From Verrucomicrobiia bacterium (GTDB taxonomy: Bacteria; Verrucomicrobiota; Verrucomicrobiia; JABWAM01), in the NCBI GenBank assembly GCA_028687435.1, contig JAQUAF010000033.1, positions 1-61,014 on the forward strand: DNA of 61,014 nucleotides, in the 5' to 3' direction. Every line of letters starts with the position of its first letter. Positions within the stretch are counted from its first letter, which is position 1. Positions 1 through 61,014 of this stretch are shown here, one piece after another. The notes under the pieces were generated by a model. It searched no databases, was not told where the DNA came from, and saw only the letters and a program-made list of their open reading frames with translations. The position numbers and the translations under genes were made by a program.

Positions 1-125
1 AAACTTCAAACGATTCAAAATGTTGACCCAAAAATGGATCGACCTCGCCCTGACGCTCTCCAGACTGGAAGTTGAGGAAGCTAAAAAATCACTGAAGGAG
101 TAGTCCAGAATTCGGTACTCTCAAG
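1..125 (+). mobile_element. IS end, left copy (C-terminal tail of a probable transposase plus terminal sequence)
   Basis: These 125 bases are the exact reverse complement of 60890-61014. An open frame runs from the window edge to a TAG at 109-111; its last residues include TQKWIDLALTLSRLEVEEAK. About 14 bases of non-coding end sequence follow (CCAGAATTCGGTACTCTCAA spans the stop-proximal end). A repeated coding tail plus a shared boundary fits the 3' end of an insertion sequence. The family cannot be named from this fragment. The neighbouring minus-strand gene reads into it and ends there. Confidence 0.6.
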
Positions 126-2785
126 AAAAGAACAATCTTCTCAAGATAGAAATCATCCCGTTCCTCAACAACCGAGGGATGGAGGTCCAACAGATTACGA
201 CGCTTTTCGAGGGAAACTCCCGCCGCCTTGTACAACAACAGCAGTTCGTAAAGCACCCGGGGATCCTTCGGAGCCAGCTCAAAAGCCTTTTCCATGGAAG
301 TCAGGGCCAGCGCCGGCTCATTTCGTTTATCGAAATAGGCCAGTCCGAGATTCCGATGGACCGTCGGAAATTTTCCGTCGCGGGCGCGTGCTTCCTCCCA
401 ACAGGCCACAGCCTCATCATAACGCCGCCGGTCATAAAAAAGGCAGCCAAGATAATACGGCGCCCGCGCGCCGGTTGCATGAATCCTGCAAGCCGCCTCC
501 AAAACCTCGATCGACTCCATCCGGCTCGGAAAACAATAATCCGGTGAAAGGGCGTCGGCTTGGCGGAAACATTCCTCCGCCTTTGCGCGCGCGCCAAGGG
601 CCAGATGCCAGAATCCCTGATAATAACGAATCATGGGATGCCGGGCCGCCTTTTCATTCCGATTCATGGCCAGTTCAAGAATTTCCATTGCCTCGAGAAA
701 CAAACCGGCGCCGGCCAGTTCGATGGCAGCATCGAGAAAATCCTCCGCCTTTCCCTTGAAAAGAAAATCGTGTTTCGACAATTCCTCCCCTGCGGCAACA
801 TCTCCCTTGACCGCCCGCAAGGAAAAATAAGCCTCAAAACACGCCCATCGATCAAGGCCATCCATTGCCGAAGTTGCCCGGGCAAGATCAAGGGATTCCT
901 CCGTCCTGCCAAGCTGCCTCAAAACTGCGGATTTTAAATTTCGCGCCGCCAGACCCTCCGCATTGACGGTCAGGGACTGATCGAGATGTTCCAGCGCCAG
1001 TTCATACGCCCCCCGGTGGCAGTCGATCTTCGCAACAGCAAAATACGCCGCGGATTTCCAAGCGTAATGCCAGGAAGCCTTGAAATAATACTCATACGCC
1101 TCATCAAACCGCCCCAGCCCCGCAAGCGCCACGCCAAGATAATAGAACGGCTTCACATCGTCCGGATTGTCATTCCTGCAAACAAGCCGCTCCGCCGCCT
1201 TTCGCAAAAACCCTTCCGCCTCGCCGAGCCGCCCTGTCCGGAGACACCCCAGTCCAAGGGCGGTGTTGCACCGGATATCTGCGGGATCCCGGCGCAACGC
1301 CTCGCGGTAATAATCCTCCGGGGGGTACGTATGATGATGATATTGATCCAGGTGCAATCCGTTGAGGTAGAGTTCCTCCGTGGTTTCAATCTTCACTGGC
1401 GGCAAGGCCGGCAGACGGGTCCGGGGCGCATCTTTCACGCCTCGTTTCACCGGACGATAAGACACCAGAACCCTCCCGGACGCCGAAACCAGGGACGCTT
1501 CAAACGGGTCCGCCTCCGCATCCCTCTCGACTGGAATGGCCGCCGCAAACGGTTTTGCGGGATCAATGTCAATTCTGGCATTGAAAACAACCTTTTCGCC
1601 ATGCCGGACCACCACCGCCGCGTCGCTGAATTTCCCTGTGGCATTGAACGCAACATTGATCTTTCCTTCCTTCACTTCCATTCCCACCGCAGCATCGCGG
1701 GTGGCATTTTTGACTGTCCCGATGTTTCTTGCGGGATACCAATACTGGTCAAATGTCTTGGTCTCGCCTGGCATGATCCACGCAAAATCCGGCTGATTGT
1801 CGGTGTACACTCCGCTCATGATTTCCACATAAGGGCCATCCGCATCAGTAAGATTGGCCGCCCATTTCTTGCCGAATTCCCCATCCCCCCAGGTAAAAAG
1901 TTTTTTGCCCGGGGAGATATGCCGGTCCGCCACATGAACAATCCCCGCATCCCTTTCAAAATCATACCCTGACACAAAATCCATTTTTGACGACCCGTTC
2001 ATGACCATGAACGATGAGGGAACCGCCACATTGGAAAACCACGATCCATCACATCCCTTTCCATAATCAACCGGTCGCGCGGTTCGATAAACCCCCTTGA
2101 GATCAGGCCATGAGATGACCGCGCGGCGGTCATGATCGCAGACATACTCGACGTCCGGGGGAAACACGATGCGATATTGACTGTGAACCCTCACGGCGAG
2201 ATTCGCCCACCACATGAAAGGCTGGGGCAAAGGGGTCCCATTGTACAACCGCGCCTTCACCTGCAAAAAGGATCTTCCCGGATGCAACGTAACGCCGGCC
2301 ATCCCTTTCATGCGATAAAGCGGATCAACCTCCCCAACCCAGAGGGTGCGGCTTCCGTCCGGATTCTCCTCAACACGGGAATCCACCGGCATGAACGTCG
2401 TTGGCCGATGATGTTGGGGCCAATTGAACTCGATGCCGCCCGATATCCACGGCCCGGCCAAACCGATCAACGCGGGTTTGACGACCGTATTATGGTAGAT
2501 AAAATTGTACCCATTCGTCTTGTCCACCCCGGCAAGAATTTTTCCGCCAATTTCCGGCAACACGGTGATTTTCAGATATTCATTTTCAACATAACCCGCC
2601 CGGTAGGTTTTTGGCGTCAAGGCATCGCTCAACCGATCGGAGACGGGCAGGGGATAAACTTTTCCGGACATGCCCTGATACGCCTTGTTTTCTATAAAAT
2701 AGGGATTTTTGTTTGGCTCAAGCGGTTCATAGGTCGGGATCACCGCCGGCTCAAACCATGCCTTTACCGGGCTTTTCGGATTCAT
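89..2785 (-). CDS. DUF5107 domain protein with C-terminal TPR repeats, 3' end disrupted by IS
   Basis: About 898 residues. The N-terminal half (residues about 45-330) matches the DUF5107 fold: a beta-rich, mutarotase-like region with ISGGIEFNWPQHHRP and a WW-rich stretch. The second half is a run of TPR-like helices (for example the FDEAYEYYFKASWHYAWKSA region). DUF5107-TPR proteins are common beside carbohydrate genes in PVC bacteria and Bacteroidetes; the reaction is not known to me. I chose the ATG at 2785 because AAAGGA lies 9 bases before it; an earlier in-frame start would overlap the upstream AraC gene. The last ten residues (RVPNSGLLLQ) are encoded by the IS end, so the native C-terminus is lost. 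The AraC gene just upstream is the likely regulator. Confidence 0.8.
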   Translation of the reverse strand: MNPKSPVKAWFEPAVIPTYEPLEPNKNPYFIENKAYQGMSGKVYPLPVSDRLSDALTPKTYRAGYVENEYLKITVLPEIGGKILAGVDKTNGYNFIYHNTVVKPALIGLAGPWISGGIEFNWPQHHRPTTFMPVDSRVEENPDGSRTLWVGEVDPLYRMKGMAGVTLHPGRSFLQVKARLYNGTPLPQPFMWWANLAVRVHSQYRIVFPPDVEYVCDHDRRAVISWPDLKGVYRTARPVDYGKGCDGSWFSNVAVPSSFMVMNGSSKMDFVSGYDFERDAGIVHVADRHISPGKKLFTWGDGEFGKKWAANLTDADGPYVEIMSGVYTDNQPDFAWIMPGETKTFDQYWYPARNIGTVKNATRDAAVGMEVKEGKINVAFNATGKFSDAAVVVRHGEKVVFNARIDIDPAKPFAAAIPVERDAEADPFEASLVSASGRVLVSYRPVKRGVKDAPRTRLPALPPVKIETTEELYLNGLHLDQYHHHTYPPEDYYREALRRDPADIRCNTALGLGCLRTGRLGEAEGFLRKAAERLVCRNDNPDDVKPFYYLGVALAGLGRFDEAYEYYFKASWHYAWKSAAYFAVAKIDCHRGAYELALEHLDQSLTVNAEGLAARNLKSAVLRQLGRTEESLDLARATSAMDGLDRWACFEAYFSLRAVKGDVAAGEELSKHDFLFKGKAEDFLDAAIELAGAGLFLEAMEILELAMNRNEKAARHPMIRYYQGFWHLALGARAKAEECFRQADALSPDYCFPSRMESIEVLEAACRIHATGARAPYYLGCLFYDRRRYDEAVACWEEARARDGKFPTVHRNLGLAYFDKRNEPALALTSMEKAFELAPKDPRVLYELLLLYKAAGVSLEKRRNLLDLHPSVVEERDDFYLEKIVLFLRVPNSGLLLQ

Positions 2786-2942
2786 AAAATTCATTCCTTT
2801 CTTTCGCATGCTTTTCAATAAAAACGGCGCGCCCGTTTTCATTCTCCCCGCCCCCGCGCCATATGAAGATGCGATACGGTAATGCGGAAACAACGCCCCG
2901 TCTTTAGGCAATCTTACGAACCGTTTGCACAATCTTACGACA

Positions 2943-3785
2943 TCAAGCCCGCCAGCCGGATGGACTGCGGCCAAAACGTTTTTTAAACGACCGGCTGAAG
3001 TAATGGATGGACTCGAAACCGAGATAAGCCGAAACCTCCTTGACCGGCATCTCCGAGTAAGCCATCAGGGTTCTGGCCTTTTCCAATCGGTATTCATTCA
3101 GATATTTCACAGGGGCAAGCCCGGTGTATTTCCTGAAGACTTCGGAAAAACGGCTTGGACTCAAACCGGCCTTCTGCGCCAGAACATTCAAAGGCATTTT
3201 TCCACGATAGCAGCCATGAATATGCGCCAACGCCTTCTTCACTGCCATATCCCCCGGCTTTCCCTCATGTCCAACCCCCTTCCCCTGGACATGGCGCCTC
3301 AAGGCCAAGGCCAAAAGCTCCAGCAACCCGGCAAAAATCATCACACTATCCGCAGCCTGTTTTTTCTTGAACTCCCCTTGCAACCGGCTCCAAACCTGTT
3401 TCATGGCATTTTGGCCAATCCTGACTTTCTGCCATGGCAAATCCACATTTCCAAAAAGAATCGACAACTCTCCAAAATTCTCAAGCAACAATGGAAAATG
3501 AAACATCTGAAACGCCACACATCCATTTTTCCCAATATCCCATGAATGCTTTCTTCCCGGCGGGATCACCAGCATCTCCCCGGGTTCCACACACATTCTG
3601 CAACCCCTCGGATCAGCCAGATCAAAACGCCCGGACACAACCAGAAGCTCCTGAAACACATCATGCTCATGGAAAGGCCCGCCGCAATCCGGCGGATATC
3701 TCACCATGCTGATGAGTTTGAACGGATGGAACAACAACTTACCCGGAATCCACGTCCTGATTTTCTCGTTGTTTTTACGGTTCAT
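2943..3785 (-). CDS. AraC family transcriptional regulator
   Basis: About 280 residues. The N-terminus is a cupin-like sensing domain (HEHDVFQELLVVSGRFDL, then PGEMLVIPPGRKHSW), typical of sugar-responsive AraC proteins. The C-terminus has the two helix-turn-helix motifs (LAQKAGLSPSRFSEVFRKYTG and KEVSAYLGFESIHYFSRSFK) with the usual GRSPSGWR ending. It lies about 160 bases upstream of the DUF5107 gene on the same strand and probably controls it. An alternative GTG start 21 bases upstream (3806) is possible; neither start has a strong Shine-Dalgarno sequence. Confidence 0.85.
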   Translation of the reverse strand: MNRKNNEKIRTWIPGKLLFHPFKLISMVRYPPDCGGPFHEHDVFQELLVVSGRFDLADPRGCRMCVEPGEMLVIPPGRKHSWDIGKNGCVAFQMFHFPLLLENFGELSILFGNVDLPWQKVRIGQNAMKQVWSRLQGEFKKKQAADSVMIFAGLLELLALALRRHVQGKGVGHEGKPGDMAVKKALAHIHGCYRGKMPLNVLAQKAGLSPSRFSEVFRKYTGLAPVKYLNEYRLEKARTLMAYSEMPVKEVSAYLGFESIHYFSRSFKKRFGRSPSGWRA

Positions 3786-3857
3786 TCTCAAAAATGCGTT
3801 GTCCACGTCCGCCCGACTCTCGCCCCCTTGGAACTCTCAACGCCTTTCCGGCTAAAA

Positions 3858-4988
3858 TCATTTGGAATAATACTTTCCAATCGTTTCCGCCACAAAATCC
3901 AGGTCCTCGTCCTTGAGGTACTGGTGCACGCCAAAATGCAGCCCGGTGCGGCCGATGCGTTCGGACACCGGGAAACTTCCCCGCGGAATTTTCATAAAGT
4001 TGAATGCCTGGTGCTGGGTCGGCAGGCTGCCAAACAGGGTCTTGCACTGGATGCCGTGTTCCTCGAGGTAACGGTAAAGATCGTCAATGTTCCCCTTCTC
4101 GTCCCTCAAAACGATCGGATAGGCATGGGGACAAACCACCTCGCCGGGACCGTCGTGGTACAGAATCAATCGATCCTCGAACGGCGCCAGCAATTCGTGC
4201 AATCTCAACAGATATCTTCTCCGGACGCTGAAGGTCTTCTCGAAATTCTCCAGCCCCTCCAATCCGATCGCCGCCTCCAGATCGTTCATGCGGGAATTGA
4301 AACCGCAACGGTCAAAGGCAAAGTAAAGCTGGCCGTTCCGCCGCCCATGGCTGCGCACCGAACGGCACAGGGCGTCGAACTCGGAATCATGGGTGCAGAT
4401 CATGCCGCCTTCCCCGCTGCAAATGATATGCGCCGCGTAAAAGCTGAACAAGCCCATGTCCCCAAATGATCCAACCACCTTGCCGTTCAATCTTGCCCCG
4501 TGCGCTTCGCAGCAGTCCTCGATCACATAAAGCCCGCGCTTGCGGGCAATGGTCATGATCTTTTCCATTTTGCATGGTTTCCCCATCGTATGCACCACCT
4601 GGATCGCCCGCGTCCGCGGCGTGATCGCCGCCTCGATCAAATCCGGATTGATATTCAGCGTCTCCAACTCCACATCCACAAATTTGGGAGTGAGACCCGC
4701 CGCCAGAATGCAATTGACCGTGGCCACAAACGCCAGGGCCGGCGTGATCACCTCGTCCCCCCGTTGCGCTCCGCGGCTCAACAGGGAGGAGTTGGCAACC
4801 AGCCCGGCGTCCGTGCCCGAACTGGCGGCCACACAATGCCGGTAACCAAAGATCCTGGCAAAATTTTCCTCGAATTGCCGCACATTGGGGCCTTCCGACA
4901 CCCAGTTGCGATCCAGCGCCGCAGCCAGATGTTTTCGCGCCGACTCGCCCACTTCAACGTGACCAAAACTCACTCTGAATTTTTGCAT
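3858..4988 (-). CDS. DegT/DnrJ/EryC1/StrS family PLP protein with His in place of the PLP lysine (ColD-like sugar 3-dehydratase?)
   Basis: 376 residues. The start at 4988 is fixed by AAAAGGAGAAAAAC directly before ATG. The fold signature is clear: SGTDAG near 58-62, VIEDCCEAHGA near 155-164, and GSFGDMGLFSFYAAH followed by SGEGG. In aminotransferases of this family the residue at position 187 (SFYxxK) is the lysine that binds PLP; here it is His187. The same change is the hallmark of ColD (His188) and the RfbH/E1 group, which remove the C3 hydroxyl of 4-keto nucleotide sugars. The CxC cysteines of the iron-sulfur E1 enzymes are absent, so ColD is the nearer model. It follows the kinase and nucleotidyltransferase genes, separated from them by a palindromic repeat. 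The substrate is inference. Confidence 0.8.
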   Translation of the reverse strand: MQKFRVSFGHVEVGESARKHLAAALDRNWVSEGPNVRQFEENFARIFGYRHCVAASSGTDAGLVANSSLLSRGAQRGDEVITPALAFVATVNCILAAGLTPKFVDVELETLNINPDLIEAAITPRTRAIQVVHTMGKPCKMEKIMTIARKRGLYVIEDCCEAHGARLNGKVVGSFGDMGLFSFYAAHIICSGEGGMICTHDSEFDALCRSVRSHGRRNGQLYFAFDRCGFNSRMNDLEAAIGLEGLENFEKTFSVRRRYLLRLHELLAPFEDRLILYHDGPGEVVCPHAYPIVLRDEKGNIDDLYRYLEEHGIQCKTLFGSLPTQHQAFNFMKIPRGSFPVSERIGRTGLHFGVHQYLKDEDLDFVAETIGKYYSK

Positions 4989-5035
4989 GTTTTTCTCCTT
5001 TTCCTGGCAACTGTCCAGCCCGGATTTATCGGGGA

Positions 5036-5100
5036 GCGGCGCGGGAGCCCCGCCCTCCATTTGTTCTGGTAATCATGGAGGGCGGGGCTCCCGCACCGCC
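5036..5100. repeat. Intergenic GC-rich palindrome (family D, copy 1)
   Basis: Two 25-base arms (reading GCGGCGCGGGAGCCCCGCC into CTCCAT and its complement) match at 24 of 25 positions around a short A+T-richer loop. Near-identical palindromes occur at 13649-13715, 22589-22654 and 55845-55911. It lies between the nucleotidyltransferase stop and the DegT start and could act as a processing or attenuation hairpin. Confidence 0.85.
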
Positions 5101-5103
5101 GCT

Positions 5104-5853
5104 TCACCGGTTTAATCCCTCAAAAAGCCGCTCCAACGGGCCCAGCCGCCTGTCAAATGTGGCGTAGCATTCGGGAAGACCGATATCCACCAAATTTCCA
5201 TCCGACTTGAAAACCCGGACTCTCTGACGCGCCGCGTCAGGCAAAATCCGGCTCTCCAAATCAAATTTTCCATCCGCCCAGCTTTGGGGGGCCTCGCGAG
5301 CCATCACATAAACCCCGGCGTTCACCCATCCATCCTGCACATCCGGTTCTGTTGAAAACTCCCTCAAATCCCCGATGGAATCCGTCAGCAAACGCCCCTT
5401 CTGCTTTGCCCCTCCAGCCACAGCCTCCGGCCGCACCGCCACCAGCGTAAAGGGATTTCCATGCCGCCGGTGCGCCTCATAAACCGGGCCGAGCGGTTGC
5501 GACACATACGAATCGCCATTGGCCGCCAGAAAACACGGCGTTTCCACACGTTGCGCGGCAAAACGCAACGCGCCGCCCGTCCCCAACGGCTGCGGCTCCA
5601 CACAAACCTCCACCGGCCCGATCCGCCCGGCATGCTGCCGGACAAAATCCTGGAACTGCTCCGCCAGATAATGAACCGCCAAAATAAACCTCCCCACCCC
5701 TTCCCGGCGCCATTGCGACAACAGGCGCAACAAAAAAGGCGCGCCTCCAATCGGCAGCAACGGCTTGGGCATGGCATCCGTCAGATTCCCCAGGCGGGTT
5801 CCCCTCCCGCCGCACAACACCACCATGTCCGGCATGTCCATCTCACTGTTCAT
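5104..5853 (-). CDS. hddC: Sugar-1-phosphate nucleotidyltransferase (HddC-like)
   Basis: About 249 residues. The N-terminal signature VVLCGGRGTRLGNLTDAMPK and then PLLPIGGAPFL is that of NTP-transferases acting on hexose- or heptose-1-phosphates; LGTGGALRFA and NGDSYV mark the nucleotide and metal sites. It resembles HddC, the GDP-D-glycero-D-manno-heptose synthase, and the preceding gene is an HddA-like kinase. Its start overlaps the kinase stop by 11 bases, so translation is probably coupled. A second in-frame ATG at 5841 is an alternative start. Other sugar phosphates (mannose, glucose) cannot be excluded. Confidence 0.75.
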   Translation of the reverse strand: MNSEMDMPDMVVLCGGRGTRLGNLTDAMPKPLLPIGGAPFLLRLLSQWRREGVGRFILAVHYLAEQFQDFVRQHAGRIGPVEVCVEPQPLGTGGALRFAAQRVETPCFLAANGDSYVSQPLGPVYEAHRRHGNPFTLVAVRPEAVAGGAKQKGRLLTDSIGDLREFSTEPDVQDGWVNAGVYVMAREAPQSWADGKFDLESRILPDAARQRVRVFKSDGNLVDIGLPECYATFDRRLGPLERLFEGLNR

Positions 5854-6835
5854 CCGTATGAAAGATGACCTGCGCCCCGCCTTTTTCAAAACGGAAAGGC
5901 ACCCAGACACGGATGCCGGGCAGCGCTTCCTGAATCTGCAGGTGCCGGTAGGGCGGCGCCAGGAACATCACAAATCCGCCGCCTCCCGCCCCCATCAACT
6001 TCCCTCCAAATGCCCCCGCCTTCCGGGCCGCTTCGTACATCTGGTCGATGCTGTCATTGCTCAAACCATTGGCCAGGGTTCGTTTCACGCGCCAACTGGC
6101 ATCCAGCAATTCCCCGATTTTCGAAAATTCCGCGCGCTGGCGGAAAAGCTCCAGGGCGCGTCTGGCAATGTCGTGAATCTCCCGCATGGTGGATGTGTTG
6201 TCCTTGAGCATCTTGATCTGGGCGCCCGCCAGTTCCGTGGCGTTGCGGGTCAGGCCGGTGAACCCCAGCAGCACATGCTGCTCCAGGGCATCATGATAAT
6301 CCGGAGGAAGGATCATGGGCGAAACCTCGTAATCGCCGTTGGGGGATATGTCGATCACCTGCATGCCCCCGTGCGCCGCCAGGATCTGGTCCTGAATACC
6401 CACGTTTTCCCCGATGACCTTCTGTTCCACCTCGATGGCTTGGTCGGCCAGCATCCGCCGGGTCGGCATCTCGTGACGCAACGTGTGCAGCGCCAACAAC
6501 ATGCCCACGGTAAAGGCGGAACTGGACCCCAGCCCCGAACGGGCCGGCAGATCGCCTTCATGATGAATCTGCAAACCATCCCTGACCCCCAGATAAGTCA
6601 GGCACCCCCGGATGGATGGATGCTTGATCTCACGGGGCTCGTTCACACATTCGATCAGGGAATAAGCCACCCGCGTCTTGTACTCGAAAAAAGGCGGCAA
6701 CGGACGGCAGGTGATGTAACAATAACGGTGAAAACTGGCGCCGACAATCACCCCGCCATGACGGGAATAGTACGGTTCATAATCGGTGCCGCCGCCAAAA
6801 AACGACACCCGGAAAGGAGTTCGGGTTATAATCAT
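5843..6835 (-). CDS. hddA: GHMP family sugar kinase (HddA-like heptose-7-phosphate kinase)
   Basis: 330 residues, the usual length. GHMP motifs are present in order: TPFRVSFFGGGTDYEPYY at the N-terminus, the ATP loop DLPARSGLGSSSAFTVGML near 95-113, and KLMGAGGGGFVMF near 280-292. The closest named family is D-glycero-alpha-D-manno-heptose-7-phosphate kinase (HddA). The overlapping nucleotidyltransferase supports a kinase-guanylyltransferase pair making an activated sugar. No isomerase (gmhA) or phosphatase (gmhB) is in the window. Substrate specificity is inferred. Confidence 0.75.
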   Translation of the reverse strand: MIITRTPFRVSFFGGGTDYEPYYSRHGGVIVGASFHRYCYITCRPLPPFFEYKTRVAYSLIECVNEPREIKHPSIRGCLTYLGVRDGLQIHHEGDLPARSGLGSSSAFTVGMLLALHTLRHEMPTRRMLADQAIEVEQKVIGENVGIQDQILAAHGGMQVIDISPNGDYEVSPMILPPDYHDALEQHVLLGFTGLTRNATELAGAQIKMLKDNTSTMREIHDIARRALELFRQRAEFSKIGELLDASWRVKRTLANGLSNDSIDQMYEAARKAGAFGGKLMGAGGGGFVMFLAPPYRHLQIQEALPGIRVWVPFRFEKGGAQVIFHTDEQ

Positions 6836-6885
6836 AGGTTGGGTTGATGGGGTGAAGGTTTGTTTTTACCGCCTGGCCTTGCCGG

Positions 6886-7009
6886 GTTCAACGGTTCACG
6901 GTTCGATGGTCATATTTTCCATCTCGCGCGTCAATTCTCGCAACCCTTGTCATGCTCCAAATTTTCAATCTTATGCCTTTCCAACCGTTGAACCGTGAAC
7001 CATTAAACC
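6886..7009. repeat. Inverted pair of degenerate TGAACC-type repeats (family A)
   Basis: GGTTCAACGGTTCACGGTT at the left and AACCGTTGAACCGTGAACC at the right form complementary arms about 70 bases apart, between the SDR and kinase genes. Each arm is a degenerate tandem of TGAACC words. The same structure recurs at 8041-8200, with a one-sided version at 26836-26866. Confidence 0.75.
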
Positions 7010-7030
7010 AAGCCCAAACAACCTGTCCCG

Positions 7031-7963
7031 TCATACATTTGAATATTGCTGCCGGCGGATGATCTGGAATGCCTTGATCAACTCGCGAATGCCGCGTTCC
7101 ATGTTCACCGTTGTCCTGAATCCTGTGGCCTCGATCCGGGCGTTGCTGACAATGTAATTGCGTTTATCCGGATCCTGCCCAACCTCGGAAACCGGAAACT
7201 GGAAATCCGGAACCTGCTTCTTGATCTCCTCGCACAATTCCCACTTGCTGAGATTGGCATCGCTCAACCCCACATTGTAGGGACGCCCCTTCATGTCCGC
7301 GTAATGTTTGATGGCATGCAGAAAGGCGCCCGCCGCATCCCTCACATGCAGATAATTCCGTTTGAAATGCGGCTCAAACAACACCATAAAACGATCCGTC
7401 ACCGCCCGATAGGTGAAATCGTTCACCAGCAAATCCAGCCTCATCCGCGGGCTGGCGCCAAAAACCGTGGCAAACCGGAAGGTCAGGCAATCCCCGCGAT
7501 CCAACAGATGTTTTTCAATGTCCACCTTCAACCGTCCATAAAGCGAAATGGGCCGCATCGGGGTTTCCTCGTCGCAGTGGATCCCTTCCTGTCCGATGCC
7601 ATACCCGCTGTTGGTGCAGGGGAAAATCAACCGCTGGTCGCGGCTTTTGCGTTCGGCCATGAATTTCACCGCGTCATGGTTCACCGCCCGGGCCGCCATC
7701 GGGTCGCGCTGGCACAACGGCGCGCCGGTCAGGCACGCCAGAGGCAGCAGGACATCCGCCTTGCCAGCCAATTCCCCAAGCAACCGCTCATCCCGCACAT
7801 CCCCGCGAACAACCGTCAACCGCTCCTCCGCGCAACAATCCAGCAGCGATGTCTGCTGATACATGAAATTGTCCAAAACCGTCACCTCATGCCCTTCCCG
7901 CAGCAAGGCAGGCGTCAGAATGGCGCCAATATAACCGGCGCCGCCAGTCACAAGAATCTTCAT
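7031..7963 (-). CDS. NAD-dependent sugar epimerase/dehydratase (extended SDR)
   Basis: 310 residues. It starts with the Rossmann motif MKILVTGGAGYIGAIL; an in-frame extension upstream lacks family similarity and GGAAC precedes ATG 7963. The catalytic pair is the SLYGRLK tyrosine and lysine. The third catalytic region reads CTNSGYG and lacks the Asp/Glu pair of 4,6-dehydratases, so an epimerase or reductase is more likely. HFKRNYLHVRDAAGAFLHAI and YNVGLSDANLSKWELC are typical of C-terminal sugar-binding regions. It lies upstream of the kinase, nucleotidyltransferase and DegT genes on the same strand and probably belongs to the same nucleotide-sugar pathway. Confidence 0.8.
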   Translation of the reverse strand: MKILVTGGAGYIGAILTPALLREGHEVTVLDNFMYQQTSLLDCCAEERLTVVRGDVRDERLLGELAGKADVLLPLACLTGAPLCQRDPMAARAVNHDAVKFMAERKSRDQRLIFPCTNSGYGIGQEGIHCDEETPMRPISLYGRLKVDIEKHLLDRGDCLTFRFATVFGASPRMRLDLLVNDFTYRAVTDRFMVLFEPHFKRNYLHVRDAAGAFLHAIKHYADMKGRPYNVGLSDANLSKWELCEEIKKQVPDFQFPVSEVGQDPDKRNYIVSNARIEATGFRTTVNMERGIRELIKAFQIIRRQQYSNV

Positions 7964-8040
7964 CGTTCCGTTTGTAAAGCCTGCCCCCGCCTCTTGCAAG
8001 AATCAATCAAGCCGCGCCGGGGCCACGGGCGATGGTTTAT

Positions 8041-8200
8041 AAGGTTCAGCGATTCACGGTTCAACGGTTGGGCTGTTGGCGCAAGCGACACTTTTTTGAA
8101 CCCTGTCGAAGTCTCGCCGCGAAAAAAGACGCGCAAGAAGACCTCTGTTTGTCTTGCAACCGCTGAACCGTGAACCATTAAACCCTTGAACCTTGAACCC
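8041..8200. repeat. Inverted pair of TGAACC-type repeats (family A, second locus)
   Basis: TTCACGGTTCAACGGTTG near 8053-8070 pairs, with one mismatch, with the complement of CAACCGCTGAACCGTGAA near 8157-8174. The right side continues as further TGAACC-like units up to 8200, just before the stop of the caspase-like gene. The 85-base loop holds no gene. Confidence 0.75.
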
Positions 8201-8208
8201 ATTCCGAC

Positions 8209-9828
8209 TCACTTCACCAGACTCAACAGGCTCTCAAGCTCCGGGTCTTCCGGCACATGAAGGCGCCGGGCGATCCGGTAATGTTTGCGGGCCAGTTCAA
8301 GAAAAGGCGGTTTCTGGGTGGCGTACAGCAAGGCCAGGTTGTAATGCGCCTCTCCAAAATCCTTGTTCAACTGCAGGGCTTTCAACAACGCCCGTTCAGC
8401 AAGGGCATATTCCCCGCTCTGACCGTAGGCAATTCCCAGGTAATTGTAACAACTGGTGTTGCTCGGTTCGATCGCCAGAGCCCTGCCGAGAACATCCACC
8501 GCCTCCTTTGCCCGTTCCTGCTTGGACAACACACGCCCCAGCATGGACAAGGAAAAAAGATCCCTCGGCTCCGTCTCCAAAACCGTCCGAAACATCACTT
8601 CAGCATCCATCAGGTTGCCCTTCTGAAAAAGCACCACCCCCAAATTGGATAGTGCCGTCAAATGCCGGGGTTCCGCTTTTAAAATCTGCCCGTACAACAA
8701 CGCCGCCCCGTCCAGATCGTTTCGCGCAAACAACCGCTGGGCTTCCGACTCCAAGGCAGGAACATTCACCTTGGGCTCATTCTTTGCAGGCGCCTTTTTG
8801 ATGTCGCCCCCGGATGCCGCGGCTGCAGGTTGATCCGGCAGAGTGGGAGGGGTGATCATGACCTCCTGTCGCACCGGCCTGGCCTCATGCGCCGCCAAAA
8901 CCTCCTCCTTCTTGCTTGCCATGGAGGGCAATGCATCCTTCGGCGCCAACGATTTGCCGCCCATTTCCACAAAAACAAAGTCGCTTCCCTCATTCCCATT
9001 GGCAGCGCGAACCGGACCATAAACCATTCTGGCGCCCTGAAATTCCACCCCCCCGTCCTTGATCCAACCCGCCAGATCCGACGCCGAAAAAACCGGCTGG
9101 GGAATCCCATCCAGCACCTGCAGCAATCGGTTGCCAAAACGGCTTTCCGAAGGCAGCGCATCCCGGTAACCGCTCGCTATGCACCACCGGCTTCGCTGCC
9201 CCAACGCCTGGCGGTAACGGCTTTCCTCCCCCGCATTCCTTCCTCCATGCCAATCGTGGATCATCCACTCACTGCAGGAGGAATCGTTCAACAACAACAC
9301 GTGCCGGGCCTTCAGCCTCGACAAATACCCGCGCACCTCATACAAGCGCAGCCATTTCTGATCCGCTTGGGCTCGGGGCGCAAAAGCCACCCCATCGTGC
9401 GGAATCCAATAAGCCTCCTGCGCGGAGGAAAAGAAAAAACTTTGCCCGGCAAAATAGATCAATACCGCATCGTTCTCCCGCATCTCCCCGACCAAACGCT
9501 CCAATTCCTCCAAAATTCGCTCGCGAGTCGCCTCCTGATCCAACAGCAACCGCGTATCGGAAAATCCATACTTGGAGGACAGAACTTGAGCCAGCTTTTC
9601 CGCGTCAGCCCTCGCCCAGGGAACTTTTGACCAATGAACATAATCGCTGATCCCCACGATCAAGGCATGATAAACAGGCAGCCGGACATTCTCCCCCAAC
9701 AAACGCGTCACAATCTCATCACGAACCTGGCTCGTCGCCAAAACGCCCACCCCATGCGCAACGGAAACCGCCGAGCACATTATCATTGCCAGACATGCAG
9801 CCTGAATATGTTTAAAATGAACCATCAT
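8209..9828 (-). CDS. Secreted caspase-like (peptidase C14) protein with TPR repeats, catalytic His replaced
   Basis: 539 residues. A signal peptide (about residues 1-30) is followed by a caspase-fold domain (about 50-290): HALIVGISDYVHW, RADAEKLAQVL, a strand ending YFAGQS at 125-130, and LLLNDSSCSEW with Cys185. In active family members the first motif ends in GHG; here it is GQS, so the catalytic histidine is a glutamine (Q129) while the cysteine is kept. A linker with proline and alanine follows, then about four TPR units (residues about 370-525). It may be a non-peptidase scaffold or a divergent enzyme. The neighbouring sugar genes do not explain its role. Confidence 0.75.
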   Translation of the reverse strand: MMVHFKHIQAACLAMIMCSAVSVAHGVGVLATSQVRDEIVTRLLGENVRLPVYHALIVGISDYVHWSKVPWARADAEKLAQVLSSKYGFSDTRLLLDQEATRERILEELERLVGEMRENDAVLIYFAGQSFFFSSAQEAYWIPHDGVAFAPRAQADQKWLRLYEVRGYLSRLKARHVLLLNDSSCSEWMIHDWHGGRNAGEESRYRQALGQRSRWCIASGYRDALPSESRFGNRLLQVLDGIPQPVFSASDLAGWIKDGGVEFQGARMVYGPVRAANGNEGSDFVFVEMGGKSLAPKDALPSMASKKEEVLAAHEARPVRQEVMITPPTLPDQPAAAASGGDIKKAPAKNEPKVNVPALESEAQRLFARNDLDGAALLYGQILKAEPRHLTALSNLGVVLFQKGNLMDAEVMFRTVLETEPRDLFSLSMLGRVLSKQERAKEAVDVLGRALAIEPSNTSCYNYLGIAYGQSGEYALAERALLKALQLNKDFGEAHYNLALLYATQKPPFLELARKHYRIARRLHVPEDPELESLLSLVK

Positions 9829-10353
9829 CTATAAAAATCCATCTCTCCATGCCCCAGTGGCCGGGTCGCTCCAGATGCCCAGGCAACCAAAGCGTATCCT
9901 GACATATCGGCATCTCCTGCCATCTCCTTAAACCTTCCTTCAAAATTATCCCTTGTCAAATCCATAAAAAAACCTTTGCCGCGCAAAGCAGGAATCGTTA
10001 CTTCGACCTGGGCGGCAGAAGAGCGCTCAGGAAATCACGGGATTTTTTGACATCCGTTGAGTTGGGAATGGATCCACCTGCCTGCCATCTCCGGCCAGCC
10101 ACAACCTGCCCTGCGGGAAAACCTCGGTCACCGGCACCGGCTCCAGCTATTGGTGAAAGTTGGAGAAGCAAAACTCAAAACTTTTCCGGGCAAAAAAATA
10201 GCTTGCATCTTTTCAGCTTTCCCCATAAGGAGAAGGTGCTTCTTCAAAAAGGGGCGTGTGTGTCGGGTGCGAATGTCTCCCCGTCTTTCGACGGTGTTGT
10301 GACTTGTGTTGCATCAGCGGCAAAACATGCCGCCTGTGAAGAACCAGTGAAAT
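9829..10353. other. Intergenic leader region upstream of rpsO
   Basis: Divergent spacer between the caspase-like gene (minus) and rpsO (plus). No convincing gene is present. One promoter-like pair for the plus strand is TTGCAT at 10203-10208 and TAAGGA at 10226-10231 with a 17-base spacer, but it is weak. A small hairpin lies just before rpsO (listed separately). Confidence 0.4.
10317..10333 (+). promoter_or_regulatory. Hairpin in the rpsO leader
   Basis: GCGGC and GCCGC flank a 7-base loop about 20 bases before the rpsO start. S15 proteins commonly bind their own leader to repress translation, so this is a candidate site. The stem is only five base pairs and no pseudoknot was demonstrated. 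Confidence 0.3.
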
Positions 10354-10617
10354 ATGGATGCTAAAACCAAATCACAAATCATGCGTGACTACCAAGTGCA
10401 CCAGCGCGACACCGGCTCGGCCGACGTGCAGATTGCGCTGCTCACGCATAACATTAATCGGTTGACCGGACATTTGCAGCAAAACGTCAAGGACCACAGT
10501 TCCAGACGCGGTTTGTTGCGCATGGTCAGCCTGCGGCGCCGGTTGCTGGACTATTTGCACCAGCAGGACTCGGCCCGCTATCAAAAACTCATCAAAAAAC
10601 TCAGCCTAAGAAAGTAA
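10354..10617 (+). CDS. rpsO: Ribosomal protein uS15
   Basis: 87 residues, the normal length for S15. The 16S rRNA-binding signature is clear: HQRDTGSADVQIALLTHNIN and HLQQNVKDHSSRRGLLRMVS, ending KLIKKLSLRK. It binds the central domain of 16S rRNA in the small subunit. pnp follows 137 bases downstream, the conserved rpsO-pnp order. No strong Shine-Dalgarno sequence precedes the ATG. Confidence 0.97.
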   Translation: MDAKTKSQIMRDYQVHQRDTGSADVQIALLTHNINRLTGHLQQNVKDHSSRRGLLRMVSLRRRLLDYLHQQDSARYQKLIKKLSLRK

Positions 10618-10661
10618 GGCGCCAACGACCGCGCCACTCTCGAGGTCCCGCTAGAGCACCT

Positions 10662-10691
10662 TGCGTCCCTCCCTTTTTAGCGAAGGACGCA
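10662..10691 (+). promoter_or_regulatory. Hairpin between rpsO and pnp
   Basis: TGCGTCC (10662-10668) pairs with GGACGCA (10685-10691) around a 16-base loop. In other bacteria this intercistronic position holds an attenuator and an RNase III processing site controlling pnp; the same role is inferred here from position only. Confidence 0.5.
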
Positions 10692-10753
10692 GAGTACTCT
10701 TGCCAGGTCCCCGGGGGTTGGGATGATGTCGAAAGCCGCCTTTGTTTACCCCT

Positions 10754-12943
10754 ATGCCTACTCAAGTCTCTCGTGCCATTGGCCAATGTGAAATCCAGAT
10801 TGAAACCGGACGGATGGCCCGTCAAAGCGACGGCTCCGTAACCGTCCGAGCCGGCGAATCCATCGTGTTCGTCGCCTCCGTCGCCTCCGCAAAACCTTCA
10901 GAACATGACTTCTTCCCGCTGACCGTCGATTATCGCGAAAAAGCCGCCGCCGCAGGAAAGTTCCCCGGTGGATACTTCAAACGCGAAGGCCGCCCCACGG
11001 AAAAGGAAATCCTCACTTCTCGAATGATCGACCGCCCCCTGAGGACACTCTTCCCCAAGGGATTCATGAACGAAGTCCAGGTCATCGCCATCCTCCTGTC
11101 CGCCGACGGAGTGTCGGATCCCGATATCCTGGCCATGAACGGCGCCTCCGCAGCCCTCATGGTTTCCGATATCCCTTGGAACGGCCCGATCGGCGCCGTC
11201 CGCGTGGGCCGCGTCAACAATGAGTTCGTGGTGAATCCCAACCACAACCAGATGGTCGAAAGCACCATGGATCTCGTCTATGTCGGAACCGAAGAGGAAA
11301 TCCTCATGATCGAGGGCAGCGCCAAGGAAATCCCCGAGGATGTTTTCTATCAGGCCATGGAATTCGGTCATCGATATGTGCGCGAAATGGTCGCCATGCA
11401 AAAGGAACTGGCCCAAAAAGCCGGCAAACCCAAACGGACCGCGCAACTGCGGCTGCCCCGCGAAACAATCCTCGAGGAAGCCCGCGCCATCATCGGCAAC
11501 CGCATCCTCCCCGCCCTGCTCTCCCCGGGCAAGATGCAGCGCGAAACCGAGGTCGGCAAGCTGCGCGAGGAAGTCGTTTCCAGCCTCACGGCAAAATATC
11601 CGGACATCACCGAATTTGAAATCAACCAGGCCTTTGACTACATCCAGAAACGGGCTGTTCGCGACGCCGTGCTCAACGAAGGCAAACGTTGCGACGGCCG
11701 CGCCTTGGACCAGGTCCGCCCAATTCATGGCGAAACCGGCCTGCTTCCCCGCGCCCACGGTTCCGCGCTCTTCCAGCGCGGCGAAACCCAGACGCTCGTT
11801 CTGGCCACCTTCGGCACCTCCGAGGATATCCAGGAAATGGACAACTACGGCGGCGGCGATGCATGCAAAAGCTTCATCCTGCATTACAACTTCCCGCCGT
11901 TCTCCACCAACGAAACCGGACGCTTCACCAGCCCGGGCCGCCGCGAAATCGGTCACGGCGCCCTGGCGGAGCGTTCCATTGAACCCATGGTCCCCGGCAA
12001 TGTGGACTTCCCCTACACCATCCGCTTGACCTCCGAAATCATGGAATCCAACGGTTCAACCTCCATGGCATCGGTCTGCGGCGGAAGCCTGGCCCTCTTC
12101 GACGCCGGCGTGCCCATGAAGGCGCCGGTGGCCGGCATCTCTGTTGGACTGGTCAGGGAACAAAACAAGGCCATCCTTCTCACGGACATCATTGGCACCG
12201 AGGATTTCTTCGGCGACATGGATTTCAAACTGGCCGGAACCCGCAACGGCGTGACCGGATTCCAGCTCGATCTCAAACTCCCCGGCCTGCCCTTCGACCT
12301 GATGAAACAGGCCATCGAACGGGCTCGGGTGGCCCGCATGCACATCCTGGATGAAATGAACAAAATCCTGGCCACCCCGCGCGACCGCATGTCCCCCTAC
12401 GCCCCAAAGATCAAGGTCCTGATGATCAACCCGGAAAAGATCGGCGCGGTCATCGGCCCCGGCGGCAAAGTCATCCGCAAGATCCAGCAGGATACCGGCG
12501 CCGAAATCTCCATCGAGGATTCCGGCGAAATCAAGGTTTACAGTTCCAACCAGGAATCCGGCGACCGCGCCATCTCCATGATCGAGGCCATCGTCGCCGA
12601 AATCGAGGAAGGCAAAATCTACAAAGGCCACGTGGTCGGCATCAAGGAATTTGGCTGCTTCGTTGAAGTCCTCCCGGGCAAGGACGGCATGGTTCATATC
12701 TCCGAACTCGCCAATGTCCGCGTCAATAAGGTCGAGGACATCTGCAAAATCGGCGACGAAATGACCGTCAAATGCATCGGCATCGACGACAGAGGCCGCG
12801 TGCGCTTGAGCCGCAAGGCCGCCATGGCCGATCTGGACCAGCAGGCCCAGGGAGGCGAAGGCGTCCCCGCTCCCGCCGGCAATGCGGATCAACAGGATCA
12901 CAGCCGCCCTGAACGCTCATCCCGCCCGCCGGCGCGGCGATAA
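10754..12943 (+). CDS. pnp: Polyribonucleotide nucleotidyltransferase (PNPase)
   Basis: About 729 residues. Two RNase PH-like domains flank a helical linker: the first begins near residue 8 ([20 protein letters not shown]) and the second near 310 ([14 protein letters not shown]). [12 protein letters not shown] is the catalytic aspartate region. They are followed by a KH domain ([19 protein letters not shown], about 555-610) and an S1 domain ([15 protein letters not shown], about 620-690). It degrades RNA from the 3' end by phosphorolysis in the degradosome. I use ATG 10754; a TTG four codons upstream is also in frame. A strong terminator follows. Confidence 0.96.
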
Positions 12944-12989
12944 CGGCGGCAGACATCATAACCGCGGCTGACGCTGTCTTAAGAATCAC

Positions 12990-13027
12990 AACGCCGCCAA
13001 GCCCATCGGGTTTGGCGGCGTTTTTTT
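12990..13027 (+). terminator. Rho-independent terminator after pnp
   Basis: AACGCCGCCAA pairs with TTGGCGGCGTT around a loop of about 11 bases, followed by a run of T to 13027. This is a textbook intrinsic terminator 47 bases after the pnp stop. Confidence 0.93.
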
Positions 13028-13109
13028 GCCGGCCAAATCCGATAACAGAATGGCTCCGGACCATTCTTCCCCACATCGACAACTCCCCGTCCGCATGCCG
13101 AGAATGAAT

Positions 13110-13479
13110 TAGCCCGAGTTTCTCAGATTTCGGCGTTTTTCAATTATTTTTCGACATCCTTCAGGTTCAAACTTTGGAAAAAGCCGTATTTTGGCGTGTG
13201 TGGAGACCTGCTCCATGGATTTTATTTCCAAGTTGTGTCATGGGTATGACACTGCAATTTATCTTCGCGGCAACAAGCGGTGCAGGAGCCCCGCCCTCCT
13301 TTGAACAGCGATGGAATTGACGGAGGGCTGGCCTCCCGGACAGCCAAGGGGAAAAAGGGATGCCAATTTCGAGGCATCGAAAAAAATGTGTTGGAGACTC
13401 AGCCCCTTGACATCTACATGATCAGGGAAGGAGTTGCAAAAATTGCGCATTTTTTACGAAATCTGAGAAACTCGGGTTA
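13110..13479. mobile_element. TA-bounded non-coding element with 23-bp terminal inverted repeats (MITE-like)
   Basis: The left end (13110-13132) and right end (13457-13479) are inverted copies differing at one base; the shared core is CCCGAGTTTCTCAGATTTCG. Each end terminates in TA, as expected for IS630/Tc1-type insertion. The 370-bp interior holds no convincing gene. It carries a decayed copy of the GC-rich palindrome (13277-13339) and a small hairpin GTGTCAT/ATGACAC near 13237-13254. A non-autonomous transposon derivative is the best reading. Confidence 0.7.
13277..13339. repeat. Decayed GC-rich palindrome (family D, copy 2)
   Basis: The left arm GCGGTGCAGGAGCCCCGCCC is close to the other copies. 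The right arm (GGAGGGCTGGCCTCCCGG) has several changes. It sits inside the TA-bounded element. Confidence 0.6.
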
Positions 13480-13602
13480 GGCCGTGCCCAAGGCCCGGCA
13501 ACTGCTCGACGCTCGATGGCCGATCCGCCTTCGTCTCGCTTGTGGCGGCACTTCGGCAAGACAAGTGCTTGACGCAAAGCCAACTGGATTCCCGCTTTCG
13601 CG

Positions 13603-13816
13603 CATTCGCGTCAACCTAAGGAATCAATGAATCATATCTCTATCATAGGCGGTGCGGGAGCCCCGCCCTCCATTTTTTACCGTGCAGACAATGGAGGGCG
13701 GGGCTCCCGCACCGCTTCCATCAGAACGGAATGGTTCCAGATTGGGCAAATGTTAGCGGCGTTGGGCAGGACGCCCTCGTTCCCAGGAAAGGATCTCAAT
13801 TAGCTTGACGCCTATG
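13603..13816. mobile_element. TIR element inserted in a dRS3-like palindrome (copy 1, 214 bp)
   Basis: It begins CATTCGCGTCAACCTAAG and ends CTTGACGCCTATG, imperfect terminal inverted repeats. On both sides the palindrome core CGCTTTCGCG is present (13593-13602 and 13817-13826), as expected for a target duplication. The interior carries a perfect GC-rich palindrome (13649-13715) and no gene. A second element with matching ends sits at 42011-42206 in the same target. Confidence 0.75.
13649..13715. repeat. GC-rich palindrome (family D, copy 3)
   Basis: Perfect 25-base arms (GCGGTGCGGGAGCCCCGCCC and onward, ending CTCCAT) separated by 17 bases. Nested inside the TIR element at 13603-13816. Confidence 0.9.
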
Positions 13817-13947
13817 CGCTTTCGCGGGAATGACAACGGTGAAATGGGCATACTCCCCTTCCGTCATTCCCGCGAATGCGGGAATCCAGAGATTGTCACA
13901 ATTTCGTTTTATCCGAAAACATTGAAATTCCTGAACATTAAAACACC

Positions 13948-13974
13948 TTGACATGAACTATTGTGCGGTATAAG
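13948..13974 (+). promoter_or_regulatory. Candidate sigma-70 promoter for the cresol-dehydrogenase-like gene
   Basis: TTGACA (13948-13953) and TATAAG (13969-13974) with a 15-base spacer, about 65 bases before the start codon and directly after the repeat tail. The boxes are good but the spacer is short. Confidence 0.5.
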
Positions 13975-14039
13975 AAAAAACGGACTTAAATATCCGCAGC
14001 CTCCAATCCGCCAACCCGACATCAAAAGGATGCACGACG

Positions 14040-15641
14040 ATGACCTCCCTATCCGAAGCTATTGAATCATGGAAAAAAATCCTGGGTGAACAATATGTGC
14101 TCACCGATCCATCCAAAATCGCGCCTTATCACAATAATGTCAGCGCCCTGACCCGCAAAGCGCCCGCTGTCCTGCGTCCAAATTCGACCCAACAAGTCCG
14201 GGATATCGTTCGGGTCGCCAATCAATTCAAAACGCCATTGTATCCGGTCGGCTGCGGAAAAAATCTCGGCTTGGGCTCCCAACTCCCGGTCAGGGACGGA
14301 ACCAGCATCGTGGATCTTTCGCGAATGAACCGCATCCTCGAAGTCAATGCCGAACAACATTACGCCGTGGTCGAACCCGGCGTCAGCCAGGGACAACTCT
14401 ACGATCACCTCCTCAACAACCAAATCCCCCTGCGCCTGAATGTGACCGGGTGCGGACGCGAGGCCAGCGTCATCGGCAACGTCCTGGAACGCGGCATCGG
14501 CTATTTCTCCACCCGCGCGGATTCCCTTTCCGGCATGGAAGTGGTCCTCGGCAACGGCGAAATCATCCGCACCGGGTTCGGCCATTACCCCAATTGCAAG
14601 ACCGTCCATACCTACCGCTACGGCATCGGCCCCGACTTGAACGGGCTGTTCTCCCAGGGCAACTTCGGCATCGTCACCTCCGCCGGCGTCGATCTGATGC
14701 CAAAGAAGGGAACCCACATGACCATCATCGCCTCCCTTCGCCGGGAGGAGGATCTCTCAAAATTCATCGACACGCTGGCCGACCTGCGCAGAAGCGGCGT
14801 CATTCAGGCCGTGGTCCATGTCGGCAATAAACACCGCACGGAAATCACCCTGGCCCCCTTGGTTTGCGCGGAACTTGAAAAAAACGGAATAAACACCGAT
14901 CTCCGGCGCAAAACATTGGAACTCCTGGCCTCGGAAAATTTCGGCCCATGGAGCGCCATCATCGGACTGTTCGGGCCCAGGCGCCAAATGTCCGCCCTGC
15001 GCCGGGAAACCTGGCAGCGGCTGCGTCCATTCGCCAGGATCGTTTTCCTCAATGACACCCTTCTGAACATCGCCAGCCAGCTTCTCGATCTGGCAGCCTT
15101 CATCCCCTTCTTTTCGCGCAAACGAACCATCCTCAACGCGGTCAAACCCCTCTATGGCCTCAGCAAGGGCATCCCCACCGATGCCGCCATGAACAGCCTC
15201 TATTGGCCCGTGGGCGAGCGTCCTCCCGATAAAAAATTCGACGCCGACCAGACCCCCTGCGGCATGCTCTACTGCCTGCCCATGATGCCCCTTAGCGGCA
15301 AGGTCGCAAAGGAAACCATGGACGCGACCGACCGCATCTCCGCCAAACACGGCTTCAACCACTGCACCACCCTCAACATGCTGGACCACAAAACCCTGGA
15401 AGCCGTCATCAGCCTGCCCTTTGACCGGAGAAATTCCGGCCAAACCCAGGCCGCCCACCGATGCCTTGATGAAACCCTCCGCTACTACATTGATGCCGGC
15501 TACCCCCCCTACCGCGTCGGCATCCAATCCATGTCCGCCGTCATCGACGAAAAAGACTCCTTCTGGCAAACCGTCCGCAGCCTCAAAAACGCCATGGACC
15601 CCAACCATATCATCGCCCCCGGGCGCTACAACCTGGCCTGA
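14040..15641 (+). CDS. FAD-linked oxidoreductase, 4-cresol dehydrogenase / vanillyl-alcohol oxidase type
   Basis: 533 residues. The N-terminal FAD-binding (PCMH) domain contains LYPVGCGKNLGLGSQLPVRD, VVEPGVSQGQLYDHL and SLSGMEVVLGNGEIIRTG. The stretch GPDLNGLFSQGNFGIVTSAG is very close to PchF-type flavoproteins. The C-terminal half (about 240-530) is the substrate-binding domain. PchF and relatives oxidise para-alkyl phenols or 4-hydroxybenzyl alcohols and pass electrons to a cytochrome c; no cytochrome subunit gene is adjacent. AAAAGGA lies 9 bases before the ATG. A phenol-type sensor is encoded 7 kb away. Substrate is inferred at family level only. Confidence 0.8.
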   Translation: MTSLSEAIESWKKILGEQYVLTDPSKIAPYHNNVSALTRKAPAVLRPNSTQQVRDIVRVANQFKTPLYPVGCGKNLGLGSQLPVRDGTSIVDLSRMNRILEVNAEQHYAVVEPGVSQGQLYDHLLNNQIPLRLNVTGCGREASVIGNVLERGIGYFSTRADSLSGMEVVLGNGEIIRTGFGHYPNCKTVHTYRYGIGPDLNGLFSQGNFGIVTSAGVDLMPKKGTHMTIIASLRREEDLSKFIDTLADLRRSGVIQAVVHVGNKHRTEITLAPLVCAELEKNGINTDLRRKTLELLASENFGPWSAIIGLFGPRRQMSALRRETWQRLRPFARIVFLNDTLLNIASQLLDLAAFIPFFSRKRTILNAVKPLYGLSKGIPTDAAMNSLYWPVGERPPDKKFDADQTPCGMLYCLPMMPLSGKVAKETMDATDRISAKHGFNHCTTLNMLDHKTLEAVISLPFDRRNSGQTQAAHRCLDETLRYYIDAGYPPYRVGIQSMSAVIDEKDSFWQTVRSLKNAMDPNHIIAPGRYNLA

Positions 15642-15687
15642 TCAAAAACGGATTTGATTCACAGCCGGGTTTTGCCAGTATATCCCC

Positions 15688-15915
15688 ATGAGCGACATGG
15701 CTGAACGCGCGCGCCGGGCGGCGCGCATCGTGGAAAAACCCGGACTGTTCAAGGTTTGCGAAGGATGCGAATCCATCGTCATCCGCGACGCCAACACATG
15801 TCCCAACTGCCATGGCTACCGTTTTGACGAGGATCCCCAACGGGTGATCGAACAAGCCCACATCCTCGGCAGCCGCCCCCAAACAAGCGTCAAACCTGGC
15901 GATCTGGAGGATTGA
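15688..15915 (+). CDS. Small zinc-ribbon protein
   Basis: 75 residues with one zinc-ribbon: CEGC at about 24-27 and CPNC at about 38-41, spaced as a four-cysteine zinc site. The N-terminus is basic (ERARRAARIVEKPG) and the C-terminus acidic. It may bind nucleic acid or a protein partner; no function is known to me. It starts 46 bases after the flavoprotein gene and could be cotranscribed. ATG 15697 is an alternative start. Confidence 0.7.
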   Translation: MSDMAERARRAARIVEKPGLFKVCEGCESIVIRDANTCPNCHGYRFDEDPQRVIEQAHILGSRPQTSVKPGDLED

Positions 15916-16030
15916 TCGCGCCTGCGGCCCGGCCATCTCAACGCGCGCTCCTCAGACTTTTTGAAGTCCAAAATCAGATTTTGTCCGATTTGCGCCATCC
16001 ATAAAGTATTGTATATTTTCCGCTATCCAT

Positions 16031-16408
16031 ATGCCTTCAGCCCATCCCCCGGAAAAACAGCCCATGTGCGCAAAAAAGAATCACGGGCTCTCCAGGCGCG
16101 CGCATTCCTGCAAAAATCAAAACGGGTGGCTGGATCCCGAAGGGGTGTTGCATCCGCTGGACGCTCCCAACCAGCATTGCAAATGGTGCGTCAAAGGCGG
16201 CGCCACCTCAGGTTGCCAGACCGGGCAGGCGGGGAAAAACGGCTGCGCCCTCGAAAATCAAGGCTGGTTCAAGCTGACCAACGGCAAATGGATTTTCCTT
16301 TTTCCATTCAAGCTGACCAAAAAACAATGCGACTACATCTTCGACTGGCATATCCACAACGAACAACCCCTCGACGAATTCATTCGCATCATCAAAGGGG
16401 TGTTTTGA
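16031..16408 (+). CDS. Hypothetical cysteine-rich protein
   Basis: 125 residues from ATG 16031, or 114 from ATG 16064. Not recognised. It has five cysteines in the first two thirds (CKNQNGWLDPEG, QHCKWCVKGG, GCQTGQAGKNGC) and a C-terminal part rich in aromatics (NGKWIFLFPFKLTKKQCDYI). The CxxC and spaced cysteines suggest a metal site. An A+T-rich promoter-like stretch (TATTGTATATT near 16007-16017) lies just upstream. Confidence 0.6.
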   Translation: MPSAHPPEKQPMCAKKNHGLSRRAHSCKNQNGWLDPEGVLHPLDAPNQHCKWCVKGGATSGCQTGQAGKNGCALENQGWFKLTNGKWIFLFPFKLTKKQCDYIFDWHIHNEQPLDEFIRIIKGVF

Positions 16409-16444
16409 TTTTGCCGGCTGCGCGCCAGCAGGAAAACTCCGCTT

Positions 16445-17176
16445 TCAGGCAGTCCCCCTGAAGCTTATCGGCGTGATCCCTTTGCTGATGGCATAACGAA
16501 CCAGATCCGCCAGATTTTCCATCTTGAGCTTTTGCATCAGATGAGTCCGGTGCGTATGCACTGTCTTGACGCTGACATGAAGCATGCCGGCAATCTCCTT
16601 GACGCTTCTCCCCTCAGCCAGCAATTGCAGCACCTCTCTCTCCCGGTCGCTGAGATCGGGCGCATCCTTCCCCGTTGCCGCCGCCGAGCTCTTCACATAA
16701 TCCTCGATCACCACCTCGGATATGGACGGACTGATATAGGATTTTCCATCAAAAATCAGGCCAATGGCAAAACGCAACTCTTTGACCGCGCATTCCTTGA
16801 GCAAGTAGCCGCTGGCGCCGGACGAAAAAGCCCTGGCGATGTATTCACGCTCCGCATGCATCGAAAGGATCAATATCTTGACCTCCGGCTGGCGGGCGTG
16901 AATCTGGCGGGTCGCCTCAATGCCATTCAATCCCTCCATGCCGATGTCCATGATCACCACATCGGGAGAAAGGCTCGCGCATTTGGTTACCGCGTCACGC
17001 CCTTGGTCAACCTGTTCAATCACCTTGAACCGGGGTTCCTGCTCGATCAGCACCCTCAACCCCTCTCGCATGATCACATGATCATCCGCCAGAAGGATTC
17101 GAATGCATTTTGCGGCGTTTTCACCCGGGACTTCCGCCGCGGAATGTTCCGGCTCCGTTTTCATATCATTTTTCAT
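16445..17176 (-). CDS. NarL/FixJ family response regulator
   Basis: 243 residues. The receiver domain (about 25-145) has the acidic pocket LLADDH, the phosphoacceptor Asp77 in VVIMDIGM, and the conserved lysine in YLLKE. The C-terminal LuxR-type HTH (about 175-240) reads LSDREREVLQLLAEGRSVKE and VSVKTVHTHRTHLMQKL. Its ATG overlaps the sensor kinase stop (ATGAAAAATGA), so translation is coupled. It is the transcriptional output of the adjacent kinase; target genes are unknown. Confidence 0.93.
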   Translation of the reverse strand: MKNDMKTEPEHSAAEVPGENAAKCIRILLADDHVIMREGLRVLIEQEPRFKVIEQVDQGRDAVTKCASLSPDVVIMDIGMEGLNGIEATRQIHARQPEVKILILSMHAEREYIARAFSSGASGYLLKECAVKELRFAIGLIFDGKSYISPSISEVVIEDYVKSSAAATGKDAPDLSDREREVLQLLAEGRSVKEIAGMLHVSVKTVHTHRTHLMQKLKMENLADLVRYAISKGITPISFRGTA

Positions 17177-18401
17177 TCGTCACTTTCGCAGGATTTTGCG
17201 CGTCACTCGAATCTGCCAGGGGCGTCAGCAGGGAAACAGAGGTTCCCTGTCCCGGACGGGATTCCACCTCCATTCCGCCCCCCAGGCAATGAAGCCGTTC
17301 GCGAATGCTGAACAAACCAAATCCAACATTGCCCTTCACGGCCATCTCCAGCCGCGAGGGTTCCATGCCATTGCCTTCATCCCGGACCGTCACCCTGATT
17401 CTTCCGCCATCCCGCCTGATGGACACCGCGGCCCGAAGAACCCCGGCATGCTTGCACACATTGACCAGCAATTCGCGGACCGCCCGGTAAAGAAAAACAG
17501 CCAAAGGGTGGCTCAATTCCGGCAAATCTTCGTCTGTCTCGACCTGAACCTCAAGCCTCATCAGCCGGCTCATGTTGTCGGCAAGATTCTCCAACGCGGC
17601 AGCCAGCCCCAATTCATACAAAATGGGCGGACTGAGTTGGGCCATAAGCGACCGGATGTCCCCGATCGACCGGTGCAATAAATCGTCAACCTCCTGCAAG
17701 GCGCCGCGCACCCCCCTGGCCTTCTCCAACTGAATAGCCTGTTCCAACTTCAAGGTGGCGAAAGCCAGGGTCTGGGTGATCTCGTCATGAAGCCAGATCG
17801 ACAATTCCCGGCGTTCCCGCTCCTCCGCCATGGACAATTCCATGGCCATGGATTGAAGCTGGCGCTGATAATCAGAACTCGCCATCTCCGCCATGCGCCT
17901 CGCCGTGATGTCGCTGTGGAAGCCAATCATGCGGACCGCCACCCCCCGTTCATCCCTTTCCACCACCCGGGCGTGGGCGTGTATCCACCGGTACCCCCCG
18001 CTCTTGGTTCGCAGGCGAAACTCATCTTCATAGGTGTCCGGTCTCGTCCTCAACCATTCATGGGAGACAGCCAGCGCCGCATCGCGGTCATCCGGATGAA
18101 TCAACTCCACCCAGTTTCCATATGTGGCGGAAAATTCGCCCGGCTCATATCCCAGCATGGTGTAATAGCGAGGGCTGAAATCCATCTTGTTTTCTTTTAA
18201 TTCCCATTTCCAAATCCCCTCCGTGGTGGCGTCCAGCGTCAGCTGGAGTTCCCTGCTGCTTTTCTCCAGCGCCTCGGCCAGTTCGCGCTGCCGCCGATCC
18301 AGATCAGTCTGCCCCGCCGCCTCGTCCGCCCGCGTGCGCGCGCAATCGCGCACCCCCTGCTCCAAGGGCGCGTCCACAACCAATGAATTCGGCGTTGTCA
18401 C
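17166..18401 (-). CDS. PAS-containing sensor histidine kinase (HisKA_3/NarX type, cytoplasmic)
   Basis: 411 residues from GTG 18401, chosen because GAGGA lies 8 bases before it; the frame stays open upstream to 18539. A coiled region is followed by a PAS fold (about 55-165: EGIWKWELKENKMDFSPRYY, then ELIHPDD) with the PAC end GFHSDITARR. The dimerisation domain carries the phosphoacceptor His205 in ELSIWLHDEITQ, followed by a HATPase domain with the N box ELLVNVCKHAG and GFGLFSIRERL. No membrane segment is seen, so it senses a cytoplasmic signal. The response regulator follows with overlap. Confidence 0.9.
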   Translation of the reverse strand: MTTPNSLVVDAPLEQGVRDCARTRADEAAGQTDLDRRQRELAEALEKSSRELQLTLDATTEGIWKWELKENKMDFSPRYYTMLGYEPGEFSATYGNWVELIHPDDRDAALAVSHEWLRTRPDTYEDEFRLRTKSGGYRWIHAHARVVERDERGVAVRMIGFHSDITARRMAEMASSDYQRQLQSMAMELSMAEERERRELSIWLHDEITQTLAFATLKLEQAIQLEKARGVRGALQEVDDLLHRSIGDIRSLMAQLSPPILYELGLAAALENLADNMSRLMRLEVQVETDEDLPELSHPLAVFLYRAVRELLVNVCKHAGVLRAAVSIRRDGGRIRVTVRDEGNGMEPSRLEMAVKGNVGFGLFSIRERLHCLGGGMEVESRPGQGTSVSLLTPLADSSDAQNPAKVTNEK

Positions 18402-18569
18402 AGTGGAGTTCCTCACTAATGCTGAATTCGGGGATGCCGGAGATTGAGATTGAAAAAAACGGAGGCGCTTTTTAATGCGCAACCGCCAAACCCCAATATA
18501 TATCACTTTTTCCGACAAAACAAGGAAAACTCTATTCACTATTTTTCACACAAAAACACACCTAAATTA

Positions 18570-18785
18570 AGCCGGGCCCAAGACCCGGCAACTGCTCGAT
18601 CCGCCTTCGCCCAAGCGCTTCGGCGAGACAAGCGCTCGACGCAGAAACAACTGGATTCCCGCTTTCGCGGGAATGACGATGGTGAAATGGGCATACTCCC
18701 CTTCCGTCATTCCCGCGGATGCGGGAATCCAGAGACTGTCGCAATTTCGTTTTATCCGCAAACATTGAAATTCCTCAACATCAAA
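18570..18785. repeat. dRS3-like composite repeat (family E, copy 2, uninterrupted)
   Basis: Complete unit: CCCGGCAACTGCTCGATCCG, then intact ATTCCCGCTTTCGCGGGAAT, GGTGAAATGGGCATACTCC, ATTCCCGCGGATGCGGGAAT, and the tail to AACATCAAAT. It gives the intact target structure for comparison with the interrupted copies at 13.5 and 42 kb. The bases between the kinase start (18401) and this repeat are A+T-rich with no gene. Confidence 0.88.
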
Positions 18786-19887
18786 TCAAGCCGGCATGGA
18801 GACGCACATCTCTTGTTCCCCTCAACGCCAGCCAGGCCGTGTCCACAAGCGCCATCGCAAACGATTGGGTGAAATAATCAAAGAGCACGCCCCCGTGTTC
18901 CAATCCGGCCAGAAATCCCATCCGTTGCCGCAGCCATGGCGTAATGTGGCGTCCCACGAACGCATAACGTCCCGAAAACACCACCCCGTCAAGACCGCCC
19001 ATCACCGCCGCGGCCGATCCGGCCATCTGCAACAACCGGTAGCAAAAGACATCCCGCGCCAGCCATGCATCCTTGTTTCCCTCCATGAACACCTCGTCAA
19101 GATTCACCTCCCGCCCCGTCAAGCCGGACAAACCGCTCTCCCGGGTCAACACCGCGTCAATCTGCTCGGGTCCCCACCCCAGTTTCTGCGCCAGGGTCAG
19201 CACAATGCTGGGATCCATCTCCCCGCAACTGGTCTGGCCGGGCAACCCCTCCAGCGGCGTCACCCCGCTGGTCGCCATCACCGGACGCAACCCCATGACC
19301 GCCGCAGCCTCGGGACGCGCCTCCAGGCACACCGAAAGAATCCGGCTTCGAACCGGATCCAATCCTCGCCGGCGGACAAACCATCGGCAGGCCGATTCAT
19401 GGAAAACCCCTTGGAAACCATAACGGCGCACCTTCAATCGTTGCGTCAACTCCGGATCAAGGGCATAGGACCTCTCTCGAAAGGGCAAACCGATGAAAAA
19501 TGACGTCTCAAACACCAGCGCCACGGGAATTCCGCCCAGCCATTCCCTTCTTCGCCTCAACAAGGACAGAAGGATCGGCATGTGCAGCGGCGCCTCGGAA
19601 GCCATCGCCTCCAAACGTCGCTCCACCTGATCATCCACCACCACCGGTTTGGAAAACTCATCTCCTCCATAAATGCCGCGCACCACCGCCGCCCGCAGGA
19701 TTTTTTCAACAGGCGCGCCGCGCCACTCCGTTTCGCATTGCAAACGCAACCGGGTCATCGGATCGTTTCCGTCCTCCGCATCCCACTCCCCATCCATCGC
19801 CCCCTCGACAACGCCCTCCGTCCGTCCGTCGTCAACGAACGCGTAATCAAGCCCCGTCCTCCGGGGTTTTAAAACCAGTGTTTTCAT
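18781..19887 (-). CDS. Degenerate acetate kinase paralogue (probable pseudokinase)
   Basis: 368 residues from ATG 19887, preceded by GGAGAGG at good spacing. It aligns with the acetate kinase encoded just upstream, for example VFETSFFIGLPFRERSYAL against VFDTAFHATIPAHARTYAL, and RRYGFQGVFHESA against RKYGFHGTSHQFV. Every catalytic position I can align is changed: the N-terminal NxGSSS loop is missing, Asp148 is Glu, His180 is Gln, VHGG is IYGG, the HLGSGASL-type loop is lost, and Arg241 is Ser (TSCGEMDP). Residue names follow the Methanosarcina enzyme. It is intact, so it is probably retained for a structural or regulatory role. Confidence 0.8.
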   Translation of the reverse strand: MKTLVLKPRRTGLDYAFVDDGRTEGVVEGAMDGEWDAEDGNDPMTRLRLQCETEWRGAPVEKILRAAVVRGIYGGDEFSKPVVVDDQVERRLEAMASEAPLHMPILLSLLRRRREWLGGIPVALVFETSFFIGLPFRERSYALDPELTQRLKVRRYGFQGVFHESACRWFVRRRGLDPVRSRILSVCLEARPEAAAVMGLRPVMATSGVTPLEGLPGQTSCGEMDPSIVLTLAQKLGWGPEQIDAVLTRESGLSGLTGREVNLDEVFMEGNKDAWLARDVFCYRLLQMAGSAAAVMGGLDGVVFSGRYAFVGRHITPWLRQRMGFLAGLEHGGVLFDYFTQSFAMALVDTAWLALRGTRDVRLHAGLI

Positions 19888-19919
19888 TTTGCGCCTCTCC
19901 ATTAAAAAAACTTCAGCCT

Positions 19920-21140
19920 TCAGTCTTCAGCCTTAACAACCTGCGTCTGCAAAGCGCCATACGTCCGCCGCGCAATGGCCAGTTCCTCGTTGGTTTGCAC
20001 CACCAGAATGCGGATGCGGCTGTCGTCAGCGGCCACATCCGCCGGCAGGGACGCAACCTTCGCGTTGAGACCGGCGTCCATCTTCAGCCCGAAAGCCTCC
20101 ATTCCCGAACAAAGCCCCCAACGCACCGCCGGCACGGTCTCGCCGATGGTGTCGGTGAAAATCACCGCCCGCGCATTGCCCACCACCGCCAGGTACGCGC
20201 CCAAATACTTGCGCAGCCGCCACAAATACACCTGCGCCGTGTGATCGAGCCGGACGGTCCAGGTCTCCGTCTGCGATGTGCTGGCCAGCACATCGCGAAT
20301 GTCCGCCGTGCTTCCCGACATCCCCAGCACCCCGCTGCGATTGTTAAGCAACTTCTCCACTTGGGCGCAGTCTCCGCCGGCGCGGGTCAGCAGATTCATG
20401 GCCAGCGCTGGATCCAAATCCCCGCAACGGGTGCTCATCACCAGCCCCTGCAACGGCGAATATCCCATGGTGTTGTCCACGGATTGCCCGTTGCGAATGG
20501 CGCACAGGCTGGCGCCGCCGCTTCCAAGATGACAGCTCACCGCATTGAATAACTCCAGCGGCGTCCCGAGAAAAGCCGCCGCCTCCTCCATCACAAACTG
20601 GTGGCTCGTTCCATGAAACCCGTATTTGCGGATGCCCAGCTCCTGCCGCAACCGCAAAGGCAGGGCATACGTGCGCGCATGCGCCGGAATCGTGGCGTGA
20701 AACGCCGTGTCGAACACCGCCACCTGCGGCAGGTCGGGAAACCTCTCGTGACAGGCCTGCATCAGCGCCATGGCCGGCGGATTGTGCAGGGGCGCCATGT
20801 CGCGCACCTGCTCCAGCCGCGACAACACATTCGCGTCCACCACCGTGGGCTCGCTGAACAGCGTCCCCCCGTGCACCAGCCGGTGCCCCACCGCGCCGGG
20901 CGTCAAGTCCGCGTCCCGATGCAACAGCTTCATCACCTCGACAAAGGCCTCCCCGTGACTGCGCATGGGGGTCTCGAAAGACTCCTTTTTTCCCCGCGCG
21001 TGATGGAAAATGACCGACGGTTTTGCCGTCGGCGGACCAACCCTCTGGGCCTCGCCTCCCGCCCTCTCCACGCCCTTGGGCATGTCAAGCAGGCGGTATT
21101 TCAGCGAGGAACTTCCGCAGTTGAAAACCAGAATGTTCAT
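19920..21140 (-). CDS. ackA: Acetate kinase
   Basis: 406 residues. Catalytic features are intact: NCGSSSLKY at the start, VGHRLVHGG, VFDTAFHATIP, RKYGFHGTSH, SCHLGSGGASL and MSTRCGDLDP. It interconverts acetyl phosphate and acetate with ADP/ATP. The start is ATG 21140; an open frame extends upstream but overlaps the M20 gene. The last residues (VVKAED) and the stop lie inside an intergenic repeat word. It is the second gene of the operon driven by the candidate sigma-54 promoter at 22408-22423, after the M20 hydrolase (14-base gap). A specialised rather than housekeeping role is likely from this context. Confidence 0.92.
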   Translation of the reverse strand: MNILVFNCGSSSLKYRLLDMPKGVERAGGEAQRVGPPTAKPSVIFHHARGKKESFETPMRSHGEAFVEVMKLLHRDADLTPGAVGHRLVHGGTLFSEPTVVDANVLSRLEQVRDMAPLHNPPAMALMQACHERFPDLPQVAVFDTAFHATIPAHARTYALPLRLRQELGIRKYGFHGTSHQFVMEEAAAFLGTPLELFNAVSCHLGSGGASLCAIRNGQSVDNTMGYSPLQGLVMSTRCGDLDPALAMNLLTRAGGDCAQVEKLLNNRSGVLGMSGSTADIRDVLASTSQTETWTVRLDHTAQVYLWRLRKYLGAYLAVVGNARAVIFTDTIGETVPAVRWGLCSGMEAFGLKMDAGLNAKVASLPADVAADDSRIRILVVQTNEELAIARRTYGALQTQVVKAED

Positions 21141-21154
21141 GGCGCGCCCCGGGT

Positions 21155-22381
21155 TTAGATTTCGTCCGTGGTCCAGCCGCACACCGGAACCCCGATCAGC
21201 CCGTGAACAATCGCCGCCGTCCCATAAACCGCCTCGCTCATCCGGGCCACTTCCACCCATTCGCCGGGCCGGTGCGCCTGCTCCTCCAGTCCGGGGCCAT
21301 AACCGATGGTGGGGATCCCGAATTCCTTCACCAGCACACTGCCCGCCGTTCCCATCCCCAGACGTCCGAGACGCCACTTCCCGGGTTTCGCCTCGCATCC
21401 CGCAGCCGCCAGCGACTGCCGCGCCCGGGCCAGCAAAGGATGAAATGGATCGGTTTCCCATGCGTTGGTCAGATGCTTCACCACGGTGGTCCGTCCATTG
21501 CACATCCTCTGCTTCTCCTCCCTCACCATCACCTCCACCGCCACCATGCCGCTGCTCTGCGCCACCAAGCCGGCCTCATGCTGAACCTCTTTGAGAACCC
21601 CTCCCTCATCCTCGTCCGGCAACAACCGCCGGGTCATGGGAATCGTGGCACGATGACAACCCTCCGCCTTTTCAAAACTCGGCTGCCGGATCGACATCGT
21701 TTCCAGACGGTTTTCGCCGCTGGAAATTCCACCCCGTTTTCCAAAATCATTGAAAATCGCCATGGCGGCATCGTCCACATGAAACGGATTCGCTCCCTCG
21801 ATCAGGATGTCCATCTCCATCCATCCGTCATGTCCATAATACAACCCCAAACCCGTCGGCTCGCCCAGAATGGCAAAGTTCGGTTTCAACCCCATCTCGG
21901 GCAGCGTTTTTTCAATCAAGGTTCTCACTCCCACACTGCAACCGTTTTCCTCCGCCACGGTCGCCGCCACCACCAGATGCCCCCGCAAAGGCAGCAAACT
22001 GCGTTTCAACAACGCGCCCGCGTAAATCTGCGCCGCCAGCCCCCCCTTGCAATCCGCCGCGCCCAGTCCATACAACCTGCCCTTTTCAATGCTGCCGGCT
22101 TCCGGCGCATCGGCTGTCTTTCCCTTCGCCGGGGAAACCGTGTCCAGATGCGAATTGAGCAGAATCACCGGCTCGCTCTCCCTCCCGAGAATCAACCCCG
22201 CCACGTTGCCCGCGTCGTCGCGAAACACCTTGTCGAACCCAACCGCATTCATCCGCTTCTCGACAAGTCCCGCCGCCGCGTCCTCGTCCAGACTCACGCT
22301 GTTTTGTCTCACCAAATCCTGGGCAAAAGAGACCAGCTCCGTTCCCAAGCCTGCGCTTTTGTTTTTAAGTAGAGTGTACAT
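21155..22381 (-). CDS. M20 family metallohydrolase (deacetylase/dipeptidase type)
   Basis: About 408 residues. Metal-site motifs of the ArgE/DapE/YgeY group are present: NSHLDTVSP, GLGAADCKGGLAAQ, AEENGCSVG and LGEPTGL; GYGPGLEEQAHRPGEWV carries the last histidine. The family removes acyl groups or cleaves small amides with two zinc or cobalt ions. GGAGG lies 7 bases before ATG 22381. It heads an operon with acetate kinase and its degenerate paralogue. Acetate released by a deacetylase would be a natural substrate for the kinase, but this link is inference. Confidence 0.85.
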   Translation of the reverse strand: MYTLLKNKSAGLGTELVSFAQDLVRQNSVSLDEDAAAGLVEKRMNAVGFDKVFRDDAGNVAGLILGRESEPVILLNSHLDTVSPAKGKTADAPEAGSIEKGRLYGLGAADCKGGLAAQIYAGALLKRSLLPLRGHLVVAATVAEENGCSVGVRTLIEKTLPEMGLKPNFAILGEPTGLGLYYGHDGWMEMDILIEGANPFHVDDAAMAIFNDFGKRGGISSGENRLETMSIRQPSFEKAEGCHRATIPMTRRLLPDEDEGGVLKEVQHEAGLVAQSSGMVAVEVMVREEKQRMCNGRTTVVKHLTNAWETDPFHPLLARARQSLAAAGCEAKPGKWRLGRLGMGTAGSVLVKEFGIPTIGYGPGLEEQAHRPGEWVEVARMSEAVYGTAAIVHGLIGVPVCGWTTDEI

Positions 22382-22407
22382 AATCAAACCTCCGCAACCG
22401 CCTTATG

Positions 22408-22423
22408 AGCACCAGCCATGCCA
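22408..22423 (-). promoter_or_regulatory. Candidate sigma-54 (RpoN) promoter for the M20-ackA operon
   Basis: The minus strand reads TGGCATGGCTGGTGCT: the -24 GG and -12 GC are exactly 10 bases apart, matching TGGCAC-N5-TTGC with one change in each box. The predicted start site is near 22397, about 16 bases before ATG 22381 and just upstream of the GGAGG ribosome binding site. The divergent neighbour is a sigma-54 activator. Confidence 0.7.
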
Positions 22424-22503
22424 ACACCCCTCCGGCGTCTCTGCCCGGGCAAACCTCTCCACAACCCTTTATCAATATTTCATCTTGCAACACAACCATT
22501 TCA

Positions 22504-22533
22504 ATGTGATATTTCATTATGAAATATTCACAT
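22504..22533. promoter_or_regulatory. Palindromic upstream activator site candidate
   Basis: ATGTGATATTTCAT and ATGAAATATTCACAT form a near-perfect inverted repeat with one bulged base, centred at 22518, about 120 bases upstream of the predicted start site. A further half site (AATATTTCAT) lies at 22474-22483. Distance and symmetry suit an enhancer for the XylR-type activator encoded next door; it also lies upstream of that gene and could mediate autoregulation. Confidence 0.6.
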
Positions 22534-22588
22534 GAAATGGAAGTGCGGGCGCCCAGCCCCATACCGCCAACATTTCGTCCGAAGACAA

Positions 22589-22654
22589 GCGGTGCAGGAG
22601 CCCCGCCCTCCATTGTCCGCATGGTAAAAAAGGAGGGCGGGGCTCCCGCACCGC
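22589..22654. repeat. GC-rich palindrome (family D, copy 4)
   Basis: 23-base arms (GCGGTGCAGGAGCCCCGCC and complement) match at 22 positions. It lies between the sigma-54 promoter region and the activator start; a family C repeat (AACAGTCTAACAGCTTCAG, 22659-22688) follows immediately. Confidence 0.85.
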
Positions 22655-22698
22655 CATTCCTAACAGTCTAACAGCTTCAGCCTAAACCACCTCCCCCC

Positions 22699-24327
22699 AT
22701 GAAAGCCACCGACCTTCGCCTGAAGGAAATCATCGAATTCTCGGCCGGACGCCTCAACCTCAAGGGACGGCGGCTGGTTCTTCACGACATCCATGCCTTC
22801 GCCCAGTTTCGCAAGGATCTTCTGGACATGGCGGGACTGGATCATGCCCGGCGCATGCTCACTCGTTTCGGTTTTTTCTGGGGACAGGCCGACGCCGCCG
22901 CCATGAAACGGATTTTCGAGTGGGACAACCTCGCCGAATGGATCAAGGCCGGCGCCCAGTTGCACACCCTGCAGGGAGTCAACCGCACGGTGATCAAATC
23001 CCTCCGGATTGACGAACCCTCCGGACAGTTCGAGATGGAATTGATCTGGCACGATTCCGCCGAGGCCGAGGAACACCTGGCCACCGTGGGGCCCGCCAGG
23101 GAACCCATCTGCTGGATGATGTCCGGCTACGCCAGCGGCTATTGCTCCTTTTGTCTCAACCGGGAAATCTATTTTATCGAAACCCAATGCACGGCTTGCG
23201 GCAAACGGGCGTGCGCAGCCACCGGACGCGACCGCGCCTCTTGGGGCGTCGCTTTAAAACCCCATCTTTCCTTTTACCAGTTCGGCGACATCAACAGCAA
23301 AGTGCGGCAACTCTCCCAGCAATTGCGCCAAAAAACCCGCGAATTGGAGGAACACCGAAAACTGCTCGGCCTTGGCGGTGGAGAATCACGCCCCCTGTTT
23401 CTCGAAGTGCGAAGCGAGGCGTTCCGCCGGGTGATGGACCTGGCCGCGCGGGTCGCCCCCTTCGATTCCTCCGTGCTGATCAGCGGAGAGACCGGCACCG
23501 GCAAGGAGGTGCTGGCGCGCTACATCCACCGTCAATCGCACCGGGCCGCCAAATCATTCGTGGGAGTCAACTGCACCGCCCTGCCCGAAACCCTGCTGGA
23601 AAGCGAACTGTTCGGCCACCGCGCCGGCGCCTTCACCGGCGCCGCGCGCGACCGGGTGGGCCTTTTCGAACAGGCCAATCACGGCACCATTTTTCTCGAC
23701 GAAATCGGCGACATCTCCCCCGGCATGCAAATGAAAATCCTGCGCGTCCTGCAGGAACGGGAAATCACGCGCGTGGGCGAAAACAAACCGCGCCCAATCG
23801 ACGTCCGGGTGCTGGCCGCCACCAACCGCAACCTGACCCAGGCCATCCACGAAGGACGTTTCCGGGAGGATCTCTACTATCGGCTGCGTGTCATCGAAAT
23901 TGAAATTCCCCCCCTGCGCGACCGGCGCGACGACATCCTTCCTCTGGCCCGCTATTTCATCCGCCAACTGGCGGAAAAACTGAAGCTTCCCAACCTGCGG
24001 ATGGACGCCACCTGCATCGACCCTTTGCAATCCCATGAATGGCCGGGCAACGTCCGCGAATTGGAGAACACCCTGGAGCGGGCAGCCATCCTCTGCCGCA
24101 ACCAGGTTATTCTGCCTGAAACTCTCCCCTCCCACATCATTCATTCCTCCCCACCTTACCCCGCCTCCCCTTCCGCCACCCGCCAAACCCTTGCCGAAAT
24201 GCAAGCCTCCCGCATCGAGGAAGCCCTCAAAACCACCGGCGGCAACCGCGCCCAAGCCGCCAGACTGCTGGGCATCAGCCCCGTCACCCTGTGGCGAAAG
24301 CTGAAAAACAAATCAGCGGACTCATGA
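22699..24327 (+). CDS. XylR/DmpR-type sigma-54-dependent activator with aromatic-sensing domain
   Basis: 542 residues. The N-terminal XylR_N plus V4R sensor (about 1-200) is followed by a B linker, a sigma-54 AAA+ domain (about 230-460; [24 protein letters not shown]) and a Fis-type HTH ([20 protein letters not shown]). The zinc ligands of MopR/DmpR are kept with identical spacing: Cys138, Glu161, Cys164, Cys172. The two phenol-contacting residues, His106 and Trp134 in MopR, align as His89 and Trp117. It therefore probably binds a phenolic effector and hydrolyses ATP to open sigma-54 promoters. The divergent M20-ackA operon has a sigma-54 promoter and a palindrome between the genes. No clear Shine-Dalgarno sequence precedes the ATG. 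Confidence 0.92.
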
Positions 24328-24387
24328 ACGGTTCATCCGACATTTGAGGAACAACAGAAAAACATATTGGATGGGAACACTCTCTCG

Positions 24388-24840
24388 TCATTGGACGCTG
24401 TAGTTTCGATCTATCATTTTCTTATGGACAGCATCCACACGGGGGCTCGCCAGGATGCCAGCCTGAATCCGCAGGACAATCTCGGACGGGAGATCGGGAT
24501 GATGTCCAAGTTCCTTCATTGCAAATTTTGTCACAAGTTCCGCCATCGATATCTCGAAAACCTGATTGCAGTCAATGAGGGTTTGCTTGCTAAACGGGGC
24601 GTACTCAGCAGGATCCACAGGAACAAGCGTGTTCTCCGGCATGGCGCGCCGCCGAGCCCGGATTTTCTCGACTTGAGAAGAAGCCACAGCCAGTAAAAGC
24701 AGGGCATCCGATTGAGGGGTTTTGTTGGCAACAATGAAGTAATGCGGTTCGGGCGAATAGAGTCCACGGTGGACGAAATAATAAACCGTGCCCGGGCGCA
24801 ACGTCAGGCGCAGATCGAATGGCAGCGCGGCTTCACCCAC
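24388..24840 (-). CDS. Putative toxin of a Panacea-type toxin-antitoxin pair
   Basis: 150 residues from GTG 24840, preceded by a GAGGGGG ribosome binding site. Not assigned to a named family. The first two thirds are beta-rich (GTVYYFVHRGLYSPEPHYFI, DALLLLAVASSQVEKIRAR) and then TLVPVDPAEYAPFSKQTLID, a layout that recalls PemK-like toxins. It starts 10 bases after the stop of a Panacea-domain gene, the usual position for the partner. Toxin activity is inferred from pairing only. Confidence 0.6.
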   Translation of the reverse strand: MGEAALPFDLRLTLRPGTVYYFVHRGLYSPEPHYFIVANKTPQSDALLLLAVASSQVEKIRARRRAMPENTLVPVDPAEYAPFSKQTLIDCNQVFEISMAELVTKFAMKELGHHPDLPSEIVLRIQAGILASPRVDAVHKKMIDRNYSVQ

Positions 24841-24850
24841 AACCGCCCCC

Positions 24851-25450
24851 TCAATTCCACAGCGCGTGAATGGCGCTCAATTCCCGAATCTCATCGCGCC
24901 GGATTTTGCGGTTCTCCTCATCAAGAAAATGACATGGATCAAAACCTGCGGGCGGATCGTCCAAAAAATCGTCATAACTCATTTTGACCCTTGAGTTGAC
25001 GCCGCCTTGGAGGGCGGATTCGTGCTTCTTCCACTCAGGATAGGCATGGGTGAGATCCGCCAAGGCAAACTCATCCTTTGCACCAAAGCGCTCCCAAGCA
25101 AATGCGAGGGCTTCCAAATCAGTCTCCGAAAAGACATCTCGATCCAACTCAGCCAGGGAAGCAAAGTCATAACGACTGGGATTGATGTACTGTCCCGCAT
25201 ACGCCTTTTCGACATCAGGACGAAAATCACTGCCTTCGGCGAGATCCTTGCCTCCGGAGGCGACAGGGCCAAAGTTCATGGCAAAGTACTCGTCATTGGT
25301 AATCGGACGTCCGAATTTTCGGAGATGGTAGCGATCGGCAAAATAGAGCAACTTGAGCGCCTTCATCTTGTTGATGCGGCCGCCGATCTCCCTTCGGGCA
25401 AAAAAATTCAATGCCTGAGTGGTCTTTCGATAGGAAAAGCTGAAGGGCAT
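24851..25450 (-). CDS. Panacea (SocA/DUF4065) domain antitoxin
   Basis: 199 residues. The Panacea signature is clear at the N-terminus: ALNFFARREIGGRINKMKAL, KLLYFADRYHLRKFGRPITN and then MNFGPVASG. Panacea proteins are antitoxins for many unrelated toxins and can act as chaperone-like neutralisers. The gene precedes the putative toxin on the same strand with a 10-base gap. The acidic C-terminus is not part of the core domain. Confidence 0.8.
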   Translation of the reverse strand: MPFSFSYRKTTQALNFFARREIGGRINKMKALKLLYFADRYHLRKFGRPITNDEYFAMNFGPVASGGKDLAEGSDFRPDVEKAYAGQYINPSRYDFASLAELDRDVFSETDLEALAFAWERFGAKDEFALADLTHAYPEWKKHESALQGGVNSRVKMSYDDFLDDPPAGFDPCHFLDEENRKIRRDEIRELSAIHALWN

Positions 25451-25657
25451 GTGAATAATTTAGGATTATGGATGAATCTAATTTTCCAAACTACAAACCG
25501 AAAACCCAAATGGATCTCCAAGGATGGCCAAGGCAGACCTCATCGCATCATTAATCTGTCAGAGTGTTCGAAGGAGGTCAAGTTTCGATCCAGAGGCAAC
25601 GCGAACGCAATGTCCAAGCCTTCAACCAAACAACTTTTCCAAAAATTTACAAAAGAT

Positions 25658-25686
25658 TTGACTTTTTAACTAACCCGTGTTACGTT
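25658..25686 (+). promoter_or_regulatory. Promoter of the LacI gene, probably giving a leaderless mRNA
   Basis: TTGACT (25658-25663) and TACGTT (25681-25686) with a 17-base spacer. The predicted transcription start at about 25692-25693 coincides with the GTG start codon at 25693. Confidence 0.55.
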
Positions 25687-25692
25687 GCCCGC

Positions 25693-26727
25693 GTGATTAC
25701 TCGCAAGGATGTTGCTGAAAAAGCAGGAGTTTCCCCTTCCACGGTTTCGTTTGTCATGAACAACCAGTGTGCGGCCATTGCCATCAGTGAAAAAACCCGC
25801 CAACGGGTTCTGGATGTGGCCGAGGAACTGGGATACCGCCGCAACGAAGTGGCCCGTTCCATGGCCACCGGCAAAACGCGTTTGATTGGATTTCTAGCTC
25901 CATCCATCGAGACCGAATTCATAGGCAAAATCTTGCAAGGTTCTTTGGACTTGGCGGAAGAAAAACACTTCTCCATCAAAATCGTTCGCATCCCCCCCAA
26001 CGCCCCGCCCCATGCCTTGGCCCGGCAATGGACCGAATCGCGTCTGGCAGGACTGATTTGCAACAGCCTCGACCCCGTTTTTCTGGAGGCGATCCATGCC
26101 GAACTGACTCGTTTCAACATGCCGACAGTCACCGTGGCCAACAGTTTCCCCCAACCCGGAGGAATGCGCATCGTTTCAGACGATCAACAGGGAATCCGTC
26201 TGGCAACCGAACACTTGGCCGGCTTGGGGCATTCCAAAATCGCTTTCATCTCCGGCGCACCCGGTCTTCCCAGCGAAAAATGCCGATCGGAAGGCTACCT
26301 TCAAGCCATGAAAACGCTGAATCTTGCCGTTCCTTCCGATTTTTTAAAATATGGTCATTGGGAAAAGGAACAAGAGGAAGATGCAGCCCGGGCAATGCTC
26401 AGCCTCCCCAATCGCCCCACTGCCATCATCTGTGCCAGCGATCTGACCGCCATGGCCGTTTTCAAAGTGGCGCGTCAACTTGGACTCCATGTGCCAAGGG
26501 ATCTTTCGGTCATCGGTTTCGGCAACATGATCGCGTCGCAATACACCGACCCCGCCCTGACCACCATTGACCAGCCTTTTGACGAAATGGGACGAACCGC
26601 CATGCGCTGTTTATTGGAACAAATTGATTCCGACAAAAACCCTTTCTCAGACCAAGCCCCCACCCGGAGTCTCCCAACCCGCTTGATCATCCGCGACTCC
26701 ACCGCCCCGGCAAGAGGCAAGGGGTAA
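25693..26727 (+). CDS. LacI family transcriptional regulator
   Basis: 344 residues from GTG 25693. The HTH (TRKDVAEKAGVSPSTVSFVM, about 3-22) and the hinge helix (YRRNEVARSMATGKT) are standard; the effector domain runs from about 60 to 335 (IGFLAPSIETEFIGKIL, ICASDLTAMAVFKVARQLG, DLSVIGFGNM). The frame is open upstream but that part has no family character and would contain the promoter. The neighbours downstream are two Gfo/Idh/MocA oxidoreductases and secreted carbohydrate genes, which it probably controls. The stop lies at the edge of a G-rich repeat word. Confidence 0.9.
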   Translation: MITRKDVAEKAGVSPSTVSFVMNNQCAAIAISEKTRQRVLDVAEELGYRRNEVARSMATGKTRLIGFLAPSIETEFIGKILQGSLDLAEEKHFSIKIVRIPPNAPPHALARQWTESRLAGLICNSLDPVFLEAIHAELTRFNMPTVTVANSFPQPGGMRIVSDDQQGIRLATEHLAGLGHSKIAFISGAPGLPSEKCRSEGYLQAMKTLNLAVPSDFLKYGHWEKEQEEDAARAMLSLPNRPTAIICASDLTAMAVFKVARQLGLHVPRDLSVIGFGNMIASQYTDPALTTIDQPFDEMGRTAMRCLLEQIDSDKNPFSDQAPTRSLPTRLIIRDSTAPARGKG

Positions 26728-26835
26728 GGTTTTAGGGGCAAGGCGCAAGATTCTAAAGGAATCTGCAGTAAACATTTTTTGACAGGATTTAAAGGATAAA
26801 CATTATCCGCCATCAGTTGATCTGCGTCCCTCTCT

Positions 26836-26915
26836 CCAACCGTTGAACTTTGAACCGTGAACCACCGAATCACCCTCTTACCCCTAACACCTTAAACCTC
26901 AAACCTCCCCCCCTG
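26836..26915. repeat. Degenerate TGAACC and TAAACC repeats (family A, third locus)
   Basis: AACCGTTGAACTTTGAACC and GTGAACC units are followed by ACCCCTAACACCTTAAACC and TCAAACC units up to the start of the oxidoreductase gene. G-rich complementary words (GGGGTAAGGTTTTAGGGG) lie right after the LacI stop near 26722. Nothing else is seen between the two genes apart from a GACAGGATTTAAAGGAT word near 26782. Confidence 0.6.
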
Positions 26916-26919
26916 CCCC

Positions 26920-27975
26920 ATGCCCCAACAAGCCAAAATCGCCTTCATCGGATGCGGTGGATTTTCCACCACATGCCTCTACCCCAACCTTCAAAGCATT
27001 CCCGAAATCGACCTTGTGGCCGTCTGCGACCTGAAAGCCGAACTGGCCCAAAGAAACGCCCGTACCTTCGGCGCAAAAAACTGGTACACCGATGTGGATA
27101 AAATGCTTTCCGCGGAAAAACCCGACGCTGCGGTCATCGTGGGACTTCCCAAAATGCATTACGAACTGGGCAAACGCTGTCTTGACGCCGGCCTGCCCAT
27201 TTATGTGGAGAAGCCCCCCGCCCTTACTTACGCCGAATGCCTGGATCTGGCGGAACACGCCAAAAAGAAAGGACTCTTCGGCATGGTGGGCCACATGAAA
27301 CGGCACAGCACCTGTTACCGGATGGCCAAGGCCATCATGGACAAGGAGGAATTCGGCGCCCTCAACGAAATCGAGGTGCGTTTCGCCAACTGCCGTTATC
27401 CCGCGCTCAAACACTGGGGCCTGACAAAAGGCCCCGCCCATGCGTTCCTCATCGCCCAGGCCGTGCACATTCTCGACCTGATCCGCTTCTTCGGCGACGA
27501 CGTGGCCGAGGTCCACTCGATCCTGCGGATGGTGGACGTCAAGGACGACCGGGGGCTCTTCGGTTTTGCCATCACCGTGAAATTCAAAAGCGGCGCCATC
27601 GGCGTGCTCAATCTCAACGCCTTTCACTGCCCGAACTTCCAGATGTCCGAATACTTCCAGGCCGCGGGCAACGAATGCTGGCTGGAAGTCCGCGACATGA
27701 TGGAACTGAATTATCACGCCAACCAAAAACCCATGCCTGAATTCAAGTTGGAAGGACGCGCCCAGATCTTCACCTGGCGGCCGGAGTTCACCGAGGTGGT
27801 CGGCTCCACCGCCGGCGGAGTGGTGGGGTACAAGGGCGAACTGCGGCGCTTCGCGCTGGCCGCCCTCGGACAGGAAAAACCCACAGCCGATCTCTTCGAC
27901 GGCGCCAAGGCCGTCCAACTGGCCGAAGCCATCTGGGACAGCAGCCAGACAGGAAAAACAGTATCATTAAGATAA
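26920..27975 (+). CDS. Gfo/Idh/MocA family oxidoreductase
   Basis: 351 residues. The Rossmann start KIAFIGCGGFSTTCLYPNL and the catalytic-lysine motif YVEKPPALTY (near residue 90) define the family; the C-terminal part is the alpha/beta substrate domain with HAFLIAQAVHILDLIRFFG. Members oxidise or reduce sugars and inositols with NAD(P). A second, different member follows 178 bases downstream and a LacI regulator precedes, a common arrangement in sugar catabolic loci. The exact sugar is unknown. Confidence 0.9.
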   Translation: MPQQAKIAFIGCGGFSTTCLYPNLQSIPEIDLVAVCDLKAELAQRNARTFGAKNWYTDVDKMLSAEKPDAAVIVGLPKMHYELGKRCLDAGLPIYVEKPPALTYAECLDLAEHAKKKGLFGMVGHMKRHSTCYRMAKAIMDKEEFGALNEIEVRFANCRYPALKHWGLTKGPAHAFLIAQAVHILDLIRFFGDDVAEVHSILRMVDVKDDRGLFGFAITVKFKSGAIGVLNLNAFHCPNFQMSEYFQAAGNECWLEVRDMMELNYHANQKPMPEFKLEGRAQIFTWRPEFTEVVGSTAGGVVGYKGELRRFALAALGQEKPTADLFDGAKAVQLAEAIWDSSQTGKTVSLR

Positions 27976-27981
27976 AACGAT

Positions 27982-28146
27982 AGGCACTCAGTCGCTCGGG
28001 GCACTGAGGCACTAAGAAATTAATCCCAAATTCCTCCTTAGTGCCTGAGTGTCTCAGTGCCCAGAGTGCCTCAGCAACTTAACCCCAAAATCCAAGTGCC
28101 TCAGTACCCCAGTGCCCTAGTGCCTGAGCACCTGAGTGCCTCTCCT
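27982..28146. repeat. Large array of AGTGCCT/AGGCACT repeats (family B)
   Basis: Nearly the whole gap between the two oxidoreductase genes is built of a roughly 10-base degenerate unit. The left arm (27982-28017, AGGCACT form) is complementary to the right arm (28036-28076, AGTGCCT form), and a third block (28094-28146) follows up to the next start codon. Shorter blocks occur at 38114, 44961, 54573 and 55941. Confidence 0.85.
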
Positions 28147-28153
28147 CAAAAAC

Positions 28154-29050
28154 ATGAAAATCGGACTCGTTGGCGCGACTAAAATCTGGCACGGCATGAC
28201 CTTTGCCGAAATGCTCAATGGCTATGACGAAAAAATGGCTGAACAATGCAAATGGGGGCCAAAATTCAAAAACCGCGTGGGCGGCAGCGCCCGCATCACC
28301 CATGTCTGGGACGAAAACATCGAACACGCCCGCGAATCCTCCCGGATCTGCGGCATCCCGAACGTCATGGAGAAAAAAGAGGACTTGATCGGCAAGGTGG
28401 ACGCCGTCCTGGTCGCCGACGATTGCACCCTCAAACACCAGCGCAAGGCGATTCCGTTCCTCAAGGCGGGCATTCCCACATTCATTGACAAACCGCTCTC
28501 CCCCGACATCCATGAGGCGGAGGAGATCATCAAACTGGCCAGAAAACACCGCGCCCCCCTCATGTCCTGCTCCGCCCTGCGATTCGCCAGGGAAACGAAG
28601 GATTTGCGCGAAGGCAAAGACCGCATCGGCGACATCCTCACCGGCTTCGCCTCCTGCCGCGCCTGCATGGGCGGCCTGGTCTTTTACGGCATCCACGCCG
28701 TGGAACTGCTCTATTCCGTGGCGGGACAAGGCGTCAAGTCCGTGCAAAATCTGGGACGCAAAAAAGAGGATCTGGTGGCGATCAAATACAAGGACGGCCG
28801 CCGCTTCACCGTCACCGCCTACGAAAACATCAATGTCCGGTTTCAACTGGGCCTTTACGGCACGGAAGGACACCGCATCATCGACGTGACGGATTCCGGC
28901 CATTTCTACTCCGAAATGCTCCGCAACTTCGTCCACATGGCCGAAACCCGCGAGGAAATCATCCCCCTGAAGGATGTCCTGGAAACCATCAAAACCGTGG
29001 TCAAAGGCAGACAATCTGCCAATGAGGGAAAAACTATTCCCTTGAGTTGA
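28154..29050 (+). CDS. Gfo/Idh/MocA family oxidoreductase (shorter paralogue)
   Basis: 298 residues from ATG 28154; the frame runs six codons further into the upstream repeat. The Rossmann start MKIGLVGATKIWHGMTFAEM is atypical, with GATKIW in place of the GxGxxG loop, but the lysine motif FIDKPLSPDIHEAEEI and the domain order fit the family. It is about 50 residues shorter than its neighbour. Cofactor binding may differ. It shares the LacI-controlled neighbourhood. Confidence 0.8.
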   Translation: MKIGLVGATKIWHGMTFAEMLNGYDEKMAEQCKWGPKFKNRVGGSARITHVWDENIEHARESSRICGIPNVMEKKEDLIGKVDAVLVADDCTLKHQRKAIPFLKAGIPTFIDKPLSPDIHEAEEIIKLARKHRAPLMSCSALRFARETKDLREGKDRIGDILTGFASCRACMGGLVFYGIHAVELLYSVAGQGVKSVQNLGRKKEDLVAIKYKDGRRFTVTAYENINVRFQLGLYGTEGHRIIDVTDSGHFYSEMLRNFVHMAETREEIIPLKDVLETIKTVVKGRQSANEGKTIPLS

Positions 29051-29136
29051 TGAATACGGTTAAATAAATTTTCCAAGAACCCAAACGGAAAAATCTCTCT
29101 CAATATCGAAATATATAAGAAATTCAGGATTCTATT

Positions 29137-30783
29137 ATGAAAAAAACAATAATGCTATTGCTATTGAGTTCACTTATTTTATTTGAAAATAAAAAAGTTA
29201 TGGCAGAAGAAAAAAGTCAGATTTACTTTCTGGCCGATCCTTTCAAAACACTTATCCTTCCCCAAACCAATGCAATAACGGAAACAATGATATCAGATCT
29301 TCAGGTTTTGCTTGCCGCTGGTGAATATGAGGCGGCCAGTTTTGTCATTTACGCAGCGGAAGACCTGAAAAATCTTGAACTTAAAGTCAGCCCATTGAAA
29401 AATGACAACAAAACTTTATCCAAGGAAGCTGTGGATGTTCGTGCGGTCAAATGCTGGTATCAGTCTGGACACGGTGCCAAATTGGAAAAAGATAAGCGCC
29501 TTTTAGTACCGGAATTACTTCTCCACGATGATGACCTAGTGCGTGTTGACTATGAAAAAAAAGAAAATTTCCTAAAAAATGTTATAGATAAAGATCAAAT
29601 TGAATATGTGCCAATCAGCACAGCGACAAGCGAGCATTTAGCCAATATTCGTCCCCTGGACGCAAAACAACTGTTACCCATCACAATTCAAAAAAATTCC
29701 TCCAAACAATTTTGGATTACCATTCACACGCCACCGAACACCGCACCTGGGATATATAAATACACAATAAGCTTCAATGTCAAAAACACAAAACTTCCAA
29801 CACTTAATCTTTCAGCGCATATTCTTCCTTTCCGGCTTTTGGAAACAACAGAAACGGACGAAATGATCAGTATATTTTACCGAGGAAGACTAAATGTGAA
29901 CAGACAAATCTCCATTGACACCCGGGAAAAATCTCCCATCCAGTATGTTGCGGAAATTGAAAATCTAAAAAATCACGGCATTCGCTATGCCCCCTTTTAT
30001 CAAACCTACAACGAGCAACTGCTTCGAAATGAGATTCAGATGCGCGAGAAGGTCGGCCTGACATCTCAGGGATTGTTTTTATCCTGCTGGGCTGAACGCC
30101 CTTCAGCAGAAGCCGCAAGAAAATGGACGAAATTTTTAGCGCCTTTGGGTTATCCCAATGTTTATTTTTTTGAAGAACCGGGCGTTGATTATCAGCAAGA
30201 AAAATTGGTGGAAAAAACCGCCAGATATAAAGCCACCCGCGAAGCTGGCGGAAAAGTATTCAGCTGGTATTGTCCCGCTCATGTTGACGATGCCATGCGG
30301 GAGCAAATTGATTTGGCCATAGGTCCAAATCCCGGTGAAATTGAAAAAATTCATCGGTTAAGGCGAAAAATTCTTCGCGCCAATTTAATGCCTGTAGATG
30401 AACAAAATATTGAAAATTTTAGGCGAGATCATGGTTTGGTCAGATGGCAAGACAAATTTGACGGCGTTCTCTGCTATTGTTATCAGGATCACTGCCGGGG
30501 ACATGCCTGGAATGACTTTGACAGTTCCACACGGGGTTTTCTCTATACCTATCCGACTATTGACGGAGTCGTGGACACTCTTTGCTGGGAAGCCTTCCGC
30601 GAAGGCATTGATGATGTTCGTTATCTGAAAACATTGATACAGGCAATAAATAATGCGCCGGTTCAAAAACAACAGATTGCCCATGAAGCGCGTGAATGGA
30701 TCAACCGGTTAAATGCCAAAAAATGCATTTTGGCAGAAACACGCGCTGAAATCACCAAATGGATTCTCAAACTGAACCAGTAG
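29137..30783 (+). CDS. Secreted DUF4091/GH123-like protein
   Basis: 548 residues with a signal peptide (MKKTIMLLLLSSLILFEN, cleavage near AEE at about 24). The C-terminal block TIDGVVDTLCWEAFREGIDD and then VRYLKTLIQAI is the DUF4091 signature found in GH123-type glycosidases; a central region (EEPGVDYQQEK, KVFSWYCPAHVDD) suggests a barrel with acidic active-site residues. Codon use is visibly A+T-rich compared with the genes upstream. A related but longer protein follows. Glycosidase activity is inferred. Confidence 0.75.
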   Translation: MKKTIMLLLLSSLILFENKKVMAEEKSQIYFLADPFKTLILPQTNAITETMISDLQVLLAAGEYEAASFVIYAAEDLKNLELKVSPLKNDNKTLSKEAVDVRAVKCWYQSGHGAKLEKDKRLLVPELLLHDDDLVRVDYEKKENFLKNVIDKDQIEYVPISTATSEHLANIRPLDAKQLLPITIQKNSSKQFWITIHTPPNTAPGIYKYTISFNVKNTKLPTLNLSAHILPFRLLETTETDEMISIFYRGRLNVNRQISIDTREKSPIQYVAEIENLKNHGIRYAPFYQTYNEQLLRNEIQMREKVGLTSQGLFLSCWAERPSAEAARKWTKFLAPLGYPNVYFFEEPGVDYQQEKLVEKTARYKATREAGGKVFSWYCPAHVDDAMREQIDLAIGPNPGEIEKIHRLRRKILRANLMPVDEQNIENFRRDHGLVRWQDKFDGVLCYCYQDHCRGHAWNDFDSSTRGFLYTYPTIDGVVDTLCWEAFREGIDDVRYLKTLIQAINNAPVQKQQIAHEAREWINRLNAKKCILAETRAEITKWILKLNQ

Positions 30784-30794
30784 TCGAAATCATC

Positions 30795-30820
30795 TTATCA
30801 AATGATAATTTTTATTTTTC
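30795..30820 (+). terminator. Weak terminator-like hairpin
   Basis: TTATCA and TGATAA form a 6-bp stem around AA, followed by TTTTTATTTTT. It lies 12 bases after the stop of the preceding gene; the stem is short and A+T-rich. Confidence 0.45.
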
Positions 30821-31065
30821 CTTTTCACCGCTATCCCATCATTCCACGCAACGACCAAAATATCGTTTTTGTTCAGGGGAGAATGAGATGAAAAGCCAAA
30901 AGCTGAGATAAAAATGCATGGATCGGCTCCACAGCCCCACGAATATCCATCGCCCCTTTCACTCGACTTCACTCGTGACGAACCTCCTCTCTCCAAAAAG
31001 GCCATCACTGGCAAAATGATGGGATGACTGTGAATTGTGGTGTAAAACTTAAAAAAGAAAATACG

Positions 31066-33486
31066 ATGAAAAAGGTAATAATTCTGCTTATTGCGTTGGC
31101 TGCATGTGGCTGCATGGCGGCCCAAGAAGGAAGCAATATCGCCCTAGGCAAGCCTTATACCATGTGCCCTGCGCCAGATTACGCCCTTTGCAAGGATGCA
31201 GGAGATCTGACTCAGCTTACCGACGGGGAATACACCTCGGGCACAAGATATCTATGGACCCATCCATCAACAGTGGGATGGAACAGTGCACGGCCTGCCA
31301 TCATCACCATAGACCTGAAAAATATTTATCCCATACGGGGAGTCTCCTACTCAACCGCCGCAGGAGCAGCAGACGTGCAGTGGCCAAGCGCGATCTATGT
31401 GCTAGTTTCCGACGACGGAAAGGATTATTACGAGGCAGGTGAGATGGCTTATACATCCATGCAATCCGACGCGGCTCCGGATATCCCCCCATACCAGCCA
31501 CATAAATTCTGGACTGACAAGATGAAAACTCACGGCCGCTATGTCGCACTGCTGATTACAGGTCCTTCCTATCTTTTTGTCGACGAAGTAGAAGTCTACA
31601 AGGGCGAGCCTGCATGGACAAGCATCCCCTTTTCCGGAACGGCTTATAAAAATTTAAAGTCATACTTTGCTGGCGCAGAAATCAGATCCTTCCTGAAAAA
31701 TTCCCTCAACATTATATCGCTCAGGGATGCAATGAATCGTTACGAGATACCCGGCGAGAAAAAAAAAGAAATCGAAAGGCAACTAAAGCTGGTCGAGGAT
31801 GAGATCTCGACCATGTCTGTCGATGTTAAGGGTGAGCGGATTATCCTCCCGCTGAACTCCACACAGGAGCGATTCCTGCGCGCGCAGGCGTTGTTATGGA
31901 AAGGGATGGATAGGAATGAAATAACCGCATGGAAGGCATCTCCTTGGGATCCCATGCCGCTTGTGCAATTTCCGCCTAAAAAATCCGATTCGCCGATTCA
32001 GGTAAAAATGATGACAAATGAATTTAGGAATGCATGCTTCAATATCGCAAGCACACTTGAAAACACCGTTAACCTGAAGCTTAAAATACAAGGTCTCCCC
32101 GGAGGCGAAAACCCGAAATATATAAAAGTGCACCAAGCAGAATGGACGGTGATTCAGAAAGGGAATCCGGTCGTTTCCGCACTCCCGCTTGCGGAATACG
32201 ATCCGTCTGCCGAATCCTTCCTGATAAAAGTCACCCCCGGGCTTGTGCGGCAAGTGTGGCTTACCTTCAATCCTAAAAACGTGAAAGCAGGAGACTATCA
32301 CGGAAGTATCATTTTGCAAGACGAGAAAAAGACAGTCAATATCCCGCTTTCCCTCAAAATATACCCGATAAGGTTCCCGGATAAATGCACTCTCCATCTG
32401 GGAGGCTGGGACTATACAGGAACAGGAGGAGGCGACATTACGAATGACAACCGTAACTTAGTAGTTAAATACCTGCAGGAACACTTTGTAGATTCCCCTT
32501 GGTCGTCAAGCGAAGTGCTGGATCCTGGAGAATATGATGTCACCGGAAAGATGACGAATCCACCAAATACAAAGTTGTTTGATGAATGGATCGATATGTG
32601 GAAAAATTCCTCTCAATATTGCGTATATATGGCGGTGAAATCAGACTTTGCGGGTTCAAAATACAATACCGACCTTTTTCAGAAAAAAGTGCGGGTATGG
32701 GCGAAGTTCTGGGCAAGACATATGCAGGATCTTGGTCTTAAACCGGAACAACTGGCATTACTGATCCTTGATGAGCCGGCGGAGTGGCGGAATGACATCA
32801 AACAGATAGAAGAAACGATCATCAATTGGGCTTCAGCGGTACATTCATCCGGAACGGGAATAAGGATCTGGGAAGACATCTGCTACGTGAATCCTTCATC
32901 GGCGAATCAGACCTTGTTCGCTTCCTGCGACGTGCTCTGCCCAAACAGGGTGACCTTTCTAAAATCCAATGAAATTTTTAAAAATTACTACACTGAAAAA
33001 ACAAGACTAGGCAAACCGCATCTAGAATTCTATTCCTGCAAAGGGCCATCAAGGGCACTCGACCCGTATGCATATTACCGCCTCCAGGCCTGGACATGCT
33101 GGCAGTATGGCGCAAAGGCCGGCTATTTCTGGGCTTTCTCCGACTCGGGCGGCGGCTCCAGTTGGAACGAATTCACGACAAAAAGAGCCGTTTTCGTTCC
33201 CTTCTTCCTGGATAAAGATTCGGTTACTCCAGCAAAACAAATGGAGGCGATACGGGAAGGTCTTGAGGATTATGAATACCTCACCATGCTCAAGGCAGCC
33301 ATTGATAATGGAAATAACAGGGGAACCAGGGCGTTCAATCAGGCAAAACAGTTGCTTGAAAACGCCCCTAAAATGGTTTGTAATACGATGGGCGCCAGCG
33401 AATTTGACTGGAACGTGAAGAAGGACAGATCCGTTGCCGAAGTGATGAGGCTAAGGATTCTGGAAGCGCTGGCGGCAATCCAGTAA
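31066..33486 (+). CDS. Secreted lipoprotein with F5/8-like and DUF4091 (GH123-like) domains
   Basis: 806 residues from ATG 31066. A lipoprotein signal (KKVIILLIALAACGCM, lipobox LAAC) is followed by a discoidin-like binding domain (about 25-170: NIALGKPYTMCP, LTDGEYTSGTRYLW, PIRGVSYSTAAGA), then a beta region and a catalytic-like domain with LALLILDEPAEWRND near 585. The C-terminal DUF4091 block reads EAIREGLEDYEYLTMLKAAI. The domain order fits GH123-like enzymes acting on amino-sugar glycans, but the substrate is open. It shares the A+T-rich composition of this stretch. Confidence 0.75.
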   Translation: MKKVIILLIALAACGCMAAQEGSNIALGKPYTMCPAPDYALCKDAGDLTQLTDGEYTSGTRYLWTHPSTVGWNSARPAIITIDLKNIYPIRGVSYSTAAGAADVQWPSAIYVLVSDDGKDYYEAGEMAYTSMQSDAAPDIPPYQPHKFWTDKMKTHGRYVALLITGPSYLFVDEVEVYKGEPAWTSIPFSGTAYKNLKSYFAGAEIRSFLKNSLNIISLRDAMNRYEIPGEKKKEIERQLKLVEDEISTMSVDVKGERIILPLNSTQERFLRAQALLWKGMDRNEITAWKASPWDPMPLVQFPPKKSDSPIQVKMMTNEFRNACFNIASTLENTVNLKLKIQGLPGGENPKYIKVHQAEWTVIQKGNPVVSALPLAEYDPSAESFLIKVTPGLVRQVWLTFNPKNVKAGDYHGSIILQDEKKTVNIPLSLKIYPIRFPDKCTLHLGGWDYTGTGGGDITNDNRNLVVKYLQEHFVDSPWSSSEVLDPGEYDVTGKMTNPPNTKLFDEWIDMWKNSSQYCVYMAVKSDFAGSKYNTDLFQKKVRVWAKFWARHMQDLGLKPEQLALLILDEPAEWRNDIKQIEETIINWASAVHSSGTGIRIWEDICYVNPSSANQTLFASCDVLCPNRVTFLKSNEIFKNYYTEKTRLGKPHLEFYSCKGPSRALDPYAYYRLQAWTCWQYGAKAGYFWAFSDSGGGSSWNEFTTKRAVFVPFFLDKDSVTPAKQMEAIREGLEDYEYLTMLKAAIDNGNNRGTRAFNQAKQLLENAPKMVCNTMGASEFDWNVKKDRSVAEVMRLRILEALAAIQ

Positions 33487-33513
33487 CTACAACCAGGAAA
33501 CCCCCTGCCGAAA

Positions 33514-34260
33514 ATGATTGAAAAAAACGAAAAATGGGTCGTGAGATGCCAGCCCCTTCCCCAAAAAAAAGAGGGAATCAAGGTCGTCAACCGGTCTTCC
33601 GCCCATCACTGCCACGGCGTTGCAGAACTGGCCTTTACGATGATTGAGCTTTTAGCGGCAATATGTATAATTTCGATATTTTTTGCCCTTCTTTCAACCG
33701 GATTAAAAACGGCTCGGGATAAGGCCAGGCAAATTGAGTGCATGTCTAATCTAAAGCAGCTATACACCGCAGTGCTCCAATATGCGCAAGACAACAATGA
33801 TAAAATTCTGCCTTATTTGACGCCAGAGGGCTACTCTTGGTGCGCGTATCTGGATGGTGAGTACGGCCCCAAAATCAAGTATATTTCACAGGTCTCTTAT
33901 TCAAAAATAAAGCGGCAGATTATTCATTGCCCCGCGGAGCCTGTCCACACCGGAACGGACCGCGACGGCAAACCCATTAGTTGGACTCCCTATTGCGATT
34001 ATGCAATGAACCGCTTGGTTAGCTGGTCAGTTTATAGCGGATGGGGATTGAATGATCCGCCAAAAAGGGTGTTCGACTTCACCGATGCCGCCCGTCACTT
34101 CTTATTTTGCGATTCAAATTATTATTTTACAGACACAACCGGTTATATTTCCAACATCGATTACCGGCATTCGGGGGGTATAAATCTTGTCTTTTTGGAT
34201 GGACACTGCGAATGGCGCATGGGGCCGCTCTCCTCTAATCCAGATGAATATCCTTGGTGA
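33514..34260 (+). CDS. Prepilin-type pseudopilin with H-X9-DG C-terminus
   Basis: 248 residues. The type IV prepilin motif AFTMIELLAAICIISIFFAL starts near residue 40, after a 39-residue leader that is long for this class; the residue before Phe is Ala rather than the usual Gly. KARQIECMSNLKQLYTAVLQ and YAQDNNDKILPY follow. The end carries HSGGINLVFLDG, the H-X9-DG signature of the large prepilin-like families of Lentisphaerota, Verrucomicrobiota and Planctomycetota. It may be a surface or secretion-linked protein working with the neighbouring secreted hydrolases. Confidence 0.85.
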   Translation: MIEKNEKWVVRCQPLPQKKEGIKVVNRSSAHHCHGVAELAFTMIELLAAICIISIFFALLSTGLKTARDKARQIECMSNLKQLYTAVLQYAQDNNDKILPYLTPEGYSWCAYLDGEYGPKIKYISQVSYSKIKRQIIHCPAEPVHTGTDRDGKPISWTPYCDYAMNRLVSWSVYSGWGLNDPPKRVFDFTDAARHFLFCDSNYYFTDTTGYISNIDYRHSGGINLVFLDGHCEWRMGPLSSNPDEYPW

Positions 34261-34481
34261 TTTGATCAAACTATAATGGCGAGTTGCTTTTCGATGCGAG
34301 TGAAATGAATAGCTGGGCAAATCCTCATCGCAAAAAAGCCCCGTGCTACGCTAAAGGCTTCGACGAGGCGAAAGCTATTTCCGAAAAATGACGGGATGGC
34401 TGCGATCCATTTTCATAACAAAAAGAGGCTTTTGATTAAGCAAAAACGACGGCAAAAATTAACTCTTACAAAAATGGTGAT

Positions 34482-35435
34482 ATGATTTACTCAAGAACGA
34501 AACACATCAAAGACAGCATTGTTTCCGGAATTCACAAAATCTATTCTGGCAATGCAAAAAAGAAATGCCGGAGAATGGAATTTATTTTAGGGATGACTTT
34601 GGCATTATATATTTTTACTCGATGTCAGGCGACTGAAACACCATCACAATTTGACTTTATAAAAAACGGCGTTGTTGCTCATGCGGGTGGTGAAGCGGAT
34701 TTTCCGGAAAACACTCTGCCGGCATTTCGCAACGCCATCACTTTGGGAGTGGAATGGGTGGAACTTGATATTCATTTGAGCAAAGACCGACGTTTGGTGG
34801 TCATCCATGATAAAGATACGGAGCGGGTTGGCGACAAAAAACTGATCGTTTGTGAATCAGATTTCGATCATCTTAAAGAAGTGGATGTGGCCGCCACATT
34901 TCGCAAACAACATAAAAGCAATCTCGATCAGTGCCCCAAAGCTGAAATTCCCTTATTGGAGGATGTGCTTCAATTGGTGATGTCACAAGGAAAATCACGG
35001 CTCTTAATTGATCCCAAGCCCGATTGTGTGCCTCAGATCATGGAACTGATTATGAGAATGAAAGCCACTCCATATGTCGGATTCCTTGGATACAGCGTGC
35101 AAAGGATGAAAGAGGTCAAAAAAATGGATTCGTCTATTCCTATATTTTTCTGTCGAAAACTGGTGTCATCTGACACTGAACTCCAGGAGGACATTGACAT
35201 CGCAATGGCCCAGGGTTTCGAGGGAATCAACTTGCATACGCCCGTAGAGGAACCAGCAGAACAAGTCATAAAACGGGTCGTACGGATCCATGCAGCGGGA
35301 CTCAAAGCGATGGTTTGGACCGTCAATGATGCAGAAAAGTTGAAGGCATTGGCAAAAGGCTCGGTGGATTACATCATTACCGACGTTCCCAAGCTTTTTC
35401 TCAACGTGAAACAAGGAATGAGCGAGGCAAAATGA
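34482..35435 (+). CDS. Glycerophosphodiester phosphodiesterase family protein
   Basis: 317 residues with a hydrophobic segment (MEFILGMTLALYIFTRCQA, about 32-50) that is probably a signal sequence; ATG 34575 is an alternative start. GDPD motifs follow: VVAHAGGEADFPENTLPAF, VEWVELDIHLSKDRRLVVIH and TVNDAEKLKALAKGSVDYII. The family normally has HRG in the first motif; here it is HAG, so the conserved arginine is absent. It would hydrolyse glycerophosphodiesters to glycerol-3-phosphate if active. Confidence 0.85.
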   Translation: MIYSRTKHIKDSIVSGIHKIYSGNAKKKCRRMEFILGMTLALYIFTRCQATETPSQFDFIKNGVVAHAGGEADFPENTLPAFRNAITLGVEWVELDIHLSKDRRLVVIHDKDTERVGDKKLIVCESDFDHLKEVDVAATFRKQHKSNLDQCPKAEIPLLEDVLQLVMSQGKSRLLIDPKPDCVPQIMELIMRMKATPYVGFLGYSVQRMKEVKKMDSSIPIFFCRKLVSSDTELQEDIDIAMAQGFEGINLHTPVEEPAEQVIKRVVRIHAAGLKAMVWTVNDAEKLKALAKGSVDYIITDVPKLFLNVKQGMSEAK

Positions 35436-35498
35436 AATTAAAAAGCTTTGATAAAATATAAAATTGGTGTTTTTTATGGGGTGGCATTCAAATCATCC

Positions 35499-36725
35499 AT
35501 GAACAAATTCCCATCATCTTGCATCCTGCTGTTTGCCTCCTATGGAGCGATCCTCTGCCTGGCGGGCGATCCAAAGACAACTCCCCCGCCCGCCCAAGCC
35601 GGCGAACCGGCGCCCATGGAAAAGAAAGCGGCGGACCGCCCTGTGCGTCTGTCTCTGCCGCGGGAAATCCATGCGGTTCCCGGGGTCGAAATGAACGTCT
35701 ATTTCGACAACATTGTCCTGGCGCCCAACATCCGGGGCTGTCTTTTTGACGTGGACTGCAAGTTCGGACGCCATGATCAGGACCGCTGGACCTATGTACC
35801 CGAGGACAAGGACGCGGGCAACTTTCCCCTCACGGTGAAAGTTTTCGACACAAATGAAAGGCTTCTGGCGGAGGCAACCACCACCGTTTATGTGCCTCCA
35901 AAAGACGCTGGAAAAGACCAAGCCCTCACCCTCCTCATGGTCGGAGACAGCCTGACAGCCGCTTCCGTTTATCCCGCGGAACTTCATCGCATGCTTTCCA
36001 TGCCGGAAAATCCAAAGGTCACCTTCATTGGCAGCCACAGCGGCCGCGGACGGCCTCCCGGCGAAGGGGTTCCCCTTCACGAAGGCTACGGCGGCTGGGC
36101 ATGGTCAACCTTTTGCGCAAAATACGACAAAAAAGCGCCGACACCTCCCGGCACAAGCCCGTTTGTTTTTCTGAAGGATGGCAAGCCGGGCCTGGATTTC
36201 AAAGCTTACTGCGACAGGAAAAACAACGGCAAGGCCCCGGATTACATCACCGTGTTTCTCGGCACCAACGACACTTTCGGCGCCAAGGATGCAACCATCG
36301 AACAAACCATCGACAAAATGTTCCAGTATGCCGACACGTTGATTGCGGAGTTCAGAAAAGTCGGACCTAAAACCAAGATTGGGATCGCGCTGGTCCATCC
36401 CCCCTGCGCCAGCCAGGACGGCTTTGGAAACAATTACAAGTGCGGCCAAACCCGGTGGCAGTACCGGAAAAACCAGCATCGCGCCGTGGAACGATTGCTG
36501 GAAAAATTCGCCGGGCGCGAAAAGGAAGGCCTTTTCATCATCCCCCTCAACGTCAACCTCGATTGCGCCAATAATTATCCAAAGGAGGAAAAGCCCGTCA
36601 ACGCGAGGAATCCCCGCAAAATCATGCGCGATTGCAACGGCGTCCACCCCGCCACCGAAGGCTACAACCAGATCGCCGATTCATTCTACTGCTGGCTCAA
36701 ATACATGCTCAGCCGGAAGCAGTGA
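35499..36725 (+). CDS. Secreted SGNH/GDSL-family hydrolase
   Basis: About 408 residues from ATG 35499, which begins a signal peptide (NKFPSSCILLFASYGAILC); the frame is open 17 codons upstream. An N-terminal beta domain (about 55-145) precedes the hydrolase: block I MVGDSLTAASVYP with the serine, block III FLGTNDTF, and block V GVHPATEGYNQIAD with the catalytic Asp/His. Such enzymes deacetylate glycans or cleave esters. It ends the run of secreted genes; a family C repeat word (AGACTGAAGGTTT) follows the stop. Confidence 0.85.
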   Translation: MNKFPSSCILLFASYGAILCLAGDPKTTPPPAQAGEPAPMEKKAADRPVRLSLPREIHAVPGVEMNVYFDNIVLAPNIRGCLFDVDCKFGRHDQDRWTYVPEDKDAGNFPLTVKVFDTNERLLAEATTTVYVPPKDAGKDQALTLLMVGDSLTAASVYPAELHRMLSMPENPKVTFIGSHSGRGRPPGEGVPLHEGYGGWAWSTFCAKYDKKAPTPPGTSPFVFLKDGKPGLDFKAYCDRKNNGKAPDYITVFLGTNDTFGAKDATIEQTIDKMFQYADTLIAEFRKVGPKTKIGIALVHPPCASQDGFGNNYKCGQTRWQYRKNQHRAVERLLEKFAGREKEGLFIIPLNVNLDCANNYPKEEKPVNARNPRKIMRDCNGVHPATEGYNQIADSFYCWLKYMLSRKQ

Positions 36726-36873
36726 GCAGGTTGAAGACTGAAGGTTTACCATGTTCCACGTGGCCCGCCCTCCATTTTAAGTTGTCAAATACGGAAGGCT
36801 GAAATCTGCAAAAGTCGGGTAGGTTTAAGCGAACCACCAATTGACACAGGGTGTAAAAATCTTCAGATCCAAT

Positions 36874-36922
36874 TTGACTTTCAATTACTTTTAATATATT
36901 TTTAATAAAATATTAAAAGTAA
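36874..36922 (+). promoter_or_regulatory. GntR promoter with overlapping palindromic operator
   Basis: TTGACT (36874-36879) and TATTTT (36897-36902), spacer 17. The arms TTACTTTTAATAT (36885-36897) and ATATTAAAAGTAA (36910-36922) form a perfect 13-bp inverted repeat that covers the -10 box and reaches the first base of the start codon at 36922. This fits autorepression by the encoded GntR protein. The rest of the 36726-36921 gap shows only a decayed family D piece and a CCACGTGG palindrome. Confidence 0.65.
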
Positions 36923-38118
36923 TGAACGCCAAACCTCTTATCCAAACCGTTGAACCTGTTCATGTTCAGGTGGAACGGTTCCTGCGAAATCAGATTCAAA
37001 ATGGCAAATTGCAGGATGGTGAGCGGCTTCCCTCAACCAAGGAATTGGCGCAAAGTTGGCAGGTTGAGCAGATGTCAATACAAAAAGCCATGACGTCCTT
37101 GGTCCGGGATGGCTTGATCTACCGAAAACGTCGGCGGGGAACGTTTGTCAGAACAAAAACCACCCAAGCCATCATCGGCATCCTGATGAAACCCTCCTTG
37201 GCGGATGAACCGGTCCATTTCTTCCGCCACATGGCCAAACATATTCAAGAGGAACTCACAGCCATCGACAAAGACCGGTTGACCAGCCGTATTTATGAGG
37301 GAATCGACGAACATCAGCCAAAAGATTCCCTCGGTTATCAGTTGTTTGTAACAGACAGTCAAAACTACCAGTTCAAGGGAGTGGTTGCCCTGTTCTGCGA
37401 TCCAACTGAAAACGACTTTGGCAAACTTCCCATCGTGCGTTATGGCGCTTCGCTGCCAAAAGCGGATGCCAGACTGGATCTGTTCCAATTTGGACGGGAG
37501 ACGCTGGAATACTGCGTTCAACGGAAATGTCGCAAGTTGTTTTATCTGCGCACGTTTGATCCCGCGGGAACCGCCGGGGATCTTCGCGGCCTTAAGCTCG
37601 ACGGGACATGCCCGGCGCTCGACGAAACACCCCTCCTATCCTCCCCTTGCCAAGGGGAGGCATCAGTCAAGCCCCTCCCTGACAAGGAGGGCCCGGGGAT
37701 GCCGGCGCAAAACCTTCCCAACATCGAAATCAAACAGATCTGGCATCAACGCGAGGGCGGCGCGAGTTTGGAAAGGGAAGCGTTCCAGGAAACCTTGAAA
37801 TTGATCGACCAGTGGCAAACCACCCCTGGCGGATGGCCCGACGCCATGATGGTTTCCGATGACATCGCCACCCGGGGCGTGTCCATGGCCATGTGGAACA
37901 AAAAGGCCGTGCCTCCCAAAAATTTTCAACTCATCACCCTGGCCAACGAGGGAATTTCCTTGGAATACGGAATGCCCGTGACGCGTTATGAAATGCCGAT
38001 GAAAAGCGTTGCCCAAACACTGGTCCAAATTCTGTGGAAACGCATCAATGGCGAACCGCTGCCGGAATTGCCGATTAATTTTAAGGGGAAAATCGCAACC
38101 GTCCACCAAGACACATAG
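36922..38118 (+). CDS. GntR family regulator with periplasmic-binding-protein-like effector domain, carrying an in-frame repeat insertion
   Basis: 398 residues. The winged HTH (about 10-78: ERLPSTKELAQSWQVEQMSI, LVRDGLIYRKRRRGTFV) is followed by a LacI-like effector domain (about 85-390; MMVSDDIATRGVSMAMW). Residues about 222-259 (including LSSPCQGEASVKPLPDKEG) do not fit the domain; they are encoded by a palindromic repeat also found between genes at 43187-43253. The insertion keeps the frame. The mRNA probably has no leader room for a ribosome binding site because the operator palindrome abuts the ATG. Its stop codon lies in a family B repeat word. Confidence 0.88.
   Translation: MNAKPLIQTVEPVHVQVERFLRNQIQNGKLQDGERLPSTKELAQSWQVEQMSIQKAMTSLVRDGLIYRKRRRGTFVRTKTTQAIIGILMKPSLADEPVHFFRHMAKHIQEELTAIDKDRLTSRIYEGIDEHQPKDSLGYQLFVTDSQNYQFKGVVALFCDPTENDFGKLPIVRYGASLPKADARLDLFQFGRETLEYCVQRKCRKLFYLRTFDPAGTAGDLRGLKLDGTCPALDETPLLSSPCQGEASVKPLPDKEGPGMPAQNLPNIEIKQIWHQREGGASLEREAFQETLKLIDQWQTTPGGWPDAMMVSDDIATRGVSMAMWNKKAVPPKNFQLITLANEGISLEYGMPVTRYEMPMKSVAQTLVQILWKRINGEPLPELPINFKGKIATVHQDT
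37621..37700. repeat. Palindromic repeat inserted in frame in the GntR gene (family H)
   Basis: Two small hairpins in a row: CCTCCCCTTG/CAAGGGGAGG (37640-37660) and GCCCCTCC/GGAGGGC (37671-37692). The same pair occurs outside genes at 43187-43253 (CTCCCCTTG/AAGGGGAG, then CCCCTCCTTG/CAAGGAGGGG). Confidence 0.8.
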
Positions 38119-38226
38119 GCACTGGGGCACTAAGGCACTGAGGAAAAATCAACAAGCACGCCAAGAAATTCAGGCGAAACACCTCCGTCCTAACAGTCTA
38201 ACAGCCTAAAGCCTAAACGCCTAAAA
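38114..38226. repeat. Composite intergenic repeat: family B, linker and family C modules
   Basis: ATAGGCACTGGGGCACTAAG, then GCCAAGAAATTCAGGCGAAA, then CTAACAGTCTAACAGCCTAA and more AGCCTAAA words up to the start of the next gene. The same three modules in the same order occur at 44961-45060. Confidence 0.75.
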
Positions 38227-38234
38227 TCATCAAC

Positions 38235-40673
38235 ATGCAACCACCCATCCAATCAGACCAAATCAAAAGCGAGGCCGTCACACGCGGCGCGGATCTGGCC
38301 GGCATCGCTTCCGTCAACCGCTGGGAACATGCACCCATCGAACTGAGTCCGCAGGGCATCATGCCCAATGCAAAATCAGCCATTGTGGTGGCGGTGAATC
38401 TCACCGACGCGGGAACGGAGTTTGCCAGCCTGGTCGATCCGCAAAACGCGGGACTGGGCGAGGTTACAGGACTTGCCTGGCGTCGTCTGGATCATATTAC
38501 TTATCGCCTGGCAAAATGCCTCGAAAGAGCCGGCCACCAAGCCATCCCGATCGTTTGCACCTCCCTGTGGCGTTATCGTTCCTATAAAGGCATTGACCGT
38601 GACAACGTGTTTTTGCCGGATATTTCCCATATTCACGCGGGCGCGGCCGCCGGCTTGGGCGAAATCGGCTACAGCGGACTGCTGATCACCCCCGAATACG
38701 GGCCGCGGGTCAGGCTGGGAACCGTCATCACCGACGCGCCCCTGACGCCGGACCCCCTTTACGACGGTCCCCCGCTGTGCGACCGCTGCAAAATGTGCGT
38801 CAAAGCCTGCCGCAAGGATTGCGCCTCCGCGTTGTGCAAGGACGTTGACGGCGAATGCGAAGTGAAAATCGAAAACAAAACCTACCGTTACGCCAAACTT
38901 AACAAGTGGCGTTGCGCATGGGGTGAACATTTCTCGCTGGACTTGAAAGAGGTGCCCATCCCCGACAACCCCGGCACAAACGATGTCATCAAGGCCATGG
39001 AAAAAAATGATGTGAAAGGCTGGCTCAACGGCCGCTGCCAGAAATTCTGCCTCCCTCCGCATCTGCGTCAAAAATCCCCAAAACCCGGAATGCCATGGAA
39101 AAAGAAAAAAACACTGGGGCTTCCCGCAACCGAAACCCCGTTCCGTCCAGGCGTGCTGACCAATAAAATCAAGCAACTGGCGTTGAAACGCGGAGCGGAT
39201 CATCTGGCCATCCTGAGCGCCGCGGATTTTTCAGCCGCCGGCTTCGATCTCAAAAGACACCTCCCCTCCGCCACTGGCGCAATCGTTTTTGGAATGACCC
39301 GGATCAAAGGCGAAATCGTCCAAAACACAACCCCGGTTGCCTATGGGAAAATGGATTATCCCAAGACTGCGGAGATGAAACAGGGTTTGCAGGACACCTA
39401 TCTTGCCTCGGACATTGTCCAGCAAAGGCTGGTTTTCATGGGACTGGACATCACTCAGGCATTGGAAGGCCTTGGTCACGACGCCTTGTGTTGCGTTCAA
39501 CATCTGGGAGACTACGCCAAAGCCATCCAAGGTTGGATGGGCGCGCCGTCCGATTGCCGATGGGGCTTGGTCATCACCAACGCTCAACTCAATCATGACC
39601 GCCCGCAAGATTTGCCGCTCCCCCATCATCTTTCTGTCCGGCTTCCCCCACCCTCCCCCGGAAAATTGGCTGTGGAATTAAAGGGGCTGGCATTGGAACT
39701 GGGAGCAGACCTGGCGGGCGTGACATCGGTTGACCGGTTGTTGGAATTACAACCCCAACTCGAGACCATTCTGGCAAGGGAAAAAGGAGAATACTTCATT
39801 GTTCAGGACGTTGGACGATTGTCGAAGGGACCGTTTGAGCCCAAAGTGATCCCGAAAACCTTGCGGGTAAAAAGTCCGCGCGATTACCTGCCGGACGCCC
39901 GTTCGGTGATTGTGCTGGGCATGCATTATCCCGATGCGGTCGTGGATCGGGCCGCCAAGCCGCCTGCGGAAGCTGTCGGTCCCTATGGATTTGCCCAATC
40001 GGAAACCATCAATCAACTCGACGACATCGCGCTGGACTTGATCCGGCGCCTGCGCGAACGGGGGTACGACGCGGCGTACAGTTACGATCTTCACGGCATG
40101 GCGGGATTGGTCACGGGATCGTGCGCCAGCGGACGATCTTATTACGGCATGCCGTGGCGCGGCGCGGGATTGTATCCCGATCTGACCGCCAACCGGTTTG
40201 CCGCCATTGCCGCCGGCTTGGGCGAACTGGGATGGTCAGGCACGGTGCTGACCCCCGAATACGGCAATCGCCAAAGATTCGCAGCCATCATTACCAACGC
40301 CCCACTGAAAGCCGATCCGCTTTATCAAGGCAATCCCTTGTGCAAGAAGTGCCATCAATGCGTGGCGTCCTGCCCTGTCCGCGCGCTGACCAAGGAAAAA
40401 ATCCAAATCACCCTTGAAGGCAGGACATTTGAATACGGCGCCTGCGAACGATTGCGTTGCGATTGGTCCAAGCGCTATGCGTTGGTGGGCAAGGAAGGCC
40501 CGGCCTTCATCGGGTCGCAAACCAACGTCATGCCCCCGGACAACATCACAAAAGAAGCCGTTTGCGAAGCGCTCAAACAAATGGACCCCCTGCAGAAAGC
40601 CTGCATGGTGATCGTGGAACAATGCGCCACCGCCTGTATGATCCAAAATTCAAGATTCAAAACTCAAGATTAA
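38235..40673 (+). CDS. Triple-domain QueG-like iron-sulfur protein
   Basis: 812 residues made of three homologous units. Unit 1 (about 1-305) has AAAGLGEIGYSGLLITPEYG and a 4Fe-4S motif Cys182-x2-Cys185-x2-Cys188-x3-Cys192. Unit 2 (about 308-478; KRGADHLAIL onward) lacks the iron-sulfur part. Unit 3 (about 487-800) repeats IAAGLGELGWSGTVLTPEYG with CKKCHQCVASCP. The units resemble the catalytic half of epoxyqueuosine reductase (QueG) and reductive dehalogenases, which use cobalamin and 4Fe-4S clusters. The fused architecture is new to me. The last residues (IQNSRFKTQD) come from an intergenic repeat word. A single-unit paralogue follows. The reaction is unknown. Confidence 0.75.
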   Translation: MQPPIQSDQIKSEAVTRGADLAGIASVNRWEHAPIELSPQGIMPNAKSAIVVAVNLTDAGTEFASLVDPQNAGLGEVTGLAWRRLDHITYRLAKCLERAGHQAIPIVCTSLWRYRSYKGIDRDNVFLPDISHIHAGAAAGLGEIGYSGLLITPEYGPRVRLGTVITDAPLTPDPLYDGPPLCDRCKMCVKACRKDCASALCKDVDGECEVKIENKTYRYAKLNKWRCAWGEHFSLDLKEVPIPDNPGTNDVIKAMEKNDVKGWLNGRCQKFCLPPHLRQKSPKPGMPWKKKKTLGLPATETPFRPGVLTNKIKQLALKRGADHLAILSAADFSAAGFDLKRHLPSATGAIVFGMTRIKGEIVQNTTPVAYGKMDYPKTAEMKQGLQDTYLASDIVQQRLVFMGLDITQALEGLGHDALCCVQHLGDYAKAIQGWMGAPSDCRWGLVITNAQLNHDRPQDLPLPHHLSVRLPPPSPGKLAVELKGLALELGADLAGVTSVDRLLELQPQLETILAREKGEYFIVQDVGRLSKGPFEPKVIPKTLRVKSPRDYLPDARSVIVLGMHYPDAVVDRAAKPPAEAVGPYGFAQSETINQLDDIALDLIRRLRERGYDAAYSYDLHGMAGLVTGSCASGRSYYGMPWRGAGLYPDLTANRFAAIAAGLGELGWSGTVLTPEYGNRQRFAAIITNAPLKADPLYQGNPLCKKCHQCVASCPVRALTKEKIQITLEGRTFEYGACERLRCDWSKRYALVGKEGPAFIGSQTNVMPPDNITKEAVCEALKQMDPLQKACMVIVEQCATACMIQNSRFKTQD

Positions 40674-40738
40674 TCAATCACCCAATCCCGGCTCAGCCGA
40701 AACCATAAAGAATTTCAACATGCAATTACACACCCCAT

Positions 40739-40837
40739 GTTGTCATTGCGAGTCCGCCTGGCGGGCAAAGCAATCTCTGTCCCTCCATTTGAGATTGCTT
40801 CGTCGTCCACTAAGTCGTGACTTCTCGCAATGACAAC
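40739..40837. repeat. Long palindromic intergenic repeat (GTCATTGCGAG type)
   Basis: GTTGTCATTGCGAG (40739-40752) pairs with CTCGCAATGACAAC (40824-40837); inside it GCAATCTC pairs with GAGATTGC. This 99-bp unit matches a repeat type common in many bacterial genomes. Confidence 0.8.
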
Positions 40838-40869
40838 GGGAGTGCATAACCGCCAACCACTCATTACCG

Positions 40870-40912
40870 TAACAGTCTTCAGCCTGCAGCCTAACAGTCT
40901 AAAAGCCTAAAA
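40870..40912. repeat. Family C repeat before the QueG-like paralogue
   Basis: AACAGTCTTCAGCCTGCAGC followed by CTAACAGTCTAAAAGCCTAA. It occupies the place where a ribosome binding site would be expected, directly before ATG 40915. Confidence 0.7.
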
Positions 40913-40914
40913 CA

Positions 40915-41955
40915 ATGAACTCATCTGACGTCAAAAAAACCGCCAAAGAAGCCGGCGCGGATCTGGTCGGCATCGCATCAATGGATCGTTTCGAGGGCGC
41001 GCCCAAGCAGATGGACCCGCGTTATATTTTTCCGAATGCCAAGGCGCTGATCGCCTTTGCATTTCGCATTCCCCGCGGGGTGTTCCGCGGCATCGAGGAG
41101 GGCACTTACTTCATCTCCTATGCCACCATGGGTTACGCCCACATCAACGGCATCCAAATCCCCACCACGCTTCGCAAAGTGACCAATTACATCGAGGACA
41201 ACGGCTGGGAGGCGGTTCCCATCCCCATGGAAAGCCACTTTGCCGCCATCAGCGACACGGACGGTAAACTGTTGAACCGCCCCACCGTACCGGTTTCGCC
41301 CGAAAAACCCATTCCGGATGTCATGATCCATTTCCGCCTCGCCGCTGTCGCCGCCGGCCTTGGCGAAATCGGCTACAGCAATCTCCTGCTGACTCCGGAA
41401 TTCGGCCCCCGCCAGCGCGTGGCGTTCATTCTCACCGACGCGCCCCTGGACCCCGATCCGCTGTTCAACGGAAAAATCTGCGACCGCTGCATGTTATGCG
41501 TCAAGGGGTGCGGAGGAAAGGCCATCAGTCCCAAGGAAACGGTAAAGGTCAATGTGGGAGGAAAACACTGCGAATACGGCAAATTGGACTGCACGGCCTG
41601 CTCCATCGCCTACTGCGGCGGAGTGCGCGAGGTTTCGCCCTTTCTGCCTCCCGGCAAGGAGATCGACCTGGCCAAAAGCAACAAGGACCGCTCCGGCGAC
41701 GGCCGCCCGGACTTGAGAAAACAACTTCCATTTGCCGACGCCACCCTGTCCACCTTTCACCACTGGCCGGCCATCGAGGGCGCCCGCGGCTGTATCCGGG
41801 CCTGCATGGATCACCTGGAGAAAAAAGACCGCCTCACCCGCAAATTTCACAATCCCTTCCGCACCAAAAAACCGTGGGCTCTAAAGGATCAACCCGCCGC
41901 AAACCAAGACAAGGCGTCCGCAGCCGAAAACGCAGAAACCTACAGCCATTATTGA
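40915..41955 (+). CDS. Single-unit QueG-like iron-sulfur protein
   Basis: 346 residues, colinear with unit 1 of the upstream 812-residue protein. VAAGLGEIGYSNLLLTPEFG is followed by one 4Fe-4S motif Cys189-x2-Cys192-x2-Cys195-x3-Cys199. Further cysteines (LDCTACSIAYCGG, GCIRACMD) could bind a second cluster. True QueG has two canonical clusters, so this is a relative and not a clear tRNA enzyme. It may act with the triple-unit protein. No Shine-Dalgarno sequence is visible; a family C repeat abuts the start. Confidence 0.75.
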   Translation: MNSSDVKKTAKEAGADLVGIASMDRFEGAPKQMDPRYIFPNAKALIAFAFRIPRGVFRGIEEGTYFISYATMGYAHINGIQIPTTLRKVTNYIEDNGWEAVPIPMESHFAAISDTDGKLLNRPTVPVSPEKPIPDVMIHFRLAAVAAGLGEIGYSNLLLTPEFGPRQRVAFILTDAPLDPDPLFNGKICDRCMLCVKGCGGKAISPKETVKVNVGGKHCEYGKLDCTACSIAYCGGVREVSPFLPPGKEIDLAKSNKDRSGDGRPDLRKQLPFADATLSTFHHWPAIEGARGCIRACMDHLEKKDRLTRKFHNPFRTKKPWALKDQPAANQDKASAAENAETYSHY

Positions 41956-41989
41956 CCATATTAAAAAACAAACTGGATCTGGCGCAGGC

Positions 41990-42310
41990 TTCTGGATTCC
42001 CGCTTTCGCGCATAGGCGTCAACCTAAGGATCTGGCCAAACCTATTGAACATTGATGAACAGGATGAATAGGATATTTTTAATTCTGAAGGGGTGGTTTG
42101 GATTTTATCCCGTCCATCCTGTCTATCGATGTGAATTTCACTCATCACTCAATCCTTGCTTTATGCTTTTTCCCTCTAAATCATAAAAATTAGGTTGATG
42201 CGTATGCGCTTTCGCGGGAATGACTGAAAATTCCAATTTGAGTTGAATTTTTTTTCACATCCCCATTCCGCAGTCATTCCCGTAAAAACGGGAATCCAGT
42301 TGTTGCCGGG
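41990..42310. repeat. dRS3-like composite repeat (family E, copy 4), interrupted
   Basis: Starts with TTCTGGATTCCCGCTTTCGC, is interrupted at 42010/42207 by a TIR element, resumes CGCTTTCGCGGGAATGACTG, and ends with a second palindrome ATTCCCGTAAAAACGGGAAT near 42275-42294. With the inserted element it fills the 41956-42400 gap; no gene is seen there. Confidence 0.8.
42011..42206. mobile_element. TIR element inserted in a dRS3-like palindrome (copy 2, 196 bp)
   Basis: The ends CATAGGCGTCAACCTAA and TTAGGTTGATGCGTATG are inverted repeats matching at 15 of 17 positions. It is flanked on both sides by CGCTTTCGCG (42001-42010 and 42207-42216). The interior has CATCCTGT-type words and no gene, and differs from the interior of copy 1, while ends and target are the same. 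Confidence 0.8.
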
Positions 42311-42400
42311 AGTTTCACAATTCAACACTCCCCCTTGACAACGGAAGCATGGATGCCTTGAATGGAATTCCATTCATTGGAAATATCAGGAGGAAAAACC

Positions 42401-43069
42401 ATGCAACTCATTGTTTCACTTATTGTCTTGCTGGTGGCGGCGTGTGGTGGCTGGCGTCCGTTTCTTTCGGAATGCGCCCGTCTGACCGAAAAACAACAAA
42501 GGGAACAGCTGACCCTGTGTCAATTTGTCGATACCAAGCCTCCCGCAAGCGCCGAATTTCGCCTGTCCGATGATGACCGGGGGAAGGCCAAGCGTCGCGA
42601 ATTGGTGGACGGCGAGGATCCGTCAACCTGGCAGGGAACGGTGAAAATCAACAGGGAAAAAATGCGTTCGGGAAAAAGTTGTTTTGAGCTTTCCGGCAAA
42701 TACCAAACCGGCATCGAATCGGCACTGATCCCTGTTGACACATCCAAAACCTATCGGCTGTCCTGTTCCATGCGGTCGCTTGACGACGACCATCCCGCCA
42801 GCGGATCTTTCGGCTTGAAAATGTATGATAGGAAAAAACGGCCGATCACCACGATGACTGGACAGGCTGTTAAAAACTCGGGCTGGATGCCGTCAGACTG
42901 GAAAGAGCTTGCCTTCGCCATCCGGGGGGAAGCGCGGGAAGGTTCTTCGTTCTGCCGGGGAACCCAATACGTGAGGGTTTTCGTCTGGTTCGGAAACTAC
43001 GACAAAACTCCCAAGCCGGGCGCAGTTCTGCTCGTGGACGACATCCATTTCACAGAGGAACTGAATTAG
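42401..43069 (+). CDS. Lipoprotein with carbohydrate-binding-module-like domain
   Basis: 222 residues from ATG 42401, preceded by GGAGGA at good spacing. The lipoprotein signal MQLIVSLIVLLVAACGG has a VAAC lipobox. The body is a beta-sandwich-like region (SGKSCFELSGKYQTGIESAL, TYRLSCSMRSLDDD, PGAVLLVDDIHFTEE) resembling CBM4/9-type modules. It may hold a glycan at the cell surface; no catalytic domain is present. Upstream is the interrupted dRS3 repeat. Confidence 0.75.
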   Translation: MQLIVSLIVLLVAACGGWRPFLSECARLTEKQQREQLTLCQFVDTKPPASAEFRLSDDDRGKAKRRELVDGEDPSTWQGTVKINREKMRSGKSCFELSGKYQTGIESALIPVDTSKTYRLSCSMRSLDDDHPASGSFGLKMYDRKKRPITTMTGQAVKNSGWMPSDWKELAFAIRGEAREGSSFCRGTQYVRVFVWFGNYDKTPKPGAVLLVDDIHFTEELN

Positions 43070-43084
43070 GTGTTTAGACTGAAG

Positions 43085-43253
43085 TCTGTTAACTCTTTGG
43101 CAGGCTCAGGGCCAACAACTTTTCGATCCGCCTTCGTCCGCCACAATGGGACTACGGCGAAACAAGCGCTCAACACACCCCGCCTTAATTTCTCCCCTTG
43201 TTAAGGGGAGGCTTAATTATGCCCCTCCTTGGCAAGGAGGGGTTGGGGAGGTC
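43085..43253. repeat. Family E left-arm remnant joined to family H palindromes
   Basis: GATCCGCCTTCGTCCGCC and AACAAGCGCTCAACAC resemble the left arm of the dRS3-like unit. CTCCCCTTG/AAGGGGAG and CCCCTCCTTG/CAAGGAGGGG hairpins follow. The remnant and hairpins appear in the same order inside the GntR gene at 37595-37700. Confidence 0.7.
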
Positions 43254-43292
43254 ATCGCAAACTTTGAATTTCCAAACAAAAATCCAATAAAA

Positions 43293-44540
43293 ATGAAACA
43301 AACCAACGAATTCCAACTGGTTCACAAGCACATTCAATCCATCATGCCCAAAATTGAATGTCCGGCCCAGGATAAAATCCCCCACCCTTATCTGATGGTA
43401 GCCTATGGCATCGCCTATGGCGGAACAATCTTCGGATGGGATCATCACCACATGGCCATGCGTTTTGCGCATGCGGGCCAGCCCCGGTACTTGAGGCATC
43501 TCGCGGACAATCTTCTCCACTTTCAACACCCCGACGGCTTTACGCCCAATTGCGTTCATCCCGTAACCGGCGCCAGTCTCACTCCAAAATTCCATGCGCA
43601 ACCCTTCCTGATGCAGGGCGCATGGATGTATGCGGCCCGGACCGGCGATCTGGAATGGCTTCGCCGCCGTTTTGAACAGCTCAAAAAATATCTTTCCTTT
43701 TACGAAAGCTGCCATGCCGCGCCCCATGGTTTGTTCCGCTGGCCCCTTTCCTGGATGAGCGGATTTGACAACGACGTGGCAACCTCCTTTTTCCAACAGG
43801 GAACGACCATCCCGGCTGATTTGAGCGCCTGGATTTATCTCGAATACCGGGCCGCTTCCCTTCTCGCCGCGCAACTGGGGCAAAAACGCGACTCTGCCCT
43901 TTACCGGAAAAAGGCGGCCGCCCTGCGTTCCGCAATCAACCGTGTTTTGTGGAACGAAAAAGCCCAATCCTACGCCGCTTACAATCTGTGCGAGGGCGAT
44001 TCACAGTTTCGCCTGCAGGATTTGAACCTGGACGGGGAAATCGGCGCCTATTCCTTCCAAACCTGCTCCAATCTCATTCCCCTTTACGCCGGGGTGACGG
44101 ACGAAAAAAAGGCGAAGGCCATGATCAAGCGCTATGTGTGGAATGAAAAACATTTTCTGAGTCCCTGCGGCATCCGCAGCCTCTCGAAATCCAGCGAGTA
44201 TTACAACAACGCCGTCTGGGGCAATCCCCCCCGGTTTGATGACCCGTCGCGCCTGACCAATTCCAACTGGCAGGGGCCGGTCTGGGTTCCCCTGAACTAC
44301 TTCATGTTCCACGCCTTGCGCCGTTACGGATTCAAAAACGAAGCCAGGGACTTGGCGGCCCGAACCATTCATACACTGGCCGGTTCACTCAAAAAAATCG
44401 GCTCTTTCACGGAAAACTTCCACGCCGAAACCGGCGAACCGCTTTATGCGCAAAAGTTCGCCTCATGGAACATCCTGGCCGACATCATGCTTGAGGAAAT
44501 GGCGCCAGGCAAATGGATCATGGACAAGCTGGCGGGATAA
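43293..44540 (+). CDS. GH63-like glycoside hydrolase
   Basis: 415 residues from ATG 43293; the frame is open upstream through repeats that have no protein character. (Alpha/alpha)6-barrel signatures of the GH63/mannosylglycerate hydrolase group are present: GGTIFGWDHHHMAMRF, SWMSGFDNDVATSFF with the likely catalytic Asp, SEYYNNAVWGNP and SNWQGPVWVPLNYFMFHALR. No signal peptide is seen, so a cytoplasmic enzyme acting on alpha-linked oligosaccharides or glycosylglycerate is likely. It follows the carbohydrate-binding lipoprotein. Confidence 0.82.
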   Translation: MKQTNEFQLVHKHIQSIMPKIECPAQDKIPHPYLMVAYGIAYGGTIFGWDHHHMAMRFAHAGQPRYLRHLADNLLHFQHPDGFTPNCVHPVTGASLTPKFHAQPFLMQGAWMYAARTGDLEWLRRRFEQLKKYLSFYESCHAAPHGLFRWPLSWMSGFDNDVATSFFQQGTTIPADLSAWIYLEYRAASLLAAQLGQKRDSALYRKKAAALRSAINRVLWNEKAQSYAAYNLCEGDSQFRLQDLNLDGEIGAYSFQTCSNLIPLYAGVTDEKKAKAMIKRYVWNEKHFLSPCGIRSLSKSSEYYNNAVWGNPPRFDDPSRLTNSNWQGPVWVPLNYFMFHALRRYGFKNEARDLAARTIHTLAGSLKKIGSFTENFHAETGEPLYAQKFASWNILADIMLEEMAPGKWIMDKLAG

Positions 44541-44640
44541 AACCGGCGGTGCGGAAACCCCGCCCTCCAAATTCCAGTTTTAAATAAATGGAAGGCAAAT
44601 CTCTCCCTGCCGCCATCTAAAAATGTCCTTCCTATCTATC

Positions 44641-44904
44641 CTATGCTTTCCCGAATTGCGCCATGGACAACCCCTCGTTAATCAGCATGATGGGAATGTC
44701 CTCGCGAATGGGATAGAGAAACTGGCCGTCCTGGCGCAAGAGGCCGCCGTCGATTTTTTCCGTGACCGGTTGACCGCCGCGATTCTTGACGCCCCCTGCG
44801 GCGATCGCCGCATTGATTTTTTCCACCACCGCCGCGGACGCCGGGGAAACATCCTGCCGGGTTTCGGGACAGCACAGAATTTCGAGAAGATCGTTGGCAA
44901 TCAT
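44641..44904 (-). CDS. Trm112-like small protein
   Basis: 87 residues. NDLLEILCCPETRQDVSPAS near the N-terminus and LYPIREDIPIMLINEGLSM at the C-terminus match the Trm112/UPF0434 family. These small proteins act as partners of methyltransferases or in envelope processes. The zinc cysteines of the family are mostly missing here. It stands alone between GH63 and larC. A decayed family D palindrome (44546-44575) lies downstream. Confidence 0.75.
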   Translation of the reverse strand: MIANDLLEILCCPETRQDVSPASAAVVEKINAAIAAGGVKNRGGQPVTEKIDGGLLRQDGQFLYPIREDIPIMLINEGLSMAQFGKA

Positions 44905-44960
44905 ATTTTGAGAAGAACGGGTTCAGAGGCAAAATTCAAGACTTAAATCGGGATAAACAG

Positions 44961-45060
44961 GCACATAGGCACTGGGGCACTCAGGCACTGACAGCAAATT
45001 CTACCAACTGAAATTGAACCGCCAAGAAACTCAAACGAAATACCTTCAGCCTGCAATTTC
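44961..45060. repeat. Composite repeat: family B, linker and family C modules (second copy)
   Basis: ATAGGCACTGGGGCACTCAG, then GCCAAGAAACTCAAACGAAA, then CCTTCAGCCTGCAATTTC. Same module order as 38114-38226. Confidence 0.7.
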
Positions 45061-45098
45061 ACTCCGACGCCTTCCCCGCATGGCTGGAATTTAAAAAA

Positions 45099-46304
45099 TC
45101 AACGTTTGCACGCCTCCAAGGCGGCGCGCCAGACTTCTCCCGTGGTTTTTCCCAAGCGTTCAGCCAGCTTGCGGCAGGATTCAAACTCCGGCTTGGCGGA
45201 CACAATCCGCCCCTCCCACCGCCCCACCTTGATCTCCACCACACCCAGCCGTGTCTTGATCCGCTTGATCTCCCGATCCAGGCAAAACCGTTCCGCCGTG
45301 CGCACTCTCACTCCGAAGCTGCCTGTTTCACAAAAAATCATCTCTACCAATTCCTGAACCTTGTCTTCTCCGGCCAAAACCGAAAGACACGCCCCATTGC
45401 GTCCCTTCTTCATCACGCAGGGAGTCACCCACACATCCAACGCCCCCGCCTTTCTCAATTTTTCGGCGGCATCGGCCAGCAATTCCGGCGTGAGATCGTC
45501 CATGTTGGTTTCAATCACTTTGACTTGCGTGACATTCCCCTCCGCCCTGGCTGCCGGGGCATCTCCCCAAAATACCCTCAAAACATTCGGATGATCCTTG
45601 TATTGGCGGGTTCCAAAGCCGTGGCCCGTTTTTTGAACAGTGAAAAGCCCCATGGGGCCATAGGTTTGAACAAATTCCGTGAGAATGGCAGCGCCTGTGG
45701 GGGTGATCAATTCACCCTCCAAATCAATCTGACAAACAGCCACCCCTTTCAAAAGCTCCACAGTCGCGGGCGCGGGCACGGGAAACCGTCCATGCTGGCA
45801 CTCCACCGTTCCATGTCCCTCCACCGGAATCGAAGCCAGCACTTTTTGCGGTCCCAACTCCTCCATCAACACGCATACACCCACCATGTCGGCCAATGAA
45901 TCGACCGCCCCCACCTCGTGAAAATGAACTTTTTCCGCCGCCACACCATGAACCGCGCCCTCCGCCGCCGCCAGACGCCGGAACATGTTTGTGGCATGCT
46001 TTTTGACAAAGGAAGACAACCGGCTGCGATCAATCAGCTTTTTGATATCGGCAAAACTCCGTCCATGCCGGTGGGAGCGGCCATGTGAACACCCCTGGTG
46101 CGCCGCCAAAATTTCCACCCCAAATTTCATTCCCTTCAAACCGTTCCGCGTCTCCCGGGACATCCGCAAACGATATTCGCGCGATATCCCCAGCTTGCCA
46201 AGTTCCGCCTCCAGCCGTTTTCGGGAACATCCCAAATCCAACAAGGCCCCCACGGTCATGTCTCCGCTGATGCCGCTCAAACAATCGAAATAAAGGGCTT
46301 TCAT
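45099..46304 (-). CDS. larC: LarC nickel insertion protein
   Basis: 401 residues, one uninterrupted frame; in lactobacilli this gene is split and needs a programmed frameshift. It starts MKALYFDCLSGISGDMTVGA, the family hallmark, and has a His-rich loop (HQGCSHGRSHRHGR, about 69-82). KVHFHEVGAVDSLADMVG and ETNMDDLTPELLADAAEKL follow. LarC is a CTP-dependent nickel insertase that completes the nickel-pincer nucleotide cofactor. larB is upstream on the same strand, separated by a dRS3-like repeat; larE and larA are not in the window. Confidence 0.93.
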   Translation of the reverse strand: MKALYFDCLSGISGDMTVGALLDLGCSRKRLEAELGKLGISREYRLRMSRETRNGLKGMKFGVEILAAHQGCSHGRSHRHGRSFADIKKLIDRSRLSSFVKKHATNMFRRLAAAEGAVHGVAAEKVHFHEVGAVDSLADMVGVCVLMEELGPQKVLASIPVEGHGTVECQHGRFPVPAPATVELLKGVAVCQIDLEGELITPTGAAILTEFVQTYGPMGLFTVQKTGHGFGTRQYKDHPNVLRVFWGDAPAARAEGNVTQVKVIETNMDDLTPELLADAAEKLRKAGALDVWVTPCVMKKGRNGACLSVLAGEDKVQELVEMIFCETGSFGVRVRTAERFCLDREIKRIKTRLGVVEIKVGRWEGRIVSAKPEFESCRKLAERLGKTTGEVWRAALEACKR

Positions 46305-46317
46305 AAATTAAGTCGCG

Positions 46318-46575
46318 CTCCCGCCACGGCGGGACGGCAGCTTGACGCTCGATCCGCCTTCGCTCTGCGAGCTTGCGCCTTCGCCAAAGCTTCGGCGGCA
46401 CAAGCTGGCGAGACAAGTGCTCGATGCACGACGCAAAGCCAACTGGATTCCCGCGTTCGCGGGAATGACAATGGTGAAATGGGCATACTCCTCTTCCGTC
46501 ATTCCCGCGAATGCGGGAATCCAGAGACTGCGCAATTTCGTTTTATCCGCAAACATCGAAATTCCTTAACATTGA
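46318..46575. repeat. dRS3-like composite repeat (family E, copy 3)
   Basis: Between larB and larC. ATTCCCGCGTTCGCGGGAAT and ATTCCCGCGAATGCGGGAAT with the shared spacer GGTGAAATGGGCATACTCC and tail CAATTTCGTTTTATCC; the left arm is expanded. A CATCCTGTCCATCCATGTTC word (46590-46610) overlaps the larB stop. Confidence 0.88.
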
Positions 46576-46587
46576 ATTATATCCCAT

Positions 46588-47415
46588 TCATCCTGTCCAT
46601 CCATGTTCAACCTCCGGCTTTTGCCTCCTTAATCCGCGAAAAGATTCGGAAATCTGCCGATTGATCAGGCTTGCGGCATACCCAGCGCCAAATCCGTTGT
46701 CGATGTTCACCACCGTCACCCCAGAGCTGCAACTGTTGAGCATTCCCAGCAGGGCGGCCAGGCCGCCGAAACTGGCGCCATATCCCACGCTGGTCGGCAC
46801 GGCAATCACAGGCTTGTCCACCAACCCAGAAACCACGCTGGGCAGGGCGCCCTCCATCCCCGCCACCGCAATCAACGCCACGCACCTCAACAATTCCTCC
46901 CGCTCATTCATCAACCGGTGGATTCCAGCCACTCCCACGTCGTAAAAACGCTTCACCCGGTTTCCCATCACCTCGGCCGTCACGGCGGCTTCCTCGGCCA
47001 CGGGCAGGTCGGAAGTCCCGGCCGCCACCACGGCAATCACCCCGGGGCGCCTGGGCAAAGGCTTCTTCTCCACCACCAACGCCCGGGCTATCGTTTCGTA
47101 ACGCGCTCCAGGGAAAGCCCTCAAAAAGCTCCGCGCCAGCCTTTCGGAGGCGCGTGTGGCCAACAACTGATTTGACCGCGATAAAATCTCCCGGGCAATG
47201 GACAGAACCTGGGCTTCGGTCTTTCCCTCGCAATAAATGACCTCCGGAAATCCCCGGCGCCGCTCGCGGTCATGATCCACGCAGGCAAAGGACGCCCCGT
47301 GCGCTTTGCAATTTTCTCTCCTGCCCGATTTGCTCATGCCCGGCATCTTGTCCAACCCTCTCCAGCATGGCAAGTCTGGAGGCACATTGGCCGTTGCGCT
47401 TCCAGCGCGTCTCAC
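46588..47415 (-). CDS. larB: LarB pyridinium-3,5-biscarboxylic acid mononucleotide synthase
   Basis: 275 residues from GTG 47415, which overlaps the stop of the preceding gene (GTGA). Core motifs are clear: [60 protein letters not shown] and [19 protein letters not shown]. LarB carboxylates and hydrolyses nicotinic acid adenine dinucleotide in the first step of nickel-pincer cofactor synthesis. The roughly 45 residues before VDHDR lack the usual N-terminal helices of LarB, and ATG 47346 is an alternative start. The last residues (EVEHGWTG) are encoded by an intergenic repeat word. Confidence 0.9.
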
Positions 47416-48413
47416 TTTAAAAAATTCACCTTGGCGGTCAGTTCGGGAGTCAGAAATTCATCCGGCTGGTGGATTTGGACCTTGATTTGCAGGGTCCCCT
47501 TTTGCCGGTTGGCCTCGGGTGAAATCTCCGCCACGCTGCCCTTGTACTTGCGATCGGGATAAGCCTCGGGATTCACCATGCAGGATTGTCCGATGCGAAT
47601 CTTGGAAACATCAGCCTCATTGACATCGATCTCCACCTGCAAATCGTTCAGGTCCGCAATGGCCACCAGGGAGGTGCTGGGTCCCTTGGTTCCTCCGAAC
47701 GTTTGGGGGGACACCAATTCGCCTTCGTGGGTCAGCTTCTCAAGAATCACCCCGTCGATGGGGGAACGCACCGTGCACCATTCCAAATAGACGCCGGCCA
47801 GATTGATTCCCGCCTGGGCCACCTCCATCTGGGCTGCGGCCATGTCCCGCTCCTTGAGGGCGTCATCCAGATTCTGCCGGGTATCCAGGTCCTTGGCTTG
47901 CAACGCCTGGATGCGCAAAAAATTCCGTTTTGCGGTTTCATGCCGTGCCTTGGCCACGCTCAACTGGGCCTTGTACTCCTCCAGCCGCGCCTTGTACTCG
48001 GTGTCGTCCAGCAGCACGATCACCTGATCCTTTTTGACCCGGTCCCCCTTTTTCACCCCCAGCCATTTCACCGTGTTCTGGATGCGCGGACTGATGGCAA
48101 TCCGCTCATGCGCCACAATATAGCCGCTGGCCGTCAACACCACGTTGGGATCAACCGGCGACGCGGGCGGCGTTGGCGGCGGGGTGTTTTCCGGAGCGGA
48201 AGCCGCTCCCCCAAATTTCTCCGCGGCCGCTGTTCCGGCGCGCTTGATGCCGCTGCCGGACGGATCGCGCCAGATCACCACTCCCACCGCTCCGGCCAAA
48301 ACCAGCGCCAGCACCGCCAGTTTTCCCGCCAACCCCATCCGGCGCGGACGCTTGACGTCGGCGGAAATCGCCAGGCGTCCGAGATTTTTCTGGGGAGGTT
48401 GTTCGATGGTCAT
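47412..48413 (-). CDS. HlyD/MacA-like periplasmic adaptor protein
   Basis: 333 residues. One membrane anchor ([18 protein letters not shown], about 31-48) and a Pro-rich linker are followed by lipoyl-like and hairpin regions: [40 protein letters not shown], a coiled coil (about 145-205), then [13 protein letters not shown]. It ends soon after the beta-barrel (TAKVNFLK). It would link the inner-membrane ABC permeases encoded upstream to export. ATGA overlaps join it to the permease before it, and GTGA to larB after it. Confidence 0.88.
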
Positions 48414-49573
48414 ACGGATTTCAACGCCTGCAACACCGGAGTCGAGGCGGCCACCCTGGCGGGCAGAAACCCGCCGGCCACCCCCATGAACATGGAGAAA
48501 ACCATGCCCTTGATCAACAAGTCCGGCGTCACTCGAAACTGGAAAGCCACCTCGCTGAAGGTTTGCAAATTAATCGTCCCGGTGGCCACCCCGTTCAATG
48601 GCAACGCCAAAAGACACCCAATCACCCCGCCAATCAATCCCAAAAAGAGGCTCTCCAGCAGAAAGGAAATCAAAATCTCCCTTCTGCGAAACCCCAGCAC
48701 ACGCAAGGTGCCCACCTCCCTGATCCGGCGACCGATGGTGGCGTACATGGTGTTCATCACCGCAAAAACCGCGCCAATGGACATGATCCAGGACAGAAAA
48801 TCACCAAACCATTTGATGGGACCCGCCGTCATGGTCTGCTCCTTGAAATAATCCGGCTCCCGGATAATCCGGGAAGTCAACTGCCGGTCATCCTCGATGG
48901 TTTTCTTGAGACGGGCGGCGGCCTCCTCGTTTTCGGGACGAAACAGGATCGACGAAAAAAATTCCCGGTCAAAAACCGAACGCGCCTCGTTCACATCCAT
49001 CCAGATCTCGGAATCGTAGGCGCTGCGTCCGGCATCGAAAACCCCCACCACCTTGAACTGGTTTTTTCCGGCCCGGAAACTCCTGCCCAACTGGCAGCAG
49101 GAAAATCTCTCGCCCAACTGACGGCTGCAAATCACCTCCCGCAATCCGCCCCGGAACATCCGTCCCTCCACCAACCGCGCCTGCGGCCTCAATTCCAACC
49201 CGGCCGGTTCCAATCCCCGCACCAGCACATTGGCTTCCCCCTGGCTTGAGGCGCGGGCGAGGCTCACCAGAATCACGCTTTCGGCGGACAACAGGGGCCG
49301 TCCATCCGCCTGCCGGGCGATCCCGGCCATGTACCGGATGCGATCCACCTGCATCCGTCCGATCTGGCTGTTGGAATCCGCGGTGGATCCCTTTCTCAAC
49401 ATCAACAGATTCCGCTCGTCCCCGGTTGTGACAAAGGAATGTTTCAATCCCGCGGCAAGCGATTCCACCATCACAAACACGGCCACCACCAGGGCGATTC
49501 CCAATAAAGTGGCGACACTGGTCCGCCACCGGACCAGAAGATTGCGAAGGTTGTATTTGAGGGGAATGGCCAT
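48410..49573 (-). CDS. FtsX/MacB-type ABC transporter permease
   Basis: 387 residues. An N-terminal membrane helix (TSVATLLGIALVVAVFVMVE, about 19-38), a periplasmic domain (about 45-255) and three C-terminal helices (SWIMSIGAVFAVMNTMYATI, FLGLIGGVIGCLLALPL, KGMVFSMFMGVAGGFLPAR) form the MacB/FtsX layout, with the IREVGTLRVLGFRRREI coupling helix between. It works with the second permease and the LolD-like ATPase. The gap before it (49574-49649) holds AATTCAAAATTTAAAATTC words. Confidence 0.9.
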   Translation of the reverse strand: MAIPLKYNLRNLLVRWRTSVATLLGIALVVAVFVMVESLAAGLKHSFVTTGDERNLLMLRKGSTADSNSQIGRMQVDRIRYMAGIARQADGRPLLSAESVILVSLARASSQGEANVLVRGLEPAGLELRPQARLVEGRMFRGGLREVICSRQLGERFSCCQLGRSFRAGKNQFKVVGVFDAGRSAYDSEIWMDVNEARSVFDREFFSSILFRPENEEAAARLKKTIEDDRQLTSRIIREPDYFKEQTMTAGPIKWFGDFLSWIMSIGAVFAVMNTMYATIGRRIREVGTLRVLGFRRREILISFLLESLFLGLIGGVIGCLLALPLNGVATGTINLQTFSEVAFQFRVTPDLLIKGMVFSMFMGVAGGFLPARVAASTPVLQALKSV

Positions 49574-49588
49574 TTCTCGATACCTCGC

Positions 49589-49619
49589 AATTCAAAATTT
49601 AAAATTCAAAATTCAAAAT
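49589..49619. repeat. AATTCAAAATT word repeat
   Basis: Four tandem AATTCAAAATT/TAAAATTC units between the two permease genes. The same word type provides the C-terminus of the QueG-like protein near 40645-40670. Confidence 0.65.
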
Positions 49620-49649
49620 CACAGAAAGCAACGTAATTATTGCGCCAAT

Positions 49650-50792
49650 CTAATCCAGTATTTTCAACCCATCCACCACGCTCAACCGCAGGGCGTTCCA
49701 AGCCGGAACCAGGCACGAAAAGAACCCAAGCGCCATCGCGATTCCCATTCCCTGCGCCATGATTCCGGGAGTCACCTCGAAAATCGGGAAAAAACCGTTG
49801 GTCATCGTGTCAATGGGCACAAGGCGGAACATCAGCCATGCTCCGCCGCATCCCAACACGCCCCCGGCCATGGCCAGCAACAAACTCTCCGCGACAATCA
49901 ACCCCGCCAGGTCGGAGGAGCGGAACCCAAACGCCTTCAATATGGCGATTTCGCGGAATCGCTCGCGAATGGCCATGGCCATGGTGCTGGCGGTCACCAG
50001 AAACATGGTGAAAAGAATCACTCCCGAAATCGATCCGATCAACAGCGTCACATTCCCCAGCATCGACACAAACCCCATCTGGAACGCCCGTTCGCTCTCC
50101 GCCAGCACCTCGGCGTCGCTGTTGCGAAACATCCGGTTGATCTCCGCAATGATCCGCGGCACGGAATCCACCCGGTCCGCGAGCACCCACCAACACCCCA
50201 CCACCCCGCGGTTGCCCGAGGCTTCATCCAGATACTTGTGGTTGAAAAAGAGAATGGTCTCGTCAATCCCCCCCCGGTACGTGCCGACAATCTCCAGCGC
50301 CACATCGCACGGCCAGACGTCGCCCGCCAGTTCAATCCGGTCGCCCATCTTGAAATGGAAACGCTCCATCGTTTTGATCCCCACCACACAACCGGTCTTT
50401 TTCTTGATGAACGCATCCCGGTGCTCCGGGGAAATCTTCATCTCCCCGAACTGGCGGAAAGCCTCCGCCGGATCCACGGCAAAACGCGAAAAGAAATGTT
50501 TTTCATCAATGTAAACCCCTCCATACCATGTCAGCGGCATCACGCTCGCCACCCCGGCCACGCGCTTGATGAGATCCCGCTGCTTGGCCGGCAACACATT
50601 GGCAATCGACACCTTGTGCCTCACCGCGACCCGGCACGCGCTCTCCTCCATGGACGCGGGATTGGTCATCTCCCGCAAACCGGTGCGCAAGGTGCACAGC
50701 AAAAAAAGGCTCAACGCCACGCTTGCGATCGTGAGAAACGACCGCCGCTTGTTGCGCAGCGCGTTGCGCGCCATGAACCCCGCCAGCGTCAC
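49650..50792 (-). CDS. FtsX/MacB-type ABC transporter permease (second subunit)
   Basis: 380 residues. Same layout as the neighbouring permease: N-terminal helix ([18 protein letters not shown]), a periplasmic domain (about 45-255) and C-terminal helices ([57 protein letters not shown]), with [17 protein letters not shown] as the coupling region. It is a divergent paralogue, so the transporter is probably a heterodimer. Its start overlaps the ATPase stop (ATGA). Confidence 0.9.
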
Positions 50793-51490
50793 GCCTCAGC
50801 CTCCGCCGGGGACGCCTGGGCGGTGTCATGCTGCAACTCCCCTTTTTCAAGATGCAACTGGCGGGTGCCATATTGCGCGGCCCGCGGATCGTGGGTCACC
50901 ATCACAATGGTCTTGCCATGCGTCTGGTTCAACGTGGCCAGCAATCCCATCACCTCATGGGCCGAATGCGCGTCCAGATTCCCGGTGGGTTCGTCGGCCA
51001 CCACCAATTCCGGATCGGTGACAATCGCCCGGGCAATGGCCACCCGCTGCTCCTGTCCGCCCGAGAGCTGCCTGGGCAAATGCTTCAACCGATCCTTCAG
51101 CCCCACCAGTTCGAGCGCAAATTCCACCCGTTCGCGCCGTTCCGAAGCCCTCAACCGGGTCAACAACAGGGGCAGTTCGACATTCTCCGCAGCCGTCATC
51201 ACCGGGATCAGATTGAACGTCTGAAAGATGAACCCGATATGCCTGCTGCGCCATTCCGCCAGCGCGGTCTCGCTCAGTTGCGCGACATCCACCCCCCGGA
51301 AAAGACATTGTCCGCTGGTGGGCCGGTCAATGCCGGCCATGATGTGCAACAGCGTGCTTTTGCCGGATCCCGACGGTCCCATCAACGCAAGAAATTCCCC
51401 CTCGTCAATGTGCAGGCTGACCCGGTCCAGGGCTGTCACATCGATATCCCCCTGCCGGTAAAGCTTGGTCAATTCAACAAGGTCGATCAT
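50789..51490 (-). CDS. ABC transporter ATPase (LolD/MacB type)
   Basis: 233 residues. Walker [10 protein letters not shown] (about 37-45), signature [15 protein letters not shown], Walker [13 protein letters not shown] and the H-loop VTHDP are intact. The [20 protein letters not shown] context and small size are typical of LolD/MacB/FtsE ATPases. It starts an operon of ATPase, two permeases, adaptor and larB with overlapping ends. The cargo is unknown: lipoproteins, peptides or antibiotics. Confidence 0.93.
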
Positions 51491-51527
51491 GGCAAATCAC
51501 CCGTAACCAAGCCCTGCGAGGTTTCGC

Positions 51528-54506
51528 CTAAACCATCACACCCTTGCCGCAGCAATTTTTGTATTTTTTGCCGCTGCCGCATGGACATGGCTCGTTGCGC
51601 CCCACCTTGGGCATATCGCGCCGCACCGGGGTGGCGGCTTTTTGGATGGCTTCCTCCACTGCCGCATCCGCCTCCCGCTTTCCCTGGTTTTCCCGGGCCT
51701 GCGCCACCGCCTGATTGAATCCCGAGGGGGCATCCTCATGGATGAGCTGCTTGGGCAGGGATGCCAGAAACTTCTCGAACGCCTCGAGACTCGACGCGCT
51801 GCGGAAGAGATTGGAAACGACCTCCTGGTCAATGTTCGCCATCAATTCCTCGAAAAGCTTGTAAGCCTCCTGCTTGTATTCCAACAACGGATCGCGCTGG
51901 CCGTAGGATCGCAGACCGATGCCGGTGCGCAATCCATCCATATTGTAGAGGTGTTCCTGCCACAACTCGTCGATGGCCCCGAGCAGAATATGCCGCTCGA
52001 TCCGGCGAAAAACCTCCGCCTCCTCGGTCTTTTCCTTCTGGCCATACAACGCCATGACCCGCCCCTTCAGGAAATCCCTTGCTTTCTCCGCATTCACGGT
52101 TTCGCGCTGCAAATCTTCCAATCGCAAAGCCAGGGGGAATGTGATGTTCATCCAATTGACCAGCCCCTTCAAATCCCATTCGCTCATGGGCTTGCCCGCC
52201 GGGACATGTTTTTCGATCCGCGCCTGGATCGTGGAATCGATGGCTTCCTCGATCCGTTCCCTTACTCCAACATCATGCAGCACATCATTGCGGGTTCCAT
52301 AGATGATCTCGCGCTGCTTGTTCATCACGTCGTCGTACTCGAGCGTGTGCTTTCGGCGCTGGTAATTGAGCTGTTCCACCCGTTTCTGCGCGTTTTCCAC
52401 GGACTTGTTCAGCCAGGGATGCTCCAGCGGCTGCCCTTCCTCAAAACCAAACTTCTCCATCCATGCGCCGATCTTGCCCGAGGCAAAAAGGCGCATCAGG
52501 TCATCCTCCAGCGAAATGAAAAACTGCGACGATCCCGGATCGCCCTGGCGCGCGCAACGTCCGCGCAACTGGCGGTCGATGCGCCGGGCCTCATGCCGTT
52601 CGCTGCCGATCACGTGCAACCCGCCCGCCCCCGGAACGTCCGCCCCCAGCTTGATGTCCGTGCCGCGTCCAGCCATGTTGGTGGCGATGGTCACCGCCCC
52701 CCGCTGCCCGGCGCGCGACACAATCTCCGCCTCCTGCTGGTGATACTTGGCGTTCAACACCGAATGCGGCACATTGAACCGCTTCAGCATCCGGCTCAGC
52801 AACTCCGAGGTTTCCACCGACACCGTTCCCACCAGGATCGGCTGCCCCTTGCCATGGCGCTCCTGGATCTCCTGGACAATCCTGTTGAACTTCTCCCGGC
52901 GCGTCTTGTAGATCACATCGTTCTCGTCCTTTCGCTGGCAGGGACGGTTGCTCGGGATGACCACCACCCCGAGCTTGTAAATGTCGTGAAACTCGTTGGC
53001 TTCCGTCTCGGCGGTGCCGGTCATGCCCGCCAGCTTCTCATAGAGACGGAAATAATTCTGGATCGTGATAGTGGCCAGGGTCTGGGTTTCCCTTTCGATG
53101 TCCACCCCCTCCTTCGCCTCCACCGCCTGATGCAAACCGTCGCTCCAACGGCGTCCCGGCATCAAGCGGCCGGTGAATTCGTCCACGATCATCACCTTGC
53201 CATCCTGCACCACGTATTCGACATCCCTTTCATAAAGGCAGTATGCCTTGAGCAACTGCGAGATGTTGTGAAGGGTTTCGGCGCGCTTCTCAAAATCCTC
53301 CTGGACTGTCTGCCGCTGTTTCATTTTATCCTCGGCCGACAATGCGGCGTTGGAATCCACCTCGTGAAAGGCGTTCAGCAAGTCCGGCAGCACAAAGGCC
53401 TGGGGATCGTCCGGGCGCAGGGTTGTCCTCCCTTTTTCCGCCAGATCGATCTCGTGGCTTTTCTCGTCGATGGAGAAAAACAATTCCTCCTTCAATAGGT
53501 GCATCTCCTCGCGCTTGGTGTCGCCGTACAATTCCAGTTCGACCTTGTCGATGAGCTTGCGGGTGGACGGCTCCTCCATCATGCGAAGGAGTTGCTTGTG
53601 CTTGGGATGTCCCAGTTTCACCTGGTAAAGCATCCGCCCCGCCGTCAGTTCATCCTGTTTCCTGTCGAGGATATCCTTGGCTTCCTGAACCAAACGGTTG
53701 CAAAGCTGTATCTGCCTGCGGACCAATTCGTTGACCGCGGGTTTCCATTGGTCGTATTGATGGCGGTCCACCACCGGCGAGGGGCCGGAAATGATGAGCG
53801 GCGTGCGGGCCTCGTCGATCAGAATGGAGTCCACCTCGTCAACAATGGCGAAAAAATGATTCCGCTGCACCTGATCCTCCAGGCGGGTCGCCATGCCGTT
53901 GTCGCGCAAATAATCGAACCCGAACTCGCTGTTCGTTCCGTAGGTGATGTCGTATTGGTACTGCTGACGGCGCACATCCGGACGCTGATCGTGCTGGATG
54001 CATCCGACCGTCAATCCCAGGTAGGTGTAAACCGTTCCCATCCACTCCGAATCGCGGCGGGCAAGGTAATCGTTCACCGTGACCAGTTGCACATTCTTTC
54101 CGGACAGGGCGTTCAGATAAAGCGGCAGCGTCGCCACCAAGGTCTTGCCTTCGCCGGTGGCCATTTCCGCGATCTTGCCCTGGTGCAACACCATGCCGCC
54201 GATCAACTGCACATCATAGGGCACCATGTCCCAGGTCAATTCATGCCCCACCACCATGATCTTTGTCCCGCACAACCGGCGGCAGGCGTTCTTCACCACG
54301 GCAAAAGCCTCCGGCAGAATCTGATCCAGTGTCTCGCCCTTTTGGACGCGCTCCTTGAATTCCGCCGTCTTGGCCTTCAGTTGGTCCGCGGAAAGGGATT
54401 GATAGGATTGTTCCAGCTCGTTGATCCGCTGCACCACCGGCGTGAGCCGGCGGACTTCGCGTTGATTCTTCGAACCGACAATTTTCTTCAGCAACCAGTT
54501 GATCAT
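51528..54506 (-). CDS. secA: Protein translocase ATPase SecA
   Basis: 992 residues. Walker A ATGEGKT at 116-122, [15 protein letters not shown], the second nucleotide-binding fold with [16 protein letters not shown] and [13 protein letters not shown], and [20 protein letters not shown] are present. It ends with the zinc-binding SecB/phospholipid tail [18 protein letters not shown]. It drives preproteins through SecYEG. The extra length over the 901-residue E. coli protein lies mainly in the preprotein cross-linking region (about 250-400). Confidence 0.98.
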
Positions 54507-54572
54507 GGCCTTCGGAGCCTAGAACAAGCAAAGCGGTTCGACAAGATGTTTGATGCAAATGCTATTGCGCGA

Positions 54573-54598
54573 AAGGCACTAGGGCACAAAGGCACTGA
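54573..54598. repeat. Family B repeat block
   Basis: AAGGCACTAGGGCACAAAGG plus CACTGA, between the secA start and the stop of the FAD oxidoreductase gene. Confidence 0.7.
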
Positions 54599-54609
54599 AA
54601 GGCAAAAAA

Positions 54610-55812
54610 TCATCGGCCCACTTGGTCCAAATGGAACGGCATCTTCTTCCGGCTTAACGCGTTTTGAATATCCTTTATGTCCAGCCGGTCCGGCGTCGTC
54701 TTGCCGCGCACCGCCAGAGTGGCCGCGATCCCCGCCACCTGGCCGGTCAGGGCGGCGGCCGGAATCACGCGGGTCACCTCCCAAGCATCCTCCACCGACG
54801 AAATGCACCGTCCGGCGGTCACCAACCCGGACACATCCGGAATCATCGTTCCATAGGGAACCTCCCAAACCGAATCCGCCTGCCGCCAATCCGCAGCCAA
54901 ACCAATGCTGTCCTCAAACCGTTTACCCGACATCCCCGACCGCAGGGTGCTGCGTCCCTTGATCGCACGCGTCGTGCGAAACTGGGGCATGGACGGCAGG
55001 AGGATCGGATAAAAATCCTGCCGCCGCCGTCCTTCCTCCATCGCCTTCCGGTAATGCTCCCGCAAACACCGGCGGCCTTCCAAAACAAACCGGCTCACCG
55101 AACGCCCATCCGTCCCCCGCCAGGGATGAGTCTGTTTCTTGCCCTCGGCGGTGATCGCTTCCCCCTCGTCTCCCAGATGATGGGCATTGAACAACAAGGT
55201 TCCATCCCCCTTTTCAACCGCCTTGCGTGCCGCATCCAAGGACGATTGCACAGCCCACAGAGTGGTTTTATTGCCTTCCTCGTCAAAACGGCATCCCGCC
55301 CGATGGGCCACATCCCCGTCCCCCGTGGCATCCACCACGCAGGCGGCGCGCAACAAGCCGCGTCCGCTCTTGTTCTCCACCTCCACCCCGGTCACCCGCC
55401 CCCGCTCCACCCGGGTGGCGCAAACCAGCGTGTCATACCACACATCCACCCCCGCCTCCGTCAACACCTCGTCCAAAGCCAGCGCAAAGGAGGCGGGCGA
55501 AAATTCCACCTGATAACGCCCCTCAGACTTTTCCTTTGTGGACAACCGCCAATCCTCCGGTATTTCCCCCGGCCCGTACCGATGGCTCAAATGCAACAGC
55601 TCCTCGGCAAGGCCAAAGGTGACCTGCCGCCCCACCCCGTCACACAAGGGAAGATAAATATAAACGATCCCGGCCGTGGCCAGACCGCCGGAAAAAATCG
55701 TTTTTTCGACCAGAATCGTCTTCAAACCGGCCCGCGCCGCCTCCACCGCAGCCGTCACCCCCGCGACCCCCGCGCCAGCCACCAACACATCGCAGTTTTT
55801 TTCAAAATTCAT
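54610..55812 (-). CDS. FAD-dependent oxidoreductase (PF12831 type)
   Basis: 400 residues from ATG 55812; the frame is open upstream but runs through the palindrome at 55845-55911. The dinucleotide fold VLVAGAGVAGVTAAVEAARA and then TILVEK, ACVVDATGDGDVAHRAG, and the C-terminal MIPDVSGLVTAGRCISSVED and then AWEVTRVIPAAALTGQVAG are typical of FAD_oxidored enzymes common in PVC bacteria. The substrate is unknown; sugar or secondary metabolite oxidation has been suggested for relatives. No Shine-Dalgarno sequence is visible. Confidence 0.88.
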   Translation of the reverse strand: MNFEKNCDVLVAGAGVAGVTAAVEAARAGLKTILVEKTIFSGGLATAGIVYIYLPLCDGVGRQVTFGLAEELLHLSHRYGPGEIPEDWRLSTKEKSEGRYQVEFSPASFALALDEVLTEAGVDVWYDTLVCATRVERGRVTGVEVENKSGRGLLRAACVVDATGDGDVAHRAGCRFDEEGNKTTLWAVQSSLDAARKAVEKGDGTLLFNAHHLGDEGEAITAEGKKQTHPWRGTDGRSVSRFVLEGRRCLREHYRKAMEEGRRRQDFYPILLPSMPQFRTTRAIKGRSTLRSGMSGKRFEDSIGLAADWRQADSVWEVPYGTMIPDVSGLVTAGRCISSVEDAWEVTRVIPAAALTGQVAGIAATLAVRGKTTPDRLDIKDIQNALSRKKMPFHLDQVGR

Positions 55813-55844
55813 TTTTTTAGGAATTTCAATGTTTGCTGGAAAAG

Positions 55845-55911
55845 GCGGTGCGGGAGCCCCGCCCTCCATCAAACCGAAACAAGAAAATGGAGGGCGGGGC
55901 TCCCGCACCGC
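55845..55911. repeat. GC-rich palindrome (family D, copy 5)
   Basis: Perfect 25-base arms (GCGGTGCGGGAGCCCCGCCC and onward) separated by 17 bases, 32 bases upstream of the FAD oxidoreductase start. Confidence 0.9.
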
Positions 55912-55940
55912 TCCTCTGTTCATCCCCTTCAACCCAACCC

Positions 55941-55978
55941 CCAGTGCCCCGAGTGCCTTAGTGCCTCAGTGCCTCAGC
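55941..55978. repeat. Family B repeat block
   Basis: CAGTGCCCCGAGTGCCTTAG followed by TGCCTCAGTGCCTCAG, directly downstream of the DUF1015 gene stop. Confidence 0.75.
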
Positions 55979-55984
55979 TTGAAA

Positions 55985-57208
55985 TCACGCCTCGATCAAA
56001 TACGAAAACAGCCCATCCCTCAATTTCGGCTCAAACCAGGTGCTCTTGGGCGGCATCACCCCCCCCTTGTCCACCACCGCCATGATGTCCTGGGCCGTCA
56101 CGGGACACAAGGAGAACGCCAGGGCAAACTCGCCGGATTTCACGGCGTCTTCCAGCATCCCGGGGCCGCGGATGCCCCCCAGAAAAGAAATCTTCGGGGA
56201 AGTCCGCGGATTGTCGATCCCCAGCAGGGGCGTCAGCACATGCTTTTGCAGCAACGCCACATCCAACCGCCCCGCCTCATCCTCCTGCGCGGGCAGATCA
56301 GCACGCCATCGAAATCGATGCCATTTCCCCGAAAGGAAAACCCTCAAATCATGCCTGGCCGCAACGCCGTTTTCCGCCGCCTCCCATGAGCCCAACCGCT
56401 CCATCGCCTCGACAAACTTTTCCGCTGTCAGGCCGTTCAAATCCCTGACCGCGCGGTTGTAGGGAAGGATCTTCAATTGATCCCACGGAAAACTGACCGC
56501 CAGGAAATACGCCGAGGCTTTGTCCGGACCGCTTTGCCGGTTTTTCCACACCCGCACCGCCGCAGCCGTCCGGTGATGCCCATCGGCGATATACAACGGC
56601 CCCATCTCCTGGAAAGCCGAAACCACCGCCTCCATTTCCCCCTGCTCATGAATGGTCCAAACCGTGTGGCGAACACCGTCCGCCGCCGTGAGATCCACCT
56701 GCGGAGCGGCCGCAGCCGCCTTTTGCACAACCCGGGCCACGGCCTGATTCGGCGGATAAAACAAAAAAGCCGGACCGGTCTGGGCCGACAAGGCTTCAAT
56801 GTGCTGAAGCCGGTCGTTTTCCTTGGCCTGCAAGGTCAGCTCATGACGCCGCACCACCCGGTTTTCGTAATCCGCGCAACTCACCGCCGCCACGATTCCC
56901 GTCTGGCTGCGATCCCCCATGGTCTGGCGATACACATAAAGATGCGGACGGTCGTCTTGCTCCAACGCCCCCTGTTTGATCAACCGATGAAAAGCCGACT
57001 GCGCCTGCCTGTAAACGCGCGGGTCATGCGCATCGATGGAAGGATCCAGATCGATTTCCGCCTTTGAGACATGCAAAAAGCTCAAAGGATTGTCCGCCGC
57101 CATGGCGCGGGCCTCGCTTGAGGACAACACATCATAAGGCGGCGCGGCAATCTGGTCCGCCAGATCGGGTTTGGGCCGCAAAGCGGCAAAAGGTTTGATC
57201 TCAGCCAT
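55985..57208 (-). CDS. DUF1015 family protein
   Basis: 407 residues from ATG 57208 (MAEIKPFAALRPKPDLADQI). The family pattern is clear: APPYDVLSSSEAR, HVSKAEIDLDP, RHELTLQAKENDR, the motif YIADGHHRTAAAVRVW (about 215-230) and KILPYNRAVRDLNG. The DGHHR motif resembles the ParB/SerK nucleotide-binding fold, and some relatives are free serine kinases; function here is unproven. It is followed by the FAD oxidoreductase gene on the same strand. Confidence 0.9.
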   Translation of the reverse strand: MAEIKPFAALRPKPDLADQIAAPPYDVLSSSEARAMAADNPLSFLHVSKAEIDLDPSIDAHDPRVYRQAQSAFHRLIKQGALEQDDRPHLYVYRQTMGDRSQTGIVAAVSCADYENRVVRRHELTLQAKENDRLQHIEALSAQTGPAFLFYPPNQAVARVVQKAAAAAPQVDLTAADGVRHTVWTIHEQGEMEAVVSAFQEMGPLYIADGHHRTAAAVRVWKNRQSGPDKASAYFLAVSFPWDQLKILPYNRAVRDLNGLTAEKFVEAMERLGSWEAAENGVAARHDLRVFLSGKWHRFRWRADLPAQEDEAGRLDVALLQKHVLTPLLGIDNPRTSPKISFLGGIRGPGMLEDAVKSGEFALAFSLCPVTAQDIMAVVDKGGVMPPKSTWFEPKLRDGLFSYLIEA

Positions 57209-57300
57209 GTCACCAGACCTAGAACATCCCGCCCCCCGCCGCAACAGAAAATCGCGGATAACCTGATTTAAACCATGCCCATTTTTGGCATGTGAAAACG

Positions 57301-58029
57301 TCAGATACGCCGCCGCAGAACCACCGCATCCCCTCCGGCAATCTCCACGCTTAATGAAAAAGCTTTTCCCTTTAAACCAAATTCCCCGGGGTCAATCACC
57401 ACGCCTTTGACCAGCTTTTTCTTCGTGTCATTCAAAAGAACCGCCTCAAAGACACGGCCTTTCCTTGACACAAGCGTGGTGTCATCTTTCGCCGCCTTGC
57501 CGATCAATCTTCCGGCTTGGTCAAAGATGGTTCCATCATCCATGTTTTGCGGCGCCACATCTCTCGCCCTTTCATTAAGACACTGAACAACCCTTAAAAT
57601 GCGGGAGAGCGTCTCATATTCCCTGACAGTTGGCTTGTGCATGTCGCCATGAAAATATTCCACATTGAAAAATATGGGGCGGGCAACCGCGGAACGGATG
57701 CAATACTTGTACAAATTCTTGAAATGAATGTGTTCATCATACAAGGCGGGAACGCCAGGACAGATGACACTGGCGAGCTTCACCCGGTCATTATAGGGGG
57801 TATAATCCGATTCACACCAATCCCAGGCCCGGAGCGAATCCGTATAATCCGAAAAAAATGGGTTGCCGTTTTCTCCGTCAATGCGGCAATCCGGCTTGAA
57901 TTTTTTTGCCCACCGATAAATCGACGCGTGCGCCTTTAAAATAAACCGGTGTCCAAGCCCCCATCCGGGTTCGAAAAACTTTTTGATCTTTCCCGCGTCA
58001 GGCGCGCTGCCGTAAAAATCCAGCTTCAA
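57301..58029 (-). pseudogene. GH31/GH36-like glycosidase, C-terminal fragment after frameshift
   Basis: 242 codons from a TTG. In the same frame just before it, CYNADGL leads into KLDFYGSAPDAGKIKKFF, where KLDF carries the likely catalytic aspartate of GH31/GH36-type barrels. It continues RIDGENGNPFFSDYTDSLRA and ends in a beta domain. The upstream fragment (58026-59273) stops a few bases later in another frame. Restoring one base near 58040-58050 would join the two into a protein of about 650 residues. This is either a real mutation or a sequencing error. Confidence 0.75.
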
Positions 58030-59273
58030 TCCGTCCGCGTTGTAACATCCCTTGCGGAAGAAAGCATCCGGCGAATATCTTCCCGGATGAATTCCCGCAC
58101 ATCGGGCCGCGTATAATCATAACGCGGCCTCGTTTCGACCTTGATATCCTTTTCAAGAAATAGTTCTTGTCCGTCCTTTTCTTCCAAAAAAAATTCAGGA
58201 TGCGTCCGGAAAACATCCGCCTCACGGTCCGCTTCAAACGGACAATACCAAAAGATCACCTTATAACCCCGTCCGTGAAGTTCATCGACCAGCAAACGCA
58301 TGTCGGCAAAGCGTTTTTCATCCGCATGCCAATCCCCTATCCTCGGACACCAGTAACCGTCGATGGTGATCGTCCTAAACGGCAGATGGTGTTTTTCAAT
58401 GATGCCAATCCACCTTCGCACCGTTTCTTCCGAAAGGTTTGTTTCCGTCTGACGATAGGTGGCTGTTTTTTCACCATTTTTATAAACATGCTGATCGCCC
58501 CAGGTCACATAGTTGAGATTTGCCCACCATGAGGGTCTCTCGTGATGACTATTTTTAAACCTCCCCTTTTGTCGCAATATTTTGGTATAAACCGGCCATG
58601 GCGCAAAGGGGTCGTCGGCATCCATGAAAAAACCGATCCACCGGGGAGACGATATTTTTTGTCCCGCGCGGAATTTCAGGTGATTGCCATAGACCAGGCT
58701 CCACCTGTTGATGTTTCGGTCCCTAGCCGAAAGGGTCCATTGTGAAAAATCATGGATGTTGTCGTGGCCCAAAAACAGCAATTTATAATAAGCGGCAAAA
58801 ATATAATTCACCGGCAGGGGAAAAAACCATGAGGGTTTTCCAATCCCCATGGCATGGGTAAATTCCCCAAACTGATCCCCCAGCCTCATCTTGTCAAAAA
58901 CCCCCGTTGTCAGCCGCCCTTTGGCGTTGATATTCGCTGTCAAAATCTGATCGAAACCGGCAAGATTTGCATCAGCGCCGAACGCTTTCCATTCCGTCAA
59001 AGTGGCGTCTTTCGCCAGCGCCGCCTCGGAATGAATTTCAAAATGAGTCCCGCGGTTATCATAAAAAACCGCCAGACTCTCAAGCGGCCCCCGGTCAAAG
59101 AAATAGGTTATACCAGAACGCTTCCGGATCATTCGCGAAGGAGCCGCCGTCTCAAAATGTTCAAAAACCGGCGCAAAAAGCAAACCTGAGGATTTTAAAA
59201 AATCAATCCCGTCATATGAAATCTTTAAAAAGTCATCATCAAAATGAAACGTGCCTGGTGAACTCATGCTCAT
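58026..59273 (-). pseudogene. GH31/GH36-like glycosidase, N-terminal fragment before frameshift
   Basis: 415 codons from ATG 59273, preceded by AAAGGA at 8 bases. An N-terminal beta domain (about 1-255) leads into a barrel: RTITIDGYWCPRIGDWHADE, RGYKVIFWYCPFEADREADV, RYDYTRPDVREFIREDIRRM. The normal reading then breaks into SSARDVTTRTD and a stop. The expected next strand (NADGLKLDF) lies in the frame of the downstream fragment. The loss of one base in TTTCTTCCGCAAGGG is the simplest explanation. As written, the fragment lacks the catalytic aspartate. Confidence 0.75.
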
Positions 59274-59290
59274 AGTGTTTTCCTTTCAAT

Positions 59291-59398
59291 TCAGATTTTT
59301 TTAATTTCGCCCACATCCAGCATGTATAGTTGCCTGCAAGGACTCTTCCTCGGAACCTTCCGGTTCCTCGCCTGTTCGACTTCTACTTGCTCTTCCAT
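59291..59398 (-). CDS. Small ORF (35 residues) with hairpin-embedded ribosome binding site
   Basis: Reads MEEQVEVEQARNRKV, then a basic centre with one Cys, and ends YMLDVGEIKKI. GGAG lies 6 bases before the ATG, an excellent ribosome binding site, and the stop is 17 bases before the glycosidase start. It is not recognised and could be a leader peptide or a genuine small protein. The strong ribosome binding site and its control by a hairpin argue against chance. Confidence 0.45.
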   Translation of the reverse strand: MEEQVEVEQARNRKVPRKSPCRQLYMLDVGEIKKI

Positions 59399-59399
59399 C

Positions 59400-59429
59400 T
59401 GACACTCCTTTTCGTCTTTCGGAGTGTCA
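59400..59429 (-). promoter_or_regulatory. Hairpin sequestering the ribosome binding site of the small ORF
   Basis: On the minus strand TGACACTCC, a 12-base loop and GGAGTGTCA form a perfect 9-bp stem whose 3' arm contains the GGAG ribosome binding site, ending one base before ATG 59398. This would block initiation unless melted. No T tract follows on the minus strand, so it is not a terminator for these genes. Confidence 0.6.
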
Positions 59430-59445
59430 ACCCTTTTCCCACTTC

Positions 59446-59868
59446 TCAAGCGCTCACGATCTGGCAGTTAGAATAGTGTCTGTGAAGGGCCGCCGTACTT
59501 TCTTTGTTCCATCCAGCTTGTTGTTCCATAACACGTGGATATGGAAAACGATGCCCTTCCACAATGTTCGCACCCCATTTGTAACTTTCATCAACCGTTC
59601 GTTTGCAGATATATTCGGGTGAAACAACTTTGAAGTCATTCCGGCGGAAGGTCCTTTGATAACTTGGACAGGCTTCCCATCCCCACAGGTCCAGGCAGAC
59701 TTTCGACGGATCATCCGTGAGAAGCGAGTGTTGAACGGCACTTATTGCCGGGCTTGTCGGAACTATCTTATTCAGCTTTGCTTCCCCATTCACCGCAAAA
59801 CATGCAAAACAAAAAAGATAATCCATTATCATTGCCATGATCAACGTGTTTTTTACCATTGCTTTCAT
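59446..59868 (-). CDS. Truncated secreted protein of unknown family
   Basis: 140 residues with a signal peptide (VKNTLIMAMIMDYLFCFACF, cleavage near GEA). It continues DPSKVCLDLWGWEACPSYQR and GANIVEGHRFPYPRVMEQQA, then stops abruptly after HRHYSNCQIVSA. The start resembles the beginning of a much longer secreted glycan-active protein, so it is probably a remnant. The composition is A+T-rich like the next gene. Not recognised. Confidence 0.5.
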   Translation of the reverse strand: MKAMVKNTLIMAMIMDYLFCFACFAVNGEAKLNKIVPTSPAISAVQHSLLTDDPSKVCLDLWGWEACPSYQRTFRRNDFKVVSPEYICKRTVDESYKWGANIVEGHRFPYPRVMEQQAGWNKESTAALHRHYSNCQIVSA

Positions 59869-60014
59869 TTTGTCTCATTTTTGTTGTTCGTTATCTCCAG
59901 AGCATGTTCACCCCATAGATTACATTCAGTGGTCAGCAAATATATGGTAGATTAATTGGGTCGTTATTTTCCTGTATTCAATCCACCCTAGCAGTTTCTG
60001 ACAGCGTACATTGT

Positions 60015-60890
60015 TTAGGGATGGTTGTTAACTAAATATTCCAACATGGGGTTCCAAGCTTCTGTTTCATGGCCAAATTTGATTTTTAAATGGCAATCCG
60101 AATTCAGTTTTTTCAACTCCAACATTCCATTTTTGCCGTTATAGATCCAATCCTCCGCATTTTTCATCAGCTCTCCATTGCAATCCACGCTTTTCGGCTG
60201 CAACCGTGAAAACAGGCGTATATAATTATTGGCCGTCATGGAAAATTCGAAATCCAACTTAACCATCTTATTTTCGGGATCATATTCCGCCTTTTTTACA
60301 TATGCCGGCGACCAGCTGTCCAAAAATATTTTTGGATTATTCCTGTAAATCATCGCGCCAATAAAATCAGCCTGCCGCATTCCCACCCAGTCAAGCATTG
60401 ATTTTTCGCCCGTCCATTTTTCTGCACTTTTCAATAAAAAATCCAAAAAATTGGAATCTGCGCCAAACATCACATAGGGTTTCAACATCTCATATGAAAC
60501 ATTCTTTCCCTCCCCATCGCTCAGGATCGCGTCTTTTTTTATGCCAAACAAATATTCATGCGCCGCTTCTGGACAATAACTTTTATAAAGCAAAACAAGG
60601 TCATCACTCGTTCCCTGTGAAATCTCAAAAAAATCCACGGTATTTCTGGCGTACCAAACCGGAACAGCGGAAACAGCGAAAACTCCTTCCCATTCTTTAA
60701 ATCCAAAAACCGCATTCATCGGCGACATATTATTTCCATATCTATTGTTGCTTTCATACGCGGTCTTATTAATATATTCATGAAAATAGAAGCGCATTAC
60801 TGTGGGCAAAGCCCGTTTCGCCGATCGATAAATTCCATTTTTATATTCCTCAATGTCTCCTGCAAGCTTCGCAACTTTGGCATAATTCAC
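60015..60890 (-). CDS. Hypothetical protein, 5' end cut by IS
   Basis: 291 codons open to the IS boundary. The apparent GTG at 60890 uses the last IS base and an in-frame TAG from the IS lies upstream, so the native N-terminus is missing. Not recognised. It has aromatic-rich stretches (MRFYFHEYINKTAYESNNRY, GFKEWEGVFAVSAVPVWYA) and a C-terminal beta-like domain (DPENKMVKLDFEFSMTANNY). It lies next to other secreted glycan-related genes, but the function is unknown. Confidence 0.55.
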   Translation of the reverse strand: MNYAKVAKLAGDIEEYKNGIYRSAKRALPTVMRFYFHEYINKTAYESNNRYGNNMSPMNAVFGFKEWEGVFAVSAVPVWYARNTVDFFEISQGTSDDLVLLYKSYCPEAAHEYLFGIKKDAILSDGEGKNVSYEMLKPYVMFGADSNFLDFLLKSAEKWTGEKSMLDWVGMRQADFIGAMIYRNNPKIFLDSWSPAYVKKAEYDPENKMVKLDFEFSMTANNYIRLFSRLQPKSVDCNGELMKNAEDWIYNGKNGMLELKKLNSDCHLKIKFGHETEAWNPMLEYLVNNHP

Positions 60891-61014
60891 TTGAGAGTAC
60901 CGAATTCTGGACTACTCCTTCAGTGATTTTTTAGCTTCCTCAACTTCCAGTCTGGAGAGCGTCAGGGCGAGGTCGATCCATTTTTGGGTCAACATTTTGA
61001 ATCGTTTGAAGTTT
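60890..61014 (-). mobile_element. IS end, right copy (inverted relative to the left copy)
   Basis: Exact reverse complement of 1-125. The shared sequence ends at CTTGAGAGTAC on this side. It interrupts the 5' end of the gene at 60015-60890. Flanking bases differ from those at the left copy, so these are independent insertions of the same element and not one element read twice. Confidence 0.6.

Follow-up and report, generated by a model that had tools for sequence, protein, structure and literature searches.

A conserved bacterial gene cassette with a -24/-12 promoter that may encode a pyrophosphate-type acetate kinase and a pseudoenzyme partner

Introduction

What chemistry is served by an acetate kinase gene (ackA) that is placed between the genes for an M20 hydrolase and a degenerate acetate kinase-like protein (ackP), and that faces the gene for an aromatic-type sensor? 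To our knowledge, an operon combining an M20 protein and an acetate kinase under such a sensor fits no known pathway. The question arises from the window, i.e. the whole stretch of 61,014 nucleotides from a Verrucomicrobiia bacterium that was analysed here. Our answer is that the four genes form a conserved cassette with a -24/-12 site, in which AckA would use PPi/Pi instead of ATP/ADP, likely as a heteromer with AckP; judged from sequence comparisons, we give this proposal an even chance of being correct.

Organization and distribution of the gene cassette

The open reading frames and their Pfam domains (Table 1) bear out the first-pass annotation, which had described M20, AckA and AckA-like genes facing the gene for a XylR/DmpR-type activator. 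No Rfam match and no tRNA were found.

Table 1. Coordinates of the cassette genes and of the sites between the divergent genes
Feature	Position	Strand	Remarks
ackP, acetate kinase-like pseudoenzyme	18781..19902	-	373 aa; PF00871, 137 bits
ackA with pyrophosphate-type signature	19920..21140	-	406 aa; PF00871, 373 bits
M20 metallohydrolase	21155..22381	-	408 aa; PF01546
GGAGG ribosome-binding site (M20 gene)	22389..22393	-	sequence
-24/-12 sigma-54-type promoter TGGCATGGCTGGTGCT	22408..22423	-	GG-N10-GC; conserved across loci
Outer activator-site-like copy	22478..22490	.	1 mismatch to TTTCAnnnTGAAA
Imperfect inverted repeat, proposed upstream activating sequence	22491..22545	.	27-nt arms (22491-22517/22519-22545), 74% complementary; core TTTCATTATGAAA
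Second TTTCAnnnTGAAA-like copy inside inverted repeat	22499-22511		1 mismatch
Core TTTCATTATGAAA of inverted repeat	22512-22524
Divergent XylR_N-V4R-AAA+-HTH_8 sigma-54 activator	22699..24327	+	542 aa; Pfam

A search of other genomes for this gene set, which had been suggested as a check, revealed that it recurs: all four genes are present in 38 of the 45 other AckP loci, and the carriers are spread over several bacterial phyla. Among the exceptions, four (L055, L072, L078 and L094) have genes missing at or near a contig end, two (L095 and L096) show weak or partial matches, and in one (L071) the activator and the beginning of the M20 gene are missing despite 3.3 kb of upstream sequence. Based on profile scores, with up to five AckP and up to four AckA candidates scored per genome, AckA of the cassette type and AckP are confined to the same 12 of 387 genomes of the phylum. 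In 11 of these genomes AckP scored 407-464 bits, the next other match being at 206 bits, and the twelfth AckP (genome G153), in which the motifs are present, scored only 205 bits because its frame stops after 242 aa. For the cassette-type AckA the scores were 511-917 bits and the next match was at 319 bits.

Clustering of the open reading frames from the 45 loci, in which fast-evolving small genes would escape and contig ends truncate many of the flanks, gave beyond the four genes and the frames overlapping them only small groups (by eye, sensor-kinase/receiver-like in 5 loci, Gfo/Idh-like in 4 and sigma-factor-like in 3), and additional cassette members were on this account set aside. Three protein subsets were used: A1 consisted of the window AckP and 48 further homologs out of 119 listed, A2 of the window M20 protein and 37 of the 38 listed locus M20 proteins, and A3 of the window AckA together with 34 out of 43 listed AckAs.

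The promoter, the palindromic sites and the divergent activator

The promoter TGGCATGGCTGGTGCT matches the -24/-12 consensus in 11 of the 12 scored positions and, as the first-pass annotation had stated, it lies 27 bases before the GGAGG-led ATG (22381). The site is conserved across the loci, with 30 of the 39 intergenic regions scoring at least 10/12, compared with a mean of 0.72 and a maximum of 2 in 100 shuffles. Similarly, 29 of the 39 regions contain two or more TTTCAnnnTGAAA-like sites (at most 2 mismatches) against a mean of 1 and a maximum of 4 in shuffles, although the shuffle statistics ignore kinship among loci, some of which are close relatives, and the TTTCAnnnTGAAA motif was derived from the same intergenic sequences in which the sites were counted. 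In 25 of these 29 regions the sites are spaced by 20-22 bp; the spacing of neighbouring sites departs from this in L053, L067, L083 and L092. A strong -24/-12 score is missed in nine regions (L060, L063, L066, L073, L087, L089, L090, L091 and L093), four of which (L087, L090, L091 and L093) by eye retain GG-N10-G followed by a base other than C. Three of the nine (L089, L091 and L093) also have no TTTCAnnnTGAAA-like site and L087 has one weak copy, while L089 and L091 carry a different palindrome instead. In the window, the palindrome noted earlier is present as an imperfect inverted repeat, but the centre of its core lies about 95 bases upstream of the -24 element and not about 120 bases as had been claimed. 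The site alone is not specific: the own genome contains 40 occurrences of TTTCAnnnTGAAA, versus 2 for a reversed control, and the numbers for TTTCATnATGAAA and TTTCATwATGAAA are 6 and 4, respectively. This genome has one rpoN match, and a consensus scan of positions 18300-24500 detected no sigma-70-like site. Conservation across the loci supports a promoter of the sigma-54 type, palindromic sites that recur next to the gene of the divergent DmpR-like activator, the order of the genes, and the gene set that had been suggested.

The assignment of the divergent gene to the XylR/DmpR type is confirmed by its Pfam domains (XylR_N, V4R, sigma-54 AAA+ and HTH), and its best match of solved structure is CapR/DmpR. 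The four DmpR-type zinc ligands are retained in 39/39 of the activators, the pocket Trp in 38/39, and the phenol-anchoring His in 25/39, being replaced in the other 14; the ligands were placed by alignment, since the numbers printed for them in the excerpted text of PMC7264223 (Cys151, Cys177 and Cys185) disagree with the chain numbering to which its other residues conform. As the window activator retains the zinc ligands, the pocket Trp and the His, a phenol-like effector is plausible for it.

The acetate kinase carries a pyrophosphate-type signature

All 43 cassette AckAs contain the extra-Gly motif HLGSGG in the PHOSPHATE2 loop, the sequence FTDT(I/V)GE, in the ADENOSINE motif Asp at position 330 (MtACK numbering), beside the Gln323 position, and in LOOP3 Ser239 in place of Gly239, the last being found in none of the 14 ATP types in the tree set. 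On the nucleotide side, Asn211, Gly239 and Gly331 are substituted in every one of the 43 proteins, and with the nucleotide-side loops so altered an ordinary ATP acetate kinase was set aside. Gly331 is replaced by Thr and its neighbour in the adenosine pocket, Ile/Val332, is kept; due to this, the pocket may be only partly closed. The motifs extend to homologs of the window AckA: of the 120 that were listed, 116 contain HLGSGG and 118 contain FTDTIGE, FTDTVGE or FTDSIGE. Among 30 AckA loci fetched from the phylum, the 12 from cassettes all contain HLGSGG and FTDT(I/V)GE; of the other 18, one (L156) is of a second type (HLGTGG, FTDD) and 17 are without the extra Gly. In L158, which is without the extra Gly, the Asn211 position is occupied by Ser. 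According to the excerpted text of PMC4390882, Asn211Ser is also found in the Cryptococcus enzyme, which prefers ATP.

In phylogenetic trees, the cassette AckA, the second bacterial type and EhACK (PDB 4h0o) are separated from the ATP types by a 100/99 split, which persists without the motif columns. The trees included 12 cassettes (the window and 11 loci), 3 second-type AckAs, and 12 other AckAs, i.e. one from the own genome and 11, hand-picked, from the remaining 17 non-cassette loci; the trees with and without the motif columns also contained EhACK and 1tuu, and one of these two trees contained 2iir. As EhACK forms a very long branch and no root was inferred, the split is compatible with a common origin of EhACK and the cassette AckA rather than proof of it. 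Going by the signatures, the AckA of the cassette differs from the standard ATP type of acetate kinase.

The alternative put forward in the first-pass annotation is ATP-driven salvage of acetate, in which the M20 protein would deacetylate an aromatic amide or a similar compound and AckA would convert the acetate to acetyl phosphate with ATP. It would account for the retention of the acetyl-transfer residues (Asn7, Ser10, Ser12, Arg91, His123, Asp148, His180, Arg241 and Glu384), for an acetate pocket that is largely kept (Val93 in 39 of 44 rows, Leu122 as Leu/Ile in 40, Phe179 and Pro232 in 44 each), for the DmpR pocket features of the sensor, and for the resemblance of the M20 fold to deacetylases. 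Overall similarity is likewise highest to ATP enzymes, the window AckA scoring 321 bits to 1g99 versus 245 bits to 4h0o, and the AckA family profile 437 bits to 2iir versus 347 bits to 4h0o. However, the three nucleotide-side positions substituted throughout the cassette are those at which single changes lowered the activity of MtACK 6- to 200-fold, as reported in the excerpts of PMC4390882; a separate ackA-pta pair, of which the own genome has one, would be available for the ordinary chemistry; and by eye no aromatic-degradation gene was seen among the families of open reading frames shared by three or more of the 45 loci. We therefore view ATP-driven salvage as rather unlikely.

The reading in which AckA uses PPi draws on earlier work, the excerpted text of which (Dang and Ingram-Smith 2017, PMC5517563) describes two features as common to the Entamoeba ACKs and four putative bacterial ones, the additional Gly of PHOSPHATE2 and the Asp next to the Gln323 position. 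In that text, closing the MtACK pocket by G331Q-I332M led to no gain of PPi use, so no residue set is known from it to suffice for PPi use, and PPi use by the bacterial sequences was left open by its authors.

The pseudoenzyme as a probable partner of AckA

The label of pseudoenzyme previously given to the AckA-like protein holds for the whole family, from which phosphate and nucleotide residues have been lost, with the acetate side partly kept. The bit scores of the AckP homologs drop from 190 (P0102) to 165 (P0103). One may ask whether AckP is a subunit at all, or whether it acts separately as a sensor or regulator or is a paralog in decay. Consistent with AckP not being a subunit, most of its catalytic residues are gone, its conservation is the lowest among the four cassette proteins (mean identity 38%), it is shortened in one genome as noted above, and the protein-pair distance correlation for AckA-AckP (0.834) is no better than those for the other five cassette pairs (0.844-0.908), giving no sign of specific co-evolution. 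However, a function of AckP tied to AckA is indicated by invariant motifs that are present family-wide, the strict co-occurrence of the two proteins, the estimated overlap of the ackA and ackP frames in 26 of 42 loci (16 of them by 4 nt), and the existence of a second pair, in which the second-type AckA, related to the cassette AckA, precedes another pseudo-AckA in three loci, two of which were found by searching with the pseudo-AckA partner. An AckP that is not a subunit thus appears rather unlikely. In a tree of 54 rows a branch (100/97) places AckP together with family 2, a grouping that may result from long-branch attraction; one earlier tree included 15 of the 97 family-2 matches.

The M20 hydrolase

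Of the NCBIfam models, YgeY fits the M20 protein best, and the predicted structural model of the protein resembles DapE and LysK. Of the metal ligands and the catalytic Glu, His78 and Asp110 are conserved in all 40 covering rows, His370, Glu144 and Glu174 in 41/41, and Glu145 in 35/41. A conserved His in the lid domain is absent, the position aligned to the lid-domain His of 7uoi, a catalytic residue, being Phe in 29 of the 41 proteins and never His; at the following position His is present in 14 of 41. From its sequence, the M20 protein would be only distantly related to YgeY and DapE/ArgE. With YgeY as the best model, the kinase could also be supposed to act on another carboxylate or carbamate (propionate, carbamoyl phosphate) in an anaerobic degradation of nitrogen compounds akin to the YgeY pathway. 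However, the score of 185 bits is far below the YgeY cut-off of 321 bits, for which reason a YgeY-pathway operon was set aside; no YgeY-pathway gene was seen recurring beside the cassette, and the residues of the acetate pocket are largely kept, making such a kinase quite improbable.

Proposed mechanism and its significance

Due to the pyrophosphate signature and the link to the pseudoenzyme neighbour, simple ATP-driven salvage of acetate is not the first expectation. In the mechanism that we propose, the activator would bind the TTTCAnnnTGAAA sites, which lie upstream of the -24 element at a distance of about 95 bp, respond to a small, probably phenol-like effector, and open the sigma-54 polymerase at 22423-22408 to give an M20-ackA-ackP transcript with a predicted start near 22397. 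The M20 protein would cleave an amide or ester and thereby free a short carboxylate, in the simplest case acetate; AckA would catalyse the reversible conversion of acetyl phosphate and Pi to acetate and PPi, and AckP would be its structural or ligand-sensing partner. The PPi could feed, or come from, the one membrane pyrophosphatase of the own genome, in which (94% complete assembly) the only soluble pyrophosphatase family sought, PF00719, gave no match, and the separate ackA-pta operon could provide a connection for acetyl phosphate. More broadly, and more tentatively, a heteromeric PPi acetate kinase made of a catalytic and a pseudoenzyme subunit may exist in at least two paired bacterial lineages over several phyla, one of them under a phenol-sensing sigma-54 circuit with a hydrolase, with EhACK as a partner-free relative; we hold this to fall somewhat short of an even prospect.

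In the excerpts of PMC5517563, PMC8863071 and PMC5931981, PPi-dependent acetate kinase is an established activity for Entamoeba only; the bacterial sequences of the PPi type described so far are a handful and untested (PMC5517563), and according to the excerpted text of PMC3072085 the activity was sought in Desulfobulbus propionicus and not found. No pseudoenzyme partner for an acetate kinase was found in one search of the open-licence PubMed Central literature, and a heteromer with a degenerate twin, if true, would be a new layout for a familiar energy enzyme. The carriers not marked as metagenome assemblies are Pontiella sulfatireligans F21 and two Pontiellaceae, and a conserved cassette in such carriers would open the PPi-linked acetate metabolism of bacteria to direct tests. 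The cassette also gives an aromatic-type sensor a target operon that matches no pathway known to us.

Comparison with known systems

The cassette activators share with DmpR, MopR and XylR the XylR_N, V4R, AAA+ and Fis-type HTH domains, the zinc ligands and the pocket Trp (and, in the window, the His). However, the position of DmpR Phe93 is occupied by Leu, Ile or Val, and no recognised gene of an aromatic pathway is among the cassette targets. The M20 protein resembles YgeY and the DapE/ArgE/LysK hydrolases in its fold and in the positions of the metal ligands, but it is below the curated cut-offs and differs in the lid-domain His. With the acetate kinase of the canonical ackA-pta pair, the cassette AckA has in common the fold and the acetate-side catalytic residues, whereas its nucleotide side is altered and a pseudoenzyme neighbour replaces pta. 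The likeness to EhACK of Entamoeba histolytica includes the extra PHOSPHATE2 Gly (HLGTGG in EhACK, HLGSGG in the cassette AckA), Ser239, Asp330 and a residue other than Gly at 331. However, EhACK has at 331-332 the bulky pair Gln-Met, which closes the adenosine pocket, and Thr at 211 where the cassette AckA has Thr-Ile and Ser, respectively; the putative Anaerolineaceae relatives, as described in the excerpted PMC5517563, have Asp at 331 in place of this Thr. Further, unlike that of EhACK, the gene of the cassette AckA shares its place behind a sigma-54-type promoter site with the genes for an M20 hydrolase and a pseudoenzyme paralog.

Conservation of the cassette

The locations of the genes and elements considered here are given in the table below. 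The first-pass annotation had described a gene set for an M20 hydrolase, an acetate kinase (AckA), an AckA-like protein (AckP) and a divergent activator of the XylR/DmpR type, and the domains of the activator agree with that description. This gene set recurs in other genomes: a profile built from AckP homologs identified 45 loci across species genomes, and all four genes are present in 38 of them, the locus listing showing the order M20, AckA and AckP with the activator on the opposite strand. By record titles, the loci belong to Omnitrophota, Lentisphaerota, Kiritimatiellota, Verrucomicrobiota, Planctomycetota, Sumerlaeota, Myxococcota, Bacteroidota and one Desulfobacter MAG; they are mostly from metagenome assemblies and individual placements may be wrong. 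ORF clustering of the 45 loci revealed no additional gene family in more than 5 of them. With gene starts estimated by homology, ackA is predicted to overlap ackP in 26 of 42 cassette loci, and in 16 of these by 4 nt.

Within the phylum of the window's genome, 11 of 387 genomes carry an AckP scoring above 400 bits, and in a twelfth (G153) the score is only 205 bits because the frame, in which the AckP motifs are present, stops after 242 aa. Cassette-type AckA is found in exactly the same 12 genomes; as at most 5 (AckP) and 4 (AckA) candidates were scored per genome, a miss is possible. The short frame in G153 (L111:52-780) lies beside a full-length AckA and may reflect an early stop or a frameshift. 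Other variants include a tandem pair of M20 genes within one cassette (L066:4132-6668) and an extra AckA-like gene (39% identity) directly past the activator (L058:4436-5713). Downstream of ackP in the window are an inverted repeat resembling a dispersed repeat (18651-18732; 28-nt arms, 93%) and, on the cassette's strand but outside the conserved cassette, genes for a PAS-type sensor kinase and a LuxR-type response regulator (16445-18539).

Positions of the cassette genes, promoter elements and second-type AckA pairs
Feature	Position	Strand or context
M20 hydrolase gene	21155-22381	minus
AckA gene	19920-21140	minus
AckP (AckA-like protein) gene	18781-19902	minus
XylR_N-V4R-AAA+-HTH_8 activator gene	22699-24327	divergent from M20-AckA-AckP
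-24/-12 site TGGCATGGCTGGTGCT	22423-22408	minus
GGAGG	22393-22389	precedes ATG 22381
Second-type AckA + family 2	L205:7710-10155	
Second-type AckA + family 2	L206:6354-8815	
Second-type AckA + family 2	L207:2115-4474	

Promoter region and activator

The -24/-12 site and the GGAGG ahead of the M20 start codon, both noted earlier, were confirmed. The palindrome reported upstream of them is also present; it is an imperfect inverted repeat (22491-22545) around TTTCATTATGAAA (22512-22524), and about 95 bases separate the centre of this core from the -24 element downstream. The window assembly (5.97 Mb, 154 contigs, 94% complete) has one rpoN match. When the intergenic regions of the window and 38 loci were scored against TGGCAYR-N4-TTGCW with GG-N10-GC (12 positions), 30 of the 39 scored at least 10/12 (mean 0.72, maximum 2 in 100 shuffling rounds), and 29 contain at least two sites that match TTTCAnnnTGAAA with no more than 2 mismatches (shuffles: mean 1, maximum 4), where the shuffle statistics ignore relatedness among the loci and the TTTCAnnnTGAAA motif was derived from these same regions. 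A spacing of 20-22 bp occurs in 25 of these 29 regions. The window has an arrangement of its own, in which one-mismatch copies lie 13 and 34 bp from the perfect site. This conservation lends good support to both the cassette and its promoter architecture. Since the relatives' intergenic regions are mostly shorter (median 186 bp vs 317 bp in the window), the inverted repeat at 22589-22654 (26-nt arms, 92%), between the TTTCAnnnTGAAA-like sites and the activator gene, may be an insertion.

The sensor residues were located by CapR/DmpR alignment and from a DmpR study (PMC7264223). The zinc ligands are kept in all 39 activators and the pocket Trp in 38. The phenol-anchoring His is found in 25; the others have Gln (9), Leu (4) or Cys (1) at this position. 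As the window activator retains all of these residues, a phenol-like effector is plausible for it; the effector may not be the same across cassettes.

A pyrophosphate-type signature in AckA

The cassette AckA keeps the acetate-side catalytic residues, and its nucleotide side is altered, with HLGSGG, FTDT(I/V)GE and Ser at 239 in 43/43 proteins (MtACK numbering). According to PMC4390882, Asn211, Gly239 and Gly331 of MtACK touch or position the nucleotide and their substitution lowers activity. The Entamoeba histolytica pyrophosphate (PPi)-dependent enzyme (EhACK, PDB 4h0o) reads HLGTGG, STRCGD and FTDQMG in the alignment. The extra PHOSPHATE2 Gly and adjacent Asp are described by Dang and Ingram-Smith (PMC5517563) for Entamoeba and four Anaerolineaceae sequences, with further such sequences mentioned from anaerobic-digester metagenomes.

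An unrooted tree places the cassette AckAs on one side of a branch (support 100/99), together with a second bacterial type and EhACK, and the ATP-type AckAs on the other, also after removal of the motif columns. As EhACK groups with the second type (100/100), the cassette AckA, on this sequence evidence, is a lineage neighbouring the Entamoeba group and outside it. From sequence, PPi is predicted as its donor. Counting against this reading, the cassette AckAs score higher overall with ATP enzymes than with EhACK, and MtACK with its pocket closed gained no PPi use (PMC5517563).

The window genome also encodes an AckA-like protein (L003; G000:C29:4432-5484), unlike both the canonical and cassette types; it carries Lys in place of Arg91 and Glu in place of Asp148. 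At L158:964-3303 and L164:913-3306, acetate kinase lies within a long open frame, whose extra N- and C-terminal parts we take, by eye, to resemble a cyclic-nucleotide-binding domain and a PduL-type phosphotransacylase, respectively.

AckP and its possible partnership with AckA

AckP is a pseudoenzyme with its acetate side partly retained. Among 44 proteins, the Asn7, Ser10, Ser12 and Lys14 positions are scrambled, Arg241 is gone in all, His208 is replaced by Cys in 43 and Asp148 by Glu in 35 (Asp retained in 5), and Glu384 is substituted in all 42 covering it (Leu in 29). Largely retained are Arg91 (31/44), His123 (38), His180 (37), His184 (43) and Pro232 (44); the window protein has Gln in place of His180. 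The predicted fold (mean pLDDT 88.8) resembles acetate kinases. Among the matches listed, about 100 AckP homologs precede the drop in score.

A similar pairing is seen for the second type (HLGTGG, FTDDIG), which in three phylum genomes is followed each time by a degenerate AckA of another family (family 2; 92 proteins above 190 bits among the matches listed, query included). One of these loci was found by AckA search and two by searching with the partner, so the three give no frequency of partner-free second type. No M20 or activator match lies beside these pairs in the stretches read, and a FolE2-like gene is next in 2 of the 3. The best solved match of the second-type AckA is EhACK (329 bits vs 311 for the next). 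An AckA-AckP heteromer is predicted; as the distance correlation of the two is no better than that of other cassette protein pairs, it rests on linkage and recurrence and not on a contact signal.

Physiological setting and the M20 hydrolase

The canonical ackA of the window genome adjoins pta on another contig. The genome has one membrane pyrophosphatase, and no soluble pyrophosphatase (PF00719) was found in this 94% complete assembly; circumstantially, this set fits a cell able to retain and use PPi. The acetate-release step proposed in the first-pass annotation could be right, with PPi replacing ATP. In the M20 protein the metal ligands and catalytic Glu are conserved and the lid-domain His position is not. 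Its predicted structure is a two-domain M20 fold, to which DapE, N-acetyl-ornithine/lysine deacetylase, 5-nitroanthranilate aminohydrolase and LysK are nearest.
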